A stretch of DNA of 64,000 nucleotides from Rhizophlyctis rosea (taxonomy: Eukaryota; Chytridiomycota; Chytridiomycetes; Rhizophlyctidales; Rhizophlyctidaceae): positions 90,081-154,080 of the forward strand of contig JADGJC010000067.1 of the NCBI GenBank assembly GCA_027596075.1, given 5' to 3'. This document shows positions 1 to 64,000 of the stretch, piece after piece. Both the position numbers and the translations under genes were made by a program. Below the pieces are notes generated by a model. The model did not search any database, was not told where the DNA came from, and saw only the letters and a list, made by a program, of their open reading frames with translations. The first letter of the stretch is position 1. The number at the start of each line of letters is the position of its first letter.

Positions 1-833
1 CCGTTTGGCGTTGCCAGACTGCCCCATTTCAGCTAGATGTGAATTATCAAGGACTCACTCCAGTTTAATACTCTTTAGGCGGCTGGGTCCAACTGAAATA
101 TTCGACTGAAAGCTCGTATACCAATGATTCTGCTGGACCTCACCTCGATGTTGCTTCGTCAACCTGGTCCTTCACGGACAATGCTACCACCTACTTGATT
201 CGACAAAAGAGCCGCCTAGCTTGCATCGGAACAATTGTTATTTCTGGCCCACCTGAAAAGCAAATGTCTACGCTATCTGCCCTTGGCTGGCCTGAAGTAG
301 CTGAACCCTGGCTCCACCCTTGTAGGTATACCATTGTCCCTGCATTTATTGTCATTTGACAGTGCAAATTGGAACCACACTAATTTCTCAATATGATACT
401 TGCGTAGATCCCCGTCATGATAACAATACCTACATCAACTACCGTATTATGAGGGTGCTGAGAGCGATCTTCAGAAGGCGCGGGAGTTCCGAACAAATGA
501 CTGCGTCATCACCTTCAAACATACCCCTCACAACAACACTTCGACTGGCCCCACTTCCAGTGCTCAGAGAAAGAAACCTGCTTCAAATACCACCAGACGC
601 CAAAGAAGCACATCTTCCGGGTTGAGAATCACAAACCCACCCGTCCACTTGTCTTCATCCTCCCCTGCACCAAGCACATCGCCCACACCAGAAGCTTCTG
701 AAACTGATTCTCATGGAGAGTCAATGCCTGTGGCCCCATCCCTTGCCTCCACCGCTGAACCTCAACAACACATGACTTCGGACTCACCTGACACAGATAT
801 CACCGCCATACCCAACTTTGATGATTCAGGATC
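1..833. other. Left edge, unresolved short open frames
   Basis: No gene can be firmly assigned. On the plus strand, open frames at 356-625 and 622-996 abut; the second is rich in Ser, Pro and Thr and looks like a disordered segment. They may be exons upstream of the coiled-coil segment that follows, but I could not find a convincing set of splice sites joining them. No recognisable domain is present. Confidence 0.3.
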
Positions 834-956
834 TTGGACACCCCCAACTTCGGATGGCCTTCCCGCATCACCTCACCGTCCTGCCTCGCACTCCGCGATT
901 ACCAATTCATTTACCCAGTATCCCGGCCTTTCTCTTTTGAGCCGGCCACTCCTAAG

Positions 957-1355
957 GCAACAGCTAGCCTTGTTGAGGGCACTGCAAAGCCAGTAGAAGG
1001 TCACTTGAGAATAGAACTTGAGGACAAGAATGTTCAGTGTCAGGAATATCAGTGCAAGCTTGAGGAGCAAGAATATCAGCACAAGTTTGAGAAGGAAGAG
1101 TACCAACGCAAGCTTGAGGAGAAAGCGAAGGAGGTGGAGGAGCTCAAGCTTGAACGAGCTAGACTGATTGAGAAAAATCATGTCAAAGACGGGAAGTTGC
1201 ACGCATACAAGGAGATGATGGAAGAATATCGGAAGACTTCAGAGCATGCCCGAGAGTCTAGGCAGCGTGCAGAGAAGAAGTCGGAAGTTGTGGAGCAACA
1301 ATTTTTGGCCCGTGCTCTACTAGGTAGGGGTTTTGTTCCACAGATCCAAAACTGA
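957..1355 (+). CDS. Coiled-coil protein, C-terminal exon only
   Basis: I do not recognise this gene. The frame ending at the TGA at 1353-1355 encodes about 130 residues that are strongly helical. There are three near-tandem repeats built on the motif EYQ(C/H/R)K(L/F)E, followed by a Glu/Lys/Arg-rich stretch with heptad-like spacing and the tail GRGFVPQIQN. The frame stays open back to 834 but has no credible ATG near its beginning, so it is probably the last exon of a spliced gene whose 5' part lies among the Ser/Pro-rich frames upstream. Charged coiled-coil tails like this occur in many unrelated families, so no function is proposed. Confidence 0.35.
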   Translation, partial: ATASLVEGTAKPVEGHLRIELEDKNVQCQEYQCKLEEQEYQHKFEKEEYQRKLEEKAKEVEELKLERARLIEKNHVKDGKLHAYKEMMEEYRKTSEHARESRQRAEKKSEVVEQQFLARALLGRGFVPQIQN

Positions 1356-1762
1356 CTAGGGAGAAACTAACCAAGACTTCACCAACAGACGACTTCATCA
1401 CTGCTCTCCGAGCAACCCACAACACTACCACCAAATCCTACACCACCAAATCCCTCAACACCGCCGGCGACAATCGCAACAAAGACGAGGCCACCCGCCG
1501 TCACCTCTTCCAATACTGCGATTGCGCTTCCTGTGTTTCCACTTTTGAGCAAATTCACACGAACATTATTCAATCATTCCACCTTGTCAACGCCTTCACA
1601 GTATCCCAGATGAGGCTTACACTCATGCAGTGCTGGGATCGCTTTTGTAAAGTCGCACATCCGATGGAGAAAACACCCATCAAGATTGATGCTTTCCATG
1701 ATGAGTGGGTCAAGCATGTTTTGTGGGGGGTTGCGGCGAAGGCGGCCAATGTTCAGCCGTAA
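1344..1762 (+). CDS. Unassigned open exon
   Basis: A second plus-strand frame, different from the coiled-coil frame it slightly overlaps, is open from a possible acceptor (pyrimidine-rich, ending cag at 1341-1343) to a TAA at 1760-1762. It encodes roughly 139 residues with a Cys-containing segment (LFQYCDCASC) and a hydrophobic/aromatic C-terminal half (MQCWDRFCKVAHP, then EWVKHVLWGVAAKA). No upstream ATG is evident, so it would have to be spliced to an earlier exon. Codon composition looks coding, but I recognise no family. It could also be a relic. Confidence 0.25.
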
Positions 1763-2819
1763 TGGTGGTGCTGCACTGTGGGTCAACCGGAGCACCATCC
1801 TACGGCGGCGGACATTGTGCGGTACGGAGGCTACTGCGATTTTGATGGGAACGGACAGTTATGCTCAATGGATGCGGCAGTCCCGGAAGCGGATGGTGGC
1901 CGAACATGACGGGGCAACCGGCAATCTTGCACATTAGCACGTACATATACACAACAAACGGTCAGCAGACGGGAGGGGCACGGGGAGATGGGTTGGGCAC
2001 TGCGGCGGCAACCTTGACTGAACAGGAAGTAGATTGTGTGTCACTGCGAGCCGGCGTATACCATTGCAAAGCAAAGTGCGCGTGTGCTGAAGTCAAGTGT
2101 CTGCTCCCACGTGGGACGCCACCCTCACGGAAATTGGACGCCCGTCCGGCTGTACGGAACCCGTACGGGTCCCACCTAGGTTCCATCTAGGTTTGGTACA
2201 GGTGCGTGCCGGGTGGCTTTGTTGATTCCACCAGATAAAAAATTGGGGGTGTAGGGGTGGGAGGACGGAGGGGAAGTAAGCAAATGGTGTTTGTTTACTT
2301 CATGTGCCTATCCTAACGAGCTCAGTGTATGGTGCCATCAAGAATGAGATTCTGGTTCAGCCCCTTCGCCCTTTTGATCATGACTGATTATGCAAAGGAA
2401 TTTATGTTTCGCCTTGTGGATGTCTGAAAAACATACACAATTACCAAATATGATCTTTTCATCAAATTGTGGTGCTCAAGGTGATTCTGGTCCATGGATA
2501 GGGGACCACTTTTTCAGTTCTCGAGACCTCTAGATATCAACGTTGTTCAATGCATACAATTGAAGATTCATTCTTAACTTCAGGCATGCTTTTGAAGATC
2601 GGTGGGAAAGAAAAAGAACGGATGACTTTGTTAGGACCCTTAAAAAGAGGGGCATGATGAGTCATCCAGCCAGCTGGCGCCCAACGATTCGTGGCTCCCG
2701 TCTGCCTTCCCACCTCCTTTCCCATCTGTGCTATTTTCAGTGCAATCTTTTGACGACATAACGCATTGCAATCAAGTTTCATTGGCAACAACAGACAGAA
2801 AGAGCTCGGATATTGAATC
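1763..2819. other. Intergenic, nothing supported
   Basis: Open frames here on both strands are short, lack domains and overlap each other. I see no gene. The last few hundred bases are presumably the 5' region of the OPA3-like gene. Confidence 0.5.
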
Positions 2820-3791
2820 ATGGTATTGGAGAGTCGATCAGAAAGACGTTGCCTCATTATTGACTGGTGTTGCGCCGCGCTGTAGGCAACAATAAAACTT
2901 GGTTCCCTCCTCGTTCGCACGCTTGCGAAACCCCTCGCGAACTCCATAAAGGTACAAGCCAAGGCAGGTATCTACCGTCTCTCACTGCGCTTCTGAAGTC
3001 TGCGTACTTTCAATATCAAGTCGCGTGGCTCTGTTGCAAATCTCCGTCTCAATACGAACTTGGACTGATACCTACCTCCTGCTTCAATAGAACCACCCCG
3101 CATTCCGGGAATTCTGTATAAACGTAGCACAAGTAAGTCATATACCTAAAGAACAGTAGTGAAGGCGAAAGGTTTATGTCTTACGCGTGTTCCGCAGACA
3201 ACACATCGATGGGAACAAAAACTACAAACCAAGTTCCTTGGCTACACCCCAAAAACAGTCCGCCCGCTAAACGACGCAAAAGCAATAGAAAACGGAGCAG
3301 CATTTCTTAGCGAAGGGTTCATCCTTTCAGTTGCAATATTGACAATATGTACGGACATAACCTTTTGCAATTCTGGCCGTGCCACTAACAAGAAACATCA
3401 AACAGTAGGAGAAACCTGGCGCTCCCAACGCAAATCCGCCGGTCAAAAGCGCGACGTCCAAGAATCAATCGACCAACTAGAATCCTCATGTGCCACCGCT
3501 CAGGACGAGATAGAAGAACTACGGTCGGCAATGTCGTCAGTAACACGGGAATTAGATACGTTACAGCAGCAGAATCACAGATTACAGAGTACGCTAGATT
3601 CGTTAGTTCGAGTAGTACGAGATCAGGAGGTGGGGAGACACGGGTGGATACATTGGACGCTGAGGGGGTGGTGGGAGGCGGCGGAGAGTGGGGGGCCTCC
3701 GGAAGGAATGCTAGATGGAGATAGAGGGAGTAGAGAGAGAAATAGAAACCCGGAGCGAAGGAGTGAGATCACGTCGCTACCAGCCAGTTGA
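2820..3791 (+). CDS. OPA3: OPA3-like mitochondrial protein
   Basis: Spliced reading join(2820..2822, 2886..2963, 3091..3132, 3198..3348, 3406..3791) gives 219 residues. OPA3 proteins are small mitochondrial inner-membrane or matrix-facing proteins that affect cristae and organelle shape; the exact reaction is unknown. The family blocks appear in order: MATIKLGSLLVRTLAKPLA, then NHPAFREFCINVAQ, then HRWEQKLQTKFLG, RPLNDAKAIENGAAFLSE and a hydrophobic segment ending in ETWRSQ. After these comes a coiled coil of about 60 residues and a basic tail, longer than many homologues. The first exon is only the ATG, which makes the start the weakest part of the model. The second intron fits the frame only with a GC donor (2964-3090); the other three are GT-AG. 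The 57-nt last intron is a multiple of three, so unspliced reading stays open. Confidence 0.8.
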
Positions 3792-3976
3792 AACATACCG
3801 CATCGTTGGAGCGGCTGCGGGATTTGTCGGTGTGCAATGTTGTGCCCTACCCCAGGCATATTCTGCCATCATCGATGCTTGGGGATTGAAGATGATGACC
3901 ATACAAACTCACAACTCACAGAGCACATGCCAGGACCCTCCATGGAATCATGGTTCTCTGTTTGATAGCAAAATAC

Positions 3977-6652
3977 TCACCATTCACCAATTCCCCGCCA
4001 TCCAGACATCAGCAGCAGATCCGGAGCTATTGCCGCCGAGGACGACTCTGATTGCCCATCGCTCCCCACATACGATTCATTATCAATTCCACTCTCCAAC
4101 CACGCCCACTTGCTTGACGACATCTTCCCAATCCCATTCGTTGCTCCCGAAACTGACCCCACATCGATCCCGCTATCCGACCGATAAGATATCGCAGGCG
4201 ATGCCCTTCCAGCCATATTTCGTGACATCCTTCCCGTATGGATAACACCAGATGCACGAGATGTGGGCCGACTATCCAGAGTCACACTAGTAATCACAGT
4301 CTCCTTCTCACCACTTTTCTTTGCTAAAGACGAAGGGGGTCGTCCTTCCCATCCTACAAGTCTCCCTCTCCGTTCATCCATCCCAGTAGATTCACTCAAC
4401 ATCCCATCCGCCCTCCCCTCATCAGGAACATACACAGGTATGAAACATCCCTTCCCAATCTCCCTCTCTAGCGGTCCTGGCACGACGCTCGCGCGCGAGG
4501 GCGATCGTTCCGGACTAGGAAATCGTTTCCAAATCCTTCTGGCTTTCAACGCTCCGCCAGATGGTCTTCTAAAGCCTCCTTCAGCACTCATATCATCGGG
4601 CGAGGTTGTGCGTGGCATGAGGATTGGAGGCAGTTTGCCTACTGTCTGGGATAGGGCGGTGAGGAGGGTTGTGTTGTTGCTGTTGAGTGTGATGTTGAGA
4701 AGGCGGGATAGGCGGGTCATAGTCACTTCCGTGGAGTTCTGGCAACAACTAAGGATGAGATGCTGCCCATAGGATGCTGAACATTGCAGAAATGCCACTT
4801 ACCCAAATGGTTTGTACTCTGTTCTCGACAAATCGTTCTACGGTATCCCACGGAGATTCCTGACACGGGATGCAAATAATGTGGTGGGGTTTGTCATACA
4901 CCAATGTCTGTCCCTCAAATATCAACCTGGATTGATGTCTGTTGGGCGGTTTCCTTTGCTTGAGCGAAAGAGGTGGTGTAGGGGAGCGAGACGCGGGCGC
5001 AGAATCGATTTCCAAGATTGCACGATACCGCTCCCCATGTTCACCGACATTCCGAAGGCATTCTTCTTTCATGAACTCAACAAACTCCCCATCCGTCCCT
5101 TCTCTTGGCGAGAAATCCGCATCACTTGCAATGGATGTTCCGTTGAGTCGTGTGAAATGAGCTGTTAGGCGTTTGAAGGTGGTGCTATCTATTGGGATGG
5201 AGGTGTGATGCAGGAATGGATCCTTCGGGTCTGTTATTGTGATGATGTATTGTGACGGCTTTTGTCGTGTGCTCTGTGAATTGTATTTTCACGATTTTCA
5301 ACATAGTACTGGTGACCAACCTGAAAATGTACAGAAAGAACCATAGTTCTATGCTCCGACGAATAGTCGTCTTTCTTTTGCAGGATAAGGGGAATAGTCT
5401 TCGAAAACATAACTGGTTTGGTGATGTGAGAGTCAATGGATGTGCATGCTCTACAAACATTTATTCGTACCTTTCCCCTTTGCCCCAAAACAGTCTTGTT
5501 GATGTCCTGAGTGAGATATATTCTGTATCCATGGTTTGGACAAAAGGCCAAATGATGGTGTGCTGGCACCAGTTTCCCATGGCGGAGGTTCGCAATCATG
5601 TTCCAAAAGAAGTCCTGGCTGATGTCGAGCAACCAGTTCCAGAGACTGCATGAGTGCTGTCTTGGCCAAAGCGTCATGCGCCTGTCACGAAAAGGCAGTT
5701 AACTTCCTCGTCCAGGGCACTCAACTGCGTCATTCAAACCTGCGCACGATCATACTCGGCCCAGACATTATCCATTATCTCCGACCAGGCGGCAACTGAG
5801 AATTCAATCGCGAGTAACTCCGTCTGCCGATATTCACGAATGATTTCGACAAAAGAAAGTCCCGCTGATTCATTCACGTCGTCAATCTGGAGATACGCTT
5901 TGAACCTGATCATCGTACAGTTTAGTTCAAACAGAACTCAGATAGACCAACATTGGTACGTATCAAGCTAGTATCAGTGTCCTCACGCACTTTTGTGGGT
6001 TGGACGCACATAATAGCACCCGCTCCTTCAGTCGGTCCAAGAAACCATGAAACAGCTTCATCAGCACATCTTCTCTTTCAACACCATTCCATCTTGCTCT
6101 CTGCGCCAGTGAACGGAAGCTGAAAGGTGTCAAGTCAAAAACCCAGCGGGCAAAGCTGCCAAGCTGAGGACAAGCGAGTATGATGCGGTGGTGCTGTGGA
6201 TATCTGTGTTGTTGTGATGGCTGAACGGTCACCGCGAGTTTCACATGTTTGGACTTTGGGATGATCTCAGCGGGGAAGGTTTTGTGCCATGGTTTTGCTG
6301 GATGAATGTTTTGGACACCTCCACGCTTGTACATATAGATGCAACAGGTGACGTTGAACGCACCTTCTGGACCGCTCCAAGGATCCTTTGCCCAACTGTT
6401 CAAACTGTGGGCGCCTGCCTTTGCTGCATCACGACTGCCGGAATTGGAGATGCCAAAGAGCTCAACATCCACTTTTTGCGCGAAAGCTGGTTTTATATGA
6501 GTGTGTAGAATGGTACCCGCGGGTATATCGGGTGGGGAGCCGCTTGGCCCAATGACACCTGGTATAACACCTGGATCGTATGTGTGCAACGTCGATGTTA
6601 TCGGCGAAGGTGGATGCACCAGGAAGGGGTCGGGATGAGGTGCTGTTCGCAT
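3977..6652 (-). CDS. Tandem double SAS-6/PISA-like head protein
   Basis: Spliced model complement join(6652..5991, 5905..5740, 5681..5471, 5412..5321, 5273..4803, 4738..3977), 787 residues. Known: SAS-6 heads are beta-barrel dimerisation domains that build the centriolar cartwheel; related folds occur in CCDC61 and XRCC4/XLF. Seen: two consecutive segments follow the SAS-6 head block order. Head 1 (about 123-290) has RWVFDLTPFSFRSL, LFHGFLDRL, FKAYLQI, LSFVEI and LLAIEFSVAAWSEI. Head 2 (about 347-535) has MFSKTIPLIL, IITITDPKDPFLHH (compare the family LTDxxDPFFLY block), FVEFMKEECL, YRAILEI and HHIICIPCQE. The C-terminal 250 residues are Ser/Arg-rich and disordered; the long coiled coil of classical SAS-6 is missing. 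The intron 5470-5413 joins the halves in frame. Without it they would be two genes 40 bp apart. The N-terminal start and the extreme 3' end (a GTGAGT overlaps the stop) are uncertain. The homology is by eye. Confidence 0.55.
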
Positions 6653-6964
6653 GTGTGGCAGACGGCTGGGTTCTGGACTATGAAGCACAGGATGTGCAAA
6701 CTCGGCATGCTGGACAATCAGCTGACGGCGAGAAATCTTTCAGCTTGTCGCGTTTTCAACATTTCATTTCATCTCCCCGGCGATCACCGTGATGGATGGC
6801 ACAGTTGCAAATTGGTGCTGTGGCTTTGGTCCAAGTTCCCACCTGCACGAGCCACACACGGCAGGTTTCCCATTTCATTTTCATCATTCCATCTGCTCAT
6901 TTGCTCACAATACCAAATTCAAGCACAATCTCAGGTGTTCGAAAATCTAGCTGTACAACAGTCT
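6653..6964. other. Intergenic between the double-head gene and POL1
   Basis: Promoter side of the minus-strand double-head gene and 3' side of POL1. No gene seen. Confidence 0.5.
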
Positions 6965-9900
6965 TCAATGAGCTGCCTGCAATAAACCCATCTCTTTCCA
7001 CAGTCCTCCAAAATCGACAATCCTCCTTGCATTCTTATCCAGATATCGTTGAACCAACTTCCGTAATGGCTCCAACCGCTCTCCCTCCCTCTTCACCACA
7101 GGTGCAAGCATCGGATCTACCAAGACCATTGCGTGAATACTCCCTGACATAGCATCATTAGAAACAACATTACACTCCCTACCTCCATGCCCGTCAACCT
7201 TCTTCTGCACATCAAACAGCCTCTCAAAATACTCCAACTGCCGATACAACATCTGATCCGTAAACTCCAAGCGCACCGTCCCCCCTTTACAGTTTGCCAA
7301 ACACCGTCGTCCATACACTCCAATGTTTCGCGTCCGTGTCTGACACGCCGCATCCTCGCACACAACCCATCCACTGGCGTATCGCCGCACATGCGTCCGG
7401 ATGGCGTCGTTGAGCTGTGCTTCCAATGACGGCAGCGGCATATCGCGTTTGCATGAGGCGTTGGTGCATGTTGTCGAGGAGACCACTTGGCCGTCCTGAG
7501 AGTGGGACTATGAGTCAAGAAGATTGATGCAAAGGCAAAGTGGTTGGCTTACATTCAAACGAGCCACGGGCTCGAATTCCGCCCGCTCACCGCACCAACG
7601 GCAACGCGGGGTCCATCGCACAACATCTTTAAAACGTTCCGCGTCTGTGATCTGCGACTCAAACGTGTACAGCTGATCCATTTCCATAGGCGAGCTTGCT
7701 GCAGCACTTTGGTGGTATTTGGCCGCGTCAAGTCCTAACAACTCAGGTCTTAGCATGCGAATTACATCACCGGCTCGTACAGCAAAGCTTACCCAAACAC
7801 TCCGCTATCCGTCCAGGATCTGTTCCTTCAATGGGTTGACACAAACGCGAGACTGGTGGATGTATCTGATTGCTTAGATACCATTCCACATCTATTTGAT
7901 TTGATTAGCATATGAAGCACAAAATATGAATTCAGTTCATTCACAACTAACCAATCTTCCGCCCACTTCCCTCCCTCAAAACTTCATCCGGGTGGTATGC
8001 CCTAGCGGCGATCAACCCTCCCGTATCTCCCTCACAAATGACGTATGGAATCGTATCTCCCACTTTCGCCGCCTGTCCTTTGGCTTTCATCTGAAGCGCA
8101 ACTTGCACGTGTGGTTGAGACTTCTTGTCCGCGTATTCTTCTGGATTCTTCGTCAAGCTCTGCAAAATTTGGTCAATAACAGCTTCACGGCGACTTAAGA
8201 TAATCATTATGTTATCCACCTTGTTGATCACATATTTCTCGATCGGTACTTTGTTTTCTCGGACATCTTCCGCAACCTTCGTCAAGTGCTTATGTATTCT
8301 CTCCAATAACTCGTCACGTCCCTCGCCAGCAAAGATCTGATTGAGCACGTATCTGCATAATGATATGGACCATTACTCATCTGCATGTACCGTGCAAAGA
8401 CATGACACCTGAAACTCACTGAGAAACATCATGACTCAATCCACACCAGTCCCTGCGCACAAGATCCAACCCCTTCGTCTCGATAGACTGTTGCAGCCTC
8501 CCATCCTTCTCCTCAACCACAAGCGCAGCATACTTCTTCTTCTTCAACAACAACATCCTCTGAAAGAACCCATCCATCTCGATTTCCAACAAGTTGTATC
8601 TTTTGTTGACCGCCTTCTTGAAGTCATTCCCGATACGCTTGACTTCGGGCAATTTGTCGGTGTGGGTGTTGATCATGATGGAATCCGTGTCACCGTAGAT
8701 GACCTACTTATTGCTGAGCATTGGATTCTCAGAAGCTCATACAGTTTGCATGAGTGTAACCTACCTCAAGCCCTTCATTTTGAGCTAAATCCACAGTGCT
8801 TTGCAAGATCTCTCGACCTTTTGCCGTAATAAGCATAGCCAATGGTTTCGCGAAGAACCGCGAGTGGGAGAATCCCAAGCATCCGTACATGCTGTTCGCG
8901 GTTAATTTCAGGGCTTTTTGCCTAATATCATACTACATCGGACAGGACTCAATGCGCGACTGAGTGTTATGAATGTCGAAAGACGATTTACAAACCTGGG
9001 CCATCTCTGCTGGGTTCAGCTTGGGATTCTTCATCAAATTCTTCACAGCTCTTCTACGATCAACAAGCGTACCAAGTAGTCTTGGCAGTATTCCTCTGGC
9101 GATTTCGGGATCAGGCGGGTCAGGGAGTTGGTCCTCCTGCAAAAGTCGTTAGAATTCAGCCCTTCGCATGAAACTACATTTCAGACGATTGCCTGTGCAT
9201 TAGAGGTGCGTTCGACCGTCGTGAAACAGATGTTGTATTCTTGGATGATAGACGGGTACAAACTGTTGAAATCGAGCAGAAGGATGAACTTGTCATAGAA
9301 GCCTTTCTTCGGTTCTAGCACGAGACCACCAGCGTAAGCTGGCTTCCTCCTGCTGCTCCCCTTCTTTGGTGCGGGTTCGTCGTCTACGAACGGTATGTTA
9401 GTGTTACCATGACAATCTCAAAAAGACCCTGGTACCAGAACCTACCATCATCGTCATTGGCCTGATCGACTACCACGCGGTTGTTATTCCCGAAGAACTT
9501 ATCCGGCACAATGTACTTCTTATCGTGGAACTCGTGCAACAATAGGTACTCATTGCGTTCAGCACGTGCACCTGTCATTGATCGAGACCTTGTGAAAGAG
9601 CATTATGAGTTGTCTGTCCAGAGGACAACGAATGGCTGTGTTCCCTCACGACTCACCATAGATTCCCCGCCAGATTTGTCAACTGCTTGGTAAGGGGCAG
9701 CACTTGTAGCTTGAACATCAATTGAGCCGCCAGATAACCATCAAATTGACAATGGTGTATCATTTCCAGCAACTTTCCAGCATCCCAGAAATATGTCGGT
9801 ATTTTGTCGAAATCGATATTGGGACGCTCGATGTTCAACTGCGATTGCGCCAGGGACGTCATGCTGTACGACTTGGATCTAATCAAATCCTGTACAAGGG

Positions 9901-12731
9901 ATACATTAGTTAGCCGATTGGCTCCTCAAGGCTGTTTTCCAAGAGATCCGTGCCTGTGCTGCTCGATATGTGTCGCAAAGCAGCCGACCAGTCGCGATTT
10001 GCCGCTCCGCGAAGGATGAATCTCCAGTACCGCCCGCCCCTGTTTGCAGCTTCGGCCACCTGTTGGATTCCTTTAGTTTCAATTTTCACCGCATTGCGAT
10101 AATTGCGACTCACTTTGTCCTCCTGAGTCGACCGATTCTTGACCATTGATCTACACCATTGCCCTTCATACGATGAAGCAAGACGTCCAGATCGAAGTCA
10201 ATGAAGTTATGTCCAACAATGACATCTGGATCATGCCGATGGATGCTCGCTGAAAAACACAACGCCTTGAATAATCTGTAAACTCATGAACCAGCTTCAG
10301 ATGTACGCACCCATCAGCCACCCCAGCAGCCCACGCTCGTTCTTGAACACCTCAATTCGTGTCTTTTCTCTAGAAAGGAGGTCGTTGAACCCCGCAGGCA
10401 GCGGAATGTCATTCAATTGGCGAATAGCAGTGAACCGAGAAGGCTCATCAATGGAACCAGAGCTGTCCATGCCGACTGAGAAGAACAAAATTAGCGGGAA
10501 GATGGGTAGTTGGCAGCGATGACCTTACCATTGTTGTAGACCAGGCCGCTGGCCGTCACTATCTCATTCCCATGCTTCTGATGGTTCATGACGGTTCTCA
10601 GCGTCAAACTCATGACAACCAGCGGTGGTGGTTGTTTGGGGGCGCTTTCGTCATTGTCAGCGAAGGGTTTTAGCAGCTTCGGGTCTTCGACTGTCACTTC
10701 CAACTTGCACCAAGAAAGCTGTACATCACCAGTTTTAGCAGGCAAATAAGTCTATTTGTCAATTTCAATGCAGCTTACATTCTTGTTGGTGATCTGCGCA
10801 TTCGTTATCGACACCCAACATGGTCCCATCAGTCTCCTCTTCAGAATGAAAAGCTCCAATGCACTCGTGTTCGTTCCAAATACATGACTAAACGATTTCC
10901 CCTTCGAGTCACTTGGAATGACAGGATCTGAACCAGTAAGGATGAGCATTGGCCGTGATGCATTATCCCTTCCAGCTTACCCTTGAATGAGTAGAGCACT
11001 TTCAAATATTCAGAATCCGCAGGTATTCCCGGTATTTCGAACGCATACTTCCGTGAAACCGGTTTGGTTTTGAAAGTCCCAATTCTGTGCTTCTTGCGAA
11101 GCTCCCCCCACTCCGCCCAGACGTCTTGCATCGTCACTTCAACGTCCGTTTCATGCCCGGAATCTGCTTCGCGTCAATCACATGATGTTCAACGCTTTCA
11201 ACTCAATAGAAGCACGAACCATCAAGCATTCGCTGCCTCGGCAGGAAGAACAGATTGCGTTCGATGTTTTTCACGATGGCGCAGCAACTGATGTATTTGT
11301 TGTCCTTCTTGTGCAGAGCCTTTCGTAACAAAGGGTAATCAGTGCATGCACTGAATCATATTTGAGCTGATTCATTTACCTTTCCAAACAAGTATATGAC
11401 ACCATCCTTTTCAAGCGCATCAAACCAGAACATTCGCAGAGATCCATCTGACTCCAGGACGTCTCCCAACTTGATTTGAGCTCCAAGTCCCGTTGCCGGC
11501 ATCATTGACGTATTGTCCGCTGAGTGAACGCCGAGGGAATTTTGAACCGATTTCCAGTCCATGCCGCTGCCTTGAGATGACGCTCCATTTTCACCACATG
11601 ATGGTTGGGTTCGTGGTTGAACCTTCTCGAACTTCGGGGCGAAACTGGCAGTGGCCGCACGATCAACTTTGCTTGTACGTAGCGCCTTGACTTGCACCAC
11701 GGGCTCCGCTTCTTCTTCCTTGATGGATTCATGATCCATCGACATAAGATCCTGATCGGCTAGTTCATCCGCGGTCACAAACTGTGTTTCGTCGTCGTCA
11801 TCCCAGCTGTTTGCGGTGTTGTTGACTTCTGGTTGTGTCACATCTTCATCCATCGCTTCATTTTTGAGTGCAACGGTGAGTTCAGATAACGCAGCCTAAA
11901 TTTAAATGGTTATTCTGGCAAAGTGGTGTAGAAGGGGCTTATTTCTATTTACTGTCGTTTCGCCTTCTCTCGTACTTCTGGAAGAGCTGGATTTGGGCAT
12001 GTACGGGTCCATGCGGTCTATTCTTTCGACAAAGGGGTTTTCCGGTGCTGCTCGTGTCGGCTTTATCCGTTTTTGAGGGTATGCATCCGCTTCCTGGTCC
12101 AAATCATCCATAATGGAATTCAAGAGTTCGGCATCGGAAGGTGCGGCCGTAGTGTTCTGATATGAAGGATCAACAGTCTACCCTTCAAGCCATCTGTAAT
12201 TTGAAATATACAACGAACCCCAAATCCAACAGGTACCTTCTTCTGCGCTTGTTTGGAGAAAAGGGAGGTGATCGACTCCTCAGGTTTGACTTTAGGCTTC
12301 TTTTTGTTTTGTTCGCGTTTTCGTTTCTCTAGATATCAGGTGTAAACATCCTTGACTATGCTTCACATTCAAATACAACATACTGTTCGCTTGAATGTCT
12401 TCATCATCCTCTTCTGGTTCGCTCTCCGAATAGTCGTCGGAATTCTCCCATTCATTTTGACCGACGTCTGCATAGCCCCTCCCATCGTCGTCGACGACGA
12501 ATTCATCTCCATCCCGCAGTTTTCGCCTGACAATTGCCGCGTGCTCATCTTCCGTAATTTCATCGTAAAGGACAGCGTCATTCTCAGCCTAATAGCAGTG
12601 GGTAGTTTCTCAGGAGGGCTGAGAAAGTCTGTGTCGGTGAACGACGGTACCTTATATTGGTCCAGGCCCGATGCCCCACTCTCCCGCAATTCTTTCAGTT
12701 TTCTCAGAGCATCCCGACGTTTCGCTGCCAT
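6965..12731 (-). CDS. POL1: DNA polymerase alpha catalytic subunit
   Basis: Large multi-exon gene for the B-family polymerase that extends RNA primers made by primase at replication origins and Okazaki fragments in the nucleus. It starts at ATG 12731 with [19 protein letters not shown]; the first intron then leads to the conserved [13 protein letters not shown] and DDDGRGYAD segments typical of Pol1 N-termini. Landmarks downstream: the degenerate exonuclease region ([17 protein letters not shown], near 10186-10240), the family block [12 protein letters not shown] (near 9850), palm motif [18 protein letters not shown] (9219-9270), KKFFAKP-like motif B region and motif C YGDTDS (8680-8697). The C-terminal zinc modules follow: RCRWC and CTNASC, then CEDAAC and RCLANC (about 7310-7620). 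At least a dozen GT-AG introns interrupt it; only the first few were placed precisely. Every expected catalytic Asp is present, so it looks intact. Confidence 0.93.
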
Positions 12732-13139
12732 ACTCCTGGTGACGGCAAGTGATGCTTATATTTATAGCACACAAAAGGGACGAACAAGTATATTTCGTTA
12801 AAGCGTTACCCTTTTCAGGAGGAGAAAATTATGCATGCAATTGAGATGAGAAACCCTTCCCAAATTCTTGTGGGGTGGAGTTTGAAGCAGAAGCTTCCCA
12901 GACGTGTGTCCATCGCGTCGGACTCATCCTGCCTAAAATTGGCATCAGTGTCCCCGGTAAACAAATAATGGCTGCGCCACATTTAGTTGAACACAATTGC
13001 ACAACGCGCCCAGTTGGGGCCAAGAGCATGGGCTTCATGGGCTTCCTCCACCGGCAACTTGAATGAAGATGCTCGCCTAATTGACATTCATCTTCCAATT
13101 CTTTGCATCGTCGCGGGTTGAATAGCAAAGGGTGTTGAA
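12732..13139. other. Divergent promoter region
   Basis: About 408 bp separate the start codons of POL1 (minus) and the membrane sensor (plus), so both promoters must lie here. No distinct regulatory motif is recognised. Confidence 0.45.
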
Positions 13140-14213
13140 ATGGGCAGGACCTTCCGGCTCCGTTTCGTCGCGGCTGTTGTGGTAGCCGCTATGAGTCTTC
13201 AGGTGGTTGAGGGGCAACTAACAGTTCCGACCCTCTTTCCTACTACCACGACTGTACCGCCTGCCACCACCACAACTACTACCACTATTGCGACCACCAC
13301 AAGTGCACCATCCACAACTACGACAGCAGCTTCTTCTTCAGTCACAACCTTAGCTGCCACAACAGCATCTCCTTCAACACCAACCGCGACCGTTCCATCG
13401 GAAACCAGTCGCACATCCTCCCAAGCGTCAACACGCATAACCCAAAGTACCTCCACCTCTTCAGCAAGTTCCTCCACATCTCCCACAGGATCTGTCGTAG
13501 GCACCGATGGCGACGGCCAATCATCCTCCCACTCACCGGTCATCATAGCCGCAATCGTCATCAGCATCATCGCAGCAGGCATCCTCCTCTTCTGCGCAAC
13601 ATTCCTCTGGAAACGCCGCGCAGCCCGTCTCGACGACAAAGACCTCATGCTCGACTTCCAAAACCCCGATACCCACAATGCTTGGCGTCACTCAAACTCC
13701 AACAACCACCATACCGACTACACCGGCAACAACCAAAGCGGTTTCCTAGGAACCATCGGAAGCGATTCGGGAGACGCGATCCGCAAGCCGTCTCATAATG
13801 GCTATCCAGCGCCTATGCGGCCCTACTCGGAAGCAAACACAACATTGTCATATGGTTACACCCTACCGCCGCAGATCGATACGTCTTTTGCAGGGAGTGG
13901 GTACCATGGAGGTGGGTTTGGGACTTTACAACAAACATACGGCGCGGCGAGTCCCGGTTCTCCTATCCCTCCACCAGCAGCATACCCATACGGAGCCCAA
14001 GGTCCATACACGTCATATCTACCCCCACCGCACTTCATTGCAGGCGGAACGGAGGCCCCCGGCTCCAGTCAGTTCACCCAACCTCGCCCAGCACATACAC
14101 AGTACAGTAATGTAGAGCCCGCAGTACAGCAACTTCAGTACAGTAATGTACAGCCTGCGGTACAACAGCTTAGAGTAGAACCAAGTACGCAAGTGCGCAC
14201 TGAACAGATGTAA
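13140..14213 (+). CDS. Ser/Thr-rich single-pass membrane protein, Wsc/Mid2-like
   Basis: Single-exon gene for 357 residues. An N-terminal signal peptide (hydrophobic core FVAAVVVAAMSL, cleavage probably near EGQ at 25-27) is followed by about 100 residues that are almost only Thr, Ser, Ala and Pro. That stretch is expected to be heavily O-glycosylated and extended. A single membrane span (VIIAAIVISIIAAGILLFC, about 133-155) is closed by the stop-transfer WKRRAAR, and about 200 cytosolic residues follow, rich in Pro, Gly, Tyr and Gln. The tail contains a short duplication built on QYSNVxPAVQQL. The architecture matches fungal cell-wall stress sensors and mucin-like adhesion proteins, though no WSC Cys module is present. 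Function as a surface sensor is inferred from layout only. Confidence 0.8.
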   Translation: MGRTFRLRFVAAVVVAAMSLQVVEGQLTVPTLFPTTTTVPPATTTTTTTIATTTSAPSTTTTAASSSVTTLAATTASPSTPTATVPSETSRTSSQASTRITQSTSTSSASSSTSPTGSVVGTDGDGQSSSHSPVIIAAIVISIIAAGILLFCATFLWKRRAARLDDKDLMLDFQNPDTHNAWRHSNSNNHHTDYTGNNQSGFLGTIGSDSGDAIRKPSHNGYPAPMRPYSEANTTLSYGYTLPPQIDTSFAGSGYHGGGFGTLQQTYGAASPGSPIPPPAAYPYGAQGPYTSYLPPPHFIAGGTEAPGSSQFTQPRPAHTQYSNVEPAVQQLQYSNVQPAVQQLRVEPSTQVRTEQM

Positions 14214-14418
14214 TGTACAAAGGTGCCATTCTATAAATGGGCAAATCTAGCCCTGGAGAAGTGATTTCCAGAAATAGAGGATATGACATACAAAAATATG
14301 TACTTTCTCTGTGTGCCGGCTTCATCAAACCCTCCCACCATGTGTCATATTTGCGTATGCTCTCTTGACACTGCCATCATCCCAAACAGACTGTATCTAC
14401 AGATGTAACATCGCGCAC

Positions 14419-16443
<2,025 letters not shown>

Positions 16444-18431
16444 TTGCACGTCGCCGTTGGTATCCAGGGTTGCTCCGCGAGGGGGTTAGAAAGGTGTGCT
16501 GTGGCTGTTGAATGGAGGCGGAGGGCTGTTCCGAAGGTAAAATGTTACGACCAGCCTTCGCGATTTCACAGAAAGCAAGACACCAGCACAATATCAACCC
16601 TACTACCTACCCGTAGTTGTGAGAAAACCGTGTTCAAGATCTGCAGATGCTAGACGTTTGCAAGAGGGCGTGGAGTGTGGGAAGTCGAGGGTGGAGGTGG
16701 AGGGCAAGGCTGGCGGCCGGAGCCTGACGGCGCGCCACCTCCCAAGAGGCCCAGTTTGAACGCCCTTTTTGACTCATGCTTCGTCAGAGCCTTCCCACGT
16801 GTCGGCTATTTAAACGGTCCATTCCCTTCGCCGTTCCTCTTGACCGAAATACGGAAACATTTGTGTACGGCTGGTACGGTCAATTTCGAGTCTGCATCCT
16901 GCTAATCCTGATTCGTCCCTCTACACAGCACTGCGTGCAGCTCATTCTTCATGTTGAACACTGGTCTGAAAGATCAATGAATCCGATTTTGCAAACCGCT
17001 GGCACCCGGATTCAAGCTGCACCCGGTTTCGTGTTTGCTGTGTTTATCAAGAACGAATCTCATAGCTATTTTTGGAAGGCATTCTACATTGTCGGTCCCT
17101 TTGCTCAAGAGGATTGTATATAGAAGGGTCTTTGAGACTTTGACAGGTTGACCCAGGGCGGATGTGTCGGAGCTGCTGGGCCACCGCTCATTTGGCCCCG
17201 CCGTTGACGCGTGACGCAAGCCAGAAGCGGCCGAGGAACCACGGGGTCTCGAAAGTCAGAAACTACATTCCAACCCCATTCTCCTCTTCTTTGTCCAACT
17301 TGCAAACTGTGGGAGTACCCGTATTCTTTCCAATGAGTCAATCTCATCAAATCGCTCGAGTAGTGCGGAAGTTGAGCTCAGGCAACGAGATATGTTTCAT
17401 GTGTTTTCAATTTTCCGGATGACTTTCGGCGGTTGGAAGTCTTGGAAGCCTCTTTGGTGCGATGGCCGCTTTTTTGTATGCAGCTAATATGCCGAGCTCG
17501 CCATGATAGTACCAATCTGTTGCGGAAAAATGAGTTCTGTGCTATTTCTCAACCGGGCCGAAGCTGTGCAAAATTGATCGTCGGGGTAGCACGCCGCCGG
17601 CAAAGCTGTTTTAACAGCATGATGAAACGTTCGGGAGTGGACTTCACTGAAATCGATGAATGAGAAGCAAGTCAGCCTATTCAGCCTGACCAACCTTTGA
17701 TTACGTTCATACGTCATGGCCCTTGATCCCCGATCGAAAGGGTCTTCTAAGAAACCGGCCATGCGGCCATGATTGGCCGATGAACAGAAATGTGCGTTGT
17801 GGAGGTCTTTTGTAAGGGTCCTATCAGCATCGTATGGAGGTGCAAAGGTGCAAGTGTTGTAATGGTTTACCTCATTCTGGTGATTCCCAAACGCACCACC
17901 AAAAGAGGAATGTGGACTGGCAAACGTGATTCCAGGCCCAGTCACGTTGGCCTTTCAGATCATTTGACCCAAAGTGGGGCTTGTTCCGGCCCCATTGTTG
18001 TCCTTGCCCCTGGCGCCCAAATCGAACAGCGCCTCCCATCTCCCATTGGGTTGGAACTTGGGATTGATACCGCCTATCATGTGGTCCATTCCTTCCGCGC
18101 GGGGCTATGTCACACTTTCAATACCCAAGTTCCCATTCTCACGATCTCTTCCAAGTAAAATCTCCTCTTAAGTATCAACACTAAGATAGTCACTCCAAAT
18201 TCATAGCACTCTTCTAGAAACACGCGTACAGCAACAGTCTTCTGCGAAGATCGCCCCATTTCACCGACCCAGCCGCACACGAATACTGCCACCGTCCCAC
18301 TCAATCACGCTGATCTCTCCATTCATCACTGTCAGATCTAGACGCCCACATCGTTCTGTACAGTAGTTCGCGCTATATAGACCTGCCTAACTTTTTCTCA
18401 AAAGTCCTCCGCGCCTGCAGATCATTGTGGA
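16444..18431. other. Intergenic between divergent kinase and GATA genes
   Basis: Roughly 2 kb. A minus-strand frame at 17484-17945 is open for 153 codons but has no ATG start or domain, and I do not call it. A repeated TCC/CTT-rich composition near 18290-18420 is probably the 5' leader of the GATA gene. Confidence 0.45.
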
Positions 18432-19509
18432 ATGGCTGCCATTGTGGAGAGCGCGCCTTCGGCCGCCATACCCACCACGCCCTACAATCCTCATAACAAA
18501 CCAGACGCACTCAATGTCACCTCGCCCAGTGAAGTCTCCCATACACAGCAACCAGCTCAACCTACAATGATCCCAGGGAACTGGCTGGACCCGGAAGAAA
18601 TCACCGTCGCTCACATACTGCAAAACCTGAAATACAGCTCCTCCGACGCGTCGTCCGAGGACAGCATTGCGTATGACGAGGAGGGTATGTTCATGGTGCA
18701 GGACGACGACGTGCAGGAAATGATCGACTTCGACACTGGCTCGAACATGTCAGAGTCGTCGGATGAGGATCATCCGGCAGGGGAACTTCAGATCGATTCC
18801 GATGTGGAATTAGATATAGAAGGAGACCCTTTTGATAGCAGCTATGGGTTGACGGGGACGAAGGCGGAGGACGGGGGATTCAACTTTGACACCCTCCCAC
18901 CAATCATGAGACGTCCTTTCCGTGCCTCACGCCTAAAGCGAAAGGTCGAGGTGGACTCGGATGATGAAGGAGCGGGATTGGGGGATGCGGCATACAAACC
19001 ATCAATGAAGCGTCGCCCATCACCCCGCAAAGGAACACATAGCACCAAGTATACAACCAAGAAACGAAAACCCGTCATAACCAACAGCGAATCACCATCC
19101 GATCCCAATTACCTATCACCTAAGTACAACAGGAACCATCGTGCTTCATCTGCCGGCTCTGATGCAACCTCATTATCACGCTCCGCATCCCCTCCCCCGT
19201 CTCGGTCTAACGGCACCGGCACCGCCAAAGCCAAACTTTCCTCTTCACCCCCGCGTCACCGTGTCTGCAATCGCTGCTTTTCCGATGATACCCCAATGTG
19301 GCGGCATGGCCCACCCGAATGGCCTGATCTTTGCAATAAGGTAAGGTTCTCAGTCGCTCGCATAAAGAGTATAGAGGCATCGTCATTGACGACAATCTTT
19401 CGCTCAGTGCGGCGTGAAGTACATGCGCGGTCGCATTAGTCCCGAGGATGACGATCGTTCCGACCTCATCGGGCATGAGAGGGAACCGCCATCGGCAAGG
19501 CAACCATAG
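18432..19509 (+). CDS. GATA-type zinc-finger protein
   Basis: Two exons, join(18432..19340, 19408..19509), 336 residues. Most of the protein is acidic and Ser-rich, including a stretch near 80-130 with many Asp and Glu. A basic, presumably nuclear-localising segment follows (LKRKVEVDSD, then KKRKP). One GATA-type finger lies near the C-terminus: CNRC, then TPMWRHGPPEWPDL, then CNKC, spacing C-X2-C-X18-C-X2-C, ending in GVKYMRGR. The 67-nt intron splits the last CxxC pair between CNK and C. GATA fingers bind WGATAR sites, and fungal members regulate nitrogen, light or iron responses; which of these applies cannot be told. The finger sits unusually close to the end, only about 30 residues from the stop. 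Confidence 0.85.
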
Positions 19510-20854
19510 CTCCATCCATTTAGCCAAAAAATAACCAAAAATGCGGACGGCACTCGCACTTCCAACTGTTTATCATAAACATCCCTCGGGACGATACCCG
19601 CATGTTGCCATCCGCATTTGCACCTATTCCACCCCACGATACCAATCTTACGCTCTCTCCTTTCCTTGCCCGCGATCGACCGTGGTTCCTCGACCATGAT
19701 TCCTGCTAGAAATGTGTCTTTTTTTGTAATGTCTCGAATGCTCCATCGTCCTGTCCAAGTTTTATTGAATGGGATCGGGTGTAGCTTGCAATAATTTTCT
19801 TTTGTTATAGAGGGGCGCTAGTTATTAGCGTTCCATTCACTGATCAGACCAAACGGGTGATTCGCTGTGTTTTTACGGATGAGGAGGGAAAGATGATGTT
19901 TTTTTGTAATGCTTCTGTTTTGCAGTAGTTAGGATTTGCAAATTGTAGCTGAAATAAAAGTAAGGACTGTTTTGAATGTTTTGGTATGCTGGTGGTATGG
20001 TGGATTGTCACTCCCATCATTGATGTCCGCTTCGCGGCTGGGTCACATTTGGGAAGTCGATGGGATAGATGAATGATCGCACTGGCAGTCAATCCTGCCT
20101 CACAGTCATGATTTCCACGATAATCCGCCAAGTTGCAAGCTTTCATTGTAACGTACTGCGAAACAACCTAAAAGTCTAAGAAAGTGGATCAAACAAATCA
20201 ACATCGCTGTGGGAAAACTCAAATCGCAAAGCATTTCAAAGTGTAAAATCCGCAGCTAGTGGGTGGCTGAGCATTGGGTTTCTCTGTTTTACCTTTGTGC
20301 TCTGTTCGTGTCACGCAAGTTTAGACCTCACGCGCCCACCGTGCCATTCAAACGGGCTTTCTCGAACAAGCCTGGAGGCTTTTTGCCTTGAATTATAGCA
20401 AGCCCCAGCATTGATTGGATTAATATATTGGCGGCAAGTTTGTGCCAAATTTGCCCCAGCACAAGCGCCACCCCCAGCGGCGGCTTGCTGTTGCCCCTTG
20501 AATGGCCCATTTTGACTCCCACAAAGGAGGAAGTGCTCTGGGGTGTGAACTGCGAAAAACTCGGAGACTCTTTTCCTTCTTCCCACAACCTCCCGTCAAA
20601 TCTTGAAGCGCATTCCCACGAGGTTTGAGCGACAAGCTCATCACTGTGTTGCTGGTGAGAACACTTCCCCGACGTTCAACCTTGCTTTTGTTTGTAAACA
20701 AACCCCTTTCTCACGCCGGCCGGACCCTTAAAGCAGATTTTGGAGTGCTTGCGCAACAGGGCCCAATTAAGCAGGCGGTGACTTGTCTACAATCAATAGC
20801 CAAACCCCCCTCATACCTACCTTTCCCACTCTCACCGCCAAAAAATAAGCCATC
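19510..20854. other. Intergenic, nothing supported
   Basis: About 1.3 kb with only short overlapping open frames. T-rich patches after 19700 are consistent with the 3' end of the GATA transcript. The rest would be upstream DNA of the glycosidase gene. Confidence 0.5.
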
Positions 20855-22574
20855 ATGGGGCACCGGTCCTTTTGCGCCTGCCTTTTTTGGATGAAGGTTC
20901 TCGTCGCTTGTATCATGGCCTTCGCTGGTCTTGGATACATGAGTCTGTTGGTTTACCAAAGACGAAGCTGGGCTTTGGCACATCCCAAAGTCTGGGTACC
21001 ACCACCTCCGGAGGGTTCCGTCGCAATCCCTATTGATGGGTCGTGCTCGTTTGCTCCCACCACCGGTCAGGGCAACCGCTTGGAGCCTATGGACGGCGAC
21101 TTCTTGTTCGGATTCGATTTGCAGTGGGATCTCGAACGGCCGTCTGATATTGTCAACAAGATGGGATCGAAGTACAGGCCACTTATTTACAAGTATGTCC
21201 AATTGCTCGATGTGCTTCAGCCTTTAGCACACTAACGTAGGAATTTCTGGAATCCAGCACTTTCATCGATATCAACGAGACAGATTTCCAGCGGTTTAAC
21301 ATTGACTGGATGGCTCAAGAAGCGAAGAAAGCCGGCGCCATGCTTGAAATTACCCTTCTGCCACAAGACAACCGACGAGACAGGCCCGCGAACAACCCGC
21401 TCAAAGTTGAAAACATTCCTGATGACTTGTTGTACGCCTTCGCTTTGCAAATGAGACGTGTCAACTCGTACTATGGTGTGCCTGTGTATTTGCGGTACGA
21501 GCACGAGATGAACGGTAAGAATGCTGGGACTATCTGAAGTTAAATGAGTGTTGCGGATTGCTGATGTTTCATTTTGTAGGTGACTGGCTTTCCGCCTTCT
21601 GTCAACGGCCCCGCCAAATGATCAAATCTTACCGCACACTTGCCAACTACGTCCACGCTCTGACGAACATGACCGGTTCGTAATATTCGTGACGCACTTG
21701 TAGGTTGTTTGTCCCATGACCAACCAATTTCTTTGCAGCCATGGTGTGGTCCCCGAACATTGGTGAATCTTACCCTTGGGAAAACCGCGCAGCCACTGGG
21801 GAGGCCGCGTCTCTGGACACGAATGGAGACAGATTGGTTAACGAGCAGGACGACCCGTACATGCCTTACTGGCCTGGAACGGAGTATGTTGACTGGGTGG
21901 GCTTCTCGCTTTACCAGTACAAGTACAACCAGCAGAATCTGCAAACCTATTATACAACAGATGGGGTATGTGCCGCATGCGGCTGATGGATGCGTCGAGC
22001 TGATGATGATGATTAACCCTGCCCTTCAACAGAGTTACACTGATTTCGAAAACCCGCTGATCGGTATCAGTTCCAAGATTACCCCTCCCACAGTGCAGCA
22101 AAGGCTGTAAGTGATCTATATGTTGTCGTCAAAGAAAGGCAGCAACTCACACTTCATTCTAGTGAATTCTACGTCCGCTTCGCACAAAATTACAACAAAC
22201 CCTTCATGTTCTCCGAAACCGGCGCCGCCTTCCATTACCCCGGCCCCGCCAGCGCCACCGTCAGCGTGCCCGACCTAGGCGCGAATGCCATGCAAACCAA
22301 CATCAACATCAAGCAAGCGTGGTGGCGGGGACTCTTCAACCTCATCAACTCGGGCAAGTACCCCAACATCAAGGCCGCATGCTGGTTCGAGGAGTTGAAG
22401 AGCGAGCCGGCCTTCTGGGATGGTAACTTGCAACTTAACAAGACTTATCGCATTACGTGGGATAAGGAAGTGCGTGATACGTTTATTGCGGATTTGGGAT
22501 CGGCGTATGGGCAGAAGTTGAAGTGGGTTGGGGATTATACTTGGGACTGTACGGGCAAGATCAAGAAGCACTAA
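20855..22574 (+). CDS. GH26-like glycoside hydrolase, N-terminally anchored
   Basis: Six exons, join(20855..21192, 21258..21514, 21580..21675, 21739..21965, 22033..22106, 22163..22574), 467 residues. An N-terminal hydrophobic segment (FWMKVLVACIMAFAGLGYM) acts as signal or type II anchor. The rest resembles clan GH-A family 26 enzymes, mostly beta-mannanases: FGFDLQWD, ITLLPQD, then RYEHEMNGDW carrying the likely acid/base Glu, MVWSPN, YWPGTEYVDWVGFSLYQY, and the likely nucleophile Glu in MFSETGA. The reaction expected from the family is retaining hydrolysis of beta-mannan or a related glucan outside the cell or at its wall; substrate is not determined by what I can see. All five introns are 56-74 nt GT-AG and rejoin the frame cleanly, so the gene looks intact. 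Confidence 0.85.
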
Positions 22575-24235
22575 GGGATGGTTTTTTTATGTTGGGTGGT
22601 GATAGGGTTTAGGGTTGTGTAATTTCTTTCTTTTTGTAGTATTATGAACATTTTAAACATTCTCGAGATTAATTTAGGCGGGATGTGGAATTAGATAGAG
22701 TATCTTGTAGTTATCTGGAGTAAGAAAGTTGATTCTTGCCTATGTTTCGTAATGATTGGAGCTGTCGTGCGCACCTTATCCCCGCCAATGATGGTGGGAC
22801 CACTCAAGTGTCAACACGTGTTATGTTGCAGTGTTAAATGATGTACTACATTATAATAGGTTATGTACAAACAACAGTAGATTCCAAAGAGATAAGTGCA
22901 AGCGACAGAGAGATAAGAAAGTAGCCGCCCCATGCAAATCCCCACAAACTTTGAGAAACTCGGGCCTATTCCTATGTTGTGGTGCCGTCTCGAATGATGT
23001 ATATCAGGAACTTTATGACTCTGGAAGGGATTCGAACCCTCCTCGCACCAGGTGCGTCTCCTACACCGATGCGATCCCCCAAGGGACCAGAGCCAGATGA
23101 CTCTTTATCAGCCAACAAGAGCAATCCGAATCGGGCCCGCTGATTAGTGACGGAACATAAACGATGAATACCTGGCAAGATATTTCGCCTGAATCCTCTT
23201 GATGTTTGAAATGCTTGCCAGCGGGAAGTGAGGAAGGACACCCTCGAGGGAACTTGACTCCCTTGCCATGGTCTGTCTCATAGTGGGAAGAAACTGCAGG
23301 TGAGTAACAGAATATTGGCGACCCCGCTCTCCCAGAAGGCAACGCAATATACCGCGACGACAGATGCATGCTGAGAGCAGGCGGTTTGACGCACAATTAA
23401 GGCTTCACAAGTGACTACCCGGTTGGAAGTCCCTGATGAGAGCCCATCAACGTGTCCCAGCACTATCCACATGTACAACACCCCCGGAGCTAGAGGTACG
23501 GCATCTCACCGGTCTAGGCCAACCTCCGGAGCTGGACATACGACAACAGCTTTCCCGCTTGTATGGGTCCCGGCCGTCGTCTCACCTTCTATCAAATTCG
23601 ATCGAGTTCTGTACACGAAAATCTGCAGATGAAGGAAGTCGCTTGTCTTTTCTTCTTGTTGCTGTCGCATGTTGTTGTTGTTGCATGTGTTCGCGGTAAA
23701 TATGGCGAGGAGCCTGAAAAAAGGTTGGTTGTGGTGGGTTGCTTTTATGCTTCTGGTGGGTTGGGAAGCTGGATGTGGCGAAGGGGATTTTGCCAGCCTC
23801 CCAATTTTTTGCTAATTTTGAATTTTCCCAATTTCTTGCAATTTGCAGCCATCATGTCACGTGCTGAGGGTGCAAATTGGGCTATGCAAAATTGCATGGC
23901 ATTCAAAGTATTCCATGCTTGATACATAGGTGTGTTTCGTGTGCCACAGGATTATCCAGATTTTTGCAACTGTGTACCCAATCCAAATCTGCAGATGAAA
24001 GTCTTACCGCCATTGGGCCCTTGACTCGCTACTTTGTACTTGCAGTCAGCTGAAAAGCTAGTGTCGCGAATCTAGCATGACAGCAGAACGTCGCCGATGT
24101 GAGATCCGTAAGCCCATGCATACTTTACAAAACATGTCATAAAATTAAAGACTGTCACTGTGCGCACTGCGAAGTGAGCTCCCGCATTGAATTTCATTTC
24201 GAAACCTGATGTCAGTGAAGCTGTTGAAACATGCC
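22575..24235. other. Intergenic with a tRNA-like element
   Basis: About 1.7 kb between convergent genes. Apart from the tRNA-like element at 23018-23093 I see no gene. Hydrophobic frames near 23560-23920 lack starts and domains. The last part is 3' flank of the minus-strand fusion gene. Confidence 0.45.
23018..23093 (-). ncRNA. tRNA-like or tRNA-derived SINE-like element
   Basis: A 76-nt minus-strand segment has a 7-bp acceptor-like stem (GCTCTGG with CCAGAGT, one G-U pair), an exact RNA polymerase III B box GGTTCGAATCC inside a good T arm, and a near-match A box TGGTCCCTTGG. The putative anticodon loop AGGAGAC lacks the conserved U33 and the D arm does not fold normally, so it is unlikely to be a working tRNA. 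A tRNA pseudogene or the head of a tRNA-derived SINE fits better. No poly-A or repeat tail was noticed. Confidence 0.4.
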
Positions 24236-26421
24236 TCATAATGCTTCCCCAGCGTCTACAATAGCCATCACCAAACTATCCACGTTGGGCTTTGCCGCCG
24301 TGATCGTCACCACAACCCCACTATCCTCCACCTCCTTCGCCGTCGTCGGACCAATAGCCGCAACTTTGAGACCTTCGCCCCAACAGCTCTTGCTCCTCAA
24401 TACCGGCAACGCAGTCCGCACACCCAAGGGACTGAAAAACACTACCCAATCCACCCCTCCCTTCTGCCCCTCCAAAAGTCTCTCAACCTCCTCATCTACC
24501 CGTTTGCTACCCTCCGTCTCATACACCACAATCGTGCGAAAGTCCACCCCGGCTTGCTGGAGACCGTCGGGTAACGTCCCACGATGTTTACTCCCCGCCA
24601 AAAACAACAAAGGCTTGCCACCAAAATCCGCCTTCGCGTTTATGATTTCCGTAACCAACACCTCCGCCCGTCCGCTCTCCTTGCCCCTTACGTCCGTCAA
24701 ACCCATTTCCTCCGCTACTCGCGCTGTCTCAGGTCCAACTACGTACACCGGTTTGGCTAACCACTGTTTCCAGACTTCTGGAAGAGGGGTTGTGCCGTTT
24801 TTTTTGGTGGAGACGTCTTTGGCGAGGACGTTGGATATGCTTTCTAGAGCACGTTTACTAGTGATGACTAATCCCGCGAACTGGTCGGGGTGTCGTAATG
24901 TGGATGACAGCTCGTCTTGGTTGCAAGGGACGTGTTCTAAAACGGGAAGAAACAGTGACCGATCGAACCCATTCTGCTTGAATAGCTTCTCATACGGATC
25001 TTCGGTGTACGCTATTCCGTCGTCCTCCACGTCCGATTTGGCGCGACAGAGAAGGACGGTTTTGGGTTTTGAGGTTGAGGTAGGTGCAGGGTTGGAAGTG
25101 CGAGTTGGACCATCGACTGATAATTTCATTCCATCGTACGCCACTTCCGCGACGATGCCTTTCTCTTTCAATATCGCGGATTCAGCTAGCTCTTGATTGA
25201 GTGTATCGTGATCTACGCGGTGGGACATTCCCGTGAAGTATAGACGTCCGCCGGGTGGGAGGAGAGTGGATGCGGCGGTTATGGATTCCGATATGGAGAA
25301 ATGTGACGTATGAGTATCATCTGTAATCAAAACAATTACTTCGTCAATCAAAGACTTGGAGGCATCTGACGTCACAGCACGGTATAAACGTACAATGGAG
25401 AGCGTCCAAAACTAAAGTGGTCGTGCCTTTGATGCACTCTTGCGCCTTTTCAGGCAAACCACTTGCGTCAGAAATGTACGTGAAATCGCCAAATCGATAG
25501 CCTAGAGACATGAACTTGTTTTCCCCCGCACTACCGTGTTCCACTAAATCGGCGATTAGAGAGGGTACTCCTCCGAAGCCCAAAAGACATCCGTCAATTC
25601 ACCTTGAAATGGAATAACCTCCAACTCTTCAATCATGACTGGTTCGTAGCCACCCGGACCGTTACCGAACACATGAAATTCAAGAGATGGGACATCTCCA
25701 CCACCTAAAAATGCCGTCAAACCAGAGGTCAACATTGTGAACTTCCATCAATGCATCACAGCCGCAAATTTACCCACAGTTCCATACCCGTAGCTTTCTT
25801 TTTGTCGAAAAGGTAAGGGAAAGTGCTTTCGACTACTTTCGCGGTGCTTTCGTCAAGATATACGTCGATGCGATCTTGGACGGAGTACTTTTTGCCGCCT
25901 ATTGTCCATTGTCGAAGATCGTCCATGCCTGCCGATGGGATTGTATCAGCATGCTGTTCTGAAGTCAACTCCACCTCGTCACCTCGATTGATGACCATGC
26001 ATACCCAATATGGCATCTGCGTGTCCATGCGTTAGCAGGACCGCGTCAATGGTACGCAACCCATAATAGATGAACCAGTTTAGTGCAGCTTCGTAAAACG
26101 TTTTGCCACAGTCTATCAGAATCGTTCTGAAGTTACAAAAGCATTTAGCGGGGCACTCTCGGCCATGGATCGTCGACAAGACTCGCACCTCATACGACCG
26201 TCCGAATGTTGATAGCGATATATTGCGCTAGTGTTCCTCCGCCGGTTTTTGTTGTAAAGCGGAAGGCTATGCGAGGGTAGAGAGACCGGAGCATCTTCTG
26301 GTGGGTCTCGTTGTTGTACAGCTGACAGACAAACTTTACACATTGGTTTTGGTGCTGTCAAACAGTAGATATTGGGAACGTTTCCCGAGGTGCCTGTTCC
26401 CAGGAAGATCACTTCTGGCAT
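24236..26421 (-). CDS. HEM4: Fusion: MBL-fold hydrolase plus uroporphyrinogen-III synthase
   Basis: Six exons, complement join(26421..26189, 26126..26005, 25928..25788, 25704..25603, 25543..25394, 25320..24236), 610 residues. Residues 1 to about 275 are a PhnP-like metallo-beta-lactamase-fold hydrolase: [13 protein letters not shown], a CxxC segment (CKVC), [10 protein letters not shown], metal motif [42 protein letters not shown] and [15 protein letters not shown]. Residues from about 290 are uroporphyrinogen-III synthase (HemD/Hem4), which cyclises hydroxymethylbilane with D-ring inversion in haem synthesis: [75 protein letters not shown] and [16 protein letters not shown]. The linker is Pro/Ser/Thr-rich. 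No stop or intron signal separates the halves; the last MBL motifs and all of HemD share exon 6. The HemD part appears complete. Confidence 0.85.
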
Positions 26422-26816
26422 TATGCATGGGTGGTGAAGATGGAAGTTTCACGAAAGTGAAAGTTGTCTCGAGCTGGGGGGGTGTTATTTTTAGGATTGA
26501 TCAGCAGAACGATCAGTGGGTCTTTGAGTGATGATGCGAGAGTTGCATCATCATGGTTGGCTGGCCGATCATTTCGCGCTTCTCTTTGAGGCAGTACCCT
26601 TGGCCTTGTGCTTCCGCAGCAAAACCAATAAAAAGGAGGAAGCTGGTCCCTCGAATGAATTTTATATCTTCATAAAAAAACCTACATAGTATTGAAACCT
26701 TGAATTACAACTGATGTTATTTGATCGTCTGAGCCAACAGCAGATCCTAGCAAAGCAAATCAAACGAACAACACCCTTCATCATCACCACACCTTTGACA
26801 CGTCCCACCCGCACAA
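26422..26816. other. Intergenic, divergent 5' regions
   Basis: About 395 bp between the starts of the fusion gene (minus) and the small repeat protein (plus). An in-frame ATG at 26714 could extend the latter by 34 residues. Confidence 0.45.
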
Positions 26817-27163
26817 TGGCTTCTCAACCTCACGGAATTTCTCCAGCCGGCGGCAAGACCACCACACCTTCGACGCCCTCCCAATCCAACCCCGCGAAGG
26901 ACGACGTTGTAAATGAGAAACACTGGGGCACCACTCAGAAGTACATGACGGAGGAGGAAGCTTGGGCGGACCCTAATCACAACGCGTTGACTGGCGAACG
27001 GTCGGATCAGCAAGTGCAGAGACCACAAGGGACTGTGACGGGGGGGGTTCAAAACAAGGGTCAAGGCCCGGCCAGTGCGACGGCTGGGGAAAGGATTGGG
27101 GATGCAGGGGAGTCAGTTTCGGCGGAGAAGCATTGGGGGACGACCCAGAAGTACACGTCGTAA
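26817..27163 (+). CDS. Small hydrophilic protein with duplicated KHWGTTQKY motif
   Basis: One exon, 115 residues from the ATG at 26817 (an upstream in-frame ATG at 26714 would give 149). I do not recognise a family. The protein is hydrophilic and Gly/Ser/Thr/Gln-rich, with no membrane span or signal. Its striking feature is one motif used twice, EKHWGTTQKYM near the middle and EKHWGTTQKYT at the very C-terminus. They flank a disordered Gly/Gln-rich linker containing VQRPQGTVTGGVQNKGQG. The precise repetition in a low-complexity background suggests a short linear binding motif or a small domain present twice. Composition recalls stress-type hydrophilins, but that is only compositional. Confidence 0.55.
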
Positions 27164-27672
27164 CGGATTTAGGAGCAGCGTAATTTCATGTAACATATAA
27201 TTTGCAAAAACATACATTGTATCTCGAGGATCCTGATTCGATAATCCCCTGTCAGCATTTAATGTCGTGTTTGGAGAATGCTGCTGGATGTTGATATTGA
27301 AACGACAGCTGGTCATTTTCGATGGTTGTAATGAAAATCATCGTGCCGCCCATTCTTGAAAAATGCCTGCGAAACGATCATCCCGCAACCCCAAGGAATA
27401 CTTCGTGCCTTCGGAGGAAATGACGCTTCAAAGACAGGTCGAATTATCCAGCACACAAGGACCCTGGTGAAGGTGTGGCTTTGCCCTGGCTGCAAGCCAC
27501 AATCTACGAAACAACTGCAACGTCATCTCCAGCCCACGACTGAAGTCCAATTAAAGTCATTTTATGAGCAATCCCAGTTCCTGAGCGCAAACTCGACAAT
27601 TTTGAACGCAGCAACCCTTGCGACTTCAACAACTACCTCCCAGAGAACTATTCGCAAACGTACTTCAGAACG
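27164..27672. other. Intergenic upstream of calcineurin B
   Basis: About 500 bp; open frames continue across it but none has a domain. Probably the 5' leader and promoter of the calcineurin B gene. Confidence 0.45.
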
Positions 27673-28382
27673 ATGGGGGCTGCAGGTTCACAATTGGATG
27701 ACATGGTCGCTTCGTCGAACTGTGAGTAGCGCGTCCCTCAGTTCCCCCGATGGCCACCACACACAGTGTCCGACAGGTGTCTTATCATGGCATTTTCTGC
27801 CCTTCAGTCACGGCGGAGGAGATTCAACGGCTCTACAAGCGCTTCGTAAAACTTGACAAAGACGGTTCCGGCTCCATCTCCAAGGAAGAGTTCCTATCTC
27901 TAGCCCCCATCGCCACCAACCCACTTGCTCAACGGCTCCTGGCCGTATTTGACGGCGACGGCAGTGGGGATATCGACTTCAAGGAATTCATCAGCGGACT
28001 GAGCGCGTTTTCAGCAAAGGGGAAAAAGGACGAAAAGCTGAAATGTTTGTATGAAGTGCTTCTCGTCGTATCGGAGGCAAATATGCATAGTGTATCGAAC
28101 CGCAAACTCACCCCTTCTCTTATATTTTTACCTAAACCAGTCGCATTCCAAGTCTACGACATGGACCGGGATGGCTACATCTCAAACGGCGAACTCTACC
28201 TCGTTTTGAAAATGATGGTCGGAAACAACCTCAAAGAAGCCCAGCTGCAACAGCTTGTTGATAAGACGATCATGGAAGCGGACACGGATATGGACGGAAA
28301 GATCTCATTTGAGGAATTTGCAAAGATGGTCGAAAATACGGATATCGCGAGGAGCATGACCTTGGAGGCGGATAAGATCTGA
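27673..28382 (+). CDS. CNB1: Calcineurin regulatory subunit B
   Basis: Three exons, join(27673..27721, 27808..28044, 28141..28382), 175 residues, the usual family length. It is the Ca2+-binding regulatory subunit of the protein phosphatase calcineurin (PP2B), which acts in the cytosol on Crz1/NFAT-type factors in stress, cation and growth signalling. The N-terminus [11 protein letters not shown] keeps Gly2 and a suitable context for myristoylation. Four EF-hand loops are complete: [36 protein letters not shown] and [12 protein letters not shown], all with acidic residues at loop positions 1, 3 and 12. Both introns are GT-AG, 86 and 96 nt, and fall at phase 1 before FTAEE and FAFQVYD. The gene looks intact. 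Confidence 0.93.
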
Positions 28383-30702
28383 AGAGGTGGAGGATTCAAT
28401 GACGAGCAAGGTTTCTCGGACGGCTGCGGGTGGCGGTTTACGGCGTTGAGGGGCGGATGGGGTTACGGGGGATGGTGAGTTTTTAATGTCGTTTCGGTCT
28501 TGGACTGGATGTGTATCTGACCCGTCAACGATCATAGGCATATGCTGCTGTACATATATATACTCCTAGGAGGAAATCCGTCCCTCAACCAAAACGCCAT
28601 CGGCAGCCAGCAATAATGACAGTCGCCTTCATTGTGAATAATAAGGAAAATGACACCAGCAAATTCTCGAAGTTCCAGACAGCTATATGATTCATGGTTT
28701 CAAAGGAGTGCCGGGCGATGCTACGCAGGGAATCTATATTGCACAGACAATTCAGGCGACGATGAGTCTCGACAGTGGTTGCGCCGGTGGCCAACTGCTG
28801 TGGTTTGTGGCATTGGATAATCTGTTATACCAAACAATGGGCACTTTGGACGAGAATGAGACGAAGCTGCAGGAAGTACGGGCAACATGAAAGACCAGAA
28901 ATGCAACGCACAATTGAGCAGTCGACATGACTTCCATTGATAGACTCTATTGAGTTGCAAATACATATATGACCACATCAGGCCACGAAAAATGATGCGA
29001 ACACTCCAAATATGATGTACTTATCAGTCTGGAACTGCTGGGAAGGGTTTTTGTGGGTGTTCGCCATCCTGCCAGGCTTGGGTCAACTAAATCTAGCGTC
29101 CAGATATCTGGACTGACCAATCAAAGCCACATGTTTGAAATGTCAATGCACCCCAAACAGGCAGGTCTGCACTGTGATTACAGTTGGACTCACAATCCCC
29201 TTGGAGCCCCGACCCAGGAGCCATGGAGGAAAGATCATGTCAGCAAGGATGATTTGAAACTCCGTCACCTGGTAAGTGAGGCAGCAAGTATCTTCAACTC
29301 TGATTGACATTGCTATGCCATAGAGTCCAGATGATAATTTGTAGCGTCCCTTTTTGTTCTTCGTTTGATGGTTAGGTGTAGGAGTGGTAGTGCGTAGGCA
29401 AACAAACCGATTGTGACACGAAATTCTAGATGATACGACTTTATGATCCGGACAACCGAGCGATGACCAGAACATCGTTGAAAAAGTTGGGTATTGTGGA
29501 TCAATGCGGAGAATATGTGTAAAGGTCCTTTATTCAGGGTACTCTTTGGGATACAACATCACTCCCTCTCTAACAGCATCATCGTGTTGGCAAAGCAATG
29601 GCGACCAGGGGACAGTGGGAACATATTCCGGAGTGGCCGCCATCGCAGGGACGAGAAATGAGGAGGGGTTTGGCCGGAGTTGTCAAGCAGTGGCTCAAAG
29701 ACCCCAGGTCAGTCGGAAGGGGAGCAGCTTAATGCGCAAAGTGATGGTGGGGCCAACAAAGAAGCATTTGCGGAATAAGGAGCAGAGCAGAGCAGGTCGT
29801 TGAGAAAGCATCCTTCCCTGGAGAGCAATTCACAGCAGATAGGGGATGTGTGAGAGTCCAGTGACAGGTGCAATGAAGTCCGATAGTTGGAGGGTTGGAA
29901 GCTGGTAGAGGTGGCAGGTAGAGCTTACGCAATGAGTGGTAGACTCATTTACTTGTTGTTCTATCCACATACCGTCAATATACTCCACATCCGAACAAAT
30001 TTACAAACTTGATCTTTCGGATTTGCTTTGTGTGGGTGCTCAATTTCGTTGGGCTTGAGACAACATTTTCTTGAAGTTCCCGGGAAATCAAAATCCAAAA
30101 CGGCGACCATTTCGTATGAATCACGGCCGCAGCGCAAAAGACATCAAATCCTCACTCACTACCCAATCTCGGAAACAAAAAGAGGAAGACAAGAACAGAC
30201 CCTTTCCCTCCCCAACAAAAACCACCAAATACAGACGGGATACCGAAGGCTTCATATTTTGAAACGCATTTCATCAAAAAAATGTTTCGAAAATCTAACT
30301 CTAAACGGGACGTACAAAAAAAAACCAAATCATATTCATCAGTGGGGTGGGCTCATCTAAAGAACACAAAACAGTTGCATCTACGGGTGCAGAAAAAGCT
30401 GAAGACCATATAAATCACAAAATCACAAAAAGATTTTACAACAGAAACTTGAAATAGAGGTGAGTGTGCCGTTTGGGATTTGGAATGTTTTCCGGGTAAT
30501 GGCGATAGACCGCTGGAGGGAAATCCGTAGCGGTCTTCGTGGGGTGCGGTCATATGAGGGAATAGGTGGGACACACATAACGAGTGGGAGGTGGGGATCG
30601 CAGCGGGTGGTGTGGGACGCCGTGGGGAGAGGTCAAAAGGGGTGGTGGCAGACGATGTCGGGGTCAGGTTAGGAAACAATCAAGGACGGGGACGGAAGCT
30701 TA
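28383..30702. other. Long intergenic stretch, nothing supported
   Basis: About 2.3 kb without a gene I can support on either strand. Short frames are scattered (for example 29053-29307, 29143-29475) but none has a domain, credible start plus splice signals, or coding-like composition. The interval lies between the converging 3' ends of calcineurin B and the bestrophin-like gene, so its length is more than expected for this window. Confidence 0.5.
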
Positions 30703-32293
30703 TCAGTGAGGAACACCCTCAACGGTGATTTTGATGTCACTGGCTTTCGCAGTGAGGGTCTGTGCAGGAGATCCATCAGATATTATCAGTAAACCGGTGA
30801 CACACTCCCTTCCAGAAAACGAACTGCATGCTCCCAATTGAGAAAATCCCGATTCTTACATGCTCGATAGCGGCATCGACACCGACAGCAATACCCCAGT
30901 TAGCGGGATCCAAGGTGCCCGGACGGTGAATAATAGAGTTCATCTCGTTCCTCATCCATTCGCAGAACTTTTCAACAGGGAGATCGTTGTCATCGTAACC
31001 GAAGGGGTTCTGCAAAACGTAAACGAGTTTAACCAATCAACCCTCAAGTCGCCCTTCCGAGCCCCCACTCCTCACCTCAATCTCCCCACCAATCCCCTCA
31101 ATACCCAACAACGTAAACGACGCCAAAAAAATAACCGGAATCGTGCCCCAATAAGTCTTCGCAACAAGTTGGAACGGCAACGACAGCAGGTAAAGCATCA
31201 ATGTTTGCTTGAGATGCACATTATACGCCATCGGAATCGGACTGCCCTTAATCCTCTCAAAAGTACTCAAACAATCCACCATAACACCAAGACAGTTCGT
31301 CATCGCCGTTCCAAAGCTCGCATCAATCAAATTCAAGTCCCGACACCTCCGGACGTATGTCGCGAGGTGGAGGGAAATCTCCAGCGGGACGTTATCGATG
31401 TCGGTTTCCAAAAGGTTAGCCCCATGTGCCATGGAGGGGATGTGAGCGACGAGGTGGCGGAGGTCTTTGTATTTGTATCCTTCTTCGTCGCGGAGGTAGT
31501 GTTTTGTTGCGACGACGTAGGCTAGGAGGAGGTTCATTGCGCCGCGTTTTTCGTTGGTTTGTTGGTCGTCTTTTGGGTCGACGGTTATCCAGATTAGGCG
31601 GGTCATGTTGCGGAGTTGGGTTAGGAGGGTGGCCCAGGTGCGGCGGCCTTCCCAGTAGCTGGTGGAGGACGATGGGGGTTAGTGGGGTTTTGGTTGCGGT
31701 TCTGTTTTGAGTGATGGTGTTGGAGATGGATGGTAAGACTTTTCTTACCGGTCGTATGCGGTGTTGGTACGGAAGACCAAGAGGAGACCCATGACGACAC
31801 CGAGGATGGTAATGAGGAGAGAGTCCAGCTTGAAGCTTTCGATCTATGACCACGTGACACTCATTTAGCCTTTTCTCCTTCCGCAAGCATTCGCTCTCCA
31901 AGTCTTTACCTTTGCAGCCATGTACAAGCAAGTCCACAAAGTACCCCAAAGCGTCACCACAAGACTCGGAAACACAATCCTCGGAATAACACTACCCCTG
32001 ATTCTGTACAAATCCGTCCATGAGTACGTGGCATGCTTCATGTGGCGGTAGTAGTTGCGGCGTTCGGCATTTTCAGCGTCACGAAGTGATTCTTTCTGCA
32101 CTTTTGTCAAATGACGATTGGGACCCGTGGAGGAGAAGCGGACGGAATGGTTGGTTTGGTGGGTTACGTCTGTTTTGACGATGTCGGAGTCGTTGTCGTT
32201 GGGGTCTTCCTTTGGGATGATGGAGTCGCGCTTTGAGGGTGGGGCTTGTTCTGAGACGACCGAGGACGTGTTGGTGGTTTTGACGTCGCTCAT
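30703..32293 (-). CDS. Bestrophin-like (UPF0187/YNEE) anion channel
   Basis: Five exons, complement join(32293..31910, 31843..31749, 31658..31076, 31009..30860, 30759..30703), 422 residues. The family consists of integral membrane proteins related to animal bestrophins and plant VCCN channels that conduct anions. An acidic, Ser/Thr-rich cytosolic N-terminus of about 65 residues is followed by the typical order: GSVIPRIVFPSLVVTLWGTL (first span), LDSLLITILGVVMGLLLVFR, TNTAYDRYWEGRRTWATL, NMTRLIWI, the long helical region with YLRDEEGYKY, LVAKTYWGTIPVIFLASFTL and the signature ENPFGYDDNDL. The start is the first ATG after an in-frame run without ATG. The final exon adds only 19 residues. All splice sites are GT-AG and the frame closes exactly. 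Ion selectivity and membrane location are not evident. Confidence 0.88.
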
Positions 32294-33383
32294 TGTGGTT
32301 GCTTGGGTTGCTGTGAGAAAAGTGATGAACGAATTCCTCAACGATGTGCGTAAACGCTGATGGAGGAGTCTTTCAAATGAGGTCTTGCGCCGCAATCAAG
32401 CAGCAGTCTTCGTCCGCACGAGAGTCTAATCCCAAATGATGAGTTCAGGAAGATCCTGAAACTCTTCAGGCTGAGGATGAAGAACCCGACAGGGTGATGG
32501 GGCCGAGCCATGTTTTTGACCTTCCCCTGGACCTTCCCCACTTGATGCAAAGACTTGAGTGCACAAATTGCTGACTCGTGAACTTGAACACAGAAGCACA
32601 GAGCGGAGGACGAAGGAGGGCCGTGATTAGCTTTGTGGCCTGTGAGAAGCCCGCCGCCGTTGGAGGCCGTCTCACAGAGTCGCGGCAGTAATCCTTCACC
32701 TTGGCCACACGGTACACCACCCGTCGCGCCGGCTGCGCCACATCATCCTCGTTGGTGATACAAGGATTCATAAGTAAACAAACCAACTTTCCACAGTCGC
32801 AAATTGCAAAGCATCCGAGTTGGACTGTGCCACATACTTCCAAGAATCAATGGAGATCAGCAATTGGATGAGCCATCCTGACTGTGGCTGGCAGTCAGTG
32901 ACTGCAATTCTCGATGCCACACACTGCCCATTTGTGATGCCAAGTTGCTGCGGTTGCTGCGGATTCCAGAATGGCTTGATTGATTGCGGATGGTCCTAGA
33001 CACTTCCCTCAGTGCCCTCACCAATCCTCCGCTTTTGTAGTGCACTCCTGGGTGACTGTGCGCTCGCTGCTGTAAGCAGTTCCTTCCCCCCAACCGTCTG
33101 TTTTGGTGTTCCTATCTCTACGTGGCTGGGTAATAGTGCGCGCAAGGGTGGGTAGGAGCTTGCAGTCACTCACCCGCACTTTCCTTCTTAAACCTTCTCT
33201 CATCTCCACCTCATTTCGCAAACCACCTCCTACCTCCATAAAGGCAGCCGCTCACCCACACCTCCCACTGGCACGTTACATTCTCAGAATATTTGATCGC
33301 TTGCGCGCCCACTACCAGCCCATTGTCAACCATTTCTATTACAAATTAGTCCATAGAATTTGGAATTACACATTTTGAACAAC
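32294..33383. other. Divergent intergenic region
   Basis: About 1.1 kb between start codons of the bestrophin-like gene (minus) and the BCS1-like gene (plus). Only short frames without domains. Presumably holds both promoters. Confidence 0.5.
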
Positions 33384-36090
33384 ATGGCTCGCACTAGGCA
33401 GTCAGCCCGACGGGGTCGGGGAGGCTCAATGTTGGATTCCAATTCGATACCGCGAAAGGCATACAAGCGGAAGCATGTTCCGACGGGCGGGCGGTACCAA
33501 CAGATGAAGCAAACGCTACGGAATAGTATACAGGATGGGGGTGCTCTATCGCCGGTTATTCAGATGCTTGGAGGCTCCTCCTTGCAGGCGATGTTGCTTG
33601 CTTGGATTCCAATGCGTTTTGGGGAGATGATCAACACTGGTACCTACGCCATTGATATGTTCGTCACAACTCTTATCGTCACCGTCTTCGTCGCCCTCCT
33701 TACCCTCGCCGGCACCGCACTAAAAACCATCATCGAAACCGATTCCGTCAACAACAAGCAAGACGATGTCATCTCAATCAAGGTAGAACACTACCGAACG
33801 GACAAGTACGGTGAACTGATCGTCAATCTGCACTACGAAGCTCTTGCCTGGTTGATCTCGCAACGGTCTCGGGAGGAAATGAATGGAGATTTCCGCATGG
33901 TGCCCTATGACGCGGAAACCAGCAATAATGGCGGTAGCTCAGGCGATTCGTGGGATTGGGATTACTACTCGGACGACGGCGACGCCGACACATCCGCCGT
34001 TCCCGACTTTAACATCCTCCCTCGTGGCGACTTCCCCCTCCTCATTGAACACAACAACTGCCTCTTTACCGTCAAGTTTGAACAACCCACCGACGACGGA
34101 TCGTCTGGCGACAACCAAAAGCCCGCCACCGCCTACGCCGAACGTAAAGCCCGAGCTGAGCCCCCCATCGTCATCCAACGTGCCCTGGAAGATGAGAAAG
34201 AACGTCGACGGGAATTAGCATTAGAAGGGATCGAACCTACTGAAGACGAGGAGGAACAACAACCCGAACCTACCCTAGAATGGATGCAAAAAACCCTCTC
34301 CCACATCACCCGCCTCTACCTAGACTACCAATCCAAACGCAAATCCCGTGCCCGCTACGAACGCTACCGCGGCGGAGGATGGTACCGTTCCTCCGAAATC
34401 CACGCCTGCCGCGGTCTAACCTCCGTAGCCCTCGACGAACCCCTCGAACGCCTCCTCCACCACGACCTCGCATCATTCCACAACGACAAACCCTTCTACG
34501 AACGCATGGGTCTCCCGTACCGTCGTGGCTACCTATTCTCCGGCAAACCAGGCACGGGCAAAACCTCACTTATCAACGCCATCTCCGCTACATACAACCG
34601 CGACCTATACTACATCAACCTCAAAGAAGTCTCCGACGACGCCGCACTCCAATCAGCGTTCAACTCCGTCCCGAAAAACTCCATCATCGTCTTCGAGGAC
34701 GTCGACGCGCAGAGTGCCGTTGTTCATTCGCGTGAACGGCGCGTGGCGCTACGTGGACTTCTCCGTAAAGCGGAGGAGAAACGCGAACGGGAACGGAAGG
34801 AGCAGAAACGGTTAGAGAAGGAGCGGAAAAAGCTGGAGAAGAAGAAGAAGAAGGAGGAAGGGAATGAGGACGATAGTGATGATGGGGAGGAGGAGGATAA
34901 GGAGGAGAGTGAGAATAAGCTACATGTACCGTTTTTGCCGCAGGAAATGGAGGATAATGAGGATAATAGTTCTGTTATTGGACTTGATGGGGAGGGGATG
35001 GGCGGTGGGTTTGGGTTTGGGGATTTGAAGATTGGGAGGATGGTTGGGTTTGGGGCTGATAGCATGGGTGCTTCGTCTTTATTGGGATCCTTCACTCTCA
35101 GCACCCTCCTAAACTGTCTAGACGGCCACACCTTAGCGGAAGGAACCATAATCATCATGACAACAAACCACCCGGAAGTCCTCGACCCAGCACTCATCCG
35201 TCCCGGTCGGATAGACCTCCACCTCGGTCTAGGCTACTGCACGCGGTACCAGCTTTTATCGATGTACCGGTCGGTGATGGATGACGCTAAAGCGGAGGTG
35301 GATTTGGGGATGGTACCGGAGATGGTTATAGCGCCGTGTGATGCGATGAGGATTATGGTGCTTTTTAGGCATACGCCGGGTGTCATTGGGGAGAAGTTGA
35401 GGGAGAGGGCGTATGAGATTTTGGATGGGGGTGGGCAGAATGCTACGGGGGTGGCTGGGGGGGCGGCGGGTGAGGGGGTGCGGGAGGAGGGGGGGNNNNN
35501 NNNNNACGGATCAAAAGGGGAAGGGAAAAGGAACGGAAGTGGTCGGAAAGAAGGAGGAAAAGAGTTTCGTGTGGAGTGGCGTTAAGAAACTCTCATATAA
35601 GACACGGGAATGGACGGAAGCAGATGATAAGAAGTTAAGGAGTGTGTTACGGAAGGGAGGGGTTCCGTATCCTGCTTGGTGGGGGGAGTATGGACGGAAA
35701 AACACGGTTGATCCCCTCTCCAAAACCCCGCTTCCCTACCGTCAACTCTTCCCCGCTATTCTCGACTCGGAACCCGAACATCCGAGTAAGATTGACAGCC
35801 CGGCTTCACCTGAGGAAGAAGAAGAGGGGGAGGTGAAGGAGGAGGCGATGGAGGAGGAGAAGGAGAAGGTGGAGGGGGTGATTGGGAATGGGTCTAGCTG
35901 TTCTTCTTCGGATGATGGGGATGAGGAAGAGGCGGACGCGGAGGCTGAGACGCGGCCTTTGTTGGAGGAGGAGAAGGAGGAGAAGGAGGAGAAGAAGGAG
36001 GAGGTAAAGCAGGAGAAGACGGAGGTAGTGGTGGACAAGGTAGAAGAGAAGTTGGTACAAAGTGTTGTTGCTAGCGTTGAGGCATGTTGA
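33384..36090 (+). CDS. BCS1-like AAA ATPase, interrupted by an assembly gap
   Basis: Start at ATG 33384 (MARTRQSARRGRGG). BCS1-type AAA proteins are membrane-anchored ATPases; the founder translocates the Rieske protein in the mitochondrial inner membrane, and fungi have many divergent paralogues. A hydrophobic span (FVTTLIVTVFVALLTLAGT, about 93-112) precedes a BCS1-N-like region, then WYRSSEI and the AAA core: Walker A FSGKPGTGKTSL, Walker B SIIVFEDVDAQ, the sensor segment IIIMTTNHPEVLDPALIRPGRID. A charged insertion of over 100 residues, Lys/Glu-rich then Gly-rich, separates Walker B from LLNCLDG. Ten N at 35496-35505 interrupt the tail. The frame before the gap stops at 35585, whereas the coding-like frame after it runs to the TGA at 36088-36090. 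True gap length is therefore not 10 modulo frame. The tail is Glu-rich and disordered. Paralogue rather than true BCS1 is likelier. Confidence 0.8.
35496..35505. other. Assembly gap (10 N)
   Basis: A placeholder run of N flanked by G-rich sequence, so the real length is unknown. It falls inside the coding region of the BCS1-like gene and shifts the apparent frame. Confidence 0.97.
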
Positions 36091-36308
36091 AGGGTTGCTG
36101 GGGGCTTGTAGTATATCGTGTAGTATACCTTCATACCGCTGGGTTTCGCCTGATTGTCTCTGTGCAACCAGCTTCGTTTTCCCGGTCTTTTGTCCGCTCA
36201 TTTGTATTTAGAACATGCTTTTGAATGATATATGATGAACATTCATTATTTTTACTGTTTTGTGACTGGGCGACGAGCTTATCATGGTCTTTGGCAGCCT
36301 TTAGGTAT

Positions 36309-36746
36309 CAGATAATTCTTTGGCATGGATACAAATGCGTTTCTTCTGTGACCGTGATGTCTTTGCGCCAAAGAACGTTCACTGAGCTCGGTTTGTGCTG
36401 GTCGACTAGCGGATCTGTAGAATGATTTTGCATTGAATTGTTGCAGCAAAATGGCGGGTGACGGTTTGGACCTCTACCTCAAAGACTCCCACATATACAG
36501 GCTCGGGCGATGATGTGTTGGTCGAGACAGATAATTCTTTGGCATGGATACAAATGCGTTTCTTCTGTGACCGTGATGTCTTTGCGCCAAAGAACGTTCA
36601 CTGAGCTCGGTTTGTGCTGGTCGACTAGCGGATCTGTAGAATGATTTTGCATTGAATTGTTGCAGCAAAATGGCGGGTGACGGTTTGGACCTCTACCTCA
36701 AAGACTCCCACATATACAGGCTCGGGCGATGATGTGTTGGTCGAGA
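36309..36746. repeat. Perfect 219-bp tandem duplication
   Basis: Bases 36309-36527 and 36528-36746 are two head-to-tail copies, identical at every position I compared. Each begins cagataattctttggcatg and ends gatgtgttggtcgaga. It lies just downstream of the BCS1-like gene in sequence with no recognised gene. Identity implies very recent duplication or an assembly artefact. Confidence 0.9.
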
Positions 36747-39608
36747 CGAGAGTCAGGCAACACTGCTCAGACATTCCTTGAGGAGATTTGCTGCATTGCG
36801 ATGGGAAGACGCAGGTCGGGTTGGAGAGCAGAGTCTCCTCGCGACCGTTACTTAGGTTCGTCAACACGACCCGGCCGAGCAGCAGACCCACCTCCAACAT
36901 CCCCAGAAACACCCTTTCCATGTTCTCACTCCTCTCCACCAACCGGCAGCAAGCCGGCTTGTTGTCGGTGTTGGGGTCGTTCGCCAGGATTGTGGAAGGC
37001 ACTGGACGGGCTTCCATTCTGTTGGAAGTTTGCCCCTACATCCTCCTGTGAATGAGAGGCCGTGTCGCGCACATCAGCGGGCTAAAAAGCTATGCCCGCA
37101 ACATGACTCTACGCTTTGCGGGTAACCCCCAATCCCACACTTTGTGCTGAGTACAGGTTGAGCGGGGACACACCCAAAACCCTGGAATGTGGGAAAGTCA
37201 CACTTACCCCATTCAAGGGAAAGACATTCCACCGACATGGGTTCCGAGGATCTCCGTCAAGAAGGAGCATCGAGTGGGGGGGTGGGAAGTCAAACATCCG
37301 TTCGCATCTTGTACGTTAGATATGAGCTTTGACCCACGGATCTGGGATATTATCTTGATATTCAGATGAAGACATCCCACCGTATACTTACACCCTCTCG
37401 CAACGCTCTCATTAGTGGATTCATCCCATACATGGACATGGTGCGGGTTGCTTTGTTGATACTGTCACAACATTGTAGGGAGACGGTGTTGGTCACTCCG
37501 TTGTCATAGGGCCTGGCGAATTCATCTCAGGTGTTCATTGTATTGTAGCGTATTGAGGGACTTGTTTCATCCCGGTCTTGGGAGATGCATTGTGGCATAC
37601 TTGCTGTCTGGCCTCGCCTGCACGGGTGGCAAAGCGAATCCGTCGAGCATACTTGCTGCCCAGCTTTCCCTGACGGGTGGCAAAGCGAATCCGTCAAGCA
37701 AAGTGAGCCAAATAGGATGGGAAGTGGATGGGAAGTTGGTTGATCATGTAACGAACGGTTGACTATCAATAGCAGGACGTGGAGACACAAAGCACATTGG
37801 GGGAGTCAATCGATATGCCAGTCGCATCCCACCACCCCGATTTCTGGCTTGTTCCAACTGGGTATGAATATGATTATGAATCAAGTTATCCCTTCCAGTG
37901 GGGTGGATTTTTGAATGGGGCGAGACACTTATCAGTACATGTTATGACGTGAAATTCCGTTATTGATCTTTGATGATTGTCCCTTATGACACGCGAGGCG
38001 AGTGTTCGATTCATTTAGGTTTCACGGACTCTATTGATTGCGGTGCGAGGTTCTTGTGGTATTGTTTTGGGTGAGGGGAGGTGGTTATCGATTGTTGACC
38101 TGCGTTTTGGTTGGTTGGAGATGGGACCCTCGCGTGCTCTCAGGGTCCAGGCGTGCCGGGATGTTCGGAGGTGTGAGCGCCGAAGTGCCAGATAAGGTGG
38201 AGGAGGCTGCTTTTTTTAAGCTTGACTTTTGTGTGTTTTGGGGGTATGTCTGTACTCGACGAGTATTGTCCGTTTCATTACTGACAATGCTGGTGGTTAT
38301 GTATCATGACTTTTAGGCATGAGATTGACACGCAAATACCCAGTAGCACTTTCACTAGTTTGCACACCAATGCCTCCCCAAAGTCGGGCTGTGTAAGCGG
38401 GGGGGAGACAATACGATGCAGATCGTCGCTTCACGTGTCTGGCCAGTCTCACCGGGTCGCAGATCGTATGAAGGTCTCATGAAATGACGCACCCGTGTTG
38501 GCACCGAATTCATAGTTCCGAACACTCGGCGATGTCGACCTCCGTATGCGCCCGGGGGGTGGAGAGCCTCCGAAAATTCAGTTGATGACTTGACAATTAG
38601 CTTGTCTTGTGCGAGTCCCTTCCGTTGAAGACATCACCACGCATGCTCCACCCGTCCCCCCCATGCATGAACAAATGACCTCCAGATGACACCGTTTACT
38701 GGCCGCGTAACTCCGGGCGGGGATGGTATGTTTCGGACTGATTAAAATCGTGTTTCGAAGCTGCATCAATGCATATTTGCCCTTGTGCGAAACGCCAGGG
38801 TCTCTTCGACACAAGAACGTGATGGCGGTTGCTGGGTCCCAATGATCACAGTCTGATTGTCCTGAAACCAAATAATGGAATGAATGTATTTTGATACCGT
38901 TTGCCGGTTCTCATATAAGACCTTTGAGCTCCGCATTTTGACACAACAGATACGGGCGACTGCAATACATTCTTTGAGGGGAAAAGTATATGTGGTTGAA
39001 AACAACTTGGCATTTTTTTTCTGTTCACAAATCATTCTTCATTTATTAGTGAGCGATTCTGATTGTCAATCTGCTCCGGCTTGCTACAGTTGGAACAGTC
39101 GGATATACCGAAGAAGAGATTGATATTCGAACCGTCTTTTTGAGTCAATCAGTTGGCACCCATATTACGAGTCCAGTCTGCCGACAGTCCCCGGGTCCAG
39201 TTGCAGTGAGTGTCATCACACTCATCAAGTCGCGTGACGCCAGCCTCCAGACATTTGGGTCGCGGCCTGTCTCGCTGCACCGTCTTGCACCCTTTATGCA
39301 GGATTGGATTGCCTCCACCACCAGACACCGCCGCCAAAAACACTCCCCCCCGTCTCCCACGACCCTCACACTCTCCTTCCATACTGGTGTCCACCTGTCC
39401 AGTCCAGTCGAGACCCCCCCACCTCATAACTAACCTACCCCACCCTGCGATGGTCTCCTGCTTGGACCTTTTCTTTCGTCCTGCAAACACTCGCACGCGT
39501 TGCTGACAGGTTGAACCCTTGAATATACCGTATCGCTTATAAGCATCACACGTTACTTACGACACACTACGGGCAGCTCATTTGCAATCCCCTACGCAAC
39601 AGTCAAAC
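36747..39608. other. Gene-poor stretch
   Basis: About 2.9 kb with no supported gene. A minus-strand frame of 130 codons at 36625-37017 starts with ATG but overlaps the tandem duplication and lacks any domain. Short frames at 38038-38316 and 39140-39506 are unconvincing. The last 100 bp are the leader of the CK2-like kinase gene. Confidence 0.5.
37595..37697. repeat. Imperfect 52-bp direct repeat, two copies
   Basis: Two adjacent copies, 37595-37646 and 37647-37697, share gcatacttgctg at the start and acgggtggcaaagcgaatcc towards the end, with differences between. No coding role is seen. Confidence 0.7.
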
Positions 39609-41638
39609 ATGATTCCCTCACCATCTTTCGGGACAACCTTCGCCGTATGGGTCTCTGACACCTTCAACAAAGCCGCCACGAACATCTTCCACCCGCAAAC
39701 AAATGGCCACTCTCCAACACGCTCACGTTCCGCTTCACCACATACGCGACGAAGACCTCACTCCACACCCACAAACGCCGCATCCACAATACAAACACCC
39801 TACTCCACCCCGCCAACAACACCGCAGCCCATACCCAACAACACGCCATCTCGTGCTTCGTCACGTGCCTCCTCGCGCCCCTCCTCTCGTCCTTCCTCTC
39901 GTCCTTCCTCCCGTCCACAGTCGCCAGCACCCTCATCAAATCGAAACTCCACAGCAAGCAGACTATCCCGCACGTTCGGACTAGGAACAATTCTACCAAA
40001 TGTTGCAGCTATCGCAGCCGAGAGGGTGCAAAGCTCCAATGGAAACGGAAATGGATTCGGAAATGGAAGTGCCAACGGCAGTCCAACCGGATACGCCAAT
40101 GGAAATGGAAATTACGAAGGGTACAACGACGCAGAGAGGGATTGTGATTACACGGTCGCCAAGGTATATCCGGACGTGTGTGAGAAAATGGGCCGGCGAT
40201 ATTGGGATTGGGAAGCAAGCGTCGTCGCTTGGGGGTAAGTTGATGTTTTGCATTATTCATCGATGTGATGAAGGGGTTGGCAACAAATCGATGTCCCCAC
40301 GGTATAAGTGCTCACAAACTTGCGAGGACGGAGATTTCGGAGCCCAACAGCGAACAAGCCTAACCCCTTGTTTTCTCATTCATATAGCGATCCAACACAA
40401 TATCTCATCTCCTCCACCGTCCTTGGCAAAGGAAAGTACAGCGTCTGCTACGCGGCCGTACGAGTTCGGGCATTTAAGCGGCACGTCCACGTTACGGACA
40501 GTGATGTGAGCGATCTCAGTCAAAGCGAGAACAGTCAAAGTGATGGGGAAGATAAGGAACAGGTTGTCATCAAAGCCTTGAAGCCTGTGCGGTCGAAGAA
40601 GTACAAGAGAGAGATTTTGATTTTGGGACATCTGAAGGGCGGGGTGAACGTCATTGGTAGGTGTCGCCTCGAAAAATGAGTCGCTTGATGCGTGGGAACA
40701 TCGTGTCTATGATATCTAATCATGCCAACTGACTCAACTTGTACATCCAGAACTCCTCGGCACCTTCATCGACCGCCAAACCCGCGAACCAGCCCTCGTC
40801 TTCCCCCGCTACGACAACGCAAACTGGAAAGACCTATACCCCCGTCTCAGCTTCGACGACGTCTGCTACTACGCCTACCAACTCCTCCTCGCCCTCGACT
40901 TTATCCATTCCCGCGGCATCATCCACCGCGACGTCAAGCCGCACAACATCATCATCGATCACAGGAGGAGGGAGTTGCGGTTGATTGATTTTGGATTGGC
41001 GGACTTCTATGTGCCGGGGAGGGAGTATAATTTGAGGGTTGCGAGTCGGTATTATAAGCCTCCGGAGATTTTGGTGGGGTTTAGGCGGTATGATTATAGC
41101 TTTGATATGTGGAGTTTTGGGTGTTGGATTGCTGGGATGGTAAGCATCGTCTTCATCTCTTAAGCATCACTTACCGAGCTCGAACCTAACCACGCATACA
41201 TCACCACAGATCTTCCGCATGGAGGTCCTCTTCCGCGGCGCCTCGGACGTCGACCAACTCCATTGCATCGCACAAGTGCTGGGCGGACCCGACCTCCGGA
41301 ACTACATCCGCAAATACAACATCCCCATCATGGACCCGGACGTGCGGCGCGTTGTCGATGCTGTGGGCTATGATCGGCAACCGCTTGATGATTTGGTAGG
41401 GTACAATAATGGGCATTTGGCGAGGCGGGAGTGCGTGGAGCTTGTGGAGGGGTTGTTGAGATATGACCATATGGAGAGGTGGAGTGCGAAGGAGTGTTTG
41501 GGGTTGAGGGTGTTTGGTGAGTTGTTGTCTTTGGCTTGTTACTGTGATTTGTCGCAACAGTTGCTGATGATTAATGTAATTTTCACCAGACGGTGTCCGA
41601 GATCTACATCCACTTTCGTCATCACCCGACACCAATTG
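39609..41638 (+). CDS. Divergent casein kinase 2 alpha-like kinase
   Basis: Five exons, join(39609..40234, 40388..40656, 40751..41139, 41210..41516, 41589..41638), 546 residues. CK2 alpha is a constitutively active acidophilic Ser/Thr kinase. The kinase part (from about residue 190) keeps CK2 blocks: [25 protein letters not shown], the basic cluster [68 protein letters not shown] and [14 protein letters not shown]. It differs from ordinary CK2 alpha in three ways. About 190 Ser/Arg/Pro/Asn-rich residues, with repeated SSRP units and Gly/Asn runs, precede the domain. An acidic Ser/Asp/Glu insertion follows the glycine loop. The metal-binding motif is DFG ([10 protein letters not shown]) instead of the characteristic DWG. 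No usual C-terminal extension is present. Probably a specialised paralogue. Catalytic Lys and Asp are present. Confidence 0.85.
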
Positions 41639-42249
41639 ACCACCTCCTTTCCTACCGACCCATCCATTCCCGGTCCGCGCCAATACCCAAGTTTTCCCTT
41701 CCTGTACAATAAACCGAACCCCCTTTGCTCGAGAAACAAGAAAAGAAGAACGGGAAAGAAGAAAAGTAGGCGTCGAACGCCTACCCATCACCTGCCCTTC
41801 TTATGTACATGCATTGGTTCCTTCTCGATTTTTATGGTTTTTCGCTATTATAATTGTTCATTTTCGTTCTGTTAGTAGGAGTAATATTTTTCTCAAAGCC
41901 TCCTTTTATTCCTTTACCCCATGTTTTCTTTTTTCGTAGCAGTATATAGTTGTCAGTTTCGTTCATTTTGCAGTTTCCGTTAGTTTGTGTTGTTATGTTT
42001 CTGCAATGTTGGGGGGCGGTTCAGTAAATATAGTAAATGTGTGCTGTCGTGGTTGCTTAGAAAGTTGGTGCAAAAGGCGTTTGACTTGGTTATGTGAATG
42101 TGGGAGAATACTTTGGGGCAGTGTGTCAAATCTTCCATTCTTCCCCGTGAGTTGGTTTGTGCCCCAATGCCTGTGACTGGGTCACATCATACACGTCACG
42201 CTTCAGATGTGTGTGTGGGTCACATCTGGTTCTCCCCAGACGCAACTCT
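41639..42249. other. Intergenic, 3' flank of the kinase gene
   Basis: T-rich sequence after about 41800 fits a 3' untranslated region. No gene seen up to the GST promoter. Confidence 0.5.
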
Positions 42250-42257
42250 TATATAAA
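42250..42257 (+). promoter_or_regulatory. TATA box of the GST gene
   Basis: TATATAAA lies 108 bp before the GST ATG, a usual distance for a fungal TATA element with a short leader. Two copies of a gggtcacat element occur at about 42178-42187 and 42215-42224, just upstream. Confidence 0.5.
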
Positions 42258-42364
42258 TGTGTGACAGACGCGTTCCTCTTCAACCAAATCCATCACGGTA
42301 TAACCCCTTCATCAGTTTCATATCAAAGAAAATCACCCCCTCTGTTCAAGCAAATCTCAAAGCA

Positions 42365-43018
42365 ATGCAACTCTACCAAGTCCCCGCCTCCCCCTACGTC
42401 CGCAAAGTCCTCATCGTAGCCCACGAACACAACCTCACCCACCTCATAACTCCCATCGCCGCACCCCCAAATCCACACAGAGAAGACCACCCCGCTCTCG
42501 CTTCAAACCCTCTTTCCAAAATCCCTACCCTCGTGCTTGAGGACGGCACGGCGCTGTATGATTCCCGTGTCATTTGCGAGTACCTTGATACCTTGGGTAG
42601 GAGTCTTAACCCGGCCGGACCAACGTTATTCCCAACCGACCCCACCCAAAAATGGCGCAATCTACAGCTCGTCGCCCTAGCAGACGGCATGATGGACGCC
42701 GGCGTCTCCTGCCTCTACGAACGTCGTTTCCGTCCTGTGGAAAATCAATATCCCCAGTGGATTGACGCCCAATGGCGTAAAATCGAGCGGGGGTTCGATT
42801 GGTTGGAGGGCGAAGCTCAAGCTGGTCGGTTGAATGGTGTTAGTGATATGACAATGGGAGAGATTGGTGTTGTTGTTGCGTTGGATAAGTTTGGGAAGCG
42901 GAAGAAGGAGGATAGGGTTGAGGAGAGGTGGCCGGGGTTGGGGTGGTGGGCGGAGGAGTATAGGGGGAGGGAGGGGTTTAGGGCTACTGTTCCGGAGATT
43001 GATTTTGTGGAGATTTAG
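42365..43018 (+). CDS. Glutathione S-transferase
   Basis: Intronless, 217 residues from the ATG at 42365; an in-frame ATG at 42257 would add 36 residues, but the thioredoxin-like fold begins right at MQLYQVPASPYVRKV, so the shorter start is chosen. GSTs conjugate glutathione to electrophiles or act in thiol exchange in the cytosol. The N-terminal domain shows SPYVRKV with the probable active-site Ser, the cis-Pro in KIPTLVLEDG and the glutathione-binding YDSRVICEYLD. The C-terminal helical domain carries WRNLQLVALADGMMDAG, YERRF, GFDWLEGEAQ, then a WxxR-like tail GFRATVPEIDFVEI. The sequence resembles the bacterial-type GST group found scattered in fungi. A TATA box lies upstream. Subclass and substrate are not clear. 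Confidence 0.88.
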   Translation: MQLYQVPASPYVRKVLIVAHEHNLTHLITPIAAPPNPHREDHPALASNPLSKIPTLVLEDGTALYDSRVICEYLDTLGRSLNPAGPTLFPTDPTQKWRNLQLVALADGMMDAGVSCLYERRFRPVENQYPQWIDAQWRKIERGFDWLEGEAQAGRLNGVSDMTMGEIGVVVALDKFGKRKKEDRVEERWPGLGWWAEEYRGREGFRATVPEIDFVEI

Positions 43019-43429
43019 AGAGTGGATGGAGAGGGAGGGAAGGGGGGTGATTTGAATGGATTGCCGTTTTTTTTTTTCATATTCTATGTATGATGTTCCC
43101 CGAAAGCCCTTCTAGAAAAGTTAGGTAGGAAACGTGGCAACAGTTCCATGATGAAGCCTACGTTCAGTGGTTGTAGGGTAGTTTTTTTTTGGTTGAGTAC
43201 GTGGTTAGATGGTGTTCAATAGTCAGAGACATGTAGAATTGGTTTACAATTTGGAAGGCTAAATGTATTAGAGCTACCGTACGGCTAATGGTCAAAACAA
43301 ACATGGCTGCTTGAATCCGCAGGGGGAGTGCTCAACATACCATCCCAGACATATGTACATGCATGACTCGCCGGGTATGTCTACAGGTTGTTACATATCC
43401 CCTGGCCTTCGCCATCATCACGCCCCCCT
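43019..43429. other. Intergenic, 3' flank of GST
   Basis: T-rich stretch directly after the GST stop, then AT-rich sequence. No gene seen. Confidence 0.5.
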
Positions 43430-43686
43430 ATCTATGCACTACCCGGGACATTCTCACAATCCAGACTTGCGACGCCAATGGCGTCAAGACTACAACATTT
43501 CAACTGGTTGAAGAGCCCGCGGGACAAGCATTGAAGCCGTCTGGTAAACGTTGGCAAGCTAGGGCTTGTCCAGCAACAGGTACAGCGCAGCACACTGCGA
43601 TTTTTTGCCTATGACCTGCGCGCGCTGGTCACGGAAACGACGGAGAGGGCGAGGACTTGGGCGAGGAGGAGTTTGATGGCGACCAT
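43430..43686 (-). pseudogene. Secreted Cys-rich peptide locus, hydrophobin-like pieces, broken or unresolved
   Basis: Minus strand, ATG at 43686 in a good context (accATGg), with a TATAAAAAG box about 175 bp upstream. The first 23 codons encode a textbook signal peptide (MVAIKLLLAQVLALSVVSVTSA), then the frame closes after a possible GT donor at 43615. If an intron to the acceptor ending at 43559 is used, the next exon gives CLSRGLFNQLKCC, then SLDAIGVASLDC. That is close to the first half of class II hydrophobins (C-x9-CC-x11-C with GVADLDC). Another frame just before it contains CCAVPVAGQALAC, like the second half (CC-x10-C). The halves are in unexpected order and frames, so no intact protein can be built. 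Class II hydrophobins are known from filamentous ascomycetes, so this remains tentative. Confidence 0.4.
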
Positions 43687-43860
43687 GGTGCGTTATGCGT
43701 GGTGGGAGGGGCTTTGTAAGATGGATTGGTGTCGACGGATGGCGAGGAGGGGTCGCGATGATGATTCAATCGGGGTGTCTTGAGTTTTTATCGGGGTCAT
43801 ACCTGTTCCGGAGTGACCTGTGGTTGGGAAACAGCAACGAGGGAAGTCGTTTTGTGGTTC

Positions 43861-43869
43861 CTTTTTATA
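43861..43869 (-). promoter_or_regulatory. TATA box of the secreted-peptide locus
   Basis: TATAAAAAG on the minus strand, about 175 bp upstream of the ATG at 43686. Its presence supports a transcription unit there even though the coding part is unclear. Confidence 0.45.
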
Positions 43870-44808
43870 AGCCGCACACTCACAAGGATGTTGTCCCGCT
43901 CGCTTTGAGTGCAAAGGCAATGTACTTAAACAGGAGGATTTTGCTCGCAACTGAAATTCCATTTTCAGTTTTTCCACTCAGCGCCCACACTTCAAATGTT
44001 TCCCTCGCCGTCTCCCGATGCAATGGACACTTTTCGATCGATAGTTATCATCGAACCTTTCCGCCCGAATCTCGATTTTATGCAGAAACGTTAGCAAACA
44101 CAGGATGATGATTGGTTGCATAGATGCAGGGTGCGTATGGCTTCAGCGCGGACAGTGCAAGATCGTCAAAGCCGTCAAGCCTCATCGCATCCACCACGTT
44201 AATTATCTGGAGGCGCTGACTGTATTGTCCGGTTTCTTTTCCTTGGGTTCCTCGCTGGCCAAATCTCCCCGCGCAGGACACGCAGACACGCAGGCGTACC
44301 TCGGTCCTTATCCTTTTGGGTTACGAATTCTGATGCAAGAGGATTGATGCAGGAGGATTGAAGCACGGGCGCGGCGTGTTAGACAAGATCATGATAATAC
44401 ATGTTTAAAGCACTTGACTTAAGGATGTGGGCCATAAATGTCGTCAATCAAGGGATTTTCAACACTTCGCAAGGCCATTGATTAGTTTTTCACCAACCGA
44501 CCACGTCAAGGTCGACAAACTTGGGAAGATATGGTTCATTGAGCAAGCCCCGGAGAAATCAGCGTACGTAGACATACCTTTGGGCTCAAGATATGCAGAC
44601 AGACTTTGTATTGCTAAGAACATGGGTCTCATGGTCTGTGGGCCAGTGAAGTATAAAATGAAGTACACCCATTGTTGTTTGTTGACGAATGGGAGGATAC
44701 AACTCAGGTCGGAGCTTCGGAGAGAATCGGAGCGCTTGTCCCACCAGATCGTGGGGTACACGAAAACCACTACAAGTCTTCAACTCCTTCTCTCGCCGTG
44801 TCCTCCTG
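43870..44808. other. Intergenic, nothing supported
   Basis: Short overlapping frames only on both strands. The plus-strand frame at 44427-44918 has no domain and overlaps the decayed repeat gene. Confidence 0.45.
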
Positions 44809-45435
44809 TCAACAACTCGTATCCCATTTTACCGGCAACCCGCACTCGTTCCACAATTGCAAGACGAAGACATGGCCTCCCCCACTTGCCGAACTCAATG
44901 TCTTTGAAGAATATCTGATTCTCAGCCACCGCAACACCGCCAAGCTCCCGTCCCCACTCGCCTGGTCCATCGCCGCATCCGAAAAGCGCAACATTGACCC
45001 CGATTGCTTCCACCACTCTCAGACAGGGATATGCCCTCTCCGACTCGCTCAATCAATCGCCTTATGACTCCATTCCGTCTCCAACCCACTCGACTTCCAC
45101 CAGTCCAACACAGTGAGCTGGCCATACTCGCTGGCCAAATCCATGGTCGTTTCAGACCAATTGACAGGTCTCACTTCGGCCTTTGCCTTCCACCATTCCA
45201 ACAATTCCAGTTTTCCATTCTTGCAAGCATTTTCTATGGAGGCGGTATGGGAGGTGGAGAGGAGTTTATCCCGAAGGTCTGGGTGGCCGTATCTGACCGC
45301 GAGAATGGCGCCGAGGGGGTGAGCGACTTCGGGTGGTTGGGAGAGGAGGATGCGAGTGATGAGCTCGCAGGGTACTAGTGTTAACGTGTCATGTAGGGCG
45401 CAGCTGAATTTGAATATCTATGGCTTTTTTCGTCA
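44809..45435 (-). pseudogene. Decayed ankyrin-like repeat protein
   Basis: Reading the minus strand in one frame gives about 200 residues of short repeats of an ankyrin-like type. They have the pattern A..NGKLELLEWWK, then ASEYGQLTVLDWWKSSG, then ASRRGHIPV-EWWKQSG, then ASGDGSLAVLRWL. Repeats built on (G/N)xxxVLEWWK form large families in some zoosporic fungi. Two in-frame TGA codons interrupt it, at 45049-45051 (just after KAID) and 45019-45021 (just before EWWK), while repeat homology continues in the same frame on both sides and ends at the stop at 44809. No splice signals would remove the stops. A possible 5' exon is not clear. A selenocysteine or recoding explanation is not supported. 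Simple decay is likeliest. Confidence 0.6.
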
Positions 45436-45865
45436 ACATTTAGCAAAGAAGAGTGAAGTAGAAATACCATTTTTGACTTTTTTGGGAGGAAGTCATGAAG
45501 CAAAGCTCAATCAGAATAGCGAAGATTAGCGATCAGTTTGATGACTTTTGTAAACATTGCTGCTTTGGTTGAAATTGGGACATCCCCTTCAAGTCTGTGC
45601 AACAAGGGGCGGTGAGGATTTCGGACTTGGCGTCCATTCGCCCACTGTAACACAAACTGCGCAGCGCCAGATTTGTCCGGTTTTGGTAGCCCGCCCGGAT
45701 TTTGCAATGCTTGCCGCGCTGCGAGCATTTATGCCATACCCATGTAAAAGAATTGCGATGTCCGTTTTCAAAATCAGCTTGTACATCTTCAGATACGCGA
45801 AAGAGCTCCTCCTCCAATCATAATTCAAGTAACCAACGTTAATCAGTGTACAGTAATCACCAACA
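45436..45865. other. Intergenic
   Basis: Between the divergent decayed repeat gene and the arrestin-like gene. The minus-strand frame 45589-46158 is a shadow of the arrestin-like exon. Confidence 0.5.
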
Positions 45866-47195
45866 ATGACCATCACCTTATCCCTCCACCTCCTGCCCGG
45901 CACCACCTCCTTCATCAGCGGTATTCCCAATCTCACCCCATTAACGATGCGAGGAGCTCTCCGCATTGAGAACCACAGCGTCAAGCCAGTGCAAATATCC
46001 GACCGCGTCGTCAAATTCAGTGCCCACTCCACTGGCAAATGCAGTCGGGTAGCAGGCACCCCGGGAAAAAGTGCCGCATCTGCGGCCAAATTCGCAGCAA
46101 AGGCTGCTGTGGGCATTACTGGGGACAGCATCAGAGCTGTCAAACCGTGGAACATCATATGGTGTCAGCAGAAGCAGAATATGGAAGGCGTCCTAACACT
46201 TGAAGGCAAGGAAGTCAAAGAAATGGAGTTCAGTTTTACTATTCCATGTAAGTCTTGAGCAATGGAGGTGGGACAAGTGCCATGCGCGCACATATCCTGA
46301 CCTTTCATCAACATTTCCCGCAATAGGGTTGCTAAAAGCTGCAAATATAACTCTTCCTCCAACTATCAAATTCCATGAAGATATGCACAAGGGCGACACT
46401 ACGTACACCTTAGAGGCAGTCGCCACCGCTCGCAAATTGGAGTCCAAGTCCTTCTTCAAACAATTGGTCTCATCTGAAACTGCACCTACATACTTTCGGC
46501 TTGACCTGCCTTTGGTACAAACGGTCGATCTCCGCATTCCGCTGGTCCGCAATTACCTCCTCAACTCCTCCACCGTCCACGGGAATGCCGGCTGGTACTC
46601 AGACGGCCCATCCAACCTCCCCTCAGGCGCCACCAAAGATCCAACACCCTTCACGCTCGCGTTCCCTACCCTCATATTCCACCGCAACCACCCATTCCAA
46701 ATAACGTTCCTATCAACCACCGCCCCCGTCCAAAAACTCAGCGTCAAACTCATCCAACACTACATCATCCGCAGCACGTCCATAGGTAATGCAGATATGG
46801 CTATGTACGCGCGGAGTCAAATGGGATACCGCATCACAAAATCTGTCAAGAAGACCATCCTGTCTGAGCAGCTCGTGCCTACAGCGGCGGAACATACATT
46901 TTCCATTCAAATTCCTGGCGATAAGCTACCATACCTTGCCCAAACGTACCCTTCGTCGACCGCCCCGCTCGACACGTCGGGAACGCCAAAGGAACCATAC
47001 TCTATTCTGCATACATTGAAATGTAGCGTAACGCTGAGTAGTGGGGAGAAAATTAAGCTGTCGACGCCGGCCGTGGTGATGGACTTGACTAGGGAGGATG
47101 TTGTGGCTTCAATCGGGGAGGAAGCGCTTGGCAGGGCGTTGGCGGAGGTTATGCACACTGATGGGGATGTGCAATTGCCGACATATGAGGAATGA
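45866..47195 (+). CDS. Arrestin-like (alpha-arrestin family) protein
   Basis: Two exons, join(45866..46247, 46327..47195), 416 residues. The two-lobe beta-sandwich layout of alpha-arrestins is visible. Arrestin-N part: NLTPLTMRGALRIENHSVKPV, MEGVLTLEGKEVKEMEFSFTIP, LPPTIKF, TYTLEAVATARK. Arrestin-C part: RLDLPLVQTVDLRIPLVR, NHPFQITFLS, SVKLIQHYIIRS, YSILHTLKCSVTL. The protein ends in QLPTYEE, a PY-like tail common in fungal family members, which recruit Nedd4/Rsp5 ubiquitin ligases to plasma-membrane transporters. Only one such motif is present and the protein is short for the yeast ART group. Partner and cargo are therefore unknown. The 79-nt intron is GT-AG at phase 1. Confidence 0.75.
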
Positions 47196-47897
47196 AGTTG
47201 AGCTGGTGTTGCTCCTTCAGGTTTTAATCAGGGCGTTGACCGCTTAACAGGCCTCATTGTATAATGCACTGTTTGTAAGTGCTTTTCTTCAAGAATGTAT
47301 ATCAGATCATATCGCTGTGATCATGAGACGTTTGGAGTGCATGCTTGATTTTGCATGACATACAAAAAATTCGTTGTTTATTGGTAATTTTGGGTCCGTT
47401 GCAGCGAAAGCTTTGGCGAACCAGACTCCGAATCAATCAATCATCAATCAGACGAGACCTGTCGAAGCACCAGACACTGCCACCGCCACATCAATGAATG
47501 TGCCACCAACCGCCTCCACAAAAAGAGTGGGCTGTGGCCCAAACCTACAAACCTTCTAACCTTTCACCGAACCATTTTTTAGGGCGAGCGCAGCCATGTA
47601 CCGTGCGAACAGCATGAGCACATCCAATCCAATAGTCTTTCCAGGCAGGCGGTGTCAACCGCTCGCGAAAAGACTGGTACCTATGTGATAAGGTATCCTA
47701 CTTTTGGAAAATCCTCGGAACAAATGGCGAGTGACACCCTGAAGTTGGGTAAATTGACCCATGTCTGCGCGTTTCTATGTCACCCACTGGCATCCACAAT
47801 CGTACATAAGTAGCAAGCAGTCCTTCACACCTCCTCTGACGATCTTGTTCGACCAACTTTTGCCTTTTCACATCATTCATTCATTCTACCGGAACCG
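47196..47897. other. Intergenic
   Basis: About 700 bp between two plus-strand genes. No gene or distinct element seen. Confidence 0.5.
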
Positions 47898-49263
47898 ATG
47901 CAGGTAGCTCCACCTCCCAAGACGCTCCTTGGCCACTACAAAGTTCTCTCCCCGCACGCGGGCGTGCGCGTGAGTCCTCTATGCCTTGGTGCCATGAACT
48001 TTGGCGAAAAGGACAAAGCGGCTCTGGGAGAGTGTTCTAAAGAGGAGGCGTTCAAGATCATGGATACTTTTTACGAAGGTTCGTTCATGACTGAATTGTG
48101 CAGTGGTGTCTGCGGCACTTCAATAATACACATTTATTATTTCCCTCTGAGTAGCTGGTGGGAATTTCATCGACACCGCGAGTGCATACCAATTCGGCGA
48201 GTCTGAACAATGGATTGGCGAGTGGATGGAGGCTAGAAATAACAGAGATGAGGTCAGTTTGCATCTAAACGGCGGGATATGCATGCGGTGCATTTCATTG
48301 AGTAATTCTTTCCGGGGGTTGCAGATCGTCATTGCAACAAAGTACACAACCCTGATAACGCCGAATGGTCACATCCACATCAACCATGCCGGAAACCACA
48401 GAAAGAGTTTGAGGACTTCTGTTGAACGATCTATGAAGAACCTCAAGACCACCTACATCGACGTGTTGTACGTGCACTGGTGGGAATACACGGTACGTGT
48501 CCCTCCAATGAGCAGAGTGGAACACTCCATTAACTTAGACCTCCCCATATCCTACAGACCAGCGTCCCAGAAGTAATGCAATCCTTGAACCAACTAGTCC
48601 AATCCGGCAAAGTCCTCTACCTCGGCATCTCGGATGCGCCCGCCTGGGTCGTCGCTGCCGCCAACACCTATGCTCAAGCGTTCAACCTTGCTCCTTTTGT
48701 CGTCTATCAAGGCAAATGGAACTTTGAGGAATGTGACTTCGAGCGTGACATCATTCCTATGGCGAAGCAGTTTGGGCTCTCTTTGGCGCCATGGAGGGTC
48801 ATGGGTGGCGGGAGGTACAAGAAGGATGAGAAATCTGCTAGGGAGGGGGTAGGTTATTCACTAAAATGCCGAATCATGAGGAGACGATTAAGGGGTTGGA
48901 CGAGGTTGCGGAGAGCTTGGGAGCTACTAGGGCTCAAGGTATAACGGATCCCCGTCCACCATTTCATGCTTTGCAAAACTGACAACACCATTGACATTAC
49001 CACTAGTCGCGATTGCTTATACCATCCATAAATACCTTCGCACGTTCCCCATCCTCGGTGGCCGGAAAGCCTCCCATCTTGAAGAGAACATCATAGCACT
49101 TGACTTGATCCACAGCGGCAAGTTCACTGACGAGCATGCGGCGAAGTTAGAGGCGTTGAATCCTTTGGATTTGGGCTTCCCGCACAACATTCTTGGGACT
49201 GGTGATTACGAACGGAACAATTTGTTGAAGAACTCTGGCAAGTTGGTAAATCTGAACCCGTGA
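47898..49263 (+). CDS. Aldo/keto reductase (aryl-alcohol dehydrogenase type), frameshifted
   Basis: Five exons: 47898-48078, 48155-48252, 48325-48492, 48558-48938 and 49007-49263. It resembles the AKR9 group (norsolorinate reductase, aryl-alcohol dehydrogenases), NADPH-dependent cytosolic reductases of aldehydes and ketones. The catalytic tetrad residues are visible: Asp in NFIDTASAY, Tyr in AYQFGESEQWIGEW, Lys in IVIATKY, His in VLYVHWW. Cofactor-site features include LYLGISDAPAWVV and FPILGGRKASHLEENI. Exon 4 is 381 nt, one base short of what its flanking phases need. The frame changes in the G run at 48847-48851, between KSARE and GRLFTKMPNHEETI. One extra G would restore a normal family alignment. 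Either the assembly lost a base or the gene has just been disabled. Splice sites and the rest are intact. Confidence 0.8.
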
Positions 49264-50408
49264 GGGGGCTGTATGGCGGCGATAAGGTGGTTGGGGGCAA
49301 GAGAGTAGATCATGGAAATAGAGAAACCTATCAATTGCGAGATTGGTCTGGGCATATTGAATGCAATATTGACTGGGCCATATTGTTTCAACGATCATCG
49401 GTTGGTTGGCGCCGTCAATTGCAGATAGCTTTGGATACCTAAGCGTGCTTGGCGGTGCTTGGGCAGTTCAAGGCCAAGCACTTACAGTCTTCACCATGAT
49501 GGACTCCCCTTTCACCCTTTTGATTGCCTCTGTCAAATTGTCTTGTGATGAACACAGCGCATATCAATGTCCAAGTACTATCAAGTTGTACGCGTCTGAT
49601 AAACATGGAGAGGAATGCCCGAAAGTGTCAGACTTGATTGAAAGGACGGCCAAAATGCAGTAAAATGCGGGCGGGAAACCCGCTCCCCTCGTTGAACTTG
49701 ATTGACTAAGTTGGGATTCTCCACTGTACGCTGATCCTGTCCATGTTCACGTCAGTATTTAATACCTACGCATTTCACCAGCCCTCAACAAGTTCATCAT
49801 GTAAAAACAATATGAAGATTCCAAATTGCCGATTGCGGACGATCAACACGTCAATCCCCAAACACGGCGCACGAATGAGTGGGTGCTGATACCGCACATC
49901 GCACAAAAAGAGGAAGCAAAAAAGATCGTCGCTCTTCCTTGAGTGGCCTGACCCGGAATTGAACCGGGGATGCTTTGTAGTAGAAAAACAGTAGTATACT
50001 AGTTGTACTATCAGGCCTCGTTAGAGAGGAAGTCACTTGGCCAAAACACGTTTCGCTAAAACCCGTGGCTTAATTTTAGCTTCCCTGTGGATCTGACCAG
50101 TGACGGCTGAATACGGAGCTTGTTGCGGAGCCTCAAAAACTCCGTACAGTGTATAGGTGGCTTTTTCAGGGTGAATGTGCCACAAATGTGCCACATAGTT
50201 GCATCAGAAGGGTTCCTTCCAGGTTTCGCCAGTGTCTTACCCTATCCTTGTGTTCTTTTTCCTCGCCCCTTTTGAAGTCCAGAAGAAAACGACCCATTAC
50301 GCAGCATGATAATACACGGCATAGAGCTCCATTTCTTTGCTAACTTTTCTTCTCCATCTTGACACAGCAGCTTCCCACTGATCACATAGCCCACCAACAC
50401 GACCAGCC
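49264..50408. other. Intergenic with tRNA-like element
   Basis: About 1.1 kb. Besides the tRNA-like sequence at 49945-50017 nothing is supported; an 85-codon frame at 49406-49663 lacks an ATG and a domain. Confidence 0.45.
49945..50017 (-). tRNA. tRNA-like sequence, probably decayed
   Basis: A 73-nt minus-strand segment has a perfect 7-bp acceptor stem (GGCCTGA with TCAGGCC), discriminator A, and a perfect 5-bp T stem CCCGG/CCGGG around TTCAATT with a B box GGTTCAATTCC. Length is exactly that of a normal tRNA. The D loop lacks the GG pair, however, and no 5-bp anticodon stem closes a 7-nt loop, so the anticodon cannot be read. A tRNA pseudogene is likeliest; an intron-containing or unusual tRNA is possible. 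Confidence 0.5.
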
Positions 50409-51173
50409 ATGCCCTGCCAAAAACCCAACCTCCGCGCCCTCCTAACCTCCTTCCTCTCTCTCCCTCCCTTCACAACTTTCAACATCCTCCTCCTCGCTAT
50501 CGTAAGCCCCGTTTCCGGCTCCCTCCTCACAGCTGGTCTCCTAAACTGGGTCCAACCCTCCGTAGTCTGGGTAGAAGTAAACTCCCAAATCGTCACAGCC
50601 CTCTTCACATACCTAATCCTCACCGAATGCCCGCGTCGATTCCGCGTCTCCTATTGGTTCATCCGAGCACGAAGAGCCCACGGACGACAAGTAAAGGCTG
50701 CGCAAGGGTGTGAGACGTTACGGGGGAAGGATGTGGTATTATATCGGGAAGCAGTGAAACGAATGAAAGAATGTTACATCCACGCTGACCCCTACAACAC
50801 CGGTTTTCTTAAATTCCTCTTCTTCTGCCACCTCCACACCTTCCTCCAAATACCCATCAACGTCATGATGTGGGGGTTCAAATCAACCGTCCGACCTGGT
50901 ACGCCTCTCTACATCCTCGTTGCAGTCTCCTGTCTCTCCGGAATGGGAACTGGCATATATGACGGAATAGCAGGGAAGAAAGTTGCACAGGAGAAGGAGG
51001 CATCAGTGGAGGAAGGACGGGAGAGTTCAGTCGGGAGTACTGCAAGTGACAGTGATAGTGTAGTGGTAGCAAAAGAGAAGGCACGGATAGCGCTGGGAGA
51101 GTCGGAACCTAGGGTGATGATTATCTCCTCAAAGGTAGATGCTCCAGAAAAGGTATTTACAGGGGATAGATAG
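50409..51173 (+). CDS. Multi-span membrane protein, possibly DUF2985-like
   Basis: Single exon, 254 residues. Hydrophobic segments lie at about 18-42 (TTFNILLLAIVSPVSGSLL and on), 55-72 (TALFTYLILTE), 134-152 (FLKFLFFCHLHTFLQIPINV) and 165-185 (LYILVAVSCLSGMGTGIYDG), suggesting three or four spans. A basic loop (ECPRRFRVSYWFIRARRAHGRQ) follows the second span. The last 65 residues are charged, Ser- and Glu-rich and cytosolic-looking. The order of a first span, a conserved aromatic/Arg motif resembling PWRFRD, and later spans recalls DUF2985 proteins, often fused to PLAC8 domains in fungi. The resemblance is weak, and no Cys-rich PLAC8 module is present. Function unknown. Confidence 0.6.
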   Translation: MPCQKPNLRALLTSFLSLPPFTTFNILLLAIVSPVSGSLLTAGLLNWVQPSVVWVEVNSQIVTALFTYLILTECPRRFRVSYWFIRARRAHGRQVKAAQGCETLRGKDVVLYREAVKRMKECYIHADPYNTGFLKFLFFCHLHTFLQIPINVMMWGFKSTVRPGTPLYILVAVSCLSGMGTGIYDGIAGKKVAQEKEASVEEGRESSVGSTASDSDSVVVAKEKARIALGESEPRVMIISSKVDAPEKVFTGDR

Positions 51174-51662
51174 CACGTAATTATATAAAGCTGCAGACGA
51201 TGGCGATTTTCACATTTGTACACCAGCATAGAATATACCCACTCGATGGTGAAGCAGGTCTTCTCCAATCCTTGAATCATTGGTGTTTGATCAATAGGCC
51301 GTGACGCAATCTTGCTAGTAGCGGTGAGAAAATCATATGAGATAACTGGCGTTGACATGTCCGCCTTGCAAACTGGTGGAGATGCATACCACCACCACCT
51401 TTGCCAAGGGCCCTCGACAGTGCCTCTGGGTCATTGACTTCTTCAAGGTATCAAAATTGTCAACTACATGAATGTGATATTCATCTTTCTCTGAGGCGCA
51501 CCCCACAACCGTCAAAATACGTTCAACAACACAAGCTTTGGTTCGGATCAGCTGCACAACCTATGCAAGGTGAATTTTTCAAATGAGACTTCAAAATCTA
51601 TAACACAGCATTTATAATACCAATTTCCTTCTCCTACTCCCCAACTCTCCTCACACCCTCCC
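51174..51662. other. Intergenic, converging 3' ends
   Basis: No gene seen between the membrane-protein stop and the F-box gene stop. Confidence 0.5.
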
Positions 51663-54266
51663 TCACCCATCCATCCCCGAAATCCCTAACCCCTTCCACC
51701 GCCCCCTTCTCGCCAAACACTCCAAACTCCTCCCCCGAATAACAACATCAACCCTCGCAAGCTTGTTAGTCGTCAAAGGACTGTTCTCCATCCCCACCGA
51801 CACCGGCAGCATCTCCGTCATATGTGCATGCTGGAGGGTTTTGGACAGCTGGGGGACTTTGGACTCTGGTTGGGGCTTCTTAAGTTCAGCAGTGAAACCA
51901 TCGCGTCGGTATGGGCAAGGCCTTTGGAGTGGGCCGACATCTTGCATTACTGTGTCTTCGTCGGGGGATGAGGGGGGTTCTGGAGGGTTGGTGAGTTGTT
52001 CTTCGTTAGCTTCCTCTTGACTGTCGTCCTGAATCTCCTCTCCCCCTTCCGCCTCTTCCTCCACCTCCTCCATTTCTTCGTCGTCGTCTTCTTCGTCCCC
52101 TTCCTCTTCCTCTTCCTCTTCTTCTTCCTCCTCTTCCTCCTCTTCCTCCTCTTCTTCTCCCTCCTCTTCTCCCTCCTCTTCTCCCTCCTCTTCTTCCACG
52201 TCCTCTTCTTCCACGTCCTCTTCTTCCACCTCCTCCCCTTCAGCATCTCCCTCTTCGTCCTCGTCCTCCTCTTCTTCCTCCTCCTCCTCTTCCTCCTCTG
52301 AACTATCTTCCGAATCTTCAGTAATCAACCCCTCAAAATCCTCCCTCCCCACCGCATCAACAACCCCCCAGACCTCCGAAGGCCTAACCGCTGTCGCCGT
52401 AACATCGATCCACTCCAACTTCCCAAGCGGCCTACACAATCCTGCACTCAACAGCTCCACACCCCTCATCGTGACCGCAATATTATGACTCAAATCAACC
52501 ACTTCCAACTCCCAGCATCCCTTCAGCTTCGGCGCTTTCACCCCACTTCCCTCATCACCCTCCACCCCGCTCCCCTGTCCACCCTCCGCAACAGCAACCG
52601 ACGCCTCCCCATCATTCTCAACCCACCTCCCACACAAGTACCCAACGCCAACATCCGTCACCGTCCCCCCTTGCACCTTCAAAACCCTCAATCCCTCACA
52701 CCAGTCCCCCAAAGCCTTGACGACCTCATCCCCAACCGTCGGGAACCAAGTAAACTCCACCTTCCTCAACCGCCCCGCCCGACTCGTAACAAGGTACACA
52801 AACGCATCCCGTCCCGGCCCCAACCACGTCTGCATCAGCTCCCGTCCCGCGCCCGAGGAATTCTGGATGGAGATATCCTCGAGGTTTTTCAGATGATCTG
52901 TTAGAGATATGATGTGTGCTGAGGTGAGGTACTTGGCTCGGTGTAAGGTCAGGGATTTGAGGTTTGCGGGGAATAGGCGGTGGGGGAAGGTGACGTAGGT
53001 TGGGTTTGCGGCGCCTTTTGCGGGGACGGGGATGGATACTTCTACGTGTTGGAGGTTGGGATGGTCGGATTTGAGTGTTTGTAACAGCCATTCGAAACCT
53101 GCGATGATGAGTGGAATGTAGGAGTTGAGCTTAGTCGGGCTTTCCCACGTAATCTTCTCTTCACCAATTTCCCATTCCATACCTGAGCGAGTGAACTTCC
53201 TGCAACCAGCAAATTTCAGCTCGGTCAATTTGCCACGATGAGGAGTTAGAGCAGTTCCTTTGACTGATGGGCGGGTGCTGCTGATAGGCTCCTCAGCGTC
53301 ACTGTCGTCATCATCTTGTAGGGCTGAGACTGCATTAGGATTGAGCACGCGCTTCCGAGCTTCCTTTACAAGTCCCTTCTGACAAGCTCGTAAAAATTTT
53401 AGCATGCCACTATCGCTAATCCGACAGCAGTTGGTAACATCCAAGACCTCAATCCCGGCCCCGCATTCCTGGCCCAAGCGGACCACTCCTGCGTCACCAA
53501 TATGCCCGCACCCACGAGTGACGACTCGATTTAGCCGTTTCCATGGCCCGCAGAAGGCTGCTAGAACTTCGAGTGTAAGATCGGTGACTCTAAGGCAGTT
53601 GGTTATGTCCAAGGAAACGAGGCGGGGTGCGAGGAGGGTGACAAGAGGGAGCAAGTCGTCATCCCCAAGCGTGCGACAATTGGCGAGGGTTAGATGAGTT
53701 ATGGGTGGTGGGTGGTTTGTTAGGGTTGTGATGTGACGCGAGGAGACGTATGATGGGAGAAGGGGAAGGAGAGCGAAGGATAGACGGCGGATGGAGGGGT
53801 GACCGGTTCTTCCCACAGGATTTGGCAGTATTGTTTTCACCGCTGCTTTGCCCTTCTCATCGTTCGCCCGTCCCTTCCCTTTGTCTTTGCCTTTTCCCTT
53901 CCCTTTGCTTTTGATCGATTCTCTTTCACTAGCAAGACGGTGTTGAGCGTCCCCGTTGTCATTCTGGAAGGATCGCAGTAACAACTCAAAATCTTTAAAC
54001 CCAAACAACTCCGGTTCGTGCCATAACGCTTCGACCGCAGGGAAGTACCAGCTCTTCGACACTAGGCACGCTGAGTGAAGCGTTAGGCGGATCGAAGCTC
54101 TGTGTTCGACGTGGTATGGGGACGTCGAAGTATATTGCGTGATGGGGTCGGAGGAGTGCAGGATGTAGATGAAGATTTTGGACAAGAGCTCCGGTGGGAG
54201 GTGTGGTGACTTTCGTTTTGTCAGATTTCGACCAAGGACATAGTCCCAGAAGATGTCGTTGTCCAT
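51663..54266 (-). CDS. F-box protein with leucine-rich repeats and an acidic tail
   Basis: Single exon, 867 residues from ATG 54266. F-box/LRR proteins bind Skp1 through the F-box and present substrates to SCF ubiquitin ligases through their repeats. The F-box is near the N-terminus (HLPPELLSKIFIYILHSS, then LVSKSWYFPAVEALW). AMN1/GRR1-type LRRs follow from about 150: LTLANCRTLGDDDLLPLV, SLDITNCLRVTDLTLEVL, GCGHIGDAGVVRL, VLDVTNCCRISDSGML, and after a spacer HRAKYLTSAHI, then TVTDVGVGYL. A Lys/Gly-rich low-complexity run (KGKGKGKDKGKG) lies near 118-130. Residues about 655-765 are nearly all Glu and Asp, including unbroken Glu runs. The final 100 residues are Pro-rich then basic. The absence of introns over 2.6 kb is unusual in this window. 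Target unknown. Confidence 0.82.
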   Translation of the reverse strand: MDNDIFWDYVLGRNLTKRKSPHLPPELLSKIFIYILHSSDPITQYTSTSPYHVEHRASIRLTLHSACLVSKSWYFPAVEALWHEPELFGFKDFELLLRSFQNDNGDAQHRLASERESIKSKGKGKGKDKGKGRANDEKGKAAVKTILPNPVGRTGHPSIRRLSFALLPLLPSYVSSRHITTLTNHPPPITHLTLANCRTLGDDDLLPLVTLLAPRLVSLDITNCLRVTDLTLEVLAAFCGPWKRLNRVVTRGCGHIGDAGVVRLGQECGAGIEVLDVTNCCRISDSGMLKFLRACQKGLVKEARKRVLNPNAVSALQDDDDSDAEEPISSTRPSVKGTALTPHRGKLTELKFAGCRKFTRSGMEWEIGEEKITWESPTKLNSYIPLIIAGFEWLLQTLKSDHPNLQHVEVSIPVPAKGAANPTYVTFPHRLFPANLKSLTLHRAKYLTSAHIISLTDHLKNLEDISIQNSSGAGRELMQTWLGPGRDAFVYLVTSRAGRLRKVEFTWFPTVGDEVVKALGDWCEGLRVLKVQGGTVTDVGVGYLCGRWVENDGEASVAVAEGGQGSGVEGDEGSGVKAPKLKGCWELEVVDLSHNIAVTMRGVELLSAGLCRPLGKLEWIDVTATAVRPSEVWGVVDAVGREDFEGLITEDSEDSSEEEEEEEEEEEDEDEEGDAEGEEVEEEDVEEEDVEEEEGEEEGEEEGEEEEEEEEEEEEEEEEEEEGDEEDDDEEMEEVEEEAEGGEEIQDDSQEEANEEQLTNPPEPPSSPDEDTVMQDVGPLQRPCPYRRDGFTAELKKPQPESKVPQLSKTLQHAHMTEMLPVSVGMENSPLTTNKLARVDVVIRGRSLECLARRGRWKGLGISGMDG

Positions 54267-54525
54267 AAGCGCTTCCTTATGGGGGTTAAGTGTGGCCAGA
54301 GAAACGAGTGTCGACTCGACGCTGAAAAGGTCTTGATAAGTATGGTAAAAAGCTGGGTAAATAAGCAGGTCAAGACAAGACGCGACGTCTCGACGTCACC
54401 CGAGAATCAGATGTGGATCTGAATCCTGATCGGGCTTTTCTGCCATGGAAAGCTGACTTCTATTGTAGTCAACTCGACCTCCACATAGATCTGTCCACGA
54501 AGAAGACCCGTCCCCGCATTTCGCT

Positions 54526-55502
54526 ATGACCTCCTCTACTTCCTTCCCTCTCGCCTCCCTCCCTCCTTTCATCATTGAGGACATCCTATTTCTCGCACGT
54601 CCTCCTTCCTGGGCCCATGAGCCACTCCCATCACCCACAGCGTGCAAGTGGTGGTATTCAGTATGGCAGCGGGCATTGGTCCGTGAGGTCCATATCACAT
54701 CCTACCAAGCCCAAAAGATCTGATCCTTCTTCACCTACCACCAAATAACCCCAAACTCCCCGCACACATTCAAGAACTCTACTTCTATGGCGGAGTTGGC
54801 GGCGTCGTTTTTGATGTGCCTGACAGCGAAAGAGACAGGGAGCTGGTGCAAAGGATGGGGAGGAACGAACTTCTCGTCAGTCTCTCCATACATATGAAGA
54901 CCATGGTCAACCTACGCACCTTTCGCTTCCACCCCGCAGACTACGAAAGATTTTCTTACTCAAGTCTTGCTTCCGTCCTCCAAAGCATCCTGCCATCAGT
55001 GAACGACCTCTGGGTCAAGGGAATCTGGGCCAACTTCGGCCACCCCTTCGAGCCGGCAGTCCACCTCTGCCCCGCGCTGGCCCGAGCCTGCTAAAATGTA
55101 AAGGATGCGTCCTTCGTCATGCCTTCTCTGTGCTCAGCCTTCTTTACCTCCGTGGACACTTTCCCCCATTTGGAGCAGCTCGGGGTGACCTTATGGTCAG
55201 GCTGGTATAGCTGTGATATCAGCAACCGTCGCACCATCAAATCTGAGGAGGGGGAGAAGGAGTTCAGGGAGACGGGATTGAAGAGCTTGCACAAGATGCC
55301 GAAGTTGAAGGTGTTTTCTATTTGCGAGGAGGACGATCGACACGCGGTCAACATTTTAGATGGGCAACGGCTGGTGGATTGGTCGGACTCGGAGACGGAA
55401 AGTGGGAATACGGAGGGTGGGGATCCGGATGATGATGGGAATTTGGAGTTTGAAGAGGGAGGTTCGGATGAGGATATGGAGGATGGGAATTTTGGAGGAT
55501 AG
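54526..55502 (+). pseudogene. Broken F-box-like gene
   Basis: Head to head with the F-box/LRR gene. An ATG at 54526 begins an F-box-like start (LASLPPFIIEDILFLA, then ACKWWYSVWQRALVREVHI). That frame stops at 54720-54722, but a coding-like continuation (LILLHLPPNNPKLPAHIQEL, then VPDSERDRELVQRM) picks up in another frame from about 54718. One lost or gained base in the AAAA run there would reconnect them. The second frame is then cut by an in-frame TAA at 55092-55094, with matching sequence on both sides (HLCPALARAC, then SLCSAFFTSVDTFPHLEQLGV). The end has an acidic tail to the stop at 55500-55502. No splice sites remove the defects. It was probably an F-box protein of about 330 residues. 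Confidence 0.55.
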
Positions 55503-56133
55503 TGATTCGGATGCAGGGTCGGGGAGTGATCATTTGGGGGATGCTGGGGCTGATGCTTGACGAAACTGTTCCCCTGTCAGCTTAGCGGTGCGCCCAATTG
55601 TTGTTTCTATTTGTTAATATTTGTTACAACTCTAATTTCAACCACTTCTGATTATCTTCGATTCTACTTCAAATCGGCAATTAGTCAGGACTGACTGGTG
55701 AAGCCACGGCAATTGGTCTTGATGCACAGATGCTACAGTTCCGCAGAATGTCGCCAAAGGAAGCACATTTATGTGACACAGTGTATCGATAGTTCAATGC
55801 TATCACATCATTGCTTTATGCCCTTTGAATTTACCGATGGAGAACGCAAAGAAAGCATTTGACAGACAATACCTTTTGGATACACGGAATGGCGAGCGAT
55901 GTGCAGGATCTAACCCATTTCTCTTGGAGAGGAAAATGATTTTCATATAAACGACACTTTCACGGCATTGCGTACAGCAAATCGTGCTCTGGACTACAAC
56001 GATGAACTTGCATCACCGTTGCCCAGACAGCCTTAAAAAAAAAAACGAAGAAGACGAACAGGATTAGGATTTCTGCCACCCCAAAAGACAACACTTCTGC
56101 CCCTAAAAGATCAAAACAAAAGATCAAACTTAC
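55503..56133. other. Intergenic
   Basis: AT-rich, no gene. It contains an A run near 56036-56044. Confidence 0.5.
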
Positions 56134-57681
56134 CTAAATGTCATCAACCCGATCTCTTAGCTCCTGCAATCTCCTTTCCAACATTTGCTCCTCCTCCTCC
56201 GCCTTCAAAACTTGCTCTGTCTCAGCTATTTCCCTCCGTAACCTCTTTCTCCTACTTTCCAGCCGCCCAATCCGCATCATGAAAGCATTCCTAGACGCTT
56301 CATCCTTCTTTTGCTCCAAGTTATTAGCCATCCTCTCCAGATCCACTGCATCCTCCATCATCCGCACCGTCTCCTGCTCCCTAAGCATCTGCTCCTTCTT
56401 CCGTTTCAATTGCTGTCTGGTATTTTGGTGCTCAGATGGTGTTGCCTTCTCTTTTGTGACGGCGTGGGAAGCTGCGGGAGATGGTGGGTTGGTAGGATTC
56501 CTGCGATTGATCAATATGCCAGGTTCGTCTTGATCTTCAAGTTCTGTTGCCGTGATCTGAATTTGCTGTGAGACTGATGCTGCTTCGGCGGGCAAAGGAG
56601 ATGGTACGGGGGAGGATCTGGCGGATCTTGCACGTTTGCGTGGATTGCGTGTAGAGGTTGCCGCCATTTGAGTTCCTTGTGGGATTGATGCTGCTTCGGC
56701 AGGCAAAGGAGATGATATGGTGGATATTGCACGTTTGCGCAGCTTTGGTGTGTAGGTTGGCGGAAAGTGGATAAGTCTTCCTTTGGAGGTTTTTGCATGT
56801 CCCACCTTATTTCCACCATGGTGCGCCTTTTGAGTGGGTGAGATCCTGTCGACATGGAAGTCATTGCGGTCGTCGGCAGTTGCAGAAGGGAAGTCGGGGT
56901 CATCGTCGTTTTGTGATTTTGCAGGGAAATCGGAGCTACCGTTGTTGTCCAGTATCATTGGGAAATCGAGGTGGTTATTGTTGTTGGCAGAAGTTGCAGG
57001 GAAAGTGTGAGGTGAAAGGGTACGTGACGAGGTGCGGGACTCTTTTTTGACGGAGGGTACCGTGCGTCTGCCTCTTCTCAAGACTGACAAAGACCCATCT
57101 TCTTTGATCCTGGACCCCACCCCGTCCCAGTATTCCTCTTCATCGTCATCTCCATACCCATCACCACCGCCACCCCCACCATCACTACCGCTACCCCCAC
57201 TATCACCTTCACTATCCCCTTTCCACAACTTGTTGAGTACCCGGAACCCCTGTTGCATCAAATGCTGTTTCAAAGCATCTCCAATTGCAAACTCTTTGCC
57301 CACCGGATGTCGCTCAGCCCTCCCCTCGTGCTGCCAGTCCTCCAACAGGCAGCGTGTTTCACCACGAGCCGGCCTTTCACCTGGATACAATTCAGGCGGC
57401 AGAGGTTGACCTTCCGGGTTCAAGTATTTCCCACGATACTGCGTTCCCCGGGCGACTCGGAACCCTTCATCTCTCGCGAGGTGTTTGCGGAGTTTACTTG
57501 GACTGGCGTACTCACCACCGCTTTTTGGGTGAGGATTGTCTGGGTTGCGGTGAAGGTGCGCGGGGAGGCGGCATATTTTTTCGAAATGGTCTGGACGCTC
57601 GTTTGGATAGATGTCTGAAGGGAGTTGCTTGCCTTTAGGGTTTTGGAATCGGGTTTTTTGGTGAGGTTGCCGGTTGGGCAT
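56134..57681 (-). CDS. Coiled-coil protein with a duplicated N-terminal module
   Basis: Single exon, 515 residues from ATG 57681. I do not recognise it. The N-terminal 150 residues contain two copies of one module. Copy 1 runs NPKGKQLPSDIYPNERP, EKICRLPAHLHRNP, then SKLRKHLARDEGFRV. Copy 2 runs NPEGQPLPPELYPGERP, ETRCLLEDWQHEG, then DALKQHLMQQGFRVL. Each has an invariant YPxERP, one Cys followed about seven residues later by His, and a later LxxHL. The middle is disordered, with Gly/Asp/Ser runs and basic nuclear-type patches (RGRRTVPSVKK, PRKRARS). Two further copies of SSPLPAEAASxxQ lie at about 325-375. The C-terminal 110 residues form a strong Glu/Arg coiled coil (LKRKKEQMLREQETVRMMED, then RRKRLRREIAE). 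Nucleic-acid or chromatin association is a guess from charge. Confidence 0.7.
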   Translation of the reverse strand: MPNRQPHQKTRFQNPKGKQLPSDIYPNERPDHFEKICRLPAHLHRNPDNPHPKSGGEYASPSKLRKHLARDEGFRVARGTQYRGKYLNPEGQPLPPELYPGERPARGETRCLLEDWQHEGRAERHPVGKEFAIGDALKQHLMQQGFRVLNKLWKGDSEGDSGGSGSDGGGGGGDGYGDDDEEEYWDGVGSRIKEDGSLSVLRRGRRTVPSVKKESRTSSRTLSPHTFPATSANNNNHLDFPMILDNNGSSDFPAKSQNDDDPDFPSATADDRNDFHVDRISPTQKAHHGGNKVGHAKTSKGRLIHFPPTYTPKLRKRAISTISSPLPAEAASIPQGTQMAATSTRNPRKRARSARSSPVPSPLPAEAASVSQQIQITATELEDQDEPGILINRRNPTNPPSPAASHAVTKEKATPSEHQNTRQQLKRKKEQMLREQETVRMMEDAVDLERMANNLEQKKDEASRNAFMMRIGRLESRRKRLRREIAETEQVLKAEEEEQMLERRLQELRDRVDDI

Positions 57682-58235
57682 TGTTGGTGTTGCCTTCGAT
57701 GGACTACTATGCGGTACTTTTGATACTGAGGAAATACGGTAAACACTCAGCAGAATGAGTACGTTGCGCAGGCCAATTGAGCGCGAGGACCAAGATATGG
57801 ATGGGTTACAAATGTAGATTTTGACCTTTCAAAGTCATCAACAATGTGGGAATGGAGTGAAACCAAGATAAGCAATCGCAGTTGGGTCAGCTGCGGGCTG
57901 AGGCAAACTGAAACATAGCTGAGCATCGAGACAGTCATATTGTTCATGCTATCACGCACCAAAAGATGGTCGAAGGTATTGATCTTTCCGGTAGGCTGTA
58001 GCAATTGTATTGAAAAGCGTTACTTAGTGTACACTTGACGAGCATTGTCAAAAGCATTGGGAAGTACGGGAGGATAGGCGGTTACAGCATCTAAATACAG
58101 TGATTCAAATGATGAAAACAATCCACCAAAAATTATTTTGAAGGACTTGACAGCACATATATTCAAGACAAACATCAGACATGCACATATATGCAAGACG
58201 GACAATAGCACAGGAAGAAAGCCAGACTCGGAGCT
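57682..58235. other. Intergenic between tandem minus-strand genes
   Basis: Upstream of the coiled-coil gene and downstream of the hydrolase. No gene seen. Confidence 0.5.
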
Positions 58236-59165
58236 TCATTCGCTTGTCAGATACTTCCTGAAGTATAGCGCAGCCGTCTCCGCAACCTCCTCCAAACAAC
58301 CTACACACAGCAATCCCATCAGTTCCAGATCACCCATTCTCACCACAAAGCTCCACACCCACCTCTCTCCTCAAACAAATGCGTAGCACCCTTCACAACC
58401 ACAACCTCCTTCGCCTTCGCACTCTTCAAATTATCATACACCTTCTGGTTCCATTCCCAGACTTGCGTGTCAAGTTCCCCAACGATGAGGATGGTGGGGA
58501 CCGTGAGGTTGCGTTGGATGTCGACGGGGACGAGGTCGACGCGGCCGCCGCGGGAGATGGCGCATTTGACGTTTTGGGGGCGGTGGTGGGCGGACCAGAG
58601 TGCGGCTGTGGAGGATGAGTGAGTATATTGAAAGACTTTTCAGGAAACAATCAATAAGTACCTGCTCCTCCGGTCGAAGCACCGAACGTGCCGATGGGTC
58701 TTCCAATGGTTCTTGTATCTTTTGCCAGGAAGTCAATGGCGGACACCACGCGGTTCGTGAGCATGGCTAAAAGGCTTTGATCAATAAAATACTCGAAATC
58801 CAAGCTCCAGATATGCTCATGCATACGAATGTTGAACCTGAGCTCCCTTGTACGATCATCAATCCGCTCCTCATCAGCCGTCAGTAAATCCATCAGCAGT
58901 GTACCAACGCTGTGCGCGTGGAGGGTTTTCGCAACATACTGAATTGAGATCAGTTATCAGAGCGAAGTTTCACCGCTGTCGGAATGATCATAGAAGAGTC
59001 TCGTACTTGATTTCTCGGACTGAACCTTGACGACCCACTCCCATGAGCAAACACAACGACACCTCCCGCTGGGTCGTTGGGAAGGTGCACTTCACCTTCG
59101 AGAAGTATCTGCTCGTGCGGGATGTGGACTGGGAACGCTTTTGAAGCCGTATCAGCGGACGGCAT
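58236..59165 (-). CDS. Alpha/beta hydrolase (dienelactone-hydrolase-like)
   Basis: Multi-exon, start ATG 59165, stop at 58236-58238. It resembles small alpha/beta hydrolases of the dienelactone-hydrolase type, found alone or next to phosphoribosyltransferase domains in bacteria. Seen in order: ILLEGEVHLPNDPAGGVVVFAHGSGSSRF (HGSGSS, oxyanion region), SVGTLLMDLLT, MLTNRVVSAIDFLAKD, nucleophile elbow GTFGASTGGA, then AISRGGRVDLV, TILIVGELDTQVW with the acid, and THLFEE with the His. A helix ends the protein: CLEEVAETAALYFRKYLTSE. GT-AG introns fall after PRNQ, after RFNI (removing a stretch that would otherwise read through), after the GASTGGA exon, and after FEER. The catalytic Ser, Asp and His are all present. 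Substrate not evident. Confidence 0.75.
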
Positions 59166-59962
59166 TGGTGTTGCTTATTTTCTCTGAGTGTGAGGAGTAC
59201 TGTGTGGTTGACCGTACGAGTCGGATATATGGTTGTGTTGATTTGAACGAGGAGAGCAGCAAAGAATGTCAGATATGGAAAGCATAAAACGGCGTAGCGG
59301 GAGGCAAATTGAAACCTTTACAAGGCATATGTAAAAGCCACCTTCACCGCAGCAGCTGATCATGGCAGGTGAAACCCGTAAACCTGACGCAAAATAGCAC
59401 GCGACTGGTGTGACTCAACTTTGGCGACTTGGGCCTGGGCCGGCCTGTGTTGTTTACATCTGGTAAAGATTGTAACTCATCCAATTGGCTATCAGCAGCT
59501 GCACTGCTGCGCTTTCGCCATATTGCCCCTATTCAATGTTCGCTCAATTGACGTATGAAGGGTATAGTGAAGATCTGTTGATGGTTTATTCAAAGTCTTT
59601 AATATGAATTTCAATTAGGTCCGCTCTTGTCAATGTGGGCCTTGAGTTGGACCCTGAGAGAAATTGGACAACGCGTAATACCAGCCACATACTGCGCCAT
59701 AAACACAACGGGTGGACATGTACATGTTCATTCCCCGCCTCAACGGCTCCTCCTCCATCTTTCCCACGCTACGGGAATGTCCATCTTGGGTCAAAAACCC
59801 TCGGATGAGAAACGACACCAGGGTGAAGGCAATACCTATCGAGGTAGCGTTGCGTAGTGGACACGCTTAACCCTGCAGATATCAACCTCTTTTTCTCATA
59901 AACTACAGGTTGATATTGAAATATACCCCAGACCCTTATGGTCGCTAGAGGCTATATCCAGT
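59166..59962. other. Divergent intergenic region
   Basis: About 800 bp between the start codons of the hydrolase (minus) and the WW/zinc-finger gene (plus). No gene seen. Confidence 0.5.
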
Positions 59963-62900
59963 ATGAAATCAGAAGAAGCTACTCAAAACGCACTGGCCGC
60001 TCTGGCGGCGTTAGTCAAGCAGCTGCCAACGAAAAGTGCTCGACCAACCACCCCTCCCACCAACGGTGCCTTGCCTACGCCGACAACCTTGAAAACCAGC
60101 CAGTCGCCAAACCAGTCACAACCCACTACCACAAACTCGCCCGAAACCAACGGAATACATATACGGGGCCGCGCTGGCGAGTTTGAAATCCGCGGGCGAG
60201 CTAAAATCGAAATCCGTGGACGCGATAGTAAGGTAGAAAGCAGAGAAAAAACTGCAGCGCCTACCGGACAGCTTGCTACCCCGAACCTCCTCCTCGAACC
60301 TTTACCACCATGGCAAATTCGCTTCTCCACGAGAACTGGAAAGCCTTACTACAAGAATACCATCACGTACCAGACCGCATGGCGGCTACCAGAAAGCCTC
60401 AGCATGACAGGGGAAGCGGTAGCAGCCAATCCCGCGGTTGCACCGGACTCGGATGGCAACATTGACCAGCAGAAGATTCAGACTCCGCAGCAACCCTGGA
60501 TCGTTCGGTATTCCAAGAGGTCAGGAAAACCATACTACAGAAACACATCAACCGGAGAAGCGCTTTGGCAATTACCCGATAACATCCTTCCGGCGGCGGC
60601 ACTGTGGCGATCGTATAACTCCACGGCACCCAACTTCGGCAGTGCCGTTGCCGCTGAGGAGTCCGAAGATTCAATGGCACAGGTGCGCCATCTGCTTGAA
60701 CAGGCATCGGCAGAACTAGTGCTACAGGCCCAAAATAGTGTAGAGGGCGAGAGCAAGGAAACTGATGGGATGTTAGTGGATGATCGTGTCAACGACAGCG
60801 CTGATGAGGCGCGGCTTGGTGAACACACCGATGAGCGTCTAGAAGTAGTCCATGCAGAGACAGCCCAACCAACTACCGTCCCGGATCCGTCGCTCAATGT
60901 AGCGCAATCAAATGGTGATGACCAGCCGGCTCATGCGGCAGCATCGCCATCGGACAATGTCGATCAACAATCGGCCGCACAACCCACCACTCCTCCAAAA
61001 TCCGATGCGACCTTCGACTCTCCCTCCGCTACGGAATCGGCAGCGATTCTCAAACAGCTGCTGCAACAAGCACTCGCATCTTCGCCGCCAGCACAGGAAA
61101 CACCAACCCGACAAAGTATCATCTCGACGAAGCTTGCAACCTTTCACAAACTCCAGGACTCAATCACTCTGCAGCACCGTCACCTCCGCAACGTCGAAAA
61201 CCGTTTCCAAGAGCACACGCGCACGCTTGAGCTCTATCAGAAGAGGATCAAAGAGCAAAAGCAAGTGGTGTCTGCTCTACGCGAGTCCTTTGAAGATCTG
61301 AAAAACCGGGCGAAGGAGACTCAGACGCAGATGGTGCAGAATGAGGCTAGAGTAGCGGAGCTAGAAGATACCATTGCTAGTGCTACTCAGACAGTCAACG
61401 AAGATAGCACAGAGGTTCGAGGGATCAAGATAGATATGGAGCAAAAGAGGGAGGAGCTTGTCAAACTTGTGGAAGAGTTGAAGAGGTTGGGCGAGAAGGT
61501 GAATGTGACATTGCCGGGTTCTCCAAAAGCGTCCTGCCCGCCACCCAAAACGGAAAGAAAAGACTCGTCGAAACGCAGCCCAGACCGCTCCACCCGCAAA
61601 CCCAGTCCAAAACCACGAATCATCTGCCCAACATTCAGCCGCACAAGCGAGTGCTCGACGTCCAAATGCACTCTCGGTCATCGCTGTGCGTACTGCAAGT
61701 CGTGGAGGCACGGGTTTTCCCATTGTGACCAGAAGACGCAGATATGTCTCCAGTTCAATAGGGATGAGAATGGCAGCTGCGCTTGGGGCTCGGACAATAC
61801 TTGTCCTAGGCTGCATGTGTGTGTGATGTGCCACGGAGATCATACGATGCTGGACTGTCCTGTACGGAAGGGATTGAAGGCGAATGCGGAGAATAGATAT
61901 TTTGGGAGATTTTGTTTGAATTGGCAAGCGGCCGGAACCTGTTCTTTATCCGATTGCGGTAAGTTGTCTATTGGCAATGATTTGTCAAAGTCATACTTGA
62001 AGAGGAAGTGGTTCTCACATGACGTCCATTGTACCCTTCTCATAGGTCGCTACCACAAATGCATCAACTGCCTCGACGACCACCCATCCCTCGACTGCCC
62101 CGATGTCGCCACCCGCTATGCAGACAACAAAGTTCGCATCCCAGATGCTCCAATTCCGTTGGGAACACGGGTCCCAGTTGCTCTCCGTGGCCTGGACCGC
62201 AGCACGGACCGTTACGTGCCGCCTCCACGGTCACCATCCCCCACGCCTGCGAAACGACAAAGAGAATGGGACAAAAGCAAAAGGCCGCGCTCCGAATCAG
62301 CTGACGAACGACCTGTGCGCCCGCACCCATGGCGAGGGAGGAGCGTCGGGAGGAGCCAGTCCAGGGCCCGTGCGAAGAGTAGGATTAGGAGTCCGTCTCG
62401 ACCACGTGGGAGAAGTGTACGCCCTGTCGTTGATGAAACAAGGAAAAGGATGCGACCGGACTTTTACCCGCCTCCTGAGAACAATAGAGAGAACAAAAGA
62501 ATGAAGTTCGGATCTGACATTAGTGACGGTACTCGCGGGCAGCCGTTCTCCCCTCCTCGCTTCCGCCAAGCGGACCCACGTCAACACCGCCCAGAAGACA
62601 TGCGAGCCTCGGTGCCGAATGATGGACGTCCGCATAGTAAACATTCGTCCTGGATGACGCGATCTTTGTTCAAGACGGCATTATGCTATCGCTACCAAAA
62701 TGAAGGGGTCTGCTATCACGGAGACTACTGCGAATTTGCTCATGGCAAGGTAGGGATTCACAAACACGTATACCCTGTTGTTGTGGCTCAGAAGGTTGAT
62801 ATATTCACTACCAATGCAGGGGGAGCTACGTGAGCGTCCAAACTTCGATGTCGGAAACGATGACAGGAAAAGTGATGGGACGGAAAAACCACCGTACAGA

Positions 62901-63188
62901 ATGGGAGTCAGTGAGCCGCCGCCGCGGGAAAGACCAGTCCCTTATGGCCCTCCACGTCCTCCTCGTCCTTCATCTCCTCCACGTCCTTTTGTGCGGTACA
63001 TCCCACGCTCAACGTCCGACCCACCTGGAACGCGCAGCCCGCGATTCGGTCCGTTCCGTGGATCGTCGTTTGGCCCCCCTCCACCGCCGCCGCCGCCGCC
63101 TCCGCCGCCTATTGTGAGGCCGAATCAGTTCGTTGGTCTTTCGGCGCCACCGCAAGCATGGGAAGGGGGCGGTGGTGGTAATGGTTGA
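59963..63188 (+). CDS. WW-domain and CCCH/knuckle zinc-finger protein
   Basis: Three exons, join(59963..61958, 62046..62749, 62820..63188), 1022 residues. Two WW domains, which bind Pro-rich peptides, lie at about 113-143 (PPWQIRFSTRTGKPYYKN, then AWRLP) and 175-206 (PWIVRYSKRSGKPYYRN, then LWQLP). A coiled coil spans about 390-520. Cys/His-rich motifs follow at about 550-710: CSTSKCTLGHRCAYC, CVMCHGDHTMLDC, FCLNWQAAGTCSLSDC, then CINCLDDHPSLDC. They mix CCCH-like and knuckle-like spacing. An RS/Pro-rich region precedes a classic CCCH finger (LCYRYQNEGVCYHGDYCEFAH, about 880-900). The tail is Pro-rich, with a run of over ten Pro, and could bind WW domains. The layout suggests an RNA-binding splicing or mRNA-processing factor in the nucleus; that is inference. 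Both introns rejoin the frame exactly. Confidence 0.82.
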
Positions 63189-64000
63189 TGAGAGGATAGC
63201 GGGGTCGCGGAATGGATGGGAGGTGTAGCTTTGTGTCTTTGCTTCGCGCAGGAGCTAGAAAGTGCAATCGCAACATGACCTGATGCGGGGACGCAAAAGA
63301 ATCGGGTTCAACCGAACAATTTCATTTCGCTGGCGGTTGGCTTTTATGCGTGGGGAGCTGACTCGGTGCATATATGCCGGATGGGAAAATAGGAAAAACA
63401 AAGTGTTATGATCGCATTTGCTGTACAGATATATGTTTAATTGCAGGAAAGTAAAAGCACATCGTTGCCAGTTCACCGATTGTTCTTCCAAAGATGACCT
63501 AAAGCAGAAATCCAACATCGATCCGCTACTGAACAGCAAATTACCTTCCTACCTTCTGGCTCTTCTCAATTGGCACAAAAGCCACGTCTTTGTTCACTCA
63601 GACTTTGAACATATGCAGATCTAACATGAGCTCTATGATTTTACGAAAGCAGTGGGAGCTAGGTAATTTAAGTTAAATACAGACATACTACTAAAATGGT
63701 AGATAGCTTCTGTTCAACAATTACGCCACACATACTAGGCCGCCCTGCGATTGAATAAGATTTATATATGTTACATTGTTGGATGATCAGACGGGCGGGC
63801 AAGATGCAAATCGCTTTGAATGATTAACAAGATTGTGTACGAATGGAGACCAGGGGAGGGCGTAGAGGAGAGCGCAGAAGTGTGGGCGATGAAAGGTACA
63901 AGAAGTTAAGAACTTGGTACCCAGGGAAGGTGACCAAGAGGCACAACAGTCATTATGCCATCGGGAATGAGCAAGCCAAGGGACACGAAGATGAACGAGC
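63189..64000. other. Right edge, nothing supported
   Basis: AT-rich 3' flank of the zinc-finger gene and about 500 further bases without a gene I can support. Confidence 0.5.

Follow-up and report, generated by a model that had tools for sequence, protein, structure and literature searches.

The gene studied here occupies positions 6652–3977 on the minus strand of the window, by which we mean the whole stretch of 64,000 nucleotides that was analyzed, and it is real. Its six exons join in frame to encode a protein of 782 amino acids, or 787 with an alternative acceptor for intron 4 (Table 1; residue numbers follow the 782-residue model). The gene lies between an OPA3 gene, encoded on the plus strand at 3150–3788, and the final exon of DNA polymerase alpha (zf-DNA_Pol, 6968–7507).

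Table 1. Features of the two-head gene, in window coordinates
Feature	Position	Strand	Description	Basis
Exon 1	5991..6652	-	residues 1-220; N-terminal extension and first half of head 1	gene model
Exon 2	5740..5905	-	residues 221-276; strands 5-7 of head 1	gene model
Exon 3	5471..5681	-	residues 277-346; end of helix and linker	gene model
Exon 4	5321..5412	-	first strands of head 2	gene model
Exon 5	4803..5273	-	remainder of head 2; 5258-4803 if acceptor 5259 is used	
Exon 6	3977..4738	-	C-terminal part	gene model
Intron 3, joining the heads	5413..5470	-	58 nt; in-frame TAG at 5453-5451	
In-frame ATG at start of head 2	5408..5410	-	position where a free SAS-6 would begin	
Head 1	5800..6286	-	residues about 123-256, split by intron 1	
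Supported part of head 1	5800..6079	-	residues 192-256, SAS-6_N positions 72-135	Pfam
Predicted helix after head 1	5616..5793	-	residues 259-298, split by intron 2	crude propensity prediction
Linker between heads	5475..5615	-	47 residues, 299-345	propensity prediction
Head 2	4803..5471	-	residues about 347-529, split by introns 3 and 4	
Low-complexity loop in head 2	4935..4991	-	residues 467-485, between strands 5 and 6	
Ser/Gly-rich basic tail	3977..4630	-	residues 566-782, pI 9.4	

Codon usage was trained on nine open reading frames of the window, which themselves score 0.09–0.27 per codon. In the coding frame, five of the six exons scored above zero and four ranked first among the six frames. 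The five positive exons (0.05–0.16 per codon) comprised exon 1 (0.049, best of six frames), exon 2 (0.164), exon 3 (0.062), exon 5 taken as 5258–4803 (0.117), and exon 6 (0.056, tied with an antisense frame); exon 4 was marginal at −0.053 and likewise tied with an antisense frame. By these scores, set against those of the training frames, the gene is coding, though its bias is not strong. Four of the five introns were negative in all three frames, and intron 4 was positive in two. Elsewhere in the window, a 564-codon open frame (56137–57828, minus strand) has good codon usage, though it is itself part of the training set, and matches no Pfam family at E ≤ 0.001; a 910-codon frame (51666–54395, minus strand) has F-box-like and leucine-rich-repeat matches, both just under their cut-offs.

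Intron 4 has a second acceptor at 5274, besides that at 5259, and its use inserts the residues STRQK. STRQK lifts the Pfam score from 14.0 to 17.9 bits for head 2, with 18.5 reached by a shorter piece, and from 27.4 to 32 bits for the whole protein; we therefore prefer 5274, which judging by these scores is more likely to be the intron end. The least certain junction is the acceptor of exon 6 (4739), as intron 5 has other possible acceptors; it is located after head 2. Intron 3, which joins the heads, begins with GTACGA, ends with CCAG, and carries a branch-like motif, TTGAC, 24 nt before its end. Its splicing takes out an in-frame TAG, and the predicted in-frame joining through a 58-nt intron with good signals at 5470–5413 is borne out. 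These splice signals suggest that both heads are joined in one protein from a single transcript. An in-frame stop within the intron, together with an in-frame ATG exactly at the start of head 2, would also fit two adjacent one-headed genes, the first ending with the TAG at 5451 and the second starting with the ATG at 5410, with intron 3 being no intron. The gap between these would be only 40 nt, compared with the 312 nt that separate this gene from that of polymerase alpha, and the donor, acceptor, and branch-like signals of intron 3 are all usable; we regard two separate genes as improbable. For the single spliced gene that we prefer, retention of intron 3 (window 5470–5408, minus strand) would leave a protein with one head that stops at 5451, the start codon of head 2 following about 40 nt later, and might serve to switch between forms with one and two heads.

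SAS-6 is the protein behind the ninefold shape of centrioles: Its coiled coil forms dimers and its heads form polymers. Pfam matched the family SAS-6_N (PF16531) to two stretches of our protein, and the whole-protein scores lie above the curated cut-off of 25 bits with either acceptor of intron 4 (E 1.6e-7 with 5274), while the scores of single pieces lie below it. Over the whole protein, Pfam listed no family other than SAS-6_N at E ≤ 10. At the same threshold no family was returned for the pieces 1–332, about 330–782, and 97–298; we attribute this to the filters of the Pfam search, although it counts against two heads. The two stretches cover complementary halves of the family profile, head 1 matching positions 71–135 and the start of head 2 matching positions 2–71, and each head was therefore tested for its other half against a SAS-6 profile. 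This profile of 159 columns was built from a SAS-6 protein search (best 120 of 150 matches listed) with a length limit that excludes two-headed proteins, so that the search is no measure of their absence. The Ser/Gly-rich tail of the protein scored like a negative in the profile tests.

Head 2 passed well above chance. With its low-complexity loop cut, the alignment spans the whole SAS-6 head, covering columns 1–157 of 159 with an hhalign score of 37.4 that none of 200 shuffles reached. In a further test, none of 60 shuffles or 20 decoys reached the score of head 2, nor did any of 500 shuffles or 88 decoys in a glocal test. The second half alone, again with the loop cut, scored 20.7, a value reached by none of 60 shuffles or 37 decoys; with the loop kept, its glocal result was weak (reached by 70/500 shuffles and 11/141 decoys), and in Pfam it matched no family. 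The complementary Pfam halves had prompted the idea of a single circularly permuted head, which we rejected since head 2 itself contains the second half as well; the rejection follows the loop-cut comparison, despite the silence of Pfam and the weak glocal test. On sequence, we consider it very probable that head 2 represents a complete SAS-6-type head.

The evidence for head 1 is concentrated in its second half, from helix 2 to strand 7, which Pfam matched with E values of 3.8e-4 and 2.9e-4 among 24,736 families. The whole of head 1 aligned colinearly with the SAS-6 profile over columns 4–144, yet 15 of 200 shuffles scored as well; in the further test it was reached by 6/60 shuffles and 2/20 decoys, and in the glocal test by 15/500 shuffles and 0/103 decoys. 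Taken alone, its first half matched no Pfam family and aligned best to columns 78–137, the wrong half of the profile. As the whole is not significant and the first half is misaligned, head 1 rests on the Pfam match of its second half, where the significant sequence support lies, and a full head 1 is an inference. Similarity between the two heads was not significant (hhalign P 0.17). At the residue level, the alignment sets Tyr246 of head 1 opposite the Phe in the NDFKQL motif of SAS-6, which we take to be F145 of the Chlamydomonas protein, and Tyr498 of head 2 adjoins the alignment position of the head-contact Phe in the turn between strands 6 and 7. F145 of Chlamydomonas SAS-6 is needed for the head–head contact, and the mutation F145E abolishes higher assemblies (PMC3089914).

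A complete SAS-6 head has seven strands, with a helix-turn-helix placed between strands 4 and 5. Two contiguous pieces were folded with AlphaFold without any alignment. The exon 1 model (residues 98–220) is of low confidence, with a mean pLDDT of 47.8; it has strands near 122–128, 140–145, 155–160, and 169–173, three short strands before 120, and helices at 179–189 and 193–216, and this order of strands followed by two helices is that expected for a SAS-6 head. In the exon 5 model (mean pLDDT 46.4), strands were placed near 380–386, 396–401, and 503–509 and helices at 402–416, 433–461, and 513–528, while strands 5 and 6 were not formed. SAS-6 was absent among the matches listed in fold searches with these models, which at pLDDT 46–48 are too poor for that absence to carry meaning.

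Given the weakness of head 1, another reading has to be weighed, a protein whose sole true SAS-6 head is head 2 and in which head 1 is some other small domain or a decayed head, making the whole SAS6L-like and one-headed with a long N-terminal extension. Such a protein would agree with the 15 of 200 shuffles that reach head 1 and with a first half that has no Pfam match and is drawn to the wrong part of the profile. It accords poorly with the significant Pfam matches of the second half, with the colinear alignment over the whole head, and with the order of elements in the exon 1 model, and we consider it unlikely, though deserving of attention. Two SAS-6-type regions in one chain are the best reading, with the first half of head 1 unproven, and the protein is best described as one complete head plus one probable head with half of its evidence. 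The original prediction of two tandem SAS-6 heads accordingly holds for the block order of head 2, which is far above chance, and for the second half of head 1; for the first half of head 1 it is unproven.

Outside the heads, the protein has an N-terminal extension of 122 residues and a C-terminal tail of more than 200 residues, whose Ser/Gly-rich basic composition suggests that it is probably disordered. Neither a coiled-coil family nor the Sas-6-like_oligomerization family was listed by Pfam for the whole protein at E ≤ 10, whereas Chlamydomonas SAS-6 gave PF22331 in the Pfam search. With SAS-6_N as its sole family, the protein agrees with the predicted lack of a long coiled coil. Crude propensity prediction places a helix some 40 residues long behind head 1, its heptad pattern being weak; behind head 2, a helix appears only at residues 513–528 of the poor exon 5 model and is not shown by the propensity method.

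The superfamily has further members, and the duplicated head in the chain could be of one of these types (CCDC61, XRCC4, XLF, or PAXX) instead of the SAS-6 or SAS6L type. In CCDC61, strands 5 and 6 are separated by an extra helix and a loop (PMC7267773), the site of the insertion in head 2, and a low-complexity tail is common to both proteins. Nevertheless, the long coiled coil of CCDC61 is absent here, and Pfam lists SAS-6_N and nothing else for the whole protein at E ≤ 10; no XRCC4, XLF, or PAXX family was among its results, though a remote relation may exist. We judge a head of these other types to be very improbable and keep to the SAS-6-type assignment.

Conservation would be the strongest test of a two-head protein, and the protein database yielded no relative. 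Searches there with residues 98–560 (E ≤ 0.001; 6,258 candidates) and residues 122–290 (E ≤ 10; 337 candidates) gave none; both need shared exact words, and such searches say little about distant relatives. A sequence search of the PDB at E ≤ 10 gave 4 rows with the joined heads, 4 with head 2, and 11 with head 1, none of them a SAS-6 chain, and the viral contigs scanned contained no relative. In searches of open-license PMC papers, we found no protein with two SAS-6 heads. The original remark that no described protein of this layout was known agrees with these searches as to the second head in the same chain, for which we found no precedent, but not as to the stalkless design, as the one-headed SAS6L is already known, also from a chytrid.

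Against its own genome, the two-head protein found itself only. PF16531 found only an ordinary SAS-6, below the cut-off, and nothing at E ≤ 0.001. This ordinary SAS-6 gene is separate from the two-head gene and lies at the start of another contig (C287, 1–1688), where the contig start cuts the gene and the first half of the head is missing; over 57 residues it is 50% identical to zebrafish SAS-6 (E 3.2e-10), Pfam by exon stays below the cut-off, and by eye the open frames behind it resemble a coiled coil. With an ordinary SAS-6 elsewhere in the genome, the two-head protein is probably not the cartwheel protein itself. The genome also carries Chitin_synth_1N, a fungal chitin synthase domain, IFT20, and Tcp10_C, the last being the domain of SAS-4/CPAP; all are above cut-offs, and we take them as marks of a fungus with flagella. 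On a further contig (C57, 11691–12938), there are three adjacent doublecortin (DCX) matches, two of them above the cut-off. DCX and SAS6L are both placed on the conoid fibers of Toxoplasma (PMC12819142).

Taken together, we lean toward a protein of a flagellated fungus that belongs, as a divergent member, to the SAS-6 superfamily and whose single chain combines two SAS-6-type heads with a basic disordered tail but lacks a long coiled coil, a description that we consider somewhat more probable than its alternatives combined. By analogy, such a protein may function as a stalkless SAS-6-family scaffold, perhaps a built-in dimer. The linked heads would polymerize head to head, as those of SAS6L, into a short or linear spokeless array near the basal body, in addition to the cartwheel that the genome's ordinary SAS-6 builds. 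The gene would probably have originated when two neighboring one-headed genes fused via an intron that removes the first stop codon. It is possible, but speculative, that the helices after head 1 and head 2 pair in parallel within one chain and so make the dimer. The full version of this idea is a covalent SAS-6 pseudo-dimer of fusion origin, with two full heads and short helices pairing intramolecularly, that builds or caps a spokeless head polymer at the basal body of flagellated fungi; we lowered our confidence in it because the helix after head 2 is supported over residues 513–528 only, in a poor model, and now consider it doubtful.

The geometry of SAS-6 rests on two separate contacts, one between heads and one through the coiled coil. 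A natural two-head stalkless chain, if true, would separate these contacts in evolution and open to testing which assemblies arise (rings, straight arrays, or caps) once the head pair is held by a linker. Such a chain would likewise mean that stalkless SAS-6 proteins have diversified in fungi that keep flagella.

Compared with SAS-6, head 2 aligns over the whole head, but SAS-6 consists of one head and a long coiled coil, whereas the two-head protein has a second head region and no coiled coil. In Chlamydomonas, a SAS-6 fragment with only six heptads still makes rings (PMC3089914). CCDC61/VFL3, a SAS6 paralogue, has one head, a coiled coil, and a low-complexity tail and forms linear filaments (PMC7267773); by description only, it may share with our protein the insertion between strands 5 and 6, here the low-complexity loop of head 2, and the low-complexity tail, and differs in its single head with a coiled coil, no coiled-coil family being found here. 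SAS6L has one head, no coiled coil, and little sequence outside the head, occurs in lineages with a SAS-6 as well, the flagellate fungus Batrachochytrium among them, and forms filaments when overexpressed in trypanosomes (PMC3697468); in Toxoplasma it is seen in linear arrays along the conoid fibers (PMC12819142). SAS6L, which the original prediction did not name, is the precedent for a linear spokeless polymer. The two-head protein resembles it in having a SAS-6-type head without a coiled coil in a genome that also has SAS-6 and differs from it, as far as SAS6L is known by description only, in its two head regions, its 122-residue extension, and its tail of over 200 residues.
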